In this document: piece after piece, positions 1 to 37,648 of the stretch
Layout: the number at the start of each line of letters is the position of its first letter
Position numbering within the stretch: position 1 is the stretch's first letter
Virus record (IMG/VR): IMGVR_UViG_3300025141_000297
Coordinates: 1-37,648 of that record
From: a virus
Direction: 5' to 3' (one strand)
Length of the DNA: 37,648 nucleotides
Position numbers and translations under genes: made by a program
The notes under the pieces: model-generated
Told to the model about the DNA's origin: nothing
Database searches by the model: none
The model's input: the letters and a program-made list of their open reading frames with translations, nothing else

Positions 1-11
1 ATTAGTTCAAT

Positions 12-1127
12 CTAAGCGTTAATACAGATTGCACCGACTGATGGTCTTACAACCTTCAATCCGTATCTCATTGACATGTAAGAACCGACAATTCCAAATC
101 CGGGATTTGCCTCTTCTACGGTCAATGGTCGTCTCTCCACATAAACCATTGGCTTAACGGACAAGTCGAACATACCTATTCTGTCTGATGGAACCCAAGC
201 GTTTACCACGACATCTAATCCGTACAAGCTTCCAACTTTACCTGTTAGGGCAGTTTTGTTGAAAGGATTTGCAGCATTATTTAAAGTGGTTGTTGGATTA
301 CTTGCATCTCCAGCTTCTCCTCCAGCAGCTGCTGTGAAAGCAGTTACGAAGTCACCAATCTTTAAGAGATGGTGATAGTGAGCAGGGGATATGAACAAGT
401 GTGTTGCATTGTATCCGTGTGTTGCTATGCGGTCAATTCCTTTTGCGACGTCTGCGAGAGCGAAAGCACCAGCTCCAGAACCACCTGCGCTATTGAAGTA
501 AGCACCACGAATTAATCGTGTGCTTGATTCGTTAGCGTAAGATGTTAATCTTTTACCGGATGCGTCGATATCTGCGGCAGCCATACCGCTACCAAAGAAT
601 CCACCATATATGTTGTTTGTGAAGTTAGATAGATTAGCTTCGGATGTATCTGCGTCGATAGCATAAGTACCGAAGGTCGTGTCTGCTGCACCACCGAAAA
701 CAACCTTAACTACGTGTTCGGTCATGTGTCGGTCGACAGCTCTGCGAGCTTCTGTCAATGCCATCTCTACTTCATTGAATCTAGAGTCTTCTATCATTCT
801 TCGGGTTACGGCCGTTGCTATACCCCATTCTTTCACTGAAATACGCTCGGAGCGTAGCTTAGTGTGTTGGTATTTCGGGGTCGAACCCTCATCTATTGGT
901 TCCAGCTTCATGCTGGGTTGTGCGAAAGTAATATCAATATTACCGCCTGTATCAGTCGTCATTGGTTCTGCAAAGTATTGCATTACTGGAAGGTCTGTGA
1001 CCTTGTAGTCCATAATTGCGTCTTTGTAGTCGACGAGTATGCGTTCTCCGGTTCCACCGGTTGCGGCATATGCACCTGAATTAAGGCTAGTTAGAACACC
1101 GGGTGTTGCTGTTGGGTAATCGGGCAT
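12..1127 (-). CDS. Major capsid protein, HK97-fold type
   Basis: This 371-residue protein most likely forms the capsid shell. It has the look of HK97-like coat proteins: an Ala/Gly-rich N-terminus, a charged helix around residues 95-140 (VKEWGIA..., then a helix rich in Glu and Arg), and a beta-rich C-terminal half with a Gly/Ala-rich insertion near residues 255-290. It is the last gene of the block terminase, portal, protease-scaffold, decoration, capsid, which is the standard head-gene order. A GGAGG ribosome binding site precedes the ATG by a normal spacing. It has no promoter of its own in the 20-base gap, so it is probably read from the portal promoter. The identification rests on family resemblance plus gene order. 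Confidence 0.85.
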   Translation of the reverse strand: MPDYPTATPGVLTSLNSGAYAATGGTGERILVDYKDAIMDYKVTDLPVMQYFAEPMTTDTGGNIDITFAQPSMKLEPIDEGSTPKYQHTKLRSERISVKEWGIATAVTRRMIEDSRFNEVEMALTEARRAVDRHMTEHVVKVVFGGAADTTFGTYAIDADTSEANLSNFTNNIYGGFFGSGMAAADIDASGKRLTSYANESSTRLIRGAYFNSAGGSGAGAFALADVAKGIDRIATHGYNATHLFISPAHYHHLLKIGDFVTAFTAAAGGEAGDASNPTTTLNNAANPFNKTALTGKVGSLYGLDVVVNAWVPSDRIGMFDLSVKPMVYVERRPLTVEEANPGFGIVGSYMSMRYGLKVVRPSVGAICINA

Positions 1128-1147
1128 TTATAATTCCTCCTACTTCT

Positions 1148-1534
1148 CTAGCCCCACAGGACTTGTTGCATGGTTGCAGCACCGCTGTGAGCACCACTAG
1201 TATCGATATAAGTACCAACGCCTACAGCAGAGCTGCTTGCTGGTCCAAGGTTACCGTCAGCTAATGTAGCTACTTGGTCTCCTCGTCCTATGGTTCCTGA
1301 ACAAAACATGTTCAAGACTATACCTTTACCTGTGATTACACTTACAGTGTTTCCAGATGTTGCATCGACCATTGCGACTCCAATAGGCATAACATTATCT
1401 GCTGCTGCTATTGTGTCTACTTGAGCGTCTGCTCCCATCTGTAGTGCGTACCCTGCTGTGATGGTACTACCAGCTGTGAAAGGAATAATCCTTGCTGGAG
1501 CTCCACCATCGTTTACTAAAACTTCTGTTGCCAT
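1148..1534 (-). CDS. Capsid decoration/cement-like protein (DUF2190-like)
   Basis: This 128-residue, Gly/Ala/Thr/Val-rich all-beta protein lies between the protease-scaffold and capsid genes, the usual place for head decoration proteins. Alternating short strands with a TAGxALxMG stretch and a GxGIV turn resemble the DUF2190 capsid cement family and lambda gpD-like trimers. It has almost no charged residues, as expected for a protein packed on a capsid surface. A GAGGTGA site precedes the ATG and overlaps the end of the upstream gene. The role is inferred from position and composition. Confidence 0.6.
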   Translation of the reverse strand: MATEVLVNDGGAPARIIPFTAGSTITAGYALQMGADAQVDTIAAADNVMPIGVAMVDATSGNTVSVITGKGIVLNMFCSGTIGRGDQVATLADGNLGPASSSAVGVGTYIDTSGAHSGAATMQQVLWG

Positions 1535-1536
1535 GT

Positions 1537-2823
1537 TTAGTCACCTCTGGGTTTATAGACTTCAGGGTTCAATCTAAATCGTCCTGAATTGTCCATTTTT
1601 ATACCAAACTTTCTTTCTGTTTGCTCAGGTTTTACTTCTCCTTCTGGAGCTTTACCTTTGCCGAAAGAACGCTCGGTTTCTGTTTCTGGCACTGGCATTG
1701 CTGCCAATGCTTCGCTGAATCCAGTCAGCTTCATCTCGTCCCATGCTGATAATTCTTCTAAACGTGAAGACTTCTTCTCCTCATCAACAGTTCCAAGAAG
1801 TAATTCTTTAGAGATAACAGCCTCGATAGTCTTGGCTTTTCTCTCCTCAGCTTCAGCGGCTTTGCGAGCTTCTTCTGCTTCTTTAAAAGTCTCAATAGAT
1901 TTGAGAGCTTCATCATAAGCTGATTGAATCTCTTTGTTAGCTGCTTGTGCTTCTTCTAACTGTGTCCTGAGTGAAGCGAATTCGCGCTCGACGATATTCT
2001 CAGCGTCGGACTTTACTTCCTTAACTTCTTCGGTCATATTATCTACCTCTGTAGTTGTCCCATCTGCTTCACAACATTCTTTACCGTCGTTACATGAGTC
2101 ACAGCAATCTTTATGCTCTTCATCTTCAGACTCTGAATGTGCACATTCCTTTCCATCTTCTATTGTACATTCCTTACAGACGGGGTCCATTTTTTCATTG
2201 TCTATGAAACTAATTTCAGTAGGAGTTACATTAGTAGCAAAAGTGCTACCCATCACATCAATATCGTTTGAAAGCCAATCAATACTAACATGTGTCATGT
2301 CTCCCTCCTTGACCTTATCCATCACTTCCTGTCCACGGCCATATTTATTAGATACTGTTGCTAGCATCTGGACCGCTGTTTTTCCATTATCCATCTTGAT
2401 TAGAGAAGGGCTCGTTGCCATGCCGATTAAATCCTCCTCAGTTCTTTGATGGTCGACATAAATTGGGAGTTCATTAAAACTCTCAATATGTTCTTTTAAA
2501 ATATTGTCTTCAATATAAACTTTTTGTTCTCCTTCCTCATCAGTATACTCATGAGGTCCGGATGTAATAGCGATGACTGGGAATGTAACAGAGTCAACAC
2601 CCTCATCGCTTGTATAAGTTAAATCTTCTGCTTCCCCTACGGAGAGCGCAAAAGAACGACGCACTGGTTCTAAAGATTTTCCATCTGTTCCAAATTCCCG
2701 CTCAACACCATTATCAGCTGCCCAAAGATTACACATACCATGTGCCATCTCGTTGTGATTATCAAAACCACGCTTCTTTAGTGTTTTACCTACAGTGTCT
2801 ACACATTGTTCTATTTTATTCAT
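1537..2823 (-). CDS. Prohead protease fused to scaffold domain
   Basis: This 428-residue protein joins two jobs. Residues ~70-215 resemble HK97-type prohead proteases: a His in YVDHQ (about residue 119) and a Ser in THVSIDW (about residue 180) fit the catalytic pair. Residues ~270-340 form a long Glu/Ala/Lys-rich coiled coil typical of internal scaffold (delta) domains, followed by a Lys-rich tail. Between them sits an unusual acidic, Cys-rich insertion (CKEC, CAH, CC, CDSC, CC; about residues 218-255) that could bind metal or form disulfides. The 4-base ATGA overlap with the portal gene suggests coupled translation. The scaffold would be removed by self-cleavage; I cannot place the cleavage sites. 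Confidence 0.8.
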   Translation of the reverse strand: MNKIEQCVDTVGKTLKKRGFDNHNEMAHGMCNLWAADNGVEREFGTDGKSLEPVRRSFALSVGEAEDLTYTSDEGVDSVTFPVIAITSGPHEYTDEEGEQKVYIEDNILKEHIESFNELPIYVDHQRTEEDLIGMATSPSLIKMDNGKTAVQMLATVSNKYGRGQEVMDKVKEGDMTHVSIDWLSNDIDVMGSTFATNVTPTEISFIDNEKMDPVCKECTIEDGKECAHSESEDEEHKDCCDSCNDGKECCEADGTTTEVDNMTEEVKEVKSDAENIVEREFASLRTQLEEAQAANKEIQSAYDEALKSIETFKEAEEARKAAEAEERKAKTIEAVISKELLLGTVDEEKKSSRLEELSAWDEMKLTGFSEALAAMPVPETETERSFGKGKAPEGEVKPEQTERKFGIKMDNSGRFRLNPEVYKPRGD

Positions 2824-4127
2824 GCTCTGTCTCCTGTAACATTGGCGGAAGGCTTATTGCCTCTGTTCTGTGCTCTGGCGGTTTCTTCTTTCTTGTCTTC
2901 ATTCTTTCCACCAGAGATGTTTGCATTCTTATCACTTTGTTCTTTCTTGATAGGAGATGCCTTGATATCTTCAGAAGTTTCCATATCTAATTCTACAACT
3001 CCTTCAGGGTCAAGACCACGCTCCTCTCTAACTTCGCCGGGTGATAATACACCTTCAGATAGATAAATCATATCTGTCTTAGCTTTAGTGAATGCGTCAT
3101 CAACATTAATTTGCCTGAACTTAAACTTAGCCTCACCACTTTCTAATTGTGGCATTAATTGTGCGTTAAGTGCTCCTTCTACCATAGTTTGTAAATATCT
3201 TACATATGGTTCAAAAATAGGTCGAGCTTGCTCAGGTTGTTCCCACATAGTCATAGGTACTTTCAGTGCCATGTGGATTTTCTTTAATATGTCGTCTGTA
3301 TACTTACCGTATTCAAACGCTCTTTGTGTTCCTTGTAATTCTTTGATTACTATGTCGTTACCATGTATAATGTCTTCACCGGGTTCTAATGCATTGAATG
3401 CGTCAACAATCTCATTAATCTTATCCGGTCCATAAGGCATATCTGGTAAACCACAAGATATATCAAAGCGAGAAGATGCATACTTATTAAGTGCTGCTCC
3501 TATATCTCTCTCTGCGTAATCTTTTAAATCTATTAAATACATAATAGGGTGGATATCTGATAATCCATAACCATAGTCTTCGAATTCGTTATTCTTAAGT
3601 TCTATGATTTCATCAGGTTCGAAACGAATATTTTCTTTATCGTCTCCTACGTCCTGATAATAATACATTATCTGACCGTGCTCATTGCGTTGAACATACA
3701 TGTTCTGACTTGAGCGTAAAATTAAATTGTCTCCAGTCCATTCTAAATATCCAGTTCCAAATATACGTGCATTCCGTAACCACCCATAAAGTACGTTTTC
3801 CATGTTTATGTCTCTGAACAGTTCTTCTACATCGTCACGTAACTCATCTTTCTCAGTTACAATATCGAAACAGTCTTTAACTGCATAAAGACATGGAAGG
3901 TCAATTAGTGTTCTGACTATAGGGTCAGCTAAATAGACATTAAGATACATTCTATTACTACCTATATGTTCTTCATATTTTCCTGATGTTGAAAAACCAT
4001 AGTTAGAGTTAGACAGTTTAAGTCTTTTTATAACACCTGCTCCATAACTTCGTGGGTCATCCTTTTTGAAGGCTGGTTCGCTTCCTACGGATGCAAAACG
4101 TCGCCTTACATTATCAATAAACGACAT
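2820..4127 (-). CDS. Portal protein
   Basis: This 435-residue protein lies directly downstream of the large terminase, as portals do. It has the SPP1/HK97-type portal pattern: a basic N-terminus, a mixed alpha/beta body with a P-LP-Y-KD stretch, a long central helix, and a charged, disordered C-terminal tail (residues ~385-435) rich in Lys/Glu/Asn. The DNA-packaging motor docks on this dodecameric ring. Its promoter lies just upstream, so close to the ATG that the mRNA may be leaderless. The stop overlaps the next start by 4 bases. Confidence 0.85.
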   Translation of the reverse strand: MSFIDNVRRRFASVGSEPAFKKDDPRSYGAGVIKRLKLSNSNYGFSTSGKYEEHIGSNRMYLNVYLADPIVRTLIDLPCLYAVKDCFDIVTEKDELRDDVEELFRDINMENVLYGWLRNARIFGTGYLEWTGDNLILRSSQNMYVQRNEHGQIMYYYQDVGDDKENIRFEPDEIIELKNNEFEDYGYGLSDIHPIMYLIDLKDYAERDIGAALNKYASSRFDISCGLPDMPYGPDKINEIVDAFNALEPGEDIIHGNDIVIKELQGTQRAFEYGKYTDDILKKIHMALKVPMTMWEQPEQARPIFEPYVRYLQTMVEGALNAQLMPQLESGEAKFKFRQINVDDAFTKAKTDMIYLSEGVLSPGEVREERGLDPEGVVELDMETSEDIKASPIKKEQSDKNANISGGKNEDKKEETARAQNRGNKPSANVTGDRA

Positions 4128-4151
4128 GGCTATTTATATTAAATCGAAAAT

Positions 4152-4168
4152 AGTATATAAAGCTTTCC
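4152..4168 (-). promoter_or_regulatory. TATA/BRE promoter of the head operon
   Basis: Read on the minus strand this is GGAAAGCTTTATATACT, a purine-rich BRE followed by an archaeal TATA box. The box lies about 26-35 bases upstream of the portal ATG, so the transcript should start at or just before that ATG. It would drive portal, protease, decoration and capsid genes as one unit. Confidence 0.65.
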
Positions 4169-4179
4169 TCCGATTTATA

Positions 4180-5889
4180 TCAAAATTTACCATATCGGCC
4201 TTTATTTAGTCGAACTCGGCGTTGTCGAGTGGTAAAAAGACCCTTATTAGAAACCTTCCCTGAAAAGTCTCTTTGGACCTTTCGAGGGCTTCCTTGTTTT
4301 AAATCTGCGTTACCAAAACTACCTGCTCCCGGTAACATACTTAAAGTGGCATGTAGACCCATTGCAGAACTATCACAATAGTCATCATGCTTTGTATCTG
4401 GAGCAGCTATCTTTTCTGTCTTATTAGCTGCATCCATTGTATATTGTAAGTCGAAATGTTCTCTTATCCATTTATTAATTACCTTAGCTTGATGTGGTAA
4501 TAGATTATCAGGACTAGGCACTATTACGCGCCCCTGTTGGATAAAAGATTGATAATCTCTATACATCTGTGTTTTAGTACCTCTAGGTCCTCCTGTAAAA
4601 ACAAAGCCTATAAAATGTATTTGTGGAGCTGAATTGATACATGCTAGTCTGAGGTCTTGTTCGATAGCGCCACCAATTCCCGTACAATCCACAATAAGCT
4701 TATCAGCACCAAGAGCATTAGAAACATCCATAATACGCTGACGTTGAAATGGAATGTCGTGCCCACCAGTTCTAGGATTGATTTCTTCAATGTATATAAG
4801 GCGTGCAATATCTTCTGTCGCAATATCCCCCATAGACTTCTCCCTTCTCCATCCTGTAATAACAGTAGAGTTAACAGATTTCCCAACATCAACACCGACA
4901 GTAATGTTAGGACCGTAATCTCGTCCCGACTCAAGGGACTCTGGGGTTGTGACTTCATACTCATGTAGACATGCTTTTATTTTTTCTGGATTGAATACAT
5001 TCGATACAGACTCTACAAACTCACATTCGTATTCTGTCCTCCAGTAGATAGAATCTTCCCCCCATTCGGTCATCTTATCTAACATTTCTACTTCTGTATA
5101 AGGAGCTGAATAAGCATCTCCGGGCTTCACTGCGTCACGCCACGTATAATGTAGTCTAGTAAAGGAACCAGCATATCCATCATCATAAAGATAACGCCAC
5201 ATATGGTTATCTTTTGATTTTGGAGTTCCTAAATTGATAAATGGCGCTTTATTAGAAACTATTGCTGGTTCTACATTATCTACAAAGAGTCTATCATCAA
5301 TAAGTGGAGACTCGTCAACAATACATAAAGTAGGATGTTGTCCACGTATAGCCTGTCCCTGATTACTAGGCGCTAATGGTGCTCTGCGCATCATTGTGCC
5401 ACCTTTCATGCGTATATGGGGCTTATTGTGGAATTTATAATTATCTACTAAACTATCTAAGAATTTATTATCCTTGAAGTTTCGATACACATATCCAAAG
5501 ATTAATGCAGCTTGGTCCTCTGATGGAGCCAATACAAAGATTAAATCCCTAAATCTTTTAAAAAACATATAGATAGTGACAGCTACCGCTAAGGCGTATG
5601 ACTTTCCACTACCACGTGGCGCTAAAATAGCCAGTTTACGTTGCTTACCATTCTGAGGATGTGTTAAAGATTTAACAATTATATCCTCTTGCAGTGGTCT
5701 CAACTTTAATGGTCGTTGTTTATTATCAATTAAATACGTTGCACAAAAGGCACGTATCAATTTTAACATTTTATCTTCACTGTGTCTACACTTTTCGAAT
5801 ATATCCTCTAATCCTCTTGAATCATAAGTTCCTATTCCACTAAGAGCTTTCTTTAGTGTCTTCGTTTCGTTCTTTACTGGTAGACTCAT
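4180..5889 (-). CDS. terL: Terminase large subunit
   Basis: This is the ATPase-nuclease that pumps DNA into the prohead. From the ATG at 5889 (569 residues) the N-terminal ATPase has Walker A APRGSGKS (residues ~90-97) and Walker B LCIVDE (~188-193). The C-terminal RNase H-like nuclease has VGVDVG (Asp ~334), a second acidic strand KLIVDCTG, and a third motif TKHDDYCDS. All catalytic elements are present and the length is normal. A GTG lies immediately upstream of the ATG; I prefer the ATG because a GGAGG site is well spaced for it. The first ~50 bases overlap the end of the upstream gene. Confidence 0.95.
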   Translation of the reverse strand: MSLPVKNETKTLKKALSGIGTYDSRGLEDIFEKCRHSEDKMLKLIRAFCATYLIDNKQRPLKLRPLQEDIIVKSLTHPQNGKQRKLAILAPRGSGKSYALAVAVTIYMFFKRFRDLIFVLAPSEDQAALIFGYVYRNFKDNKFLDSLVDNYKFHNKPHIRMKGGTMMRRAPLAPSNQGQAIRGQHPTLCIVDESPLIDDRLFVDNVEPAIVSNKAPFINLGTPKSKDNHMWRYLYDDGYAGSFTRLHYTWRDAVKPGDAYSAPYTEVEMLDKMTEWGEDSIYWRTEYECEFVESVSNVFNPEKIKACLHEYEVTTPESLESGRDYGPNITVGVDVGKSVNSTVITGWRREKSMGDIATEDIARLIYIEEINPRTGGHDIPFQRQRIMDVSNALGADKLIVDCTGIGGAIEQDLRLACINSAPQIHFIGFVFTGGPRGTKTQMYRDYQSFIQQGRVIVPSPDNLLPHQAKVINKWIREHFDLQYTMDAANKTEKIAAPDTKHDDYCDSSAMGLHATLSMLPGAGSFGNADLKQGSPRKVQRDFSGKVSNKGLFTTRQRRVRLNKGRYGKF

Positions 5890-6181
5890 CACTTAAATCC
5901 TCCAAGAAGGAAGCAAATCCTTCTGTCTTCTGTTCCACTACACTTGGTATTTCAATGTTCAACGCTCTGAATTCCGTATGTATGTCTTTAACGATTGCAT
6001 TTCTTTGGCGCAAGAGCTCTGTTCGTAAGTTAATATCCCGAAGATGTACAGAAATTTCTTCCCAAAGAATGTCTTCAAGAGTGAGATTGCGAGCCAGCAA
6101 GCGTACAAGTTCTTTATGACGTTCATATTCTCCTTCTCCTACTCGCTGGCGTAACCGCTGCTCATATTCTGTCTCGTTCAA
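5840..6181 (-). CDS. Small helical protein upstream of TerL, possible small terminase
   Basis: This 113-residue charged, helical protein sits immediately before the large terminase, where the small subunit usually lies. It has an Arg/Glu-rich N-terminal helix and an acidic tail, but I see no clear helix-turn-helix, so the terminase role rests on position only. It appears to start with TTG in a TTGA overlap with the upstream stop, because no ATG exists near the N-terminus. Its 3' end overlaps the start of the terminase gene by 50 bases. Confidence 0.6.
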   Translation of the reverse strand: MNETEYEQRLRQRVGEGEYERHKELVRLLARNLTLEDILWEEISVHLRDINLRTELLRQRNAIVKDIHTEFRALNIEIPSVVEQKTEGFASFLEDLSDESTSKERNEDTKESS

Positions 6182-6639
6182 ATTTTCTTAGCTTCTGTTA
6201 AAGCGTCTTTGAGTTCTGTCTTAACAACCGTAGCGAATTTATCATCGTTCTGGTCATATGCTGACATTATTACATTTCTGAGCATTGCATCTTTTACATG
6301 CTTTTGAGCTGCTTCATCCAGCTTCTCGTAAGCTTTAACCTGTGCTGCTGTCATGGACTTATCCATAAGGTCGAGCAATTCATCATCATACTTCTTTAAT
6401 AGAGGTAATAACAAAGCTCTTACAGCTGGTTGTGTGTATGCAATATAGGCCGCGAGTGCGCCTATAACTACCAAAGCTAAAGCTAGCTCAGGTGAGTCAC
6501 TTAATGCATCCAATAATCCATCTAGCATTCCAGATTCGCTTACATCATCGGCAGTAACGTTACTGGTCATATTAGTGTCTAGAGCAGTATCATTATTGCT
6601 TGTTTCGTTTGTTGTGTTGTTTGACATAGTTTTCTCCAT
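6178..6639 (-). CDS. Sequon-rich single-TM membrane protein
   Basis: The N-terminal ~35 residues are Asn/Thr-rich with about six N-x-S/T sequons, followed by a hydrophobic segment (about residues 54-72, LALALVVIGALAAYIA) and a long charged helical C-terminal region. This suggests an exposed, N-glycosylated N-terminus, one membrane span and a coiled cytoplasmic or intravirion tail. Two start codons are possible: ATG at 6639 and ATG at 6627 (MSNNTT...). Both have a GGAG-like site. The mRNA has an unusually structured leader (see 6640-6706). Function is unknown; a virion membrane, holin-like or adsorption role is possible. Confidence 0.7.
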   Translation of the reverse strand: MEKTMSNNTTNETSNNDTALDTNMTSNVTADDVSESGMLDGLLDALSDSPELALALVVIGALAAYIAYTQPAVRALLLPLLKKYDDELLDLMDKSMTAAQVKAYEKLDEAAQKHVKDAMLRNVIMSAYDQNDDKFATVVKTELKDALTEAKKI

Positions 6640-6706
6640 GGTGGGGCTCCCCTTGGACTCTGGCGTATGCCTGTCCTCTGAAGCCTTGGCCCTAACGGGC
6701 GAGCCC
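6640..6706 (-). promoter_or_regulatory. Structured 5' leader, three-way junction that could mask the RBS
   Basis: On the minus strand an outer stem GGGCTC (6701-6706) pairs perfectly with GAGCCC (6644-6649). It encloses two hairpins: GCCC-GTTA-GGGC (6689-6700) and a longer one with GGAC/GTCC closing GGC-ATAC-GCC (6655-6676). The 3' strand of the outer stem contains the GGGGAG that would serve as ribosome binding site for the ATG at 6639. This resembles a riboswitch or RNA thermometer in layout, but I do not recognise a known ligand class. Confidence 0.5.
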
Positions 6707-6724
6707 TTAATAACTAGGTGGTCG

Positions 6725-6737
6725 CCCTATATAAGGC
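6725..6737 (-). promoter_or_regulatory. TATA promoter of the structured-leader gene
   Basis: Minus-strand CCTTATATAGG is a good archaeal TATA box. It predicts a start site near 6705-6712, giving a transcript that begins with the structured leader described at 6640-6706. Confidence 0.5.
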
Positions 6738-6744
6738 TTACTAT

Positions 6745-6993
6745 TTACTCTCTTAAAGTCTTTTTATGAGAGCGTGCTTGGCGTTTGCCTATAACGTGTC
6801 CGTGATGCTCTCTTCGTGCTATCTCGGATTCTGTTACATCTCTTATCTGCTTTAGTGCAGTTTCTTTAGATATAGCGTGTTTTTCAAGAGCGTGGGTTTT
6901 ACCACCTACGTGGCTGAAGACTTTCTCTCCAGAGCCACTCTTTCTCATTGTTAGCGTTTTATCTATATTGTATTTTTTATTTTGACTTACCAT
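6745..6993 (-). CDS. Small basic protein, unknown
   Basis: This 82-residue, strongly basic protein (many Lys, Arg and His) has an AGGAG site before its ATG. The sequence is mostly helical and hydrophilic (ALKQIRDVTESEIARREHHG), with no Cys and no membrane segment. Basic charge and place among virion genes would fit a nucleic-acid-binding internal protein. I recognise no family. Confidence 0.6.
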   Translation of the reverse strand: MVSQNKKYNIDKTLTMRKSGSGEKVFSHVGGKTHALEKHAISKETALKQIRDVTESEIARREHHGHVIGKRQARSHKKTLRE

Positions 6994-7029
6994 ATTTTCT
7001 CCTTATAAAATTAGCGGCGCGCTATATTC

Positions 7030-7323
7030 CTATGGTTCTGGTAAATCCTCTTCTTGTCCAACCATCCTAACTTTCTCTAGCCATGCTACAGATGTTGGGG
7101 TTTCTCTTGGACCTATTCTACCGCTTCCATCTGAAGCCATAAATTGTTGCTGGGTTTCATTGCCCGGTGCATCTATGGATTCATTATGGGTTATGGGAAA
7201 GCCTCTTACTGTTTTCTTGGCTTCCATAGCAGCGATATCTGCTTCACTTACTGTAGAAAAATCTAATTTCATATCTGGATTATTCTTGTGAAAGTGTTCT
7301 CCTTTAAGTTCTGGGTCGGCCAT
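7030..7323 (-). CDS. Small hydrophilic protein, unknown
   Basis: This 97-residue hydrophilic protein is acidic at both ends. It has a short helical stretch near residues 20-38 and two N-x-S/T sequons in its middle. Its ATG overlaps the previous stop as TAATG, so translation is probably coupled to the small Cys-rich gene upstream. No family recognised. Confidence 0.55.
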   Translation of the reverse strand: MADPELKGEHFHKNNPDMKLDFSTVSEADIAAMEAKKTVRGFPITHNESIDAPGNETQQQFMASDGSGRIGPRETPTSVAWLEKVRMVGQEEDLPEP

Positions 7324-7469
7324 TATTCCTCCTCCCCAGCTTCTTCTTCTTCCTCTGCTTCAGCGCAGTCGCAGTTGCAGCAGCAGTGCATCTTAGATAA
7401 TAGAGCTTCTACTACCTCGTGTAATCCTGCGACTTCATCTGCTAATTTCTCTTGTTCGAAATCGTTCAT
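7323..7469 (-). CDS. Acidic Cys-cluster micro-protein
   Basis: A 48-residue reading frame too short for routine gene calling. It has a helical N-terminus, then the cluster CCCNCDC (residues 29-35), then a tail of almost pure Glu. It is joined to both neighbours by stop/start overlaps (ATGA upstream, TAATG downstream), which supports that it is translated. The Cys cluster suggests metal binding or palmitoylation-like anchoring; function unknown. Confidence 0.6.
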   Translation of the reverse strand: MNDFEQEKLADEVAGLHEVVEALLSKMHCCCNCDCAEAEEEEEAGEEE

Positions 7470-8050
7470 TTTTTGTTCTCCATTTTATGTTCTTGTTCTT
7501 GCTGTTTAGATTCTATCATCTGAGCTTGTGACTGAGCTTGGTTATTATAATCAATAACAGATTGTGCTTTTATCTTATAGAAAGCAGTCTTCTCAGCTTG
7601 TTCTTGTTTCCAGACATCTAAAGCATCTTTGATAATTAGAAGGGCTGGCCCACCTAATATAGCAATCAAAGTTGTATATCCTTCTATGTCTTCAAGAACT
7701 GCGGCATCGTTAAGTCCACTGTGTATAACAAACCCAGCAAACCCAACCCAGAGTAAAACTAAAGGTACAGCAATCATGAACATAAAAATATCGTTAAATG
7801 TTACTCCTTCCTTTGCTACGTCTTTATCACTCATTTGTGGTTTCTCCTTTTCCTGTGGCTTCATCTTCTTTTCTTTCTTCTTTCTCTTCGGTATCATTCT
7901 TATTACTGTTTGTAATAGTCTTCCCCATGGCGTTAAAAACCAATAGGTTATCCGGAGAGCAAAGGCAATTACTATTGTAATTCCAGCAAGTGCTAGAGCA
8001 ACTGCTGAAACTTCCATTAGAGTTAGTAGAAACTCCGCTAGAGGACTCAT
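7466..8050 (-). CDS. Multi-pass membrane protein with Gln/Lys-rich tail
   Basis: This 194-residue protein has a hydrophobic segment at about residues 8-37, a basic cytoplasmic loop (residues ~50-75, nearly all Lys/Glu/Pro/Gln), two more segments at ~87-110 and ~122-142, and a Gln-rich coiled C-terminus. Three membrane spans with a basic loop suit a lysis, holin-like or virion-membrane role, but nothing decides between these. It overlaps the Cys-cluster gene by ATGA. Confidence 0.65.
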   Translation of the reverse strand: MSPLAEFLLTLMEVSAVALALAGITIVIAFALRITYWFLTPWGRLLQTVIRMIPKRKKKEKKMKPQEKEKPQMSDKDVAKEGVTFNDIFMFMIAVPLVLLWVGFAGFVIHSGLNDAAVLEDIEGYTTLIAILGGPALLIIKDALDVWKQEQAEKTAFYKIKAQSVIDYNNQAQSQAQMIESKQQEQEHKMENKK

Positions 8051-8188
8051 TCATTCTTCCTCCATGAAGCCGCCATTAGCTTCTACTTCTTTCATCTTCA
8101 TTTCAGTAATCGTCAATTTTAAATCGTCCATATCAGATATAATCTTTTCTAACATGTTTGTAATGATAAGCATTTGCTTTGCTTTCAT
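8051..8188 (-). CDS. Short coiled-coil micro-protein
   Basis: A 45-residue, Met-rich amphipathic helix (heptad-like pattern over residues 5-35) ending in an acidic tail. A GGAGG site lies just before the ATG, and the stop directly abuts the next start at 8050. It could be a spanin-like or assembly helper peptide; no family recognised. Confidence 0.55.
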   Translation of the reverse strand: MKAKQMLIITNMLEKIISDMDDLKLTITEMKMKEVEANGGFMEEE

Positions 8189-8224
8189 TCCTCCTCACCT
8201 ATACTTTCCAATAGTTTCTTATAT

Positions 8225-9253
8225 CTAGACATCGAGCACCCATCCTATATCTTCTATATCGCCGGGTCCCCAATTAGTGGAGTAACCGACATATTCTCCA
8301 TCTTCGTAATAGTCTCCGTTTCCATTATAATCTGCATAATAAGATGTATAATAAAACCAGTAACCTTCATAAATGTCATTAAAGTTTTCTTCAAATGGTG
8401 TTTCAAATAAATCATCATATTCAAACCAGTGTTCATCTTCTGTCCATCCTGATACATTAAAGAATACTTTGGTATAGATGTAATTATCATAATATAAAGA
8501 CTTATTACCATCTTCATCTTCATCAATCATCACATGTATTAAATCATAATAAACAAGTATAGGTAAAGGGTCTTCATCATCATCACAATTAGTATCAAAG
8601 TCCATATACATATCTGTGCTATGGTTAGATGGTCTAGAAACATTTCCATGAGATAAACCTTCCCAAGCATACATATCAGTGTGGTTACAATGATTTTCTT
8701 CATGTTCATATTCACAAGAGCCATCATCCTCTGTAGCCTTATCATTATAGTTGTTTGCATCTATATCCATACAACCATATACTGTTTCGTTAGTTTGAGT
8801 TTCGTTTGTATTATTTCCACCTTGATTTAAAATATTACATCTACCATTATCATGAGTAGCTTGTGGGTCATAGTTAACCGCTTCAGGGTCTGTACAACCA
8901 TACACTATCACAACAAAATTACAACTACCATCATCAAAGGTAGCTTTAGGATTATAGTTAGTGGCGTTGTCTTCTAGACAGCCCCCGATGGGGCCTTCAT
9001 CGTCTCCATTCATAAATTCATGAATAATAGACATGTTAGCCCCCCCACTCAAGAGCGCTAGTAATACGACGGTGATTATAGTCCCTATCTTTTTACCGAC
9101 TTGTGTTTCTCCGATTTTATCGGCAGCTTTGCCAATAGTTTCGAATAGCTTTTCCTCTTCGTCATCGTCAGGTCTTTTGGGTCCACCAATCCCTAATATC
9201 TCCTTTTCTTCATCAGAGATTACAGAGATGGCTCCATAATCATCGCGCGCCAT
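8225..9253 (-). CDS. Anchored surface protein with Cys-bracketed DDGSC repeats
   Basis: This 342-residue protein has a charged N-terminus (1-50), one hydrophobic anchor (about 56-76), and a long acidic exterior. The exterior begins with three tandem repeats of about 24 residues, each starting G-C-x-D and ending near D-D-G-S-C or D-N-G-R-C with N-Y-N/D in the middle. Such repeats are common in secreted proteins of marine archaea and Bacteroidota. About nine N-x-S/T sequons follow, then a Tyr/Asp/Glu-rich C-terminal region (residues ~230-342). It is probably a type II surface or virion fibre-like protein acting in adhesion. It has its own TATA promoter at 9275-9292. Confidence 0.75.
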   Translation of the reverse strand: MARDDYGAISVISDEEKEILGIGGPKRPDDDEEEKLFETIGKAADKIGETQVGKKIGTIITVVLLALLSGGANMSIIHEFMNGDDEGPIGGCLEDNATNYNPKATFDDGSCNFVVIVYGCTDPEAVNYDPQATHDNGRCNILNQGGNNTNETQTNETVYGCMDIDANNYNDKATEDDGSCEYEHEENHCNHTDMYAWEGLSHGNVSRPSNHSTDMYMDFDTNCDDDEDPLPILVYYDLIHVMIDEDEDGNKSLYYDNYIYTKVFFNVSGWTEDEHWFEYDDLFETPFEENFNDIYEGYWFYYTSYYADYNGNGDYYEDGEYVGYSTNWGPGDIEDIGWVLDV

Positions 9254-9274
9254 GTAATAGTTTTACACAACGCG

Positions 9275-9292
9275 CATATATAAAGATTTCGC
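9275..9292 (-). promoter_or_regulatory. TATA/BRE promoter of the surface protein
   Basis: Minus-strand CGAAATCTTTATATATGCG gives a BRE-like CGAAAT followed by a TATA box about 25-30 bases before the ATG at 9253, again implying a very short or absent leader. It directly abuts the end of the nuclease gene. Confidence 0.6.
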
Positions 9293-10261
9293 CTAATCGA
9301 ACTCAGGAAACTGTTCCTGACTATCAAGCTCTATCTGTCCTTTCAATTTTGAGTCTATATCTTTATAGACCTCTTTCTTATATGTTTTCCTTTTAGGTTT
9401 CCATACTGGTATCTTAGCGTCACAAGGTCCACCATTAGATTTATGGAAAGAACACCATTTACACAAGTTTTGTGGTACTTGCTCATAACGGTCTTCCATT
9501 TCTTCTCTTTCCTTAATACAGTCGTGTACGAACTTAATTAAGTCTCTAGCTTCATCAAGTTGATTCTGTGTTACCTTTACAAAGAAAGTATCATCAAAGC
9601 GTAGATAGTTAACGCCTACAAAATTAGGCATCTCACCCATCTCTAATGTATACAAAAATGCATAGATAATCAACTGGCGATAATATTCTTCTGGTAAATA
9701 GGGCCCATAGCGCTTACTAGTTTTATAATCCAATAAAGTAGTTCCACCATCAAAATCATTACATACAACATCTATAACTCCAACTATTGCATACTCATGA
9801 GATTTAACCCAACGTTCTGCATACTTTGGTGCAACTGCATTCCAAGCCTGTTGTTTAGTTTTAAATATTTTCCAATGTACCATCTCAGTTAATTTCTTAT
9901 TAACGCTTTGTACAAAATTCTGTAATAGAGCTTCTGTCTCTATATACATAGCATCCATTTCTTCTTTGGTATGAACTTCCCATAACCATTTATGTTTTGC
10001 TATTTTCTCTTCCCAACCCTTTTCGAATTGGTCTTGAACCCATATAGCGGGTCCTCCTTTTTCCCATTGTGATAACGTTCTGAACTTATTCTTAAATAAG
10101 TCTTCTAATACTTTATGTACTAGAGTTCCACGGAAGAGGTGTATCGTTTTCTTTTCAGGGAGCTTACTTATATATTTGTAGTAAAATTCTCTAGGACATT
10201 TCATATATGTATTGATTTTACTTGGGCTCAGCCTCATGTGACTTGGTGTCCATTTCGTCAT
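9293..10261 (-). CDS. Cas4/RecB-like PD-(D/E)xK nuclease with Fe-S cysteines
   Basis: This 322-residue protein has the full Cas4/RecB-nuclease plan: first Cys in the N-terminal helix (C22 in KCPREF), His49 in LVHK, Asp164 in GVIDVV, Asp178 and Lys180 in LLDYKTSK, Gln196, and a C-terminal cluster C267, C270, C280. The four cysteines fit the 4Fe-4S cluster of this family. It would act as a 5' or 3' exonuclease in viral recombination or in degradation of host DNA. Although it resembles Cas4, there is no CRISPR array or other cas gene here. Its stop overlaps the next start by 4 bases (ATGA). Confidence 0.85.
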   Translation of the reverse strand: MTKWTPSHMRLSPSKINTYMKCPREFYYKYISKLPEKKTIHLFRGTLVHKVLEDLFKNKFRTLSQWEKGGPAIWVQDQFEKGWEEKIAKHKWLWEVHTKEEMDAMYIETEALLQNFVQSVNKKLTEMVHWKIFKTKQQAWNAVAPKYAERWVKSHEYAIVGVIDVVCNDFDGGTTLLDYKTSKRYGPYLPEEYYRQLIIYAFLYTLEMGEMPNFVGVNYLRFDDTFFVKVTQNQLDEARDLIKFVHDCIKEREEMEDRYEQVPQNLCKWCSFHKSNGGPCDAKIPVWKPKRKTYKKEVYKDIDSKLKGQIELDSQEQFPEFD

Positions 10262-12207
10262 GCTAATATATCTCCAATTTGGTTTAGTAACTTAAGTGCG
10301 CTGTCATAAGCGAATCTACCTTGTTTATCGCTTACCTTCAGCCTAAAGGGTATCATTCTAATTAAATGAAGTGCTGTATAGAAGTAAATCTTTGCTCTTA
10401 ATACTTCTTCGTCTTCATCTAACATCTTACTCCATAGATTGATATACCCTTCAATCTGAGGAGAGTCTAATGAGAAATCAAATGTTTCTAATTCTTCATC
10501 TGGTAACTTAGACCATGTTTCATAATATGTTATAAGGGATTGAAACATCTTCCCCATATCTAATTCCATAGCATCCATATACTCTGCTCCATCCATATCA
10601 ATAAGTTTAACATCATCATTCTTTAGGTCTACTAAAATATTTTCAAATGTTAAATCTCCATGAACAGGACATAGACTTTTAGGTGCAAGTATCCAACCGA
10701 ATGAATTTAAACATTCATCTAACAGTAAACGTAATCTACCTGAATGGTCTAACAGTTCAGCCCTCTTAAAGACTTTCTGTTCTAAATGTTGGCGTAACCA
10801 ATCACGACCATCTTTTAATGTTGCTTTATAGTTGTATACATTGTTGGTTAATAATTTAAGTAATTTCTCTACTGCTCTATACTGTTGTTGTATATGACAT
10901 TCAGAGAGAAGTGTATAATCTTCTAAATATTCCATCTCGTAAAAATACTCATAGGAATTGTCTTCTTCGCTTGTAACATTAGGAACTAATGAAGTGTAAA
11001 GGGTTTTAAACCTTTTTAATTCGTTTGCTTGTTTCTTTAATTTAATATAACCTAATTCTAGATTCTCAGATTTAGAAGCAGTCTTTCTTACATACCTCTG
11101 GTCTTCATGTTCTACTAATAATGTATCAGCAAAAGACCCACCTTTCATACGTTCAATTATGTTTACATGTGGTATAGAAACCTCAAGGTCTAATATACCA
11201 TCATTACGTTTAACTTCAAAGGCACGTGCTGAAGGTCTTAAAAAATCAGAAGGTTTACGGTCATTAATCACCACACGTGGTCCTGAAGATAAATCCATAA
11301 TTAATTTATCATATTCTATATTGTTTCTCAATAGTTGAGATTCTAAATATTCACGATTTAAACTATTACGAGCTGTAGTCAATACAATGTAATAACCTTC
11401 ATCATACCACTCTCTTAATTTCTTAGTAGCACCTTCTAATACTTTGATACCCATTGTAGATGGAGAGTCTTCATGTACTATCACTGTTCCATCTAAATCA
11501 CAAAATATAGTTCCTTTACTTTCTTCTGCTAATGTCTTTTTTAATCTTTGAGGGTCACCAAAGAATTTAGCCCAATCTATTTTTACAGCTTGAACATCTT
11601 CTAAGTGTGCTACTATATCTGAAACATTATTACCATCATGTAAATTAAATGCTTCGATATCTTTTATAAAGATACAACCTATAACTCCAAAGAATTCTCC
11701 AGTAGTATCTGGTAGTTTCTTTTCTGCTATACCTGTAACCTTACCGGTATTAGTAACAGAAGCTATACTCCAAGACTTTATATCTTCTCCACGCAATGGC
11801 CATACTGGTAATATAGCATCGTAACCTTCTAATACATTTTTAAAGATATTATCTACATCTAACGCATGGTCACAATCACAAATGATAGCAGCTCCTTTTA
11901 TATTCTTTTCTTGAATTGCCATACGAATAGTCTCTGCTGGACCACTCGTTTCCTTCTCTAACATACAGATATCAAATTTAACATCAGGAAATGATTTCCT
12001 TAAATTTTCACTAACATTATATGTTTCTTCTTGTTCAGAAAGATATACGAATAATACTTCTTTAACATAAGGTAACCACTTCTTAAAAGGTTCAAAGGCT
12101 AATTCTATAAATGTTCCATGACTATTAACTTCTAGGAAAGGTTTAAAGGTTCCACCAAAACGAGTGCCCTTACCAGCCATAGGAAATATTAGTGTAGTAC
12201 TATTCAT
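10258..12207 (-). CDS. Nucleotidyltransferase-HAD phosphatase-kinase fusion
   Basis: This 649-residue protein has three domains. Residues 1-225 are a sugar/choline-type nucleotidyltransferase (PMAGKGTRFGG near the N-terminus, metal-binding CDCDH at ~110-114). Residues 233-340 are a HAD phosphatase (FCDLDGT with Asp237/Asp239; TTAR; INDRKP). Residues ~370-649 resemble an APH/choline-kinase fold (VHGDLTFEN and LIDMDGAE). Together they could phosphorylate, dephosphorylate and nucleotide-activate a sugar or amino-alcohol headgroup for glycan decoration. It sits in a tight operon with an aldolase and two carbohydrate-active proteins. The substrate cannot be told from sequence. Confidence 0.85.
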   Translation of the reverse strand: MNSTTLIFPMAGKGTRFGGTFKPFLEVNSHGTFIELAFEPFKKWLPYVKEVLFVYLSEQEETYNVSENLRKSFPDVKFDICMLEKETSGPAETIRMAIQEKNIKGAAIICDCDHALDVDNIFKNVLEGYDAILPVWPLRGEDIKSWSIASVTNTGKVTGIAEKKLPDTTGEFFGVIGCIFIKDIEAFNLHDGNNVSDIVAHLEDVQAVKIDWAKFFGDPQRLKKTLAEESKGTIFCDLDGTVIVHEDSPSTMGIKVLEGATKKLREWYDEGYYIVLTTARNSLNREYLESQLLRNNIEYDKLIMDLSSGPRVVINDRKPSDFLRPSARAFEVKRNDGILDLEVSIPHVNIIERMKGGSFADTLLVEHEDQRYVRKTASKSENLELGYIKLKKQANELKRFKTLYTSLVPNVTSEEDNSYEYFYEMEYLEDYTLLSECHIQQQYRAVEKLLKLLTNNVYNYKATLKDGRDWLRQHLEQKVFKRAELLDHSGRLRLLLDECLNSFGWILAPKSLCPVHGDLTFENILVDLKNDDVKLIDMDGAEYMDAMELDMGKMFQSLITYYETWSKLPDEELETFDFSLDSPQIEGYINLWSKMLDEDEEVLRAKIYFYTALHLIRMIPFRLKVSDKQGRFAYDSALKLLNQIGDILA

Positions 12208-12877
12208 TCAATGCCTCCGCATCTTTAAGAAACATTTGAACAGTCTCTTTAGTATACGGATGTACATACATACCTTCTAGTATGTGTGGAGGCACTGTAA
12301 CTATGTGTGCTCCATTCTCCAACCATTCCATAACATTAAACTGCTCTCTTACTGAACCTACAATTATCTTAGCTGGTAAATCATGTTCTACAAGTAATAT
12401 TCTAAGTTTAGCGATTTCTTTTTTAGAATCGTAACCCATATTATTTACTCTTCCTCCAAATAAGGAAACATAACTAGCCCCAGCACTTGCGGCTAAATAA
12501 CATTGCTGTACACTCATCATTGCTGTAACATTCACTTCTATACCCTGTTGACTCAAATCATTAATCAACTTGAGATTAGGTTCACCATTAGGACCATGTA
12601 TAGTTATTTTAATATTTATATTCTCAGCCCAAGTAGAAAACTCAACTGCTTGTTCAAAAGCTTCTTGTGAGTCATTTGTAGTTACTTCTACAGACACTGG
12701 GTAAGGATTAACTAATTCACATATCTCTACAATAGTCTTCTTTATATCTGTGTTCCCATCCTTTTTCATAATAGTAGGGTTAGTTGTTACGCCACGGATG
12801 ATTCCCATTTCGTGGAATCTTTTTATTTCCGTGACGTCAGATGAATCTAGGAAGATTCCTTCAATATCCATCTTCAT
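12200..12877 (-). CDS. Transaldolase / fructose-6-phosphate aldolase-like enzyme
   Basis: From ATG 12877 this gives 225 residues, the normal size of the FSA/TalC family. Visible are the N-terminal Asp strand (IFLDSSDV), the signature GVTTNPTI, the Schiff-base Lys in NIKITI, the SLFGGRV strand and a C-terminal VTVPPHIL. It should cleave or form C-C bonds of sugar phosphates through a Lys imine. An upstream in-frame ATG (12934) would lengthen it by 19 residues inside the neighbouring gene; I prefer 12877 because GGAGA lies 6 bases before it. Virus-borne transaldolases are known from marine cyanophages; this one sits in a glycan cassette instead. Confidence 0.85.
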   Translation of the reverse strand: MKMDIEGIFLDSSDVTEIKRFHEMGIIRGVTTNPTIMKKDGNTDIKKTIVEICELVNPYPVSVEVTTNDSQEAFEQAVEFSTWAENINIKITIHGPNGEPNLKLINDLSQQGIEVNVTAMMSVQQCYLAASAGASYVSLFGGRVNNMGYDSKKEIAKLRILLVEHDLPAKIIVGSVREQFNVMEWLENGAHIVTVPPHILEGMYVHPYTKETVQMFLKDAEALNE

Positions 12878-14237
12878 GCCATCTCTCCGAGAATTGTTTT
12901 TTCTGATTGTCATAGGGATATGTAGTCCAATCATAGGTAGGCCATTCTAAGTCAATACCCTTTCTAGGGAAAGACTTGAATATCTTTTTCTTCCATTTAT
13001 TACTTACTGCCATTGTCTCTTCCATGAAAGGTGCATCATCATATAAATACCTCTCAGGCATTAATAGATACTTCTTTATTGAAGGGTCGAACCTTGCATA
13101 GTAATGTGCAGCAATATAAGTTTCAGTTCTAATAAAACAATCATAGAGATGGGATAGTTCCACTTTCTCTATATTGAGTTTCTCATGTAAGCCTTTATCT
13201 TCTAAAGGTATATCAAACAACTTAATCAAGTCTGCTCTATGACCCCAATATAAATGGTCACGAGGATGGAAAGGGAAGTCCTTGAAATAACCTGCTGTGA
13301 ATATTCTAGCTTCTGCACCAGTTGGTATTGCTTTATCATAATTAGCATTAAAGAAGTCATTCATTGCTATCATACTCTCTTGAGTATAACGCTGGTCATT
13401 TCTCATCTTTACTACATATGTTGCAGAGGTTTGTTTTACTCCAGCTAAAGAAGAAACTATCTGTAGGTTCCTATTACCTGTACCACTACTATCTGGTATT
13501 GGACTTTTAACTACTCTTATTCTATCATGATTAATCTCTGGAACAATATCATCTTCCCAACAAGATATAATTACCTCGTTAACAAAGTTTAAGTCTAGAT
13601 ATTGATATGCAGTATCTAAAGCATAATCACTATATGGTCCTTGTAAAACTATATCTAACTTACCATGAACTAAACACTGAGATATATTATATTCTATCAT
13701 ATCTCTATATTCATCACAGACTGTAGGGTCTTCTAATAAATTTCTAAAAGCTTCTCTACATTCATTAAATCTACCTACATGCCACAGACTTACTGCATAT
13801 TCAAATTTTAATTGATATATACCTTTATAACCTACGTCAGTGTATAATGGGTCTATATCTTCTTTGTTTACTATTTGAAAGTTTCCTAACTGTAATCCCA
13901 TTTTAGCATAAGCCATACCTTGTTTATGCATAGCTTGTGTTCCATAGAACTGAGCTAATGCATGATATGCTTCTACACGATTAGGCAACAAGTCTATTGC
14001 CATTAATAGTGTATTCTTTTCATGGGTCATTCTTTCTCCCTGTGCACCAAAACACTTAGCTATTCTAAGTAAACATTCATACTGTAATTTCTTTTCAGTA
14101 GTTTTGTCAACACAACTATAGTAATAACCTATAGCTGATGCCCATTGGTCTATCTTCTCGTATTCAAATCCAACATCAAAATTCTTCTCGGGATGTTGAG
14201 TATCATATATAAACTTTTCTAATTGGTCTTGTAACAT
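12861..14237 (-). CDS. TPR-containing WavE-like glycosyltransferase
   Basis: The first ~190 of 458 residues are helical repeats of TPR type (AYHALAQFYG, YAVSLWHVGRF, CREAFRNLL). From residue ~195 the protein resembles the WavE lipopolysaccharide-synthesis family: DIVLQGPY, then IISCWEDD, then GTGNRNLQI and YVVKMRNDQ, with FHPRDHLYWG further on. It probably transfers or trims sugars on a surface glycan. TPR-to-transferase fusions are common in viral and marine surface-glycan clusters. The start forms a TAATG overlap with the preceding gene. Confidence 0.7.
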   Translation of the reverse strand: MLQDQLEKFIYDTQHPEKNFDVGFEYEKIDQWASAIGYYYSCVDKTTEKKLQYECLLRIAKCFGAQGERMTHEKNTLLMAIDLLPNRVEAYHALAQFYGTQAMHKQGMAYAKMGLQLGNFQIVNKEDIDPLYTDVGYKGIYQLKFEYAVSLWHVGRFNECREAFRNLLEDPTVCDEYRDMIEYNISQCLVHGKLDIVLQGPYSDYALDTAYQYLDLNFVNEVIISCWEDDIVPEINHDRIRVVKSPIPDSSGTGNRNLQIVSSLAGVKQTSATYVVKMRNDQRYTQESMIAMNDFFNANYDKAIPTGAEARIFTAGYFKDFPFHPRDHLYWGHRADLIKLFDIPLEDKGLHEKLNIEKVELSHLYDCFIRTETYIAAHYYARFDPSIKKYLLMPERYLYDDAPFMEETMAVSNKWKKKIFKSFPRKGIDLEWPTYDWTTYPYDNQKKQFSERWHEDGY

Positions 14238-15505
14238 TATAGATTCACTCCTAAGAATTCTTCAAATACCTTTTCAGGGGTTCTTACTAAGTAAGCTGCA
14301 TTATCTTGATAACCAAATGTTATAAGTAAGTCATCTCCATCAGCAGCCATACCACAACAGAACTCTATTCTACCATCCATAAACTTCCATGGTCTAGACA
14401 TGGTTATTAAGTTCCAGTCTTTATCCCATACTACAAAACGATGCCAATAGATTGCATCTCTGTCTCCCTTTTCATTATGCCAGAAAGCAACATCATGGAC
14501 TACGCAAATCCTATAATCTTTCCATGGTATAACTTGAGAACTACCTCGTGGGTCATATGGTAAATTTAATGTAGATGAAGGATGTGCTTTTACTATTACT
14601 TCACTGGAGTTTCTATAACCTTCAGTACGTGGATAAGCTTGAACTACTTCTAATGGGTTAGCCCATTTAACAAATGTGTTATCTAAGTCAGTAACTGGCA
14701 TCCAGTTCTTTTCACAGTATGCATTCTTATCTACTGGTGATTGTATTCTATGTCTAAAGGTTTCCTTACAACCTTTCTTAGTTAATTTGATTCTAGACAT
14801 CTCCATACGACTTTCACCATCTTCTTTGACATCTCTTCTACATCCACAGATATATAATTGTTTCTTACCATTCTGGTCTTTCCATCTTACTATACGTGCA
14901 TCTTCTAATCCGTGGAACTCCCACACTGGGGGTTTATCAAATTTGGAGGTATCTACTTTATGAATCCAGTGGACACCTATCTCATTGTTCCCAATAGCTT
15001 TACCATTCTTATTTAACCTACCAACGAAGTTAGTGGTCTTAAGCGTGGGGTCGTTATCAGGTCTTACGTAATTGAGGGGACCCCATGGTGTTTGGAATCT
15101 TTGTTCTCCCTCATTGTGATGTAGGGTATAGGAAACGTTCCTAACCACTACTAAAAAATTATCATCTCCGTCGTCGTAAATCGACGGGTTGCATAAACCT
15201 AAGCCTCCTGTTTCTTCAGAATTAACCAACAGAGGATGTATTGAACCACCAGCATCTAAAGAAGCTTGAACTAAGTTTTTATCAGGAACGTCCTGTGTAG
15301 CGTTAGCCATTATCTCTGCTCTCTTCTCTGCTGACATAAACAGATTAGGCTCTATGTCGCTCGTCTCAACTTCAGTACCTGTGTCTTCAACTTCCTGAGC
15401 TAATTTCATCTCCTCTTCAGTAATATGCTTTATTTCGCCTTCCTTCGGCGGGGCTATGCCTATCTTAGCGAGCCCTTCACTAATCTTCTTGCTGGCTTTC
15501 TTCAT
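14237..15505 (-). CDS. Beta-propeller GH43/GH130-like carbohydrate-active protein
   Basis: After a charged, probably disordered N-terminus (1-75), residues ~90-422 show the repeated W/D-rich strands of a five-bladed propeller: LCNPSIYDDGDD, HGLEDARIVRW, CEKNWMPV, SSQVIPWKDY, HDVAFWHNEK, EFCCGMAADGDDLLITFG. The LEDARI and GMA blocks are typical of GH130-like mannoside phosphorylases and related propellers. It may bind or cleave host mannans, or act as a tailored glycan enzyme with its operon partners. The 5' end overlaps the upstream gene by about 26 bases. Confidence 0.7.
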   Translation of the reverse strand: MKKASKKISEGLAKIGIAPPKEGEIKHITEEEMKLAQEVEDTGTEVETSDIEPNLFMSAEKRAEIMANATQDVPDKNLVQASLDAGGSIHPLLVNSEETGGLGLCNPSIYDDGDDNFLVVVRNVSYTLHHNEGEQRFQTPWGPLNYVRPDNDPTLKTTNFVGRLNKNGKAIGNNEIGVHWIHKVDTSKFDKPPVWEFHGLEDARIVRWKDQNGKKQLYICGCRRDVKEDGESRMEMSRIKLTKKGCKETFRHRIQSPVDKNAYCEKNWMPVTDLDNTFVKWANPLEVVQAYPRTEGYRNSSEVIVKAHPSSTLNLPYDPRGSSQVIPWKDYRICVVHDVAFWHNEKGDRDAIYWHRFVVWDKDWNLITMSRPWKFMDGRIEFCCGMAADGDDLLITFGYQDNAAYLVRTPEKVFEEFLGVNL

Positions 15506-15899
15506 TGGTAAATACTCTCACTTCTGTATCTTTAGGCAGCTCTAAGCTCCATGGGGGTACATACCCTGTATCGCATGAACAGTTATGCCACCCGTGTTCA
15601 CAATTACACGTGGTAAATAAAGTAGCTTTGTGGGAATTAGTGTCCCGTGCGATTTTGAGCAAAATCAGATAACCTATCAAATCGTCTAATGTATCTTCTG
15701 TTGCATCATCGAGCCCATTGTTTTTAATACGACTGAGCTTGTCATCGATACGTGCACAGATAGCCTGTGCATTATCGAGCTTACTAAAAATGTTATCAGG
15801 TTCTATAGCGCTATCGCCATAGGCCTTGTTCTTGCTTAAGAGCAAGTCGCGGATTTCATTACACGTCCACTTAATTGAATTTTGCGTAGTTCTTGACAT
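15480..15899 (-). CDS. DUF1599-like nucleotide-associated protein with Cys tail
   Basis: Residues ~10-85 match the DUF1599 (nucleotide modification associated domain 1) pattern: IRDLLLSKNKAYGDS, then DNIFSKL, then ARIDDKLSRI and DDLIGYLILL. The C-terminal part has an added Cys/His-rich stretch (CNCEHGWHNCSCD) that could bind zinc. DUF1599 proteins are often found in phages beside nucleotide-modification genes. I chose ATG 15899; a GTG at 15911 would add four residues and lies closer to the expected transcription start. It is the first gene of the leftward carbohydrate operon. Confidence 0.7.
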   Translation of the reverse strand: MSRTTQNSIKWTCNEIRDLLLSKNKAYGDSAIEPDNIFSKLDNAQAICARIDDKLSRIKNNGLDDATEDTLDDLIGYLILLKIARDTNSHKATLFTTCNCEHGWHNCSCDTGYVPPWSLELPKDTEVRVFTNEESQQED

Positions 15900-15931
15900 T
15901 TTTATTTTCACTAAATACTATTAACATGTCT

Positions 15932-15947
15932 GAGTATTTAAGGGTTT
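15932..15947 (-). promoter_or_regulatory. TATA promoter of the leftward 9.3-15.9 kb operon
   Basis: Minus-strand AAACCCTTAAATACTCA is a TATA box about 28-40 bases before the GTG/ATG start choices of the DUF1599-like gene. No later promoter is evident until 9292, so it may drive the carbohydrate genes and the nuclease. Confidence 0.5.
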
Positions 15948-16209
15948 CTATTCTCTGTCTTAATATATATCTTAATATAGCATAGTAGCTCTACCAAGTG
16001 TTAACACTACTTAGCATAATTAAGGTTCAAAATTTCAGTCGATGTGTAAACCCCCCTACGCGCCGTTTTTGAATGGGTGGGGCCTTCTTCGTTTAGACGG
16101 GGGATATCAAAAGAAAAAACAAAGATAAGCATTAAAAAACATGAGCGGGATTTATTCCTTTATATACTCAATATTTAATTTTATATCTCTCGACGATAGG
16201 CTATACCCA
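15948..16209. other. Divergent intergenic region with palindrome and origin-like motif
   Basis: AT-rich stretch without a credible gene. It holds a perfect 12-base palindrome AGTGTTAACACT (15998-16009), flanked by TAGCTCTACCAAG and CTACTTAGCAT, which resemble the 16-base repeats near 21.4 kb. TCTTAATATA motifs occur twice just before it. A CTCTCGACGATAGG motif lies near 16187, and similar CTCGACG motifs recur near 19.9 and 21.1 kb. The region separates leftward and rightward transcription. Confidence 0.5.
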
Positions 16210-16226
16210 TAAGCTTATATATAATA
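16210..16226 (+). promoter_or_regulatory. TATA promoter of a two-micropeptide operon
   Basis: AAGCTTATATATAATAT lies about 30-45 bases before ATG 16256, with a GAGGT site between. Confidence 0.5.
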
Positions 16227-16255
16227 TAGCTAATGGTATATTAGAGGTAAAAGAT

Positions 16256-16363
16256 ATGACAACAACAATGACCCCAAAGCAAGCACATGCAATATGGAAG
16301 GCTACAAGTAGAGTAGCTACCAAGACAAGACATTCAACTTGGATGCGAAGAGGAGGTGCATAG
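16256..16363 (+). CDS. 35-residue basic micropeptide
   Basis: Short ORF (starts MTTTMTPKQAH) with Arg/Lys/Thr-rich sequence ending RRGGA. A promoter and GAGGT site precede it, and a second ORF beginning ATGACAAC follows 2 bases after the stop. The AGGAGG at its 3' end would serve the second ORF. Coding status rests on this arrangement only. Confidence 0.4.
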   Translation: MTTTMTPKQAHAIWKATSRVATKTRHSTWMRRGGA

Positions 16364-16365
16364 AT

Positions 16366-16434
16366 ATGACAACCTACCAGAGGTTCTTAGTGACCTACAT
16401 GGTCGGTGTAGCATACGCTACCCGCAAGCTGTAA
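16366..16434 (+). CDS. 22-residue micropeptide
   Basis: Very short ORF (MTTYQRFLVTYMVGVAYATR...) with a strong AGGAGG site 11 bases upstream and terminator-like hairpins right after the stop. Mildly hydrophobic in the middle; it could be a membrane peptide. Function unknown. Confidence 0.35.
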   Translation: MTTYQRFLVTYMVGVAYATRKL

Positions 16435-16439
16435 GCACC

Positions 16440-16550
16440 CCCCTGTAATAGGGGCCCGGCCCCTAATCGCAACCCCCCTTATATGTAATCATAGGGCTGC
16501 GCCCTGTTGTGGCGTGGCCCCCTTTAACAATACCCCTTATACAAATCTTA
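16440..16550 (+). terminator. GC hairpins after the micropeptide operon
   Basis: Three compact stems follow the second stop: CCCCT/AGGGG (16440-16454), alternatively GGGGC-CCG-GCCCC (16451-16463), and AGGGC-TGC-GCCCT (16493-16505). They stand out as GC-rich in an AT-rich genome. The T-rich element at 16551 follows, so the whole may end rightward transcription. Confidence 0.45.
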
Positions 16551-16580
16551 TTTTTTGCCATGGCGATAAATTTTTTTTAT
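16551..16580 (+). repeat. GCCATGGC/T-run repeat, copy 1
   Basis: T6, the palindrome GCCATGGC (16557-16564), then GATAAA and T8. In this copy GCGATAAA pairs with TTTATCGC to form a perfect 8-bp hairpin with a T5 loop. Same orientation as the other copies. Confidence 0.8.
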
Positions 16581-16599
16581 CGCTCCTTTATATATGCCC

Positions 16600-16704
16600 T
16601 TATAGCTCATCCTCCTCTAATTGCTTAAGGGCGTTTACTATTGCCTCACTCAATAGCTTATCCAACCTATCAAGGGTGCTACGGGTGGAGGGGGTGGCAC
16701 TCAT
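16600..16704 (-). CDS. 34-residue phage-type micro-protein
   Basis: Starts MSATPSTRS and forms one acidic amphipathic helix (LDKLLSEAIVNALKQL). It overlaps the upstream 57-residue gene by ATGA. Similar short helical ORFs accompany that gene type in marine phages, which is known context rather than proof. Function unknown. Confidence 0.5.
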   Translation of the reverse strand: MSATPSTRSTLDRLDKLLSEAIVNALKQLEEDEL

Positions 16705-16874
16705 GCATACCCCCCACATGCCTCTACAAATACCCCCCTATCAAAACGGGGGTTATCTTGGGCGAACATATCAGCAAAGGCCTCTATAAGTTTAGCCTGT
16801 GACGCCGTAGGGCTACCGTGTGGAAAGGCCTTTATTATTTCAGCTACGGCCACGTAGTGCTTACGCGTCATCAT
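16701..16874 (-). CDS. 57-residue protein of a widespread marine-phage family
   Basis: Begins MMTRKHYVAVAEIIKAF and ends with FADMF..DNPRFDR..F.EACG, a pattern I recognise from many small proteins of bacterial and marine phages (usually of unknown function). The GGAGG site and ATGA overlap with the previous stop support the start; the first or second Met may be used. Its presence in an archaeal-looking genome suggests exchange between viral groups. No catalytic motif is visible. Confidence 0.75.
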   Translation of the reverse strand: MMTRKHYVAVAEIIKAFPHGSPTASQAKLIEAFADMFAQDNPRFDRGVFVEACGGYA

Positions 16875-17122
16875 TGTTTAGCCTCCCTTATTTCTTTGCC
16901 TTCCTTTTTTCCGGCTTCGTAATCGGTTATAATTTCACCGAGTCGTTTTATTACATGCGTTCCCCAATTTCTTTTTTGGTGTCCGTTCATCATTGAAACA
17001 TCAGCTAAATAATCAAGCATCCCAATTAAATGATGAAATGCGTTAGATTCATTTCTCATTTGGTCATTTGATAATGCCTCTGCTTCGTAAGCTCTTTTTA
17101 CGTAGGTTCTTATATTAACCAT
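16871..17122 (-). CDS. Small helical protein, unknown
   Basis: 83 residues, largely helical, His/Asn-rich in the middle (NAFHHLIGMLDYLADVSMMNGH) with a Lys/Glu-rich tail. It directly abuts the upstream gene (17123) and overlaps the downstream one by ATGA, so it belongs to a four-gene leftward operon starting at 17440. No family recognised. Confidence 0.65.
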   Translation of the reverse strand: MVNIRTYVKRAYEAEALSNDQMRNESNAFHHLIGMLDYLADVSMMNGHQKRNWGTHVIKRLGEIITDYEAGKKEGKEIREAKQ

Positions 17123-17440
17123 TTATAAATTCTCCATGTATCCGATTTCAATCATTGGGTCCTCTGGGGTTGTATTCCATTGGTTAGCTTCAACGCTTGG
17201 GTAAAGTTTAAACTTTGCTCCGACGCTGTTAATTGCGTCCCAAACTTCGCCGTCGTCAAGACTGCCGTGTTTGGTTCCGAAGCTGTGTAAGTTTGCCCAG
17301 CCTACGGTGTGACAGTAAAGGCTATTTGTTCCTTCCATTCTGGAACCCAATACTTCCACATAAAAGTTGTGGATACTCATCAATCGACCTTCCCAGTCGA
17401 CGAAGCCGGTTTTATTAGTTTGATACGTTTGTGTTGTCAT
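17123..17440 (-). CDS. Small protein, unknown, first gene of leftward operon
   Basis: 105 residues, rich in Trp, Tyr, Gly and His, of mixed alpha/beta appearance (KTGFVDWEGRLMSI, VGWANLHSFG, EVWDAINSVG). A GAGGTAATT site precedes the ATG and a TATA promoter lies ~45 bases upstream. No membrane segment or known motif; likely an early or accessory cytoplasmic protein. Confidence 0.65.
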   Translation of the reverse strand: MTTQTYQTNKTGFVDWEGRLMSIHNFYVEVLGSRMEGTNSLYCHTVGWANLHSFGTKHGSLDDGEVWDAINSVGAKFKLYPSVEANQWNTTPEDPMIEIGYMENL

Positions 17441-17480
17441 TTTAATTACCTCTTTTTCTCTATATTACACACAGTTTCAA

Positions 17481-17497
17481 AGTATATAAAGCTTTGC
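17481..17497 (-). promoter_or_regulatory. TATA/BRE promoter of the 17440-16600 operon
   Basis: Minus-strand GGCAAAGCTTTATATACTT has the same CAAAGC(T/C)TTATATACTTTG core as the promoter at 18378-18394. The two promoters belong to a duplicated intergenic block. Confidence 0.65.
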
Positions 17498-17530
17498 CTC
17501 TAATACATATATAAAGGTCCTCTACCCTTA

Positions 17531-17562
17531 TATACTGCGTTATATCTCCCGCTCACTATTTT
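17531..17562. repeat. Duplicated intergenic block, copy A
   Basis: TATACTGCGTTATA...CCGCTCACTATTTT here recurs as TATAGTGCGTTATA...CCGCTCACTATTTT at 18428-18459. Both copies lie between a leftward TATA promoter and a GCCATGGC repeat, so the whole block looks duplicated. Confidence 0.6.
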
Positions 17563-17604
17563 TGATAAATTTCCCCAGCTCCCGCCTCACAAATCAAAAA
17601 AATA

Positions 17605-17631
17605 AATTTTGCCATGGCTAAAAATTTTTTT
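17605..17631 (+). repeat. GCCATGGC/T-run repeat, copy 2
   Basis: AAATTTT, GCCATGGC (17611-17618), then TAAAAA and T7. It precedes the structured region that begins near 17640. Confidence 0.8.
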
Positions 17632-17639
17632 AGGTTACC

Positions 17640-18172
17640 CTAAACATTGTTAATCATAAGATGTCGATTGGGGTGCCCCAGAACCCCTCACGCTAACCAC
17701 GGGCTTCCAACCGCGGGTGTTCGAATCACCCCAGTCACACACGCCCTAATGTCCCTAACTGATTAGGAAGCAACATTCTTGACTTGTGTGCTGTTTTACG
17801 CTTCGCCATTCGTTGTCCGGCGACCGACATTATTTTAATTCGGATTATACCCGAATCTTAAAACCCGTGCACGGGCATAAGTGTAAAAATAATTCCTTAG
17901 GGTTGTAATACTATTTTACTATTTTCATCCTTTTAAGTCTAATTTCTAACGAAAGAAATTAAGTTCCCCTAAGGGTGTGAGGGAGGGTTCAAGGTTAACC
18001 TCCAAAGACTACCGGCCCAAATACCTAAGTATTGTCCGCACTTACCACTCACCACCTCCTCAGACACTTGTCCGTTGGAGCAGGTTATTGTGTGCCTTAC
18101 CCCCTTTGGGAAGGGGTTATTCAGCCACTCACGATAAGAGAGAGCTACTCTCTTAAATCTAATTGCGTATGA
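17640..18172 (+). ncRNA. Structured non-coding stretch A
   Basis: About 530 bases with no credible ORF but many clean stems: CCTAAT/ATTAGG (17753-17768), ATTCGG/CCGAAT (17838-17856), the palindrome CCCGTGCACGGG (17864-17875), CCTTAGGG/CCCTAAGG (17895-17974) enclosing AATTTCT/AGAAATT (17941-17960), CCCCTT-TGGG-AAGGGG near 18102-18117, and TAAGAGA/TCTCTTA (18135-18155). The density of perfect stems suggests a large RNA. The strand is uncertain; plus-strand TATA-like boxes lie near 17510-17535, while a minus-strand gene at 18343 could read through. Not a family I recognise. Confidence 0.45.
17663..17738 (+). other. tRNA-like element (T-arm and acceptor-like ends)
   Basis: GGGTG-TTCGAAT-CACCC (17715-17731) is a perfect T-arm with the consensus loop. 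GATTG (17666-17670) pairs with CAGTC (17732-17736) just outside it, and GGGGT/ACCCC (17670-17687) gives a D-arm-like hairpin. Between them, CCACGG and CCGCGG flank an 8-base loop containing TTCC. The D-loop lacks GG and there is no variable loop, so it is not a standard tRNA. It could be a tRNA-like domain of RNA A, a decayed tRNA, or an attachment site derived from a tRNA 3' half. Confidence 0.35.
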
Positions 18173-18343
18173 TTATAACAAGCTACTGTCACGAAGTAGA
18201 CGATTAACGCCCCACTTCTTGATTCTTACAAGCCTTGCTTGAATCTTCAAAGGTTGCTTGTAGAACGTCTCAAAGTCGAGTGCTCCACCGTTTCCCTTGT
18301 AGTTGTGCCAGTTGCTCATTATTTGGTTTTCGTATTTGTTCAT
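18173..18343 (-). CDS. 56-residue basic protein, unknown
   Basis: Small ORF (MNKYENQIMSNW...) with Tyr/Trp/Asn in the first half and a basic amphipathic second half (KIQARLVRIKKWGVNRLL). A GAGGAAAAC-type site precedes the ATG, and a TATA promoter lies about 38 bases upstream. The basic C-terminus would suit nucleic-acid binding, possibly at the adjacent repeat zone. Confidence 0.6.
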   Translation of the reverse strand: MNKYENQIMSNWHNYKGNGGALDFETFYKQPLKIQARLVRIKKWGVNRLLRDSSLL

Positions 18344-18377
18344 TGTTTGTTTTCCTCTGTATTACCTGTAGCAACAA

Positions 18378-18394
18378 AGTATATAAGGCTTTGG
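18378..18394 (-). promoter_or_regulatory. TATA/BRE promoter of the 56-residue gene
   Basis: Minus-strand CCAAAGCCTTATATACTTTG, nearly the same as the promoter at 17481-17497. Confidence 0.6.
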
Positions 18395-18403
18395 GTCATT
18401 TTA

Positions 18404-18431
18404 GTATATAAGGGTCGAGGGGGTATATATA
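18404..18431. repeat. 28-bp perfect direct repeat, copy 1
   Basis: A TATATAAGG box, GTCGAGGGGG and TATATATA in tandem; identical to 18546-18573. It runs into block B of the duplicated intergenic unit (18428-18459). The TATATAAGG parts could be rightward TATA boxes or protein-binding sites. Confidence 0.8.
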
Positions 18432-18480
18432 GTGCGTTATAGGTTCCGCTCACTATTTTCGGCGCAAAAAAAAATAAAAA

Positions 18481-18505
18481 TCGCCATGGCCAAAAATTTT
18501 TTTTT
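18481..18505 (+). repeat. GCCATGGC/T-run repeat, copy 3
   Basis: Preceded by an A-rich tract, then GCCATGGC (18483-18490), CAAAAA and T9. It lies between the two copies of the 28-bp direct repeat. Confidence 0.8.
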
Positions 18506-18545
18506 AGCGTCCGCGTCAAAAAGTGCGAGCGGGTTCTATATCGGG

Positions 18546-18573
18546 GTATATAAGGGTCGAGGGGGTATATATA
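18546..18573. repeat. 28-bp perfect direct repeat, copy 2
   Basis: Identical to 18404-18431. This copy lies directly upstream of the promoter at 18584-18598, so it may be an operator or activator site for the rightward micro-gene operon. Confidence 0.8.
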
Positions 18574-18583
18574 CCTTTTAGGG

Positions 18584-18598
18584 AGAAAGCTTTAAATA
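18584..18598 (+). promoter_or_regulatory. TATA/BRE promoter of the first rightward operon
   Basis: GAGAAAGCTTTAAATACT matches the consensus shared by the rightward promoters in this genome. ATG 18634 follows after about 38 bases with a GAGGT site. Confidence 0.7.
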
Positions 18599-18633
18599 CT
18601 CTCTCGCTACAAGTAAAATACGAGGTAATACAA

Positions 18634-18771
18634 ATGAGTGACCACTACAACGATACGTTTGGACAGTGCGATAACTGTCAGCTTGAAAGCCGATTATACG
18701 GCGGAATCTGTGAGGACTGCGACTCAGAATATTTTGCAGAATTTTGGACAGGTGATGAAGATGAGCTTTGA
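18634..18771 (+). CDS. Zinc-ribbon micro-protein
   Basis: 45 residues with C12-x2-C15 and C26-x2-C29, a classic zinc-ribbon spacing, and an acidic C-terminus. An earlier in-frame start (18523) is unlikely because it lies upstream of the promoter. It overlaps the TM micro-gene that follows. It may be an adaptor or transcription-modulating zinc knuckle. Confidence 0.65.
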   Translation: MSDHYNDTFGQCDNCQLESRLYGGICEDCDSEYFAEFWTGDEDEL

Positions 18772-18832
18772 AATAATATTATTCTTCTACTGTTTAGTTT
18801 TTGCATATACAGGTAGGGAGGCCTTTCAATGA
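18761..18832 (+). CDS. 23-residue single-TM micropeptide
   Basis: MSFEIILFFYCLVFAYTG... is almost entirely hydrophobic, ideal for one membrane helix. It starts inside the zinc-ribbon gene and overlaps the next zinc-ribbon gene by ATGA. The zinc/TM/zinc order recurs at 31670-31985. Confidence 0.5.
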   Translation: MSFEIILFFYCLVFAYTGREAFQ

Positions 18833-18954
18833 GTAAATTCGATTATCCATTCTGTGAAATATGTGCAGAAGAATTGAGATTATTCATTGATGCTACTAAG
18901 GTAGCTCGAGGTTATGAATGCTGTGATGACTGCTTTATGGAGTTGGGAATATGA
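18829..18954 (+). CDS. Zinc-ribbon micro-protein
   Basis: 41 residues with C9-x2-C12 and C31/C32-x2-C35, a zinc-ribbon pattern. Linked to both neighbours by ATGA overlaps. Confidence 0.6.
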   Translation: MSKFDYPFCEICAEELRLFIDATKVARGYECCDDCFMELGI

Positions 18955-19112
18955 ACAGGTCAGAAGTTATAACAGGTATTCAGGCCTTAAGGTATGAATT
19001 AGAAAAAGCTAACTTTTCAGATAACACGATAGATTATTATGATGAAGTTTTACAACAGTGCCGGTTGGCTGTTCTTCTTAATGAACAGAATGACCCACAC
19101 TCGAGGTATTAA
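18951..19112 (+). CDS. Small helical protein, unknown
   Basis: 53 residues (MNRSEVITGIQ...), predicted as two helices, of mixed charge. ATGA overlap with the gene before; the next ATG follows its stop immediately. No family recognised. Confidence 0.5.
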   Translation: MNRSEVITGIQALRYELEKANFSDNTIDYYDEVLQQCRLAVLLNEQNDPHSRY

Positions 19113-19250
19113 ATGATAGAAATAGGAACCGTAACCTTTAATAAGGAGTTAGTCGATAAACTAATTCAAAAAGGTTTCGAAGAAGACGATGAAGCACAGG
19201 AGCTGGTTTCAGGGGCCGAATCCCGACCAGCTCCCAAGAACAAGGCCTAA
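19113..19250 (+). CDS. Small acidic protein, unknown
   Basis: 45 residues beginning MIEIGTVTFNKELVDK, with an acidic middle and a basic Pro/Lys tail. Last gene of the 18634-19250 operon; a strong terminator-like hairpin begins before its stop codon. Confidence 0.5.
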   Translation: MIEIGTVTFNKELVDKLIQKGFEEDDEAQELVSGAESRPAPKNKA

Positions 19251-19309
19251 GCTCAGTCATTAATGTGACGCTCTTAGGCCAGCGCTCACTCAGGCAAATC
19301 TTATTTTTT
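19244..19309 (+). terminator. Hairpin plus T-run terminator
   Basis: GGCCTAAG (19244-19251) pairs perfectly with CTTAGGCC (19273-19280); inside it GTCA/TGAC can pair too. A T-run (19301-19309) follows and leads into GCCATGGC copy 4. Confidence 0.6.
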
Positions 19310-19331
19310 GCCATGGCGAAAATTCTTTTTT
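19301..19331 (+). repeat. GCCATGGC/T-run repeat, copy 4
   Basis: TTATTTTTT, GCCATGGC (19310-19317), GAAAATTC and T6. The 9-base lead CTTATTTTT is shared with copies 1 and 5. Confidence 0.8.
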
Positions 19332-19346
19332 ACATACTGTCAGGCC

Positions 19347-19373
19347 AACCTTTAAATAGGGGGACTCTATTGG
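19347..19373 (+). promoter_or_regulatory. TATA promoter with TATTGG initiator; leaderless gene
   Basis: AACCTTTAAATAGG with the TATA box starting at 19351; TATTGG starts exactly 17 bases later (19368). ATG 19380 lies 29 bases after the box begins, so the mRNA probably starts at the ATG or a few bases before. Confidence 0.65.
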
Positions 19374-19379
19374 TATTGT

Positions 19380-19508
19380 ATGAGTAAAATACAAGAGATG
19401 AGAAACGATTTTCGTTTCAGGAGAGCCCCACGCCGAACAATTCAAAAGAATAAAATTGATTCTGGTGTGTTAGAACAAATTGAAGCACAGAAGAGAGGGT
19501 TAGCATGA
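19380..19508 (+). CDS. 42-residue basic protein, unknown
   Basis: Starts MSKIQEMRNDFRF and is Arg/Lys-rich (RRAPRRTIQKNK), likely nucleic-acid binding. Leaderless by promoter position. The stop overlaps the next start by ATGA. Confidence 0.55.
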   Translation: MSKIQEMRNDFRFRRAPRRTIQKNKIDSGVLEQIEAQKRGLA

Positions 19509-19741
19509 GCGGTAACCCTTGCGGAAAAACTCGGGACGTTGCTGAGCCTTATGAGGTTTGGAAAGGACCCGGCGGTTTTGAATGGAGAGTTCTTAAGAAA
19601 TACCAGAAGCCAGAGCTTGAAGCTAAGAACCCTTACGCCCGTTGGTATTGTGCCGTTAAGTCTAATATGACTTACGGGGAATTTGAATACGGTGACACTT
19701 ATGTGTCAGATATAAAATCATACGGCGTAAAGCAAGATTAA
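19505..19741 (+). CDS. 78-residue protein of a marine-virus family, unknown function
   Basis: The compact, Trp/Tyr-rich core (PYEVWKGPGGFEWRVLKKYQ, then NPYARWYCAV and GEFEYGDTYVSDI) resembles small conserved proteins of marine phages. It looks like a small beta-sheet domain. Followed by a hairpin/T-run terminator. No catalytic residues evident. Confidence 0.65.
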   Translation: MSGNPCGKTRDVAEPYEVWKGPGGFEWRVLKKYQKPELEAKNPYARWYCAVKSNMTYGEFEYGDTYVSDIKSYGVKQD

Positions 19742-19768
19742 TAATCTGGCTTGTTTTACCTCTGGAGC

Positions 19769-19800
19769 TGGTCCCTCCTAAAAAGGACCAATCTTATTTT
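19769..19800 (+). terminator. Hairpin plus T-run terminator
   Basis: TGGTCC (19769-19774) pairs with GGACCA (19785-19790), followed by ATCTTATTTTTT leading into GCCATGGC copy 5. Confidence 0.6.
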
Positions 19801-19824
19801 TTGCCATGGCTAAAAATTTTTTTT
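19795..19824 (+). repeat. GCCATGGC/T-run repeat, copy 5
   Basis: T6, GCCATGGC (19803-19810), TAAAAA and T8. It sits between a terminator and the next promoter. Confidence 0.8.
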
Positions 19825-19894
19825 GGGCAGCGGGACGTCAAAATGCGCTTCAAAAAACGCTTAAAAAATTTTGTCGACGATAGCTCCTACCACA

Positions 19895-19909
19895 ACCTTT
19901 ATATATAGA
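19895..19909 (+). promoter_or_regulatory. TATA promoter; leaderless gene
   Basis: CAACCTTTATATATAG with the box starting at 19898; ATG 19927 follows at 29 bases, the same leaderless distance as at 19351/19380. Confidence 0.6.
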
Positions 19910-19926
19910 GTATACACTGTAGTAGT

Positions 19927-20187
19927 ATGAGTAGGAGAGAGAACTTTGTAACTAAGAGCAAGATGCCTTGGCAAGTAAAAGCTACACCTTTAGCTGACTA
20001 CTACGCTGAGATAGGAGACACGGCATACGGCAAGTCCGGTAATTACCGTGAGAAAGTTTCGTTGGGTAGTTTCCCAATCGGAATGCACGAACAACTGAGA
20101 ATAGAATTATTAAATTCTAATACAGTTTTCGAATCACCCTATTGGGGTGGAGAAGACCTAAAATTGAGACAGATAATTTCTGCTTAG
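19927..20187 (+). CDS. Small protein, unknown
   Basis: 86 residues (MSRRENFVTKSK...), mixed charge with aromatic patches (PWQVKATPLADYYAEIG; SPYWGGEDL). Single-gene unit with its own promoter. The next promoter overlaps the region just after its stop. No family recognised. Confidence 0.65.
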   Translation: MSRRENFVTKSKMPWQVKATPLADYYAEIGDTAYGKSGNYREKVSLGSFPIGMHEQLRIELLNSNTVFESPYWGGEDLKLRQIISA

Positions 20188-20188
20188 A

Positions 20189-20219
20189 GCGAAAGCTTTA
20201 AGTAGAGAGTCTCTATTGG
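20189..20219 (+). promoter_or_regulatory. TATA/BRE promoter with TATTGG initiator
   Basis: GCGAAAGCTTTAAGTA with the box at 20197 and TATTGG at 20214, exactly 17 bases later. Here the ATG is 45 bases downstream with an AGGAG site, so this mRNA has a leader. Confidence 0.65.
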
Positions 20220-20241
20220 TATAACACAAGGAGTATAAAAA

Positions 20242-20589
20242 ATGGTAGCAACAAAGAAAGACCAAAAAAGCACAGCGATGGACTACTTAGCTTCACCACG
20301 AAGTGAAGGTTTAGTAGTTGGAATAATGACCCTGTTAGGATACACAGCACCAAAAGGTGGTAGACTTCCAGCAGGAGTTAAATACGACACACTCGTGGCA
20401 CTTCATGATGTATTAGGAGCTGAAGATAAGTTCCAATCAATGATGAGTTCACGAATTGCTCAACTTCAAGGAAACCGCAGTCGTGGTTCACCTAAGATTG
20501 GAGCAAATCCAGAATCGATTATTCAAGCAGTAAAGCAAGGGAAGATTTCTCTTGAAGAACTAAAGAAACAAATCGCTTCTTTGGATTAG
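20242..20589 (+). CDS. Small helical protein, unknown
   Basis: 115 residues: a hydrophobic Gly-rich N-terminal part (GLVVGIMTLLGYTAPKGG) and a helical C-terminal part ending in a short coiled segment (IIQAVKQGKISLEELKKQI). Strong AGGAG site and promoter, and a perfect terminator hairpin just after the stop suggest high expression. No family recognised. Confidence 0.65.
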   Translation: MVATKKDQKSTAMDYLASPRSEGLVVGIMTLLGYTAPKGGRLPAGVKYDTLVALHDVLGAEDKFQSMMSSRIAQLQGNRSRGSPKIGANPESIIQAVKQGKISLEELKKQIASLD

Positions 20590-20599
20590 TCAACACGTA

Positions 20600-20630
20600 G
20601 GGGAGGCGAATCCTCCCCACTTATATTTAT
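20600..20630 (+). terminator. Perfect GC hairpin terminator
   Basis: GGGGAGG-CGAAT-CCTCCCC (20600-20618), a 7-bp perfect stem with 5-base loop, followed by ACTTATATTTAT. Confidence 0.65.
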
Positions 20631-21012
20631 ACAGAGCTCGTATAATCGGGACCGTAAGTTAAGTCACGCATTCGCACACTAAAGAAACAACCGTAATTTG
20701 AACACGCGCACATTTCCCTCCGTCAATCCGTTAGTCCCTTATTGAGGTGGCGTCTTAAATAGAAAACTTCAGCCTCTTTTCAAACTAACGTGCATCACGC
20801 GACACTTCCCTCCGTTTGAATCATTTACGAAGGTCGTTTCTCTGTATGTATCGTCTGACAGCACTTGCTTGTGTAATAACCTGACTGGAAACGGTTTGTT
20901 ATTACGCGGTCCCAAAACCTTATAATGACTACTGGTCTAAACAGGAGGGGTTTAAAGCGGGACGCCCGACCCTAATTTATTAGGGACCCCTCCGACGTGA
21001 CCTATTTTTTTT
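20630..21012 (+). ncRNA. Structured non-coding stretch B with duplicated module
   Basis: No credible ORF. A module is present twice: CACGCG then TTCCCTCCGT at 20703-20723 and again at 20796-20815, with equal internal spacing. The flanks differ but still pair: TTGA/TCAA in the first, CAAAC/GTTTG in the second. An 8-bp perfect stem GTAATAAC/GTTATTAC lies at 20873-20905. The stretch ends in the branched hairpin and T-run at 20944-21012. A rightward RNA of ~350 bases is plausible. Confidence 0.45.
20944..21012 (+). terminator. Branched (three-way) hairpin followed by T-run
   Basis: Outer stem GGAGGGGT/ACCCCTCC (20944-20951 with 20986-20993) encloses CGGG-ACG-CCCG (20958-20968) and CCCTAA-TTTA-TTAGGG (20970-20985); a T8 run follows from 21005. 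The form is close to that of the leader at 6640-6706. Confidence 0.55.
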
Positions 21013-21090
21013 GCATGGCTAAAACTTTTTTTTTGCCATGGCTAAAACTTTTTTTTGACATGGCAGTTTCTTCTTTTTTGCCATGGCGCA
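21005..21090 (+). repeat. Tandem cluster of four GCCATGGC/T-run repeats (copies 6-9)
   Basis: Copies are centred at 21013-21019 (GCATGGC, one base short), 21035-21042 (perfect), 21057-21064 (GACATGGC) and 21080-21087 (perfect). T-runs of 6-9 bases separate them. Core spacing is about 22-23 bases, i.e. two helical turns. Confidence 0.8.
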
Positions 21091-21107
21091 TATAACTTTT
21101 ATATACT

Positions 21108-21123
21108 TAAGCTCAATTAAGCA
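21108..21123 (+). repeat. 16-bp iteron TAAGCTCNAYTAAGCA, copy 1
   Basis: TAAGCTCAATTAAGCA; two near-identical copies lie at 21381-21396 and 21402-21417. Confidence 0.65.
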
Positions 21124-21161
21124 TACCTCTCGACGGGCTTAACTAAGAATGCTTTATAATG

Positions 21162-21300
21162 CCTATGCCCCGTGAGGCCTAAGCGTATAGGTCGAGGTGA
21201 GAAAGCTTAAACTAAGCATATAGAAACTCACTAACGCTAAGTCGGGGTGAGAAACTTAGCGTATAGTCTCTATCATGCCGTGAGAAAATGCATAATAGAG
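21162..21300 (+). repeat. Four GTGAG units in hairpins with CTAAGCGTATAG repeats
   Basis: GTGAG occurs at 21172, 21197, 21247 and 21280. CTAAGCGTATAG or close variants lie at 21179, 21212 and 21255. Two units form clear stems with GTGAGAAA in the loop: CGCTAAG/CTTAGCG (21235-21261) and CTCTATCATGC/GCATAATAGAG (21268-21300, one mismatch). TAAGC/GCTTA and CCTATGC/GCGTATAGG give weaker ones. The cluster could be an origin iteron array or an RNA with repeated protein-binding loops. Confidence 0.6.
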
Positions 21301-21380
21301 CCTATATCTATTTATTTTGCCTGTTATATGTGTGAACAGAGCAAAATACTTATATACACCCATTAACTATATATTATAAT

Positions 21381-21417
21381 TAAGCTCTACTAAGCAATTA
21401 ATAAGCTCTATTAAGCA
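21381..21417 (+). repeat. 16-bp iterons, copies 2 and 3, in an AT-rich stretch
   Basis: TAAGCTCTACTAAGCA (21381-21396) and TAAGCTCTATTAAGCA (21402-21417). The flanks from 21340 to 21480 are almost pure A/T with TATATCTTAATATAG motifs, suitable as a DNA-unwinding element. Confidence 0.65.
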
Positions 21418-21484
21418 TTTTACTTATATCTATATTATAGCTCTTAATTAATCTATATCTTAATATAGTATAATATAGGAGTCT

Positions 21485-21515
21485 CCGAAAGCTTTAAATA
21501 CTCGCTGTGTATTGG
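21485..21515 (+). promoter_or_regulatory. TATA/BRE promoter with TATTGG initiator; leaderless gene
   Basis: CCGAAAGCTTTAAATACT with the box at 21493 and TATTGG at 21510, again exactly 17 bases. ATG 21523 is 30 bases after the box begins. It opens the main rightward early operon. Confidence 0.7.
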
Positions 21516-21522
21516 TTATAGG

Positions 21523-21768
21523 ATGAGTTTGAACGACCTAATTGAGAGCTTGAGTCCAGACCAACTATATGCCTTAGCTAAGGATATAAAATCCTTGCCT
21601 AAGAATAGAGTAAGAGTCGTAGATACTTCCCACAGGGAACGTAGGAATAACAAAACAGACCTATACTTCAGAGCCGTGCCTCGTGCAAGTATGTTTCAGA
21701 ACTATGAAGCATATAACGACCACGCTGAGTGTATACGTCAGCAAGTTATAAGTGGGGTAGACCTGTGA
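21523..21768 (+). CDS. Small protein, unknown, first gene of early operon
   Basis: 81 residues: a short helical N-terminus (LNDLIESLSPDQLYALAKDI), a basic middle, and an aromatic C-terminus. Probably leaderless. The stop overlaps a GTG start (GTGA). No family recognised. Confidence 0.6.
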   Translation: MSLNDLIESLSPDQLYALAKDIKSLPKNRVRVVDTSHRERRNNKTDLYFRAVPRASMFQNYEAYNDHAECIRQQVISGVDL

Positions 21769-21875
21769 GCCGTATAGAGCCTATTACTGTTGATGCCTTT
21801 GGTATAGAAGTTTGTAGTATATGCGATTGTGCAGTAGAGAACAACACTTGCCTATGCGATATGAGAGGTTGGTGA
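21765..21875 (+). CDS. 36-residue Cys-rich micro-protein
   Basis: GTG-start ORF with C17-x2-C20-x-C22 and C29-x-C31, a possible zinc knuckle. GTGA overlap with the upstream stop; the next ATG follows 1 base after its stop. Short and without independent support. Confidence 0.4.
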   Translation: MSRIEPITVDAFGIEVCSICDCAVENNTCLCDMRGW

Positions 21876-21876
21876 G

Positions 21877-22227
21877 ATGGATAGAGAAGTAACGATAGAG
21901 GATGTGCAACATTTTATACGTGCCAAGTCTGAGATACCCCTGATTCATGTTAGAGGTATGGATGACCCCATCTATAAGAATATGGAGGATATAGTCCTGA
22001 GAATCTGGCCGGATACAGAGAAACATCCATATGCGATAGCAAGTCAAATTAAAGAGATAATGTTTACCTTTCAGTATATGGAAGATTATGATAAAGATAA
22101 GATTATAAATACCTTTGCTAAGTATCAAGTAAAGGGAGAGAGTGGTGGTATACACGGAGAACGCACATATGGATACGATAAGAGTAGGATAGACCGTTCT
22201 TTAATAAGAAGAAAGAGAGGTAATTAA
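21877..22227 (+). CDS. Small protein, unknown
   Basis: 116 residues with an acidic first half (TIEDVQHFIRAKSE, YKNMEDIVLRIWPD), a central helix (IASQIKEIMFTFQYM) and a basic tail (DRSLIRRKRG). Possibly DNA binding through the tail. TAATG overlap with the next gene. Confidence 0.6.
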   Translation: MDREVTIEDVQHFIRAKSEIPLIHVRGMDDPIYKNMEDIVLRIWPDTEKHPYAIASQIKEIMFTFQYMEDYDKDKIINTFAKYQVKGESGGIHGERTYGYDKSRIDRSLIRRKRGN

Positions 22228-22364
22228 TGGTAGGATTTCAAAGGATAAGTAGTTATAAGGTTATATTCTACGATATGGATAATCAAGAGATAGAAGTAGA
22301 CCTACCTGAGTGGGCCTATCAATCATTAGATGAGGCTATATGTATGTGGGAGGAAAACCTTTAA
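22227..22364 (+). CDS. 45-residue protein, unknown
   Basis: Starts MVGFQRISSYKVIFYDMD and reads as a small alpha/beta fold. TAATG coupling supports it. Its stop codon lies inside the TATA box of the next promoter. Confidence 0.55.
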   Translation: MVGFQRISSYKVIFYDMDNQEIEVDLPEWAYQSLDEAICMWEENL

Positions 22365-22368
22365 ATAC
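22358..22368 (+). promoter_or_regulatory. Internal TATA promoter within gene end
   Basis: ACCTTTAAATACT with the box at 22360 and TATTTG at 22377, the position where other promoters have TATTGG. It would give extra transcription of the ligase and MoxR-VWA block. Confidence 0.55.
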
Positions 22369-22397
22369 TCAATACATATTTGTAGGTAAGTGAAAAA

Positions 22398-22580
22398 ATG
22401 GGACTAATAAGTGATTATGATTTTGGCTTTACTGAATGTGAAGTATGCCAAGAGAGAGCATCTATACGCTTCGAGTCGGTTCTTCTATGTGAGAATTGTA
22501 TGGAAGATATAAATGAAGGAGGATACGAAGATTTTGTATCCGCTAAACCTGTGATAAAAGGAGAAAAGAAATATGAGTGA
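22398..22580 (+). CDS. Zinc-ribbon protein
   Basis: 60 residues with C14-x2-C17 and C31-x2-C34 in a typical zinc-ribbon frame, then a short acidic/basic tail. It overlaps the ligase start by 8 bases. May assist nucleic-acid transactions. Confidence 0.65.
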   Translation: MGLISDYDFGFTECEVCQERASIRFESVLLCENCMEDINEGGYEDFVSAKPVIKGEKKYE

Positions 22581-23478
22581 TATAAGGCCAGACCTAATGG
22601 ATAGGCCAAAGATGGATGAGATAAAGTTTGAAGGCTCTTCTACTGAGATTCCTGATAAGTATGATATAGTCCAACTAAAGATGGATGGTATGTATGGATG
22701 GTTAGATATACAGAAGGGTCAGTATACTATTATGTCACGAACCGGAAAGATAAAAGAAGAAGGTGTGTGGCCTAACGAAAGAGATAACTATATCTTAGTA
22801 GGTGAATGGATGGCAGGTAGTCATTGGGCTAAGCGTCAAGAAGATGAAACATATGAAAGAAGATTCTATGCCTTTGACTGCATATATAGTAGAGGGTATA
22901 ACTTAATACACAGAAAAGAAGAACTATATACGAGACGTAGCTACTTACGTAGAGCTGTCTCTAAGTTAAGAGATAGTAGATATTGGCATGAAGATGAAGA
23001 ATGTGAACTGCCTATCATTAAAGAGGTTCAAACCTTTAGTCAAAGAGATTGGTATGACGCATGGTATGATTATATCATAGAAAGAGGATATGAAGGTCTT
23101 GTCTTTAAGAACCAACTGACTAAGTTTGATGATAGTGAGTGGGCACGTATGAAGAAAGAGATAGAGATGGACTATATCTGTGTTGGTTTCGAACCAGCGG
23201 ATGATAAGAGTAAGTATAAAGGATTAGTAGGTGCAGTAAAAGGAACACTTATTGATAAAGATGTTATAGTAGAATGTGGTGGATTGACTGATGAACAAAG
23301 ACAGGAGTATACTACTAACGCTGAGAAATATAAAGGTCGTATATTTACAGCTAAAGGTAATGATTGGTATCCGTCGGGGTCAATCCGTCACCCTAAGTTT
23401 AGAAGATGGAGAGATAGTAAGACACACTATGAGTGTTCATATGACCAAGTGCCTTATAGTATAAGGTGTGACGATTGA
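22573..23478 (+). CDS. ATP-dependent DNA ligase
   Basis: 301 residues carrying the covalent-nucleotidyltransferase motifs: motif I KMDG with the adenylated Lys36, Arg in SRTGK, motif III LVGEWM, motif IV YEGLVFK and motif V region WARMKK. After about residue 200 there is an OB-fold-like C-terminal part. It seals nicks using ATP; size and lack of extra domains match minimal viral ligases. An RNA-ligase activity cannot be excluded. It lies in the replication arm, as expected. Confidence 0.9.
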   Translation: MSDIRPDLMDRPKMDEIKFEGSSTEIPDKYDIVQLKMDGMYGWLDIQKGQYTIMSRTGKIKEEGVWPNERDNYILVGEWMAGSHWAKRQEDETYERRFYAFDCIYSRGYNLIHRKEELYTRRSYLRRAVSKLRDSRYWHEDEECELPIIKEVQTFSQRDWYDAWYDYIIERGYEGLVFKNQLTKFDDSEWARMKKEIEMDYICVGFEPADDKSKYKGLVGAVKGTLIDKDVIVECGGLTDEQRQEYTTNAEKYKGRIFTAKGNDWYPSGSIRHPKFRRWRDSKTHYECSYDQVPYSIRCDD

Positions 23479-24551
23479 GTTTCTTAAGAGAAGCATATAA
23501 AATAAGATATAAATTGGAAAAAACAATGAGTAGAGACGAATATAGAGATGACGTAGGAGGCTATCCTGAGTCATCCGAGTTAGAAAGGGATACCCCCGAT
23601 GAAGCGGTAGATATAGAACATGAAGGATTAGACGAATTGTTCGGAGAAGTAGAGAAGGAAGATAAGCCTAAAGAAAAGCCTATACCTAAGATAGATAATT
23701 CGGTGATAGGAAAACTCAAAGCATCTGTTAAAGTGCCAGAAGAGTTTAAGTTCACTAACAATATGACATTCTATACTATGTTAAGGAATATCTTTAGAGG
23801 TAAGTATATACTCGTGACAGGACCATCCGGTTGTGGTAAGAGTAGTCTCGGTAAGATATTAGCTGATATAACAGGTAAAGACTTCTATGCCTTTAACTTT
23901 GGGGATACAATGAATCCATCCGCTAAATTATTGGGTGATACTAAATTCGATAAGGATAGTGGCACGTGGTTTCAACCATCACGATTCGTGTCAGCTATCC
24001 AAAATAACAGCTTTGTTATGCTTGACGAAGTCACGAGAGATAGGACAGGTGACTTAGGTAATATCCTTATGCCTGTATTAGATGGACAGAAGTATTTAGC
24101 TTTAGATGAAAGTGATAGTGCTGATACAGTAGAGATAGATAAAGATGCGTTCTTCTATGCTACTGCTAATATCGGTAGAGAATACTTAGGTGCATCCCAT
24201 GATTTAGATAGAGCATGGAAAGATAGATTTACGGGTGGTATATATGAATTGGATTATCTACCACAAGGTAAAGAACAAGACCTTATAATGATTCGTGTTC
24301 CAAGCGTAGACCCAGAAGATGCGAGACGTATAACTGAGTTTACTAAGAAGATTAGAGATTTATATAAGGCTGAAGAGTTAAACGTAGCAGTATCTACAAG
24401 GATGGCTATAACTACTGCTGAGTTAGTAGTAGATGGTATGTCACTATTAGATGCACTTAAGCATACGTGTCTACCTTTCTATCCGGTTCAAGGTGGAGAT
24501 GATACTGAACGTGTTAAGGTTATACAGGCTATACAGTCTATGGGTGAATAA
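23475..24551 (+). CDS. MoxR/CobS-like AAA+ ATPase
   Basis: An acidic N-terminal extension (residues ~18-80) is followed by an AAA+ core: Walker A GPSGCGKS (116-123), Walker B FVMLDEV, a sensor-1 Asn in YATANIG, and an Arg-rich DRAWKDRF. It resembles MoxR/CobS/CbbQ ATPases, which remodel proteins together with VWA partners; that partner is encoded two genes on (24907). I list the TTG start, which makes a TTGA overlap with the ligase stop; ATG 23526 would remove 17 residues. Confidence 0.85.
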   Translation: MSFLREAYKIRYKLEKTMSRDEYRDDVGGYPESSELERDTPDEAVDIEHEGLDELFGEVEKEDKPKEKPIPKIDNSVIGKLKASVKVPEEFKFTNNMTFYTMLRNIFRGKYILVTGPSGCGKSSLGKILADITGKDFYAFNFGDTMNPSAKLLGDTKFDKDSGTWFQPSRFVSAIQNNSFVMLDEVTRDRTGDLGNILMPVLDGQKYLALDESDSADTVEIDKDAFFYATANIGREYLGASHDLDRAWKDRFTGGIYELDYLPQGKEQDLIMIRVPSVDPEDARRITEFTKKIRDLYKAEELNVAVSTRMAITTAELVVDGMSLLDALKHTCLPFYPVQGGDDTERVKVIQAIQSMGE

Positions 24552-24553
24552 GA

Positions 24554-24931
24554 ATGGTAAGAGTAAAGAAAAGTCTATATTGGCATCAAACAGCTGAGTA
24601 TCTCTTAGCTAATGGTCTATCCCCATCTGAATGTGGAAAGGTAATAAAACAGGCTTTCCCACATACAACAGTTAATGGTAGACATGTCGGTGCATATAAG
24701 CGTAGACTGATAGAAGAAGGTAAGTTAGATAAGAACACACCTAAGACATTGAGTGTGAATGAAGCATATACTGTTATCAAGGGATTGATAAGTAAAGATG
24801 ATAAGTTCATATATCAATGTTCTATTGGTGCACAAAAAAGAACATTAAAGTGTTTTGAATATAAAATGACTATGGAAGCTAAGTCAGACGAAGAGGATAT
24901 AGACGAATGGATAAAGAATATGGCGATATAG
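24554..24931 (+). CDS. Small protein between MoxR and VWA genes
   Basis: 125 residues. The N-terminal ~60 look like a DNA-binding or adaptor helix bundle (TAEYLLANGLSPSECGKV, then GRHVGAYKRRLIEEGKL), and the C-terminal half is mixed alpha/beta with an acidic end. It starts two bases after the MoxR stop and overlaps the VWA gene by 25 bases, so it may belong to the same complex. No family recognised. Confidence 0.65.
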   Translation: MVRVKKSLYWHQTAEYLLANGLSPSECGKVIKQAFPHTTVNGRHVGAYKRRLIEEGKLDKNTPKTLSVNEAYTVIKGLISKDDKFIYQCSIGAQKRTLKCFEYKMTMEAKSDEEDIDEWIKNMAI

Positions 24932-27051
24932 ATAGTTGGATAGGTGAAGATGACGATGACTATTGTTATGCCTGTGATGATTGGGTAGAGGATGATGGTC
25001 ATGGTAATTGTAATACCTGTGGAGTATCTTTTACATCAGTAGACCCCTTTATCTCTAAAGAGACTGCACTAACGCATAGTAGTTCATCACCTAAGGTAAA
25101 CACATATACAGGTGATATGTGGAATAGAGGTGGAGCATATACGTGGGGTAGTGGACAATCATGGTGGCAACGTGGTGTTAGTGGTATAACTGACCGCATG
25201 AGTCCTATGACTTCAATGTGGGGTGGTAGCTGGTCTACCGGTCATTCTACTGATGCTGGTCGTATGCTTAGACATAAGAGACATTTAGATTCTCTATGTA
25301 AAGTTGTAGACCCAACAGTAAAACATACTTTAGACTTTGCTTACGAGAATGGTAGGAACTATTCCAATATAGCCAATGGGCGTATTGTTATAGATGGTAG
25401 TCTTATTAAGGATAGTGATGATAACTTAGATATATGTGCAGGATTGTCTATACATGAAAAGTTACATCTTATTCATACTCAACCCTGTAAGGATTGGGAA
25501 AAAGAGTATCAGTTAGAGCATCATCTTACTATGCCTGAACAGAAACTATTACATAATATCGTAAACATAATAGAAGATGAGTATATAGAAAAGCAGTTAT
25601 CTAAAGACTGTGCAGGTTTTGTTAGTTATATAGATAAGGTAAAAGAACATTTCTTTGAGAAGAATAAAGACCTTATATCAAAACCACATAAAGATGAGTT
25701 CTTAGATGTTATCAATACATTGTTAGCATTTGTAAGATACCCAGCCTCTATTGATAAAGATAGAAGGAAGCGTCATGCTAAGCATATAAGATATTTTGCT
25801 AAAGCATTACAACATGGTCTTGATGATAGAGACTCTACATATAAAGCGTTTAGTTCTATATTTCAGTATATGAAAGCTCTATGTGAAGAGTTAGCACCTG
25901 ATGATGAAGAGGCTATGAAAGATAAACTCGAAAGTGCTATGAAAGAGATAGAAGATAGATTGGGTGATATGCTTTCTAAAGATGAGATGGATAAAGTCCG
26001 TGAACAAATGAAGAAGGACTTAGTTAGAGATATGATGAAGAAAGGTAGTCCTCTACAAAGGGCTATGTATGATGATGGTCATATGGATAGTATAGAAGGA
26101 ATGGCTGACTATACTAAAGAATTAGAATCTGAGTTAGATAAAGCATTAGCTGACGCTATCAAAGAGTTAGAAGATAGTGATTATCATGAGACTACTTTAG
26201 GTAAGGATAAAGTATTATATCCTAAACAAACTAAAGTTACATGGAGGACTGCTATGCCTAACGAACATGAAAAGGGAGTATATAAAACTGAAGTTAAACA
26301 GATGAAGCCCGTGATTAACTCTTTAAAGAAGAAGATTAATCTATATGGTAACACACAGAAGTATACCATAAGGAATCAAAAGAGAGGTAAGCTCGATAAA
26401 AGAGTATTACATCGTATACCTATGGGTTCACGTGAACTATTTAAGTGTGACTTTAGTAAAGAAGATAAACCTTTAGATATATGTATACTCGTAGATGAAT
26501 CGGGTAGTATGAATAGTGGTTGGCGTATGACTCATGCAAGGCAATCCGCTATCGCTATCAAAGAAGCTTTAGCTGATAACCCTAAGCTCAACCTATGGGT
26601 ATATGGACATACTGCTGATGGATATGATGATTGGCATAGTGATAAAGGTTCTACTAATATGACACAATATTGGGGACCATCAATGAAAGATAGGCCAATG
26701 GCTATGGGTGGTATGAAAGCTCGATTTGAAAATAGAGATGGTAATGCTATATGGTCCTGTGCTGACAAAGTATCTAAAGAAAGTGACCAACCTATGTCTA
26801 ATAAACTAATGATAGTTCTATCTGATGGACAACCAGCCGCACATAGATATGGCGGTGACGGGGCACGTAGGCACGTTAAAGGTATAGTTCGAGAGTTAGA
26901 AAGTAAAGGATGGAGTATCATACAGATAGGGTTTGGTGGTGCTACTGACTACTATATGGATAAGATGTTTAATAACTACATGCATATTAGTGACACTAAG
27001 GATATACCAAACAAGTTAAGTAAAGTGATGAAAAGAGTGATGAAACTATGA
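24907..27051 (+). CDS. Zincin-VWA protein (CobT-like), partner of the MoxR ATPase
   Basis: 714 residues. The N-terminus has a zinc ribbon (C20-x2-C23, C35-x2-C38). Residues ~183-187 are HEKLH, a true HExxH metalloprotease motif, with the acidic IIEDEYIE about 40 residues later as a possible third ligand. A Lys/Glu/Met-rich helical middle (~320-470) leads to a C-terminal VWA domain with the MIDAS DESGS (~520) and VLSDGQ. CobT-like VWA proteins with CobS/MoxR ATPases are known in tailed phages; the added HExxH and zinc ribbon suggest a regulated protease. Confidence 0.85.
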   Translation: MDKEYGDIDSWIGEDDDDYCYACDDWVEDDGHGNCNTCGVSFTSVDPFISKETALTHSSSSPKVNTYTGDMWNRGGAYTWGSGQSWWQRGVSGITDRMSPMTSMWGGSWSTGHSTDAGRMLRHKRHLDSLCKVVDPTVKHTLDFAYENGRNYSNIANGRIVIDGSLIKDSDDNLDICAGLSIHEKLHLIHTQPCKDWEKEYQLEHHLTMPEQKLLHNIVNIIEDEYIEKQLSKDCAGFVSYIDKVKEHFFEKNKDLISKPHKDEFLDVINTLLAFVRYPASIDKDRRKRHAKHIRYFAKALQHGLDDRDSTYKAFSSIFQYMKALCEELAPDDEEAMKDKLESAMKEIEDRLGDMLSKDEMDKVREQMKKDLVRDMMKKGSPLQRAMYDDGHMDSIEGMADYTKELESELDKALADAIKELEDSDYHETTLGKDKVLYPKQTKVTWRTAMPNEHEKGVYKTEVKQMKPVINSLKKKINLYGNTQKYTIRNQKRGKLDKRVLHRIPMGSRELFKCDFSKEDKPLDICILVDESGSMNSGWRMTHARQSAIAIKEALADNPKLNLWVYGHTADGYDDWHSDKGSTNMTQYWGPSMKDRPMAMGGMKARFENRDGNAIWSCADKVSKESDQPMSNKLMIVLSDGQPAAHRYGGDGARRHVKGIVRELESKGWSIIQIGFGGATDYYMDKMFNNYMHISDTKDIPNKLSKVMKRVMKL

Positions 27052-27182
27052 ATGAAGAACAACTAAAAGATAGAATCTATGAAATATGCGAGATAATACA
27101 TATGCAACTACCCTTAAGATATCAAGATAGATGGGTAGAGAGACAGGTGGAGGATGGATTATTTAAAAAGTATAGTGAATAG
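27048..27182 (+). CDS. 44-residue helical protein, unknown
   Basis: Starts MNEEQLKDRIYEICEI, an amphipathic helix with a Trp/Arg-rich second half. ATGA overlap with the VWA gene suggests coupled translation. No family recognised. Confidence 0.5.
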   Translation: MNEEQLKDRIYEICEIIHMQLPLRYQDRWVERQVEDGLFKKYSE

Positions 27183-27294
27183 ACTCAAGGATATATGGAG
27201 TAATCCACGTGACATAAACGAAGCTGAATGGTATATACTATTTGGTGTGTTCGTTATGATATGGATGTGGTTATTAATCCTTATGTCCCCCTAA
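27154..27294 (+). CDS. 46-residue single-TM micro-protein
   Basis: Basic N-terminus (MDYLKSIVNRLKDIW) and a C-terminal membrane helix (WYILFGVFVMIWMWLLIL). It starts inside the upstream gene with a GGAGG site. Last gene before the structured region at 27295. Confidence 0.5.
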   Translation: MDYLKSIVNRLKDIWSNPRDINEAEWYILFGVFVMIWMWLLILMSP

Positions 27295-27745
27295 CGTGAT
27301 AGGATAGAAGTGACAAACCTCTTTATTAGCTCATTGTTGTTACCTCTCGTTGCTTCTATCCCACGAAATGTGGTAGAGACTTGAATACATACGCCCTAAA
27401 GTCGCTAAGTAAAAGATATAACTGAGCCATATGGCCACGCCCTTGATAACATCAAGCAACATAGGGAGAGTAGGACTAATGGCCCAAACAGCTGAGATAT
27501 ACATCCGGAACCTTGAAAAATAGGAACTCAGGATACACATCTCTGGAAAACTGTTATATCTATGTATAACCGTCGTTGGACAAGAATGGATACAGCTAAC
27601 GTAGAGCACGAGACTACGTCGATACGCAAGTTTATACATATAGTAGGTGGGTAGACGATATGGTGCTACCCATTAAGAGAACCAAGCTTAGGAGATATAT
27701 CGAGAACGTCGCATAGCGATGAAAGATATATAGCTAATCATTATG
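27295..27745 (+). ncRNA. Structured non-coding stretch C
   Basis: No credible gene for about 620 bases. Perfect stems include GGATAGAAG/CTTCTATCC (27302-27361), the palindrome GCCATATGGC (27426-27435), CTTGAT-AAC-ATCAAG (27442-27456), GTTATA/TATAAC (27553-27570), ACGTAG/CTACGT (27599-27619), TGGGTAG/CTACCCA (27648-27672) and ATATATC/GATATAT (27695-27731). Such a series resembles large ornate RNAs known from phages (GOLLD, ROOL), though I see no motif of those classes. The rest, 27746-27888, is unremarkable up to the next promoter. Confidence 0.5.
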
Positions 27746-27888
27746 CACTACCTTTGCGTCAAGCGAACCTATTAAACATACCCCTGTAAATCTATCGTGA
27801 CTCTTTTGTCAGATGAGTTTGGTCAAGTAGGCAAATCAGCCGAAAGGTATATACTTAGTTTTGTTTAGGGTTATATCTCTCTCTACCA

Positions 27889-27901
27889 CAACCTTTAAAT
27901 A
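27889..27901 (+). promoter_or_regulatory. TATA promoter
   Basis: ACAACCTTTAAATAG with the box at 27894. The expected start is at about 27920, coinciding with ATG 27922. Confidence 0.6.
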
Positions 27902-27921
27902 GAAATATCAATTATTATGAT

Positions 27922-28011
27922 ATGTCATTGGAGGAATATGAAAATGATAAGAGAAATATTAGTAGGATTGGACAGGCGATTTGGTCGCAGTCAGAAGAAG
28001 ATGGTCCTTAG
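27922..28011 (+). CDS. Possible 29-residue leaderless peptide
   Basis: ATG 27922 lies at the predicted transcription start. The peptide is MSLEEYENDKRN..., acidic and hydrophilic. It overlaps the frame at 27938-28054, so only one of the two may be real. Confidence 0.3.
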   Translation: MSLEEYENDKRNISRIGQAIWSQSEEDGP

Positions 28012-28054
28012 ACCAAGAATGTATAAAAGAAAAGGTGAGAAAGATGGCAACGAA
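27938..28054 (+). CDS. Possible 38-residue basic peptide
   Basis: MKMIREILVGLDRRFG... then Arg/Lys-rich; a GGAGG lies just before the ATG (a second Met two codons on has better spacing). It overlaps the next gene's start by 11 bases. Competes with 27922-28011. Confidence 0.35.
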
Positions 28055-28424
28055 TAGATTAGAAGCAACGCATATGATTCAGATTATGTTAAAGTGGCAG
28101 TCACCCTATATAGCAAAACAAATGCTTATAGATATGGACATGGAGATAGCAGATACAACTGATAATGAATCATTAAAAGAAAGTATAAAGATGGTATTAG
28201 CTTTGATAGACGAAGCTCAAACACAAGTAACGTGGAGATATCCCGAAGCAGTAGACGTTACAGCTGACGCTGAGGATGAGAAAACAGAAGAAGAAGAAGA
28301 GTTACCTGATTCAAATAAATATAGAGACGATGGATATGCATCAGAAGATATGGAACAGCGTAAGACTGATATGACTAAGAGATTGAACCATAGCTTACAA
28401 AGAGCATATGAACCGTCGAAGTAG
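28044..28424 (+). CDS. Small acidic helical protein, unknown
   Basis: 126 residues from ATG 28044 (MATNRLEATHMIQ) with a GGTGAG site. Helical N-terminal two thirds (MLKWQSPYIAKQMLIDMDME), then a Glu-rich low-complexity stretch and a basic end. A TTG further upstream (27981) would add 21 residues and is less likely. No family recognised. Confidence 0.65.
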   Translation: MATNRLEATHMIQIMLKWQSPYIAKQMLIDMDMEIADTTDNESLKESIKMVLALIDEAQTQVTWRYPEAVDVTADAEDEKTEEEEELPDSNKYRDDGYASEDMEQRKTDMTKRLNHSLQRAYEPSK

Positions 28425-28527
28425 TGTGATAGATAGATATTGTAAAATGTGTGGTAAACGTATATCATTAGCAGAAGCAGACTTATATGGAGGGTGTTGT
28501 AACTTATGTTCTTTACGAGTCTTATAG
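28408..28527 (+). CDS. Zinc-ribbon micro-protein
   Basis: 39 residues: C12-x2-C15 and C30/C31 with C34. Basic N-terminus. Overlaps both neighbours; the TM micro-gene at 28506 starts inside it. Confidence 0.55.
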   Translation: MNRRSSVIDRYCKMCGKRISLAEADLYGGCCNLCSLRVL

Positions 28528-28646
28528 ATTTATTTCTAAGACCACCTGATAGAGATAGTAAGAAAGATGTTAATAGCATTGGAACAGCCATTGTATATAT
28601 AACATACTTCACTATTATGCTCTTCTTAGCATTAAGCGTTATTTAG
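28506..28646 (+). CDS. 46-residue single-TM micro-protein
   Basis: Starts MFFTSLIDLFLRPPD; the C-terminus TAIVYITYFTIMLFLALSV is a clear membrane helix. Paired with the zinc-ribbon gene it overlaps. Confidence 0.5.
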   Translation: MFFTSLIDLFLRPPDRDSKKDVNSIGTAIVYITYFTIMLFLALSVI

Positions 28647-28648
28647 CA

Positions 28649-28664
28649 AAGCTTTATATATCTC
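28649..28664 (+). promoter_or_regulatory. TATA promoter before the resolvase gene
   Basis: GCAAAGCTTTATATATC; a leader of about 70 bases with TATATTAAGCATATCTTAATAG motifs follows before ATG 28749. These motifs resemble those near 21.4 kb. Confidence 0.55.
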
Positions 28665-28748
28665 CCCTATAAGATATATATTAAGCATATCTTAATAGAG
28701 CATCCTCTATTAGGAAATGTCTTTAATAATTTAGCGTAGTGATGCTAT

Positions 28749-29255
28749 ATGGCTAAGAAAAGAGATACAGGAAAGAACTTTGAAAGTGAAATAAGAAGAA
28801 GCTTAAAATCATCTAAACATATATGGTGGTTTAGGATACAAGATACTAATGACATCAATAGATTTGTTAAACAAGCCGTCGCTGAGAAGCAACCAGCCGA
28901 TTTCTTTACAGTATATAGAGGTAGACCAATTATGTTGGAGGCTAAAACTTCTCGGAACCTTACTTCTTTTCCTTTATATTATGGTAGTGGCCGTTCTATC
29001 GCTACTCATCAGATAAGAGAGGGAGAGCAGTTAGTAAGGAAAGGTGGTTTAAGCTTTATATTAATACGAAGAGAAGAGTATAGAAATAAAAAATGTTATG
29101 CTATAACGCCAAGTCAAGCGAAATATTTATATAGTAAGGCATACGGAAAGAAGAGTATAAAGTGGGAATGGTTTGATAAACACGCTGTATGCGTGGATAG
29201 ATTGAAAGCCCCGCTGAGGTGGAACATACAGAAATTGTATGAAGAAGTAATATGA
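28749..29255 (+). CDS. Holliday junction resolvase, RecU/Hjc-like
   Basis: 168 residues with the PD-(D/E)xK core: N-terminal GKNFESEI (Glu12/Glu14), PADFF (Asp51), MLEAK (Glu64, Lys66) and the HQ pair at 87-88 that is typical of RecU-type resolvases, followed by GGLSFILI. It should cut four-way junctions during replication and before packaging. ATG and promoter spacing support the start; ATGA overlap with the next gene. Confidence 0.8.
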   Translation: MAKKRDTGKNFESEIRRSLKSSKHIWWFRIQDTNDINRFVKQAVAEKQPADFFTVYRGRPIMLEAKTSRNLTSFPLYYGSGRSIATHQIREGEQLVRKGGLSFILIRREEYRNKKCYAITPSQAKYLYSKAYGKKSIKWEWFDKHAVCVDRLKAPLRWNIQKLYEEVI

Positions 29256-29392
29256 AAAAAAGAGCAACAAAGATACCATACGAGGGATATACCCTACCCC
29301 CATCCGCTGAGAAGGGTGGACAGTTTATAGACTTTAATGAACCATATAAATCAAAGGTTCCTATTAAGAGAGTCGTAAAGAGGAAGAGATGA
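29252..29392 (+). CDS. 46-residue basic protein, unknown
   Basis: MKKRATKIPYEGYTLPP... with a Lys/Arg-rich C-terminus (RVVKRKR). Overlaps both neighbours by ATGA. Possibly an accessory of the resolvase; no family recognised. Confidence 0.5.
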   Translation: MKKRATKIPYEGYTLPPSAEKGGQFIDFNEPYKSKVPIKRVVKRKR

Positions 29393-29505
29393 CCCTATCT
29401 GAATGGATACTGTTTATCGCTGTGATAGATGGACCATTGATAGCAGTCGTGTATATGATATGGAAAAGATTAAAGATAGAAATAAGAATGAAAGATGAAA
29501 GCTAA
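29389..29505 (+). CDS. 38-residue single-TM micro-protein
   Basis: MTLSEWILFIAVIDGPLIAV... forms one membrane helix, followed by a basic KRLKIEIRMK tail. Overlaps the zinc-ribbon gene at 29495. Confidence 0.5.
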   Translation: MTLSEWILFIAVIDGPLIAVVYMIWKRLKIEIRMKDES

Positions 29506-29635
29506 ACGATTAGAATGTATATACTGTCACATGGTAGCTATATGGACAGTTAGATTTGAGACATATGTATGTGATGATTGTTATAAAAAAAATCAAGAGG
29601 AAAAGAAAAATGAAATGCTTAAACAAAAAGTGTAA
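29495..29635 (+). CDS. Zinc-ribbon micro-protein
   Basis: 46 residues: C8-x2-C11 and C26-x2-C29, then a long Lys/Glu helix. Starts inside the TM micro-gene and overlaps the next zinc-ribbon gene. Confidence 0.55.
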   Translation: MKAKRLECIYCHMVAIWTVRFETYVCDDCYKKNQEEKKNEMLKQKV

Positions 29636-29717
29636 AGAGAATTTATATGATTGGAAACCATATGAACCAAGAAACTGTCCCTACTGTGGACTGAGACAAA
29701 TACAGATACCTGATTAA
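29610..29717 (+). CDS. Zinc-ribbon micro-protein
   Basis: 35 residues: C3, C8, C23 and C26 (CPYC), with aromatic residues between. It ends one base before the prenyl-synthase ATG. Confidence 0.55.
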   Translation: MKCLNKKCKENLYDWKPYEPRNCPYCGLRQIQIPD

Positions 29718-29718
29718 A

Positions 29719-30321
29719 ATGAAAGAGATAATGAAGAGATATAGCACTACATTCTTTGAGTGTATGGATGCATGGCCCGATGAGATAAAAGAAGATATAT
29801 ATAAATTATATGCTTACTTAAGAGTATGTGACGAGATGGTAGAAGGTGCTGAACTTAAAGATTTTAAACAATGGAGGGAAGTAATAGAACAATTCTATGA
29901 AGTTAGTGATAAGTATCAGTTCAAGGGTGAATGGTTATCAGATTTCCATGTAGCGATGTATACAGATTTAGTTAAGAAAGAACATACTGTGAAGTCTATG
30001 CTTGAGTATTGTAAAGGTTCAGCTGAGTCAGTAGGTGTAATGATGGCATCTATATTAGGTTGTGACCCACGAGCTGAGAGACATGCAAGGGCTTTAGGTA
30101 GAGCATATCAAATAATAAACTTTGTTAGAGACTATGAAGAAGATATAGCTAATGGATACCACTATATTACTGATGACTTTACTTTATATATTAAATTGTT
30201 TATGGAAGATTTACAGATAGGCGTAGAAGGACTACACTTCATACCTGAAGACTTACGTGGCCCTATACTACAAGCCAACCAATCATACTTAGAGGTGGCA
30301 CGTGAAACCAACATACTATAA
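29719..30321 (+). CDS. Squalene/phytoene synthase homologue
   Basis: 200 residues with the main signatures of the trans-isoprenyl head-to-head synthases. YSTTFF corresponds to the SFS entry motif. LYAYLRVCDEMVEG matches the first Asp-rich helix (canonical DDxxD/DxxxD; here D38-E-M-V-E42). YCKGSAESVGVMMASILG matches the YxxxVAGxVG helix, and ALGRAYQIINFVRDYEED keeps the second DxxxD intact (D138-D142). It is shorter than cellular enzymes (about 280-350 residues), ending soon after the second motif. It could join two C15 or C20 prenyl diphosphates, or be a reduced, repurposed form. Confidence 0.75.
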   Translation: MKEIMKRYSTTFFECMDAWPDEIKEDIYKLYAYLRVCDEMVEGAELKDFKQWREVIEQFYEVSDKYQFKGEWLSDFHVAMYTDLVKKEHTVKSMLEYCKGSAESVGVMMASILGCDPRAERHARALGRAYQIINFVRDYEEDIANGYHYITDDFTLYIKLFMEDLQIGVEGLHFIPEDLRGPILQANQSYLEVARETNIL

Positions 30322-30577
30322 AGTAATGTGGCATAACTGTAATAGATGTCGCACACACTATACGAGTGAAGCACCCCACCTAAGAGCATACCTATGTGAT
30401 GAGTGTTGGAACGCTATACCACATTACCAAGTAAAGAATGTTCAAACAGTTCAACGTAAGGTAATGAAAGGTCCAACATACAATAAGAAAGATTTTAATT
30501 GGAAAGAGATAATATTATATAGTATAGGAAATCTAATATGTTTAGGAGTAATCGCATATTATTTGTGGTTTAGATAA
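30302..30577 (+). CDS. Zinc ribbon fused to a C-terminal membrane helix
   Basis: 91 residues from a GTG start with GAGGTG site (ATG 30326 is an alternative). The N-terminus has C13-x2-C16 and C32-x2-C35; residues ~68-90 (IILYSIGNLICLGVIAYYLW) are one membrane helix. This single protein joins the two parts that elsewhere in the genome are separate neighbouring micro-genes. Confidence 0.65.
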   Translation: MKPTYYKVMWHNCNRCRTHYTSEAPHLRAYLCDECWNAIPHYQVKNVQTVQRKVMKGPTYNKKDFNWKEIILYSIGNLICLGVIAYYLWFR

Positions 30578-30579
30578 AA

Positions 30580-30720
30580 ATGTATAATAGATATAAATGT
30601 TATAGATGTGAGAAACGGGGCATTGTTGTCCTATATGATGGCTCATATTACTGTGTCCACTGTAATCCTAAGACGTTTAAGTGGAATAAAAAAACACTAC
30701 TATATGAGAGAGAAGATTGA
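30580..30720 (+). CDS. Zinc-ribbon micro-protein
   Basis: 46 residues: C7-x2-C10 and C25-x2-C28, then a basic tail. The stop and next start share TGATG. Confidence 0.55.
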   Translation: MYNRYKCYRCEKRGIVVLYDGSYYCVHCNPKTFKWNKKTLLYERED

Positions 30721-30821
30721 TGGATATTATACCATTAGAAGTTTCACGTATAGACCAGCTTAAGGTTTATACTTTACAAATTATATGCTACACGACAGCG
30801 AAAGCTTTAAATAGCGTGTAG
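30720..30821 (+). CDS. 33-residue peptide, doubtful
   Basis: MDIIPLEVSRIDQLK..., coupled to the previous stop by TGATG, but its end runs through the next TATA box. Reported because of the tight junction; coding status uncertain. Confidence 0.35.
   Translation: MDIIPLEVSRIDQLKVYTLQIICYTTAKALNSV
30799..30813 (+). promoter_or_regulatory. TATA/BRE promoter
   Basis: GCGAAAGCTTTAAATAG with the box at 30806 and TATGTG 17 bases later (30823). ATG 30849 follows with a GGAAGTGA site. Confidence 0.65.
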
Positions 30822-30848
30822 TTATGTGAGATTCAAGGAAGTGATTAA

Positions 30849-31154
30849 ATGTCGAGAACAAGAACCTTTGACAAGCTTTTCAAAGCGGCTGAGTATTTTC
30901 ACCGCACAGGAAAGCATAAGCAAGTTAGCTTTAGGTATAACCCTGAGCAAAGAACTGACTTTAATTTCTCTAAGTGGAAACATGAGAGAGATAGTGAGTC
31001 AGTTAGGAATATCTTAGTAGAAGATATCAAAGTCTCTATGGATGGGAACTGCTACGCTGTTGGTTATGATAACAGATATAACCTTAAACAGTATGCAAGT
31101 CAATACCCTCAACACTATAGAGCATACCGTATAGATAGGATGGTAGTCAAATGA
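30849..31154 (+). CDS. WYL-like small regulator
   Basis: 101 residues. The N-terminus has a basic strand (KHKQVSFRYNP). The second half (VEDIKVSMDGNCYAVGYDN, then HYRAYRIDRM) resembles a stand-alone WYL domain, whose usual ending is RTFRLDRI after a YLVGY strand. WYL domains sense nucleic acids or ligands and control defence and transcription genes. It has its own promoter and overlaps an AbrB-like gene by ATGA, so the pair may be regulatory. The WYL call is tentative. Confidence 0.55.
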   Translation: MSRTRTFDKLFKAAEYFHRTGKHKQVSFRYNPEQRTDFNFSKWKHERDSESVRNILVEDIKVSMDGNCYAVGYDNRYNLKQYASQYPQHYRAYRIDRMVVK

Positions 31155-31321
31155 AACAGATAAGTAGTATTAAGACAATAGACCAATACAAAAGAATCTA
31201 TATCCCTGATTCAATATTAGAGGATTTAGGTTGCGATGTCGGTAGTAATGTTGCATGGATGCAGTGTGAAGACGATGGGTCTTATATGCTTAAGAAAGTA
31301 AACGTCGAAATCGTGGATTAA
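31151..31321 (+). CDS. AbrB/SpoVT-like small DNA-binding protein
   Basis: 56 residues: KTIDQYKRIYIPDSILEDLG resembles the swapped-hairpin AbrB start (R-x-I-x-I-P-x-x-I-R-x-x-L-G), followed by GSNVAWMQCED and a final strand. Such proteins act as dimeric transcription factors or antitoxins. Coupled to the WYL-like gene. Confidence 0.55.
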   Translation: MKQISSIKTIDQYKRIYIPDSILEDLGCDVGSNVAWMQCEDDGSYMLKKVNVEIVD

Positions 31322-31322
31322 C

Positions 31323-31673
31323 ATGGGTGAATTACTAACAAAATTCATAAGCCTGTTAGACGATGAGACAGAGGATAAAGTTACCCTCGCATCTCTTATG
31401 GAAGAGGAAGATAGAGTGGATTGGGAGATACTGGTAGAAGCTATGGACCAAATAGATATAATGAAGATAGGTCCAAGCATAAGAAAAGTAAATAAGAAGT
31501 ATAACCTCAACCACTGGCAAGATATAGCTTTAATGTCCTATGTTAAAATGTTAGAGTTAATGTTAAAGAGAGCTAAGGCTACGCCTGAGTTCACTTCAAT
31601 GTTAGGAATGATGGGTAATAATACCCCTACCTCTCAGAAACATGAACCATATGACGGGAGTATGTTTGGATGA
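31323..31673 (+). CDS. Small helical protein, unknown
   Basis: 116 residues, acidic N-terminal half (DDETEDKVTLASLMEEED), helical middle (HWQDIALMSYVKMLELMLK), and a Met/Asn-rich C-terminus. Starts just after the AbrB-like stop; ATGA overlap with the following zinc-ribbon gene. No family recognised. Confidence 0.6.
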   Translation: MGELLTKFISLLDDETEDKVTLASLMEEEDRVDWEILVEAMDQIDIMKIGPSIRKVNKKYNLNHWQDIALMSYVKMLELMLKRAKATPEFTSMLGMMGNNTPTSQKHEPYDGSMFG

Positions 31674-31786
31674 ACACCGTTAACTGTAATACATGCAGAT
31701 GTAAGTTAGCACTAAACTACGTTAAATATAAAGATACAGCAGGTAATCCCTACTGTTACATATGTTACACGAGGTTATTAGTATGA
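31670..31786 (+). CDS. Zinc-ribbon micro-protein
   Basis: 38 residues: C6-x2-C9 (plus C11) and C29-x2-C32. ATGA overlaps on both sides; first of a zinc/TM/zinc triplet. Confidence 0.6.
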   Translation: MNTVNCNTCRCKLALNYVKYKDTAGNPYCYICYTRLLV

Positions 31787-31890
31787 GTAATTTCTGGACT
31801 GAAGAACGTAAACAAAGAGCAGTAGATTATATATCAGGTATGATATTTGGTTACTGTTTAGGTATGATAGTAGGAGTATGGATACTATGA
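31783..31890 (+). CDS. 35-residue single-TM micro-protein
   Basis: Charged N-terminus (MSNFWTEERKQR) and a C-terminal membrane helix (YISGMIFGYCLGMIVGVWIL) with Gly-x3-Gly spacing that could promote helix packing. Middle gene of the triplet. Confidence 0.55.
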   Translation: MSNFWTEERKQRAVDYISGMIFGYCLGMIVGVWIL

Positions 31891-31985
31891 GATGTGTTCA
31901 ATGTGGTGGAGACTACGTAGGAATGAAGAAAGCTCATAAGTTTAACTGTCCCCACTGTGGTGAATTGAGGTTAAAAGATGAATAA
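31887..31985 (+). CDS. Zinc-ribbon micro-protein
   Basis: 32 residues: C3-x2-C6 and C21-x2-C24 (CPHC), basic between. Third gene of the triplet; overlaps the next start. Confidence 0.6.
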   Translation: MRCVQCGGDYVGMKKAHKFNCPHCGELRLKDE

Positions 31986-32094
31986 AAAAGTATTAGATAT
32001 GGCTCGTGAGTTATGTATAACAAGTGAGTATTTATTTGATATAGCAATAGAAATGGCTGAAGAAGAATTAGGAGTTGGTCTCTATGATGAGTGA
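31978..32094 (+). CDS. 38-residue acidic helical peptide
   Basis: MNKKVLDMARELCITSEYL... with an acidic helix (IAIEMAEEELG). Overlaps the zinc-ribbon gene before and the basic gene after. Function unknown. Confidence 0.5.
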   Translation: MNKKVLDMARELCITSEYLFDIAIEMAEEELGVGLYDE

Positions 32095-32413
32095 TAAGTG
32101 GGAACAATTCAATAGGATATGGGCTAAAGGTAAGAGTAATAAAACTGTGCAATCATTAATGCAGAAGGTCACGTTACGTGGTTTAGAACCGACTGAAGAA
32201 AATTGTAGAGATTATTATATGGGTTATGTAAGATATTATAAGAATGAATTAACTGGACAAGAATATCACATCAATCCAAGAAAGAATAAGACGACTATGA
32301 AACAATTAAAAAGGAGTAGAAATGCGAAAAACCAGCAAAGAAGAAAAGGCGGTGGCAGAAAGCCACACCATGTGGGCAATAGATATCCACAAAAGAAACG
32401 AAAGAAACTATAA
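32084..32413 (+). CDS. Small basic protein, unknown
   Basis: 109 residues from ATG 32084 (AGGAG about 9 bases before). Helical N-terminus (WEQFNRIWAKGKSNKTVQ), aromatic middle (YYMGYVRYYKNEL) and a very basic tail (RRKGGGRKPHH ... KKRKKL). Probably nucleic-acid binding. Its last 92 bases overlap the next gene in another frame. Confidence 0.55.
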   Translation: MMSDKWEQFNRIWAKGKSNKTVQSLMQKVTLRGLEPTEENCRDYYMGYVRYYKNELTGQEYHINPRKNKTTMKQLKRSRNAKNQQRRKGGGRKPHHVGNRYPQKKRKKL

Positions 32414-32594
32414 CGACGATAGTAATTGGTGGCCCTTCGTTCAAAACATTAATGATATGTTGGACAGGTTCTCAATACTCGAAGGAAAGATTCATGAGAT
32501 GGAAAATAAATTAGGAGAAACACAGGGAATGATAAAGAACTTAAGGAAGATTCTAATTAAATTGGAGGTCATAGATGACCGATTCATCTTCTGA
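32322..32594 (+). CDS. Small coiled-coil protein, unknown
   Basis: 90 residues: a basic start, then WWPFVQNINDMLDRF and a clear heptad coil (ILEGKIHEMENKLGETQGMI). A GGAG site 5 bases before the ATG supports it despite the long overlap with the previous gene. Confidence 0.6.
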   Translation: MRKTSKEEKAVAESHTMWAIDIHKRNERNYNDDSNWWPFVQNINDMLDRFSILEGKIHEMENKLGETQGMIKNLRKILIKLEVIDDRFIF

Positions 32595-32844
32595 TGCACC
32601 TGCGGATGCGGCGATGCTGAATGAACTTTTACATGCTAAAATGGAATCAGCACGAAGTCAAACTCAGATGACTCATGTAATGAGGATAGGAACTTTTCAT
32701 ATGGAGATAGTTCCGACTAAAGATATAGACACAGTAGATTTATTTAATAAGACATTAGATAAATTAATACAACAGTATGGAGAGAAGTTGTTAGAGATAA
32801 AGATGGATGGAAGTCCATATAGCTCTTCAACAATGCACTCATGA
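32575..32844 (+). CDS. Small protein, unknown
   Basis: 89 residues: Ser/Ala/Asp-rich N-terminus, helix (AMLNELLHAKMESARSQ), a strand (GTFHMEIVPTK) and a second helix (VDLFNKTLDKLIQQYGEKL). GGAGGTC site before the ATG. ATGA overlap with the next gene. Confidence 0.6.
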   Translation: MTDSSSDAPADAAMLNELLHAKMESARSQTQMTHVMRIGTFHMEIVPTKDIDTVDLFNKTLDKLIQQYGEKLLEIKMDGSPYSSSTMHS

Positions 32845-33002
32845 AATTCATCTTTGAAGAAACGTATGAGCTTATTAAAAAGCTTAATGAAGTGAAACCA
32901 AAAGTGAAGAAAGATGAAGAACCAAACAAACCTAAGGTATCTAATACCTATGGTATAGCAGTCAATCCTCTGACTGGTAAAATGGAGAGGACAACACAAT
33001 AG
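32841..33002 (+). CDS. 53-residue Lys/Pro-rich protein, unknown
   Basis: MKFIFEETYELIKKLNEV, then Lys/Pro/Glu-rich, then NPLTGKMERTT. ATGA coupling to the previous gene; no family recognised. Confidence 0.5.
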   Translation: MKFIFEETYELIKKLNEVKPKVKKDEEPNKPKVSNTYGIAVNPLTGKMERTTQ

Positions 33003-33010
33003 GTGATAAA

Positions 33011-33235
33011 ATGGCAGAAAGTAAAGGAAAAACTGAACTGGAATTAGTAGCCGGATTGTTCCGGAACACCGATAAAAACGGAAACGTGTATTACACTGGA
33101 AAGAATGAAGGAGGAGCTGAATATGTTATGTTCAGAAACTCTTACTGGAAAGAAGGTGAAAGTAAACCATACTTCCGTTTGATGCATAGAGTAGAAGCAG
33201 GTAGTAAGAAAGCTTCTACTACTATGGAGGATTAG
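33011..33235 (+). CDS. DUF736-like small beta protein
   Basis: 74 residues: ELVAGLFRNTDKNGNVYYTG, then FRNSYWKEGESKPYFRLMHR. The LF-N-x-K...YxG...W-KE-G-K-x-F-x-L pattern resembles the DUF736 group of phage and plasmid proteins, which look like small OB/SSB-type folds. It sits just before the chaperone and replication genes, in line with ssDNA binding, but that is only suggested. Confidence 0.55.
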   Translation: MAESKGKTELELVAGLFRNTDKNGNVYYTGKNEGGAEYVMFRNSYWKEGESKPYFRLMHRVEAGSKKASTTMED

Positions 33236-33237
33236 AT

Positions 33238-33633
33238 ATGCCTCGCAAAGACTTTGTAATGGGAGTCGATGAGATATTAGACGAATGGATGAAATTGATG
33301 AGTCTATATCCCAAGTGGCAAGGACTATCTAATTGGAAAGATAACCCTATCGCCCGTGACCAAGATGTTATGGGAGATTGGGAAGATAGAAATGGAGAGA
33401 TAGCTGTTACTATTGATATGCCCGGAATTGAAAAGAAGGATATAGAAATAGTAGTAGAACCACACTCAGTAAGTATAAAGGCTGTAACAGATGTAAGGGA
33501 TTATAATGTCTACAAAAGATTTGAACAGACACTTGACCCTGAGAATGTAGTAGCTACTCTCAACAATGGCGTATTGGATATGAAAATCTCTAAGGAAGAG
33601 AAGTCCAAAGGGAAAACCATTAGCATTGAGTGA
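33238..33633 (+). CDS. hsp20: Small heat-shock protein (Hsp20/alpha-crystallin)
   Basis: 131 residues: a short N-terminal arm (1-40), then the alpha-crystallin domain with VTIDMPGIEKKDIEI and the hallmark ATLNNGVLDMKI (A-x3-N-G-V-L), ending in a short KTISIE tail. It is an ATP-independent holdase. Hsp20 genes are widespread in T4-like cyanophages; in this genome it lies between the DUF736-like and replication genes. The domain is complete and of normal length. Confidence 0.9.
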   Translation: MPRKDFVMGVDEILDEWMKLMSLYPKWQGLSNWKDNPIARDQDVMGDWEDRNGEIAVTIDMPGIEKKDIEIVVEPHSVSIKAVTDVRDYNVYKRFEQTLDPENVVATLNNGVLDMKISKEEKSKGKTISIE

Positions 33634-34321
33634 ATCCTATAGTGACTGGATACAATCGCCTAAGAGCCAGAGAGTTTGGTTAGAAGACTCTATGACGGCT
33701 CTATGCCAATTCGCTTTTATATCTCCCATTCATAGAGTTAGACATTGGAATCAAGCTCAGAGACGTAGAGTTAAATGTTGGGCTAGAGATGGAGACTGTC
33801 TATTCTGTAAGAATAAAGTGCCTAAGATAGATGAATTTACTTATGGTTTATATCATAACAATTCTGAATATCAAGGTGGAGGAGACGTAGAAGTTTCATA
33901 TCTATCAGCAACACTTGCTACCCATACACATTTTCAAAAGACGTTTTCTAAACTAATTGAAACAGCTGTTAACCCTACGGACATAGTGTTTGAAATAAAA
34001 AGAACAAAGATTAAAACCTCATCGGGTAGAGTTGTTAATGGTTATCATATTAATTCTACTGATATGGATGCCTTTGTTCAAGAAAAATTTAGACCGTCGC
34101 TTGTGAACAGTGAAGAACAAGAGTATCATTGGGTTGTTCCAGTAGAGATAGTTGAATTCTTAAAAGATAAAGAGGGTGAACCTATATCTTTAATAGATTT
34201 ATTTCTACTACTTAAGGATAACTTTAGTGGTATAGATGAAAAAGATTTAAAAACCTATGCAGTTAAATTAGTTGATAATAATGTTCTCACACTGAGAAAT
34301 GCAAGGGAGAAGTGGATATGA
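33626..34321 (+). CDS. Zinc-containing putative ssDNA-binding protein
   Basis: 231 residues from a TTG start overlapping the Hsp20 stop by 8 bases (next Met only at residue 23). The N-terminal part has WARDGDCLFCKNKVP with flanking Cys/His residues (CW...C..C, later LYHNN), suggesting a metal site in an OB-like region, followed by mixed alpha/beta and a C-terminal helical part. Its place directly before the helicase-like gene and PolB suggests a gp32/RPA-type ssDNA-binding or helicase-loading role; that is inference. Confidence 0.55.
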   Translation: MSESYSDWIQSPKSQRVWLEDSMTALCQFAFISPIHRVRHWNQAQRRRVKCWARDGDCLFCKNKVPKIDEFTYGLYHNNSEYQGGGDVEVSYLSATLATHTHFQKTFSKLIETAVNPTDIVFEIKRTKIKTSSGRVVNGYHINSTDMDAFVQEKFRPSLVNSEEQEYHWVVPVEIVEFLKDKEGEPISLIDLFLLLKDNFSGIDEKDLKTYAVKLVDNNVLTLRNAREKWI

Positions 34322-35793
34322 AGAAATATGAACTATATGATGTTACAAGATATTTCCATAATGTAAGGAAAAAAGATGGTTCATTGAATCCTATCTTAGG
34401 AGAAGATGAACTTGCTTTGACCAGTATCCTATCTTATTTATTAGAGGATACTAACTTTGTTATCAAAGCATATAGTGGAACAGGTAAGACTGTCATCATG
34501 GATGCTATCTTTGGATTGTTACCTGATGAGTTCTATCATACGATGGAACATTTATCTGAGACTGCTGTATGGTATGAGATGGACAAAATTAATCGTGCTA
34601 GATTTGTTGCCATACCGGAAGCCCAAAAATTACCCGAACCAGTAATGGAAGTGGTAAAGACTTGGGGTGATGGTAGAGCCGCACAAAGAAAAAGAACAGA
34701 CGTAACCATCAAGGAAACAGTATCACAGACCTTAAACCCTAAATATGTATTCATGTGTGTGGCTGTGGAAAACACAAAGGGTGCATCTTACTTCGACGCA
34801 GAACTTGAACGTCGGTGTATGATTATGCACACTAATCCTACTGTTAAACAGACTGAAAGGGTAATCAAGCATAAACTAATGGATGCGGCTCTACCTAAAT
34901 CCTTTCTTACGTCTATGACTGATGAAGAGATAGAAGGTTTGAGGAAACACTTCGTAGAACAGATATGTCAGAGGGATGATGATGATGCTTTAGAGCTAAA
35001 GAATCCCTGTGCACCATTCTTATTCGAAGCAATTCCTAGTGTTTTCCCTGTCTCACGTTCTAAGGTTCAATACCTTTTGAACTTAATCAATGCAGTAGCA
35101 CGATTCTATCCAGATGAAATGTTAACAGTAGAGAAAGATGGTAAGAGATATGGAATAGTTACACCTAAACATAATTGGTTAGGCTTAAGGATATACCTTA
35201 ACTCTTTTGTATCTGAATGTTTACATATGCCTAGTCATGGAACAGATATATTAAAACTGTTTCCTGATACAAGGTTAGATAAGTTTGGATTTGCAGATGG
35301 AGACACTGTAAGAATGACATCAAATGAAATTCGCAAGGCGGCTAAAGCTGCTGGTCTACCCTTTACTAAAGTGGACCCTATATTAGGTGCGTTAGTAATG
35401 ACTGGTTTCTTAGAGATGGATGAAGATAAAGGTAAACGCTTTTATTATAAAAGTCCATTGATAACAGAGCCAGTAGCAAAAATAAATTGGAGTGATTTAA
35501 TTGGAGAAACAGAAAAGTTTATGGCAAAGAACTGGCCTACCGTGGCTGTGGAATACATTGACCGCTTTTGTGGCGATATTGAAATTGTTGACCCGTTTAC
35601 TGGCGACAACGTTGGGTTGGGTAAGAGAACAAAAAGGGCAACAGAAGTAGAGTCAACAGACTACCCTAAGATTTTTAAATCTAAAAGGGACTCAGAAATA
35701 AAAACATATAAAGCTTTCTTATTGGAAGCAGAAGGAGATTATAATGAAAAAGAATACGAAACAATCAGAAAACATTTCAACAAGAAAGGTTAA
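34318..35793 (+). CDS. AAA+ ATPase, probable replicative helicase
   Basis: 491 residues from ATG 34318 (ATGA overlap). Walker A AYSGTGKT (51-58), a Walker-B-like strand ARFVAIPEAQ with Glu, a sensor-1 region YVFMCVAVEN, and the Arg finger ELERRCM fit an MCM-like or related AAA+ core. Near residues 340-390, MTSNEIRKAAKAAGLPFTKV and the following GFLEMDED look like a winged helix, as in MCM C-termini. No MCM zinc-binding or N-terminal OB domain is visible, but the upstream zinc protein might supply these in trans. A helicase role is inferred from context. Confidence 0.7.
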   Translation: MKKYELYDVTRYFHNVRKKDGSLNPILGEDELALTSILSYLLEDTNFVIKAYSGTGKTVIMDAIFGLLPDEFYHTMEHLSETAVWYEMDKINRARFVAIPEAQKLPEPVMEVVKTWGDGRAAQRKRTDVTIKETVSQTLNPKYVFMCVAVENTKGASYFDAELERRCMIMHTNPTVKQTERVIKHKLMDAALPKSFLTSMTDEEIEGLRKHFVEQICQRDDDDALELKNPCAPFLFEAIPSVFPVSRSKVQYLLNLINAVARFYPDEMLTVEKDGKRYGIVTPKHNWLGLRIYLNSFVSECLHMPSHGTDILKLFPDTRLDKFGFADGDTVRMTSNEIRKAAKAAGLPFTKVDPILGALVMTGFLEMDEDKGKRFYYKSPLITEPVAKINWSDLIGETEKFMAKNWPTVAVEYIDRFCGDIEIVDPFTGDNVGLGKRTKRATEVESTDYPKIFKSKRDSEIKTYKAFLLEAEGDYNEKEYETIRKHFNKKG

Positions 35794-36067
35794 ACTACCT
35801 ACAAGGAACCAACAGTTCGCTGTGGTGATTGAAATGTCAGGTGGTTCTCGAATGAAAGCATTATGTGAAGATGGAAAAACACGCATGGTTCGTATTGGTG
35901 GTAAACTTAAACGAAGAATGTGGACAAGAATGAATGACCTTATAATAATTCAGCCGTGGCCTATACAGGAAGATAGTAAAGCTGACTTAGTATATAGGTA
36001 TTTACCTACTGAAAGGAATTGGGTTATAAAAAGAGATATAATACCTGAGGAGTTGAATATATGGTAG
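35744..36067 (+). CDS. Translation initiation factor aIF1A
   Basis: 107 residues: a Lys/Asn-rich N-terminal tail (1-22), then the S1/OB fold of eIF1A/aIF1A: QQFAVVIEMSGGSRMKALCE, DGKTRMVRIGGKL, RRMWTRMNDLIII, then KADLVYRYL, and a C-terminal helix. The strand order and the GKL-(K/R)RxW and KADVVxRY signatures match archaeal aIF1A. In cells it fills the ribosomal A site and promotes start-codon selection. It overlaps the helicase end by 50 bases with an AAGGAG site. It looks complete and functional. Confidence 0.9.
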   Translation: MKKNTKQSENISTRKVKLPTRNQQFAVVIEMSGGSRMKALCEDGKTRMVRIGGKLKRRMWTRMNDLIIIQPWPIQEDSKADLVYRYLPTERNWVIKRDIIPEELNIW

Positions 36068-36378
36068 AAGGAATAGAAGCAACGTATATGGATTTTACAC
36101 GCAGAACTGCTAAATATCCTAAGCGTAGAGAAAAAGAATACCTAATGATAGGTTTAATGAACGAAGCAGGAGAAGTTGGTGGAGCTTTTAAGAAAGAAAT
36201 AAGAGATAGAATAGATAACACTGACTTAATAATAGATGAGATGGGTGATGTATTGTGGTATCTCACGAGACTATGTGATGTATATAACATAAAGATATCA
36301 GATTTAATGTTAAACAATATAGATAAACTATTTCAAAGAATGACACCTGAACAACAAGAAGCATATAGAAATGGTTGA
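36061..36378 (+). CDS. MazG-like nucleotide pyrophosphohydrolase
   Basis: 105 residues of the all-alpha NTP-PPase type: GLMNEAGEVGGAFKK gives the ExxE pair (Glu35, Glu38) and DEMGDVLWYLTRLCD the ExxD pair (Glu60, Asp63) that bind Mg. It would hydrolyse (d)NTPs or alarmone-like nucleotides. Phage MazG genes are thought to tune nucleotide pools. Overlaps aIF1A by a short ATG/TAG junction. Confidence 0.8.
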   Translation: MVEGIEATYMDFTRRTAKYPKRREKEYLMIGLMNEAGEVGGAFKKEIRDRIDNTDLIIDEMGDVLWYLTRLCDVYNIKISDLMLNNIDKLFQRMTPEQQEAYRNG

Positions 36379-36682
36379 AATCAAAAAACTAACAGTATCT
36401 ACGGATGAACAACGTCAAGGATGGATGGAGTTATTAAGAAGAGGTGCTCAGTATCATATGGATATGGCTGAAGCATATAAACCTGAAATTATAGGTGCAG
36501 ATGATGATGTCTATAGAATACACATGGCTTGGAGTAATGCGATAAGTGACGCTATTTCTCTTATAGAAATGTGGGAAGTTGAAGGAGATGATGTAGAGAT
36601 AATGTTAGACCCTACTGAAGGGAGAGCAAAGAATATAACACAGGAGGTTAAGGATGAAAGTTCCACTGATAGCGACGATTAA
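36371..36682 (+). CDS. Small helical acidic protein, unknown
   Basis: 103 residues with helices around RQGWMELLRRGAQYHMDMAEAY and HMAWSNAISDAISLIEMW, then a disordered Asp/Glu/Ser tail. It may belong with the MazG-like gene it overlaps. Its 3' end contains the GGAGG site and start of PolB (29-base overlap). Confidence 0.6.
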   Translation: MVEIKKLTVSTDEQRQGWMELLRRGAQYHMDMAEAYKPEIIGADDDVYRIHMAWSNAISDAISLIEMWEVEGDDVEIMLDPTEGRAKNITQEVKDESSTDSDD

Positions 36683-37648
36683 TCAAAGAACTATTGATTT
36701 AAGAGATAGTAGTTTAAAGGTTAAGATATATAGGAATAGTGAAACCGAAGCTGTAAAATCTCCTTACAGACCATATTATTATCTTCCCGGTGAAGGAGGA
36801 GATGAGTATAAAGTAATTGCTTCAGATAAAACAGTTAAGTTATCTAAACATAATTACTTACCAAGTAGAGATATATTACCTCCTACTGCTTTATTTGAAG
36901 GTGGTAGGGAGGCTATACTAGAAAGGTTATTGATAGAACATCCTGACTTCTTTAGTCAGTTTCCTAATACAGATGATTTAAAGACATTGGTATTTGATAT
37001 TGAGACTCATTCACCTGATGGTTCCTTTCCCTTTGGAGAAAAATATCCAGTGGTAGCTATTGGTATCGTTACAAGTAGTGGTGAGAGAGAAGTATTATTA
37101 TGGGATGGTGAAGATGATAGAGATGTTATACTTAAATTTGCTGAATATATTCATGATTATGACCCTGATGTTATTGTAGGTTATAACCTCGTTGGGTATG
37201 ATATACCTCAAATATTACATAGAGCTAGTTTCCATGGACTTAAAGGGTATAAAAAGATACTTAACAGAGATAATAGTGAGTGGGGTTGGGAGACCCCTGA
37301 GAACCAAAAGGAACTTAAGATGAACGCTGGAGGGCGCATAGTCCTCGATTTACTGCGCTGGACACGACTCGATTACTCCCTATCAGGCATACCCCGTGGC
37401 CTGAAGAGCGTGTCTAGGAACTTTGGTCTAGACCCTATCGAGCTTGATTTTGCCGATAAGGATTTATTAGACTATACTATGGAAGAGATACATGATTATG
37501 TATTAAGTGATGTAGATGCTACAATGTATTTATATAATCACTACTTCCCACAAATCCAGTATATCGCTGAGACTTTATGCGTTCCTCTGGCAACATATGT
37601 CAATGCTCCATCAAGTTATATTACCAAAATTTTACAAGGTAGGAGCTT
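36654..37648 (+). CDS. polB: Family B DNA polymerase, N-terminal part (cut by window end)
   Basis: Open to the window edge (332 codons visible). After a ~110-residue N-terminal domain comes the 3'-5' exonuclease: Exo I FDIETHSP, Exo II IVGYNLVGYDIPQI and Exo III YVLSDVDATMYLY, with all three acidic catalytic residues. The polymerase motifs lie beyond the window. It would be the viral replicase with proofreading. The CAGGAGG site precedes ATG 36654 well. The stretch 37320-37460 uses noticeably GC-richer codons than its flanks. Confidence 0.9.
   Translation, partial: MKVPLIATINQRTIDLRDSSLKVKIYRNSETEAVKSPYRPYYYLPGEGGDEYKVIASDKTVKLSKHNYLPSRDILPPTALFEGGREAILERLLIEHPDFFSQFPNTDDLKTLVFDIETHSPDGSFPFGEKYPVVAIGIVTSSGEREVLLWDGEDDRDVILKFAEYIHDYDPDVIVGYNLVGYDIPQILHRASFHGLKGYKKILNRDNSEWGWETPENQKELKMNAGGRIVLDLLRWTRLDYSLSGIPRGLKSVSRNFGLDPIELDFADKDLLDYTMEEIHDYVLSDVDATMYLYNHYFPQIQYIAETLCVPLATYVNAPSSYITKILQGRS

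Follow-up and report, generated by a model that had tools for sequence, protein, structure and literature searches.

A short palindrome repeated between genes of the divergence zone in a marine archaeal-type virus, and its lineage-specific counterparts in related viruses

The window, that is, the whole stretch of DNA analysed (37,648 nt; IMG/VR record IMGVR_UViG_3300025141_000297), is an incomplete record of a marine, archaeal-type, tailed virus. It carries a PolB gene and its structural and replication modules are transcribed divergently, the combination that marks the Magrovirales (PMC12999244). No named magrovirus was found in the phage collection searched, and when a Poseidoniales host was looked for, no host genome carrying the same terminase was found. 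The divergence zone (16.5-21.1 kb) contains dispersed elements with a common palindromic core, several promoter modules, a conserved non-coding block and, outside the elements, a neighbouring structured RNA similar to manA RNA (RF01745), which scored above the gathering threshold in five relatives (Table 1).

Table 1. Elements, neighbouring features and candidate regulators in the window.
Feature	Position	Strand	Description
Element 1	16551..16579	+	T6-GCCATGGC(16557-16564)-GATAAA-T8; between a short + gene and converging - genes
Element 2	17604..17632	.	GCCATGGC at 17611-17618, A/T tracts on both sides
Element 3	18469..18505	.	GCCATGGC at 18483-18490, between two divergent promoter modules
Element 4	19304..19331	+	GCCATGGC at 19310-19317; after hairpin 19240-19276, before TATA at ~19347
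Element 5	19797..19825	+	GCCATGGC at 19803-19810; after hairpin GGTCC..GGACC (19770-19790), before TATA of gene 19927-20187
Element cluster	21005..21087	+	GCATGGC at 21013, GCCATGGC at 21035, GACATGGC at 21057, GCCATGGC at 21080; spacing 22/22/23
Promoter module	18345..18459	-	AGTGAGCGGAACC motif and several TATA-like boxes; dispersed in zone and in relatives
Divergent promoter module	18516..18628	+	Module on the plus strand
Promoter module of minus gene 17123-17440	17453..17563	-	Module on the minus strand
manA RNA-like structured RNA	17972..18155	-	RF01745, 49.6 bits (gathering 55.2), E 9.6e-11; neighbour, outside the elements
Conserved non-coding block	20600..21000	+	Its end, CCTCCGAnGTGA, precedes the lineage dyad by 9-29 nt, both here and in relatives
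Candidate regulator, 56-aa AbrB/SpoVT-like DNA-binding domain protein	31151..31321	+	Profile match to SpoVT, E 9.3e-4
Candidate regulator, helical, possibly helix-turn-helix protein	24554..24931	+	Conserved in relatives

The core GCCATGGC is a perfect palindrome with seven exact copies in the window, whereas 100 dinucleotide shuffles averaged 0.11 copies and never exceeded one, and its reversed control pattern gave no copies in the window. The first-pass annotation had counted nine copies of the unit, of which the two at 21013 and 21057 are degenerate. It had also placed all of them in intergenic gaps of the divergence zone, and this was borne out for every copy, the absence of the motif outside the zone holding for these 37.6 kb. 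When all dyads were scanned, GCCATGGC ranked top in the zone with a log-likelihood ratio (LLR) of 30.3, and the best of 26 control segments reached 13.1; the zone thus holds many near-identical short sites beyond chance, as is typical of operators or stoperators. The surrounding frame of T-run, palindrome, (T/G)AAAA and T-run fails at 21057 and 21080 and has C in place of T/G at 18483. About 15 nt of flank (CAAATCTTATTTTTT) are common to some copies. Element 2 lies upstream of the promoter of the minus-strand gene 17123-17440, where a minus-strand RNA block with manA has its 3' end, element 3 is 29 and 32 nt from its two AGTGAGCGG-type motifs, and the cluster directly follows the 3' end of the non-coding block. 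The cluster does consist of four tandem units spaced as described, but the proposed spacing by two helical turns is not kept in relatives, where the units are separated by ~12-15 b (L012) or ~10-11 b (L095 and L091).

The motif search across the window and its relatives showed no random spread, as GCCATGGC was confined to the zone and the corresponding dyads were concentrated there in longer relatives (37-81 kb). Between the window and L006, its closest divergent relative, the palindrome is identical at 55/57 positions compared with 82.6% in other intergenic DNA (Fisher p = 0.0034). In the next relative, L012, the cores at corresponding junctions are of the GCATGC type and include a cluster of four RCATGC/GCATGY units, and at the spot orthologous to element 1 the sequence is CACCATGGCG in L006 and GCATGC in L012. 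Besides GCCATGGC, GCATGC and GCAGGGGCTGC form elements in other lineages, and further lineages have GACnGTC, CAGnnnCTG, GCAGnnnCTGC, CCAArGTTTGG or GGACATG in the same zone, largely confined to it. The dyad type tracks the virus tree, and the consensus changes with virus lineage. Dyad scans gave LLRs of 42.7 (L093) and 44.3 (L095) for GCAGnnnCTGC, 16.8 for CCAArGTTTGG (L094), 14.1 for CAGnnnCTG (L091) and 10.4 for GACnGTC (L025). In long relatives the zone contained 13/13 matches of GCAGGGGCTG, 10/10 and 11/11 of GCAGnnnCTGC and 5/5 of CCAArGTTTGG, the last of which was absent from 16 other records, and 104 of 106 dyad matches, with overlapping matches counted separately, lay outside predicted genes. 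The scan found no clear dyad in L092 and L121 and at best a weak one in L096; L018, L089 and L012 were not outstanding for perfect dyads, no dyad as strong was found in a second clade, and L100 and L119 possess long GC hairpins in place of dyads. Single, chance-like motif hits in L087 and L088 were discounted.

Position is conserved where sequence is not, the dyad preceding a TGAGCGG promoter module by ~16 bp. A dyad of the virus's own lineage was located at most 40 nt upstream in 26 of 45 promoter modules (median 16 nt), compared with 2.6 expected from a uniform density, a value that is too low because dyads and modules are both intergenic and for which we estimate that perhaps two to three times as many would be fairer, still far below 26; moreover, the 45 modules are not independent because several relatives are sister pairs. 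None of 179 tests with the dyads of other lineages was positive. The non-coding block likewise ends ahead of a dyad in the window and in L006, L012, L018, L089, L090 and L093, and a similar layout was seen in L091, L094 and L096. The sites are therefore coupled to promoters or to transcription-unit ends; the site at 16557 and that at 2339 of L012 lie between converging genes with no promoter downstream.

The unit had been described as having one orientation throughout, which is weakened by the perfect palindromy of the core and by flanks at 17611 and 18483 that fit the minus strand. A simple T5..T6 rule yields the plus form at 16551, 19304, 19797 and in the cluster and the minus form at 17611 and 18483, and in the L006 ortholog of 18483 the flanks have swapped A for T around an unchanged palindrome. 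With a palindromic core and inconstant flank polarity, orientation does not follow transcription as it does for stoperators. These T-tracts raise the alternative that the elements are bidirectional terminators at every unit's end, with archaeal U-run signals and a palindrome that forms a small hairpin or helps pausing. A5/T5 runs flank 9/9 dyads in the window, 7/7 in L006 and 9/10 in L012 and stand beside almost all dyads in L018 and L025 as well, elements come after two hairpins (19240-19276 and 19770-19790) and after the non-coding block's end, and the L012 element can be read as a AAAATCGCATGCGATTTT-like inverted repeat. However, such runs accompany nearly every dyad only in the window's clade and are rare (2/10 in L093, 4/11 in L095) where the dyad is strongest. 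RNA folds of single elements were not better than those of shuffles and did not provide the stable hairpin with U-run of an intrinsic terminator; the tandem cluster folds well as RNA because repeated palindromes must. The 18483 element sits between two divergent promoters and its T-run polarity is lost in L006, and a terminator could do without an 8-bp core that is identical from copy to copy. The earlier proposal that the T-runs terminate transcription may apply in places but not generally, and we regard termination as an unlikely explanation of the elements as a whole.

Rearrangements within the zone, such as segment 19350-19792, which is inverted in L012 with ends that adjoin elements, and the manA-RNA cassette, which was moved or inverted among relatives, would agree with recombination sites that shuffle or invert gene cassettes between viruses of the same lineage. 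Pfam searches of nine and ten records of relatives gave no match to a tyrosine or serine recombinase, the zone keeps the gene order of the window in its closest relatives, L005 and L006, and selection alone predicts breakpoints between whole transcription units, which makes this reading improbable. Equally doubtful is that small mobile or selfish palindromic repeats colonised the intergenic spaces of each lineage. REP/REPIN palindromes are dispersed, intergenic and lineage-specific, and the lineage-specific sequences confined to intergenic DNA, the long GC hairpins of L100/L119 and the flank common to some copies are reminiscent of them or of GC clusters; however, REPs exceed these elements in length and come with a Y1 transposase, none of which (Y1_Tnp) was found in eight relatives, and here matching positions are kept though the sequence differs, with narrow spacing to promoter modules. 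The four-unit cluster borders an AT-rich repeat region (21.1-21.5 kb) and lies close to where gene direction and GC skew change, which might suggest origin iterons or packaging sites, and a role in replication or packaging had been proposed. This we consider very unlikely: five other copies are scattered at gene junctions over 4 kb, cluster spacing and copy number vary (two units in L006), GCTCTATT-type repeats rather than the dyads are common to the group, and the sites track transcription-unit junctions and promoter modules.

The reading that we prefer, at a probability of roughly 0.5, is that the dyad is an operator-like site at transcription-unit junctions, putatively bound by a dimeric protein of lineage-dependent specificity and acting as a boundary or in repression. 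The best supported of the earlier proposals is that a dimeric protein binds for insulation, given a conserved DNA dyad that is replaced at matching positions in sister lineages and whose single elements form no better RNA folds than shuffles do. The matching palindrome sets in relatives suggest that a rapidly evolving DNA-binding protein recognises such sites and keeps the control of adjacent genes separate, and the variable centres of GCAGnnnCTGC would fit a dimer touching two half-sites. A sequence-specific dimer, viral or host, would occupy a dyad that follows the T-tract or hairpin end of one unit and in many cases precedes the AGTGAGCGG/TATA module of the next by ~16 bp. From there it could act on the promoter as a repressor or modulator and prevent read-through in the manner of operators or stoperators, and the A/T tracts of the window's clade probably contribute T-run termination of the archaeal type. 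All dyad copies in a genome would change together because the specificity of the protein shifts between virus lineages. Magroviruses appear to be lytic (PMC12999244), so a prophage repressor is not expected if the virus is placed with them.

Candidates for the binding protein were sought among the viral proteins. The AbrB/SpoVT-like protein (31151) is an unlikely specificity factor because it is 75-79% conserved between lineages with different dyads, and the protein at 21877 is likewise unlikely, being 85% identical between the window and L119 despite different elements. The 24554-24931 protein has three predicted N-terminal helices and a DNA-binding domain as best fold match, which was non-significant (E 0.29), and a 115-aa zone protein gave a low-confidence helical model and nothing more. 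Protein-family searches with ten small proteins around the zone gave no recognised regulator, and RHH_1 and MazE/AbrB had no Pfam match in ten and eleven relative records.

Little is known of transcription control in uncultivated marine archaeal viruses. More tentatively, boundary dyads in marine archaeal tailed viruses may be replaced genome-wide in concert, as an archaeal counterpart of heteroimmune operator sets. If so, a fast-evolving viral or host regulator would keep early transcription units apart and may determine which related viruses can share a cell. Lineage-specific site sets at conserved positions offer a handle for finding this regulator by covariation and allow tests of insulation or superinfection immunity in archaeal viruses and of specificity switching of a whole set.

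The layout is comparable to that of known repeated sites. In the archaeal tailed halovirus HF2, repeated intergenic elements are linked to early and middle transcription (PMC8707807), but these repeats are themselves promoters and keep their sequence in related viruses, whereas the dyad stands on the upstream side of the promoter module and gives way to another dyad from one lineage to the next. SPBRE of the Bacillus prophage SPbeta, the MrpR site, is likewise a short element repeated in intergenic and promoter regions of a single phage genome and was recognised from sequence before its repressor was known (PMC10516654); it is a 15-bp motif bound by a repressor with a tyrosine-recombinase fold, a family without a match in the relatives searched here. 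Stoperators of Cluster A mycobacteriophages, the sites of the L5/Bxb1 repressors, are many, short and dispersed, with a genome-specific, lineage-dependent consensus and a tie to transcription (PMC6550527, PMC9283540). They resemble the dyads in site number, in a consensus that changes with lineage and in the transcription link, and differ in that they are asymmetric, genome-wide and for the most part aligned with the direction of transcription, and have an identified immunity repressor as their binder, whereas the archaeal-type virus has symmetric dyads in one zone and a binding protein that is so far predicted from its sites.

The palindromic core GCCATGGC was found seven times in the window, always between 16557 and 21087 (expected, 0.11) and always at an intergenic site, as the first-pass annotation had stated. 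Its count of nine includes two degenerate copies, both of which complete the four-unit cluster at 21013-21087. Tandem, divergent and converging junctions bear elements alike. The single orientation ascribed to the elements concerns their flanks only and is weakly supported: those at 17611 and 18483 fit the minus strand under a simple T-run rule; at the 18483 site, the flanks in L006, the closest divergent relative (terminase 96% identical), have changed from A runs to T runs while the palindrome is kept. When the divergence zones of both viruses were aligned, palindrome columns were 96.5% identical (55/57), against 82.6% for other intergenic sequence, 78.2% for coding sequence and 75.4% for non-coding blocks (Fisher p = 0.0034). 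Given the small sample, this is supporting rather than decisive for conservation of the palindrome. Of the cluster's units, the window has four and L006 two.

In L012 (terminase 86%), GCCATGGC is absent and the corresponding junctions, matched by eye through flanking genes atop a BLAST alignment, carry GCATGC or near forms inside A/T tracts. An unbiased scan of all dyads with arms of 3-5 bases, scored against shuffles of each record, detected GCAGnnnCTGC in L093 and L095, CAGnnnCTG in L091, CCAArGTTTGG in L094 and GACnGTC in L025; L018 and L089 were borderline, and no significant dyad was obtained for L012, L090, L092, L096, L100 or L121. L100 and L119 have long GC-rich hairpins instead. For another clade, farther removed from the window, no dyad scored above 12.3, which lies inside the control-segment range. 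Dyad type tracks both the terminase tree and the tree of the 115-aa protein encoded in the zone. The longer relatives (37-81 kb) had their dyads concentrated in the counterpart zone: GCAGGGGCTG 13/13 and GCAGnnnCTGC 11/11 in G008, GCAGnnnCTGC 10/10 in G006, GGACATGT 5/5 in G002, and CCAArGTTTGG 5/5 in G007 and 0 in 16 other records.

Features of the divergence zone in the window and related records
Feature	Record	Position	Strand	Remark
Promoter modules, ~110 b	window	17453-17563, 18345-18459, 18516-18628		several TATA boxes and AGTGAGCGG motif
manA RNA (RF01745)	window	17972-18155	-	divergence zone
manA RNA (RF01745)	relatives	L089 4590-4770, L092 7548-7731, L094 5477-5659, L096 5250-5435, L025 1827-2007
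Second conserved non-coding block	window	20600-21000	+	ends in CCTCCGACGTGA and T-run
GCATGC-type core	L012	4830		adjoining converging genes
GCATGC-type cores	L012	4104/4116		at divergent promoters
GCATGC-type core	L012	3201		ahead of gene orthologous to window 18634-18771
Cores flanking inverted cassette	L012	2339, and CCCATGCG near 1856		both sides
Four-unit cluster	L012	583-630		after non-coding block
tRNA-Glu (TTC) gene in zone	relatives	L018 3308-3383, L025 3187-3262, L100 2635-2710

Promoter modules (a TGAGCGG-type motif, then TATA boxes) of about 110 b recur as several dispersed copies in each relative. An own-lineage dyad lies ≤40 nt upstream of 26 of 45 modules, at a median of 16 nt. 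Uniform density would predict 2.6, too low a figure given that dyads and modules alike are intergenic, and the relatives include sister pairs, which are not independent; the excess is large despite both caveats. Dyads of other lineages were upstream of modules in 0/179 tests. The dyad has a second conserved position behind a non-coding block, whose end is CCTCCGAnGTGA or a close form; usually a T-run follows, and then the lineage dyad, which is 9-29 nt from the block end in the window, L006, L012, L018, L089, L090 and L093; by inspection, L091, L094 and L096 are laid out similarly. The block at 20600-21000 has no Rfam match; its place, downstream of the gene for the 115-aa protein, is the same in the window, L006 and L012.

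Also in the zone, manA RNA occurs in both orientations, exceeds the gathering score in five relatives and is 98% identical between window and L090 over 164 b. A hairpin GGCCTAAG..CTTAGGCC (window 19240-19276; L012 about 3265-3225) shows a compensatory inner-stem change, GTCA/TGAC to GCCA/TGGC. The gene cassette at 19350-19792 is inverted in L012 (1890-2330), its ends adjoining palindromic elements. The AT-rich region 21100-21480, with AAGCTCTATTAAGCA-type repeats common across the group, is a possible origin. In L018 no more than about 10 nt separate the tRNA-Glu 3' end from the start of the dyad, and near 17718 the window keeps a tRNA-like T-arm not called by ARAGORN.

The dyad is likely the binding site of a dimeric DNA-binding protein. 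Sites of that kind look as these do: short and perfectly symmetric, conserved amid drifting flanks, exchanged as a set between lineages, and held at constant places close to promoters and the ends of transcripts; the variable centre and kept arms of GCAGnnnCTGC are again typical of such a site. Binding would serve insulation, by repressing or tuning the next promoter and blocking read-through. Folding of single elements as RNA gave nothing beyond shuffles. Termination at the T-runs, also proposed initially, is possible in the window's clade, where A5/T5 runs accompany almost every dyad (window 9/9, L006 7/7, L012 9/10, L018 6/7, L025 6/7; about 0.1 at random positions), but such runs are scarcer in L093 (2/10) and L095 (4/11), so termination may be something that the window's clade has added, and not the function common to all.

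As for the protein binding the dyad, no RHH_1 match, recombinase or REP transposase was found in the eight to ten relatives searched for each. A 56-aa protein (31151-31321), not recognized by Pfam, resembles the AbrB/SpoVT DNA-binding domain in a profile search (SpoVT E 9.3e-4) and is present in 8/12 relatives; as it is 75-79% identical across lineages that differ in their dyads, its candidacy as specificity factor is weak. In the 24554-24931 protein, three helices lie at the N terminus, and its similarity to DNA-binding domains is not significant.

The window is an IMG/VR virus record of 37,648 bases. Its minus strand codes for HK97-type capsid, portal and large terminase, the plus strand for ligase, AAA and VWA proteins, RecU-type nuclease, squalene/phytoene synthase and B-family DNA polymerase. 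TATA-type promoters (e.g. AAGCTTTAAATAC) and divergent gene modules are consistent with a magrovirus-like tailed virus of archaea (PMC12999244), a placement by promoters and module layout; no named magrovirus was found in the phage collection for sequence comparison. No host genome carrying the terminase was found. Host-type genes are transaldolase (12200-12934), squalene/phytoene synthase (29719-30321) and Hsp20 chaperone (33238-33633).

Within the part of the magrovirus literature covered, the survey PMC10160649, checked by term, makes no mention of palindromes, repeats or intergenic elements. Whereas the orientation of stoperators follows transcription, the elements here, when tested, were not so oriented, and, with no cognate repressor identified either, they are not filed as a stoperator system. 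In layout, they are comparable to phage operator/stoperator sets (PMC6550527, PMC9283540) and to SPBRE (PMC10516654), and they recall halovirus HF2, whose intergenic repeats are promoters (PMC8707807).

Follow-up and report, generated by a model that had tools for sequence, protein, structure and literature searches.

The window analysed here, a 37,648-nt stretch of DNA from a marine virus, contains a region (17640-18172) in which no frame stays open for more than 68 codons. Comparison with related viruses strongly supports the reading of this region as a minus-strand locus of three RNAs in a row, M, H and X, which begins 16 nt past the stop codon of a 56-residue open reading frame (Table 1). 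Judged by its match to a covariance model, M is manA, an RNA already known from phages, and H and X are, on the same kind of comparison, new and outside Rfam. The initial annotation had described one large non-coding structured RNA and left the strand unstated. The stems it named are present, with CCTTAGGG at 17895 pairing with CCCTAAGG at 17967 and enclosing AATTTCT (17941) and AGAAATT (17954), TAAGAGA at 18135 pairing with TCTCTTA at 18149, and the 12-base palindrome CCCGTGCACGGG at 17864. Its coordinates were also nearly right, as the RNAs span 17656-18155 on the minus strand. The structured RNA locus is upheld by covariation in related viruses, while the single large RNA gives way to three separate modules, one of them from a known family. 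The minus strand folds better than its dinucleotide shuffles (z -3.50, with 0 of 100 shuffles as good); the corresponding plus-strand values are z -2.57 and 1 of 100.

Table 1. Features of the RNA array and its flanks (positions in the window)
Feature	Position	Strand	Basis or remark
TATA-box promoter AAAGCCTTATATAC	18379..18392	-	43 nt before the start of the 56-residue ORF
Small ORF, 56 residues (MNKYENQ...DSSLL)	18173..18343	-	net charge +6; ribosome-binding site
Module M, manA RNA (RF01745)	17972..18155	-	covariance-model match; covariation in 9 sequences
Module H	17895..17974	-	outer stem CCUUAGGG/CCCUAAGG, 17967-17974 with 17895-17902
H inner stem	17954-17960 with 17941-17947	-	AATTTCT/AGAAATT of the initial annotation
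Spacer hairpin before X	17864..17875	-	12-base palindrome; read by eye, unscored
Module X, new structured RNA, ~200 nt	17656..17856	-	alignment, RNAalifold, covariance model R1
X parts: hairpin P0; P2 with conserved loop; P3 enclosing P4-P6	within 17656..17856	-	
X closing stem P1	17823-17828 with 17663-17668	-	
X hairpin P5	17715..17731	-	plus-strand reading resembles a T arm, GGGTG-TTCGAAT-CACCC
T-run CCTAAAAAAATTTTTAGCC after X	17617..17634	-	possible transcription end; terminator role inferred
TATA promoter of next minus-strand gene (ORF 17123-17440)	17482..17495	-	

The assignment of M depends on both the window and its relatives. At Rfam cut-offs no family scored high enough in the stretch; once the cut-off was lifted, the manA model RF01745 alone matched anywhere in the window with E no higher than 1, covering model positions 1-192 (its full length) on the minus strand with 49.6 bits and E 6.2e-10, under the curated cut-off of 55.2 bits. 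The match takes in manA's closing stem as well as its conserved CUGAAUAA...UAAGG stretch, and the first hairpin of M is the TAAGAGA/TCTCTTA stem. Ten related virus loci were found through a neighbouring protein (ORF 17123-17440), three of them with manA above the cut-off, and the 16 records finally collected all have TerL in common (66-100% identity). RF01745 matches 10 of these 16 at E<=0.01 and exceeds the cut-off in four (55.4-63.9 bits); a sequence profile adds an eleventh manA-bearing record, L011, and finds none in the other five, most records being fragments. Three of 50 further TerL relatives also match, all above the cut-off (62.6-69.2 bits). Since relatives match the model, some of them above its threshold, the window copy is, on these comparisons, a manA RNA belonging to a divergent branch. 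In an alignment of nine copies, 95.2% of cells are paired and, of 46 pairs, 25 show changes on both sides; the covariation score is 0.423, against 0.155 in shuffles (0/500 as high), the paired structure having been taken from RNAalifold rather than from Rfam.

Module H, whose 5' arm has 3 nt in common with the tail of manA, corresponds to the CCTTAGGG/CCCTAAGG helix and matched no Rfam family in the window or the relatives tested. Its core, GAUGAAAAUAGYAAAAUAGUAUURC, is almost invariant, and its outer stem of 7-9 bp is formed in 11 of 11 copies by varied, compensating letters, such as CUUAGGG/CCCUAAG, GGCAGGG/CCCUGCC and GGAAAGGG/CCCUUUCC. A script located these stems directly in the sequences, as the MAFFT alignment misplaces the 5' arm of short copies. 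The inner hairpin is present in seven copies and absent from four. H, like the module tails, may resemble the 3' end of 16S rRNA. By profile, H occurs in 12 of the 16 records and is missing from four, with the same proviso that most are fragments.

Module X is found in 16 of 16 records, which is not an unbiased count, as the 15 records besides the window were also matched by X patterns; two DNA patterns, drawn from separate parts of X, found 14 contigs apiece, 13 of them common to both. Among 14 distinct aligned copies, RNAalifold gives 46 pairs, 32 of them changed on both sides, with 97.7% of cells paired and a covariation score of 0.571; shuffles gave 0.191 (0/500 as high) and slid structures 0.055-0.100. 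Long loop sequences are kept invariant, and the support from covariation is good enough for a family model and structural work. At the place of the spacer hairpin, L005 and L012 have other letters that are, by eye, also self-complementary. A model built from the X copies, R1, scores 130-202 bits within the virus group and 30-34 bits in three of the 50 further TerL relatives, which carry a divergent, 113-nt X lacking P4-P6. Rfam returned nothing for X, either in the tested loci (E up to 5) or in the window (E up to 1), and a pattern search of cellular genomes gave 0 hits. Among 120 listed manA loci of other marine viruses, nhmmer found neither X nor H, and R1 reached at best 10.7 bits, none convincing. 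M and X are alike in starting with a hairpin, being closed by a long stem and having a similar tail, and no sequence or model link between them was found. The strongly conserved pairing that the initial annotation had proposed to look for across related viruses exists, no protein gene was found in the stretch, and a core shared with the two other candidate structured stretches it had marked in the window is not indicated by the M, H and X profiles, each of which matches the window once.

The tRNA-like 5' end that had been reported for the stretch proved to be a chance resemblance, arising when hairpin P5 of X is read as plus-strand sequence. That hairpin does look like a T arm, and a plus-strand tRNA-like or tmRNA-like element would account for it; we give this explanation almost no credence, as ARAGORN and Rfam both found no tRNA or tmRNA when a cloverleaf with acceptor stem and T arm was sought, and the letters of P5 differ among relatives, whose alignment does not keep the TTCGAA loop. 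This candidate was rejected.

The pairing rules themselves indicate the strand. Read on the minus strand, the pair cells of X include 78 G-U and 2 A-C combinations, and those of M 32 and 1; this fits RNA read from the minus strand, and a plus-strand reading turns the wobbles into mismatches. Module orientation also equals the direction of the upstream reading frame in the arrays examined. Both observations speak against the idea that the stretch is a DNA-level element of inverted repeats, be it a replication origin, a packaging site or a recombination hot spot, as its palindromes and the repeated promoter units flanking it might suggest. With pairing changes that obey RNA rules on one strand, we consider this a very improbable explanation.

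The order of the modules varies among relatives. M-H-X is found in the window, in L004 with an extra module K, in L005 followed by tRNA-Glu, and in L012 followed by the small hairpin module N; L008 and L009 have P-M-X-N, with P another small hairpin. X-H precedes tRNA-Glu in L011, where M lies elsewhere, and X-H is also found in L006; X stands alone in L007, with M and H elsewhere, and L017 has K-X-tRNA-Glu, with M-H-N elsewhere. H-X occurs in L140 (then tRNA-Glu), L146 and L147, and P-X in L148. In total, tRNA-Glu directly follows X or H in 4 of the 16 records, and M and H also stand alone elsewhere. Hence each module is a unit that moves or is lost independently of the others. Module K comprises ~80 nt common to L004 (4690-4770) and L017 (4486-4406), directly before X. 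P and N flank manA or X arrays in relatives, and are conserved on the plus strand of the window at ~19202-19237 (inside an ORF end) and 19244-19283, the site spanning 19205-19283. Other intergenic blocks conserved in at least four relatives lie at 15916-16262, 19352-19478, 20879-21005, 21316-21479 and 36993-37642.

The place of X behind a small gene is more constant. All 14 distinct X arrays are preceded, on the same strand and at a distance of at most about 110 nt, by the end of a small ORF that has a ribosome-binding site. The encoded peptide has a net charge of +6 or more in 12 of the 14, a value that just 4 of the window's 48 comparable small ORFs attain, and mostly has 27-34 residues, the window's having 56. 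In 13 of the 14 arrays, two TATA boxes 25 bp apart precede the ORF start, the second box of the window lying 25 bp further upstream of AAAGCCTTATATAC. The exceptions are L004, with a peptide of only +3, and L148, where both a clear basic peptide and the TATA pair are missing. The divergent short X of L269 and L270 again follows a peptide, of charge +8. A second peptide, of 22 residues and close to MNKYQSSLLTWLVGISYATRKL, is encoded just before the RNA array in six loci (L269, L270, L140, L146, L147 and L012), two of which are those with the divergent short X, and is little changed among these divergent viruses. Pfam and PHROGs gave no match for any of four peptides, including that of the 56-residue ORF. 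The association with basic peptides could be chance clustering, considering the two exceptions and that small viral proteins are often basic.

Archaeal promoters have a BRE/TATA consensus, and the corresponding AAAGCTTTATATAC-like pattern occurs five times in the window, with 0.13 expected. The portal protein matches 12 phage records, all from haloarchaeal tailed viruses. Together these suggest that the host is probably an archaeon. Other genes have different affinities: TerL matches bacterial phages, with just two haloarchaeal records among 130, and bacterial phages are also matched by a relative's DNA polymerase and ribonucleotide reductase. PCNA, sought as an archaeal marker, was found in 0 of 9 records; the capsid protein had no match in phage records, nor was there any DNA similarity in them, and 86 stretches found by TerL pattern in cellular genomes included no relative. 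The window also encodes a WavE-like protein (12861-14237, minus strand), an ATP-dependent DNA ligase (22573-23478) and, on the plus strand, a CbbQ-type AAA ATPase and CobT-like vWA protein as a gene pair (23475-24551 and 24907-27051). A promoter/terminator unit, made up of a CGCTCACTATTTT block, a GCCATGGC palindrome and A/T runs, is repeated at 17529-17631 and 18426-18503, the copies being 88-89% identical and about 870-900 bp apart, with further copies in relatives; a 36-nt unit similar to CCTAAAAAAATTTTTAGCC recurs at 18468-18503.

The setting of manA here departs from that seen elsewhere. In the part of Weinberg et al. (2010, PMC2864571) available to us, manA is described as commonly lying in potential 5' UTRs and as a riboswitch candidate. 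A pattern scan of other marine viruses gave at least 120 manA loci, 94 with enough flank, and in 86 of these 94 listed copies an ORF begins no more than 120 nt downstream, compared with 551 of 1180 random places; a late-promoter-like TATA lies within 35 nt upstream in 65 of the 94. Of the 120 listed loci, 11 have a tRNA on the same strand no more than 1.2 kb away. An alternative is that manA, and perhaps X, is a cis-regulatory 5' leader of ORF 17123-17440, in keeping with Rfam's classification of manA. Yet in the present group only 3 of 12 copies have a near ORF start and 0 of 12 such a TATA directly upstream, the usual 5' UTR place being replaced by one behind stop codons. Furthermore, the modules swap neighbours freely, and in the window the next ORF lies ~200 nt beyond X, past T-runs and a strong TATA promoter, so that the array is not simply the leader of a gene with its own promoter. 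We therefore regard a leader role as unlikely.

Instead, we consider it somewhat more likely than not that the array is the 3' part of a minus-strand unit, transcribed with the peptide mRNA and processed into RNAs that act in trans, likely as a ribonucleoprotein with the peptide. The TATA promoter (~18390) would drive the small basic-peptide gene (18343-18173), then manA, H and X, with transcription ending near 17620; the upstream promoter would thus serve the peptide mRNA and the array together, and manA would be a module of this array rather than a riboswitch-like 5' leader. The transcript would then be cut into stable small RNAs, a step that the tRNA-Glu after X or H in four relatives must undergo too. 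These RNAs may act in trans during infection, most likely joined in a ribonucleoprotein by the basic peptide whose gene lies directly upstream. Of this proposal, the sequences themselves show the array and its strand, structures that covary, modules that move as units, and X arrays always found behind a small ORF.

The main rival to processed, trans-acting RNAs is pure 3'-end protection, under which the modules would be 3'-UTR stability elements that shield the small-peptide mRNA from exonucleases and have no separate function as free RNAs. X arrays indeed begin only a few to ~110 nt past a stop codon, and the small hairpins P and N occupy similar places, including in the window. An ACCUUA-like tail is also shared, following M or X in 13 of 23 cases, which are related copies rather than independent counts; the background is 1.5% of the 22-nt segments of the window. 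However, the long invariant loops of X exceed the needs of a mere roadblock, and H and manA are also found alone elsewhere. We consider protection a real but lesser possibility.

As regards the processed RNAs that we favour, the modules need not work together, as 5 of 16 records are without manA and four without H, although most records are fragments. A more speculative extension, to which we attach a rather low probability, is that X forms the RNA core of a viral ribonucleoprotein that is self-contained and that H and manA can optionally join; a basic peptide of 27-56 residues and the folded RNAs it binds would be encoded on one transcript, and the particle would act on the host translation machinery, a target proposed because tRNA-Glu recurs in the arrays. 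The set of partners for testing manA is small and well bounded, comprising H, X, tRNA-Glu and the basic peptide, and the locus illustrates an unexplored kind of viral RNA cassette.

This cassette has partial counterparts in known systems. The wcaG-manA-abiF cluster of cyanophage S-CREM1 likewise places manA beside structured RNAs, within ~800 nt, in the portion of that report available (PMC9964418); its neighbours there are wcaG and abiF, neither of which matches in the window. GOLLD and ROOL, large phage RNAs near tRNA islands, are similarly large, ornate, viral and often near tRNA genes, as far as the accessible text describes them (PMC12286853), whereas X has ~140-200 nt and lies behind a small-peptide gene, and the GOLLD and ROOL models matched neither the window (E<=1) nor the relatives tested. 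RF01745 itself, on the lists since 2010, is classed as a regulatory 5' leader and has no known function, and the parts of the literature on the manA RNA, motif or riboswitch available to us mention neither a tested function nor an archaeal virus. The window copy shares with it the whole-model match, the closing stem and conserved stretch, and a marine virus setting; it differs in a score below the curated cut-off, in probably belonging to an archaeal virus, and in lying behind a stop codon within an RNA array rather than at the 5' end of a transcript. Here manA appears as an exchangeable unit, found behind stop codons with two undescribed RNA families, which argues for an autonomous RNA.
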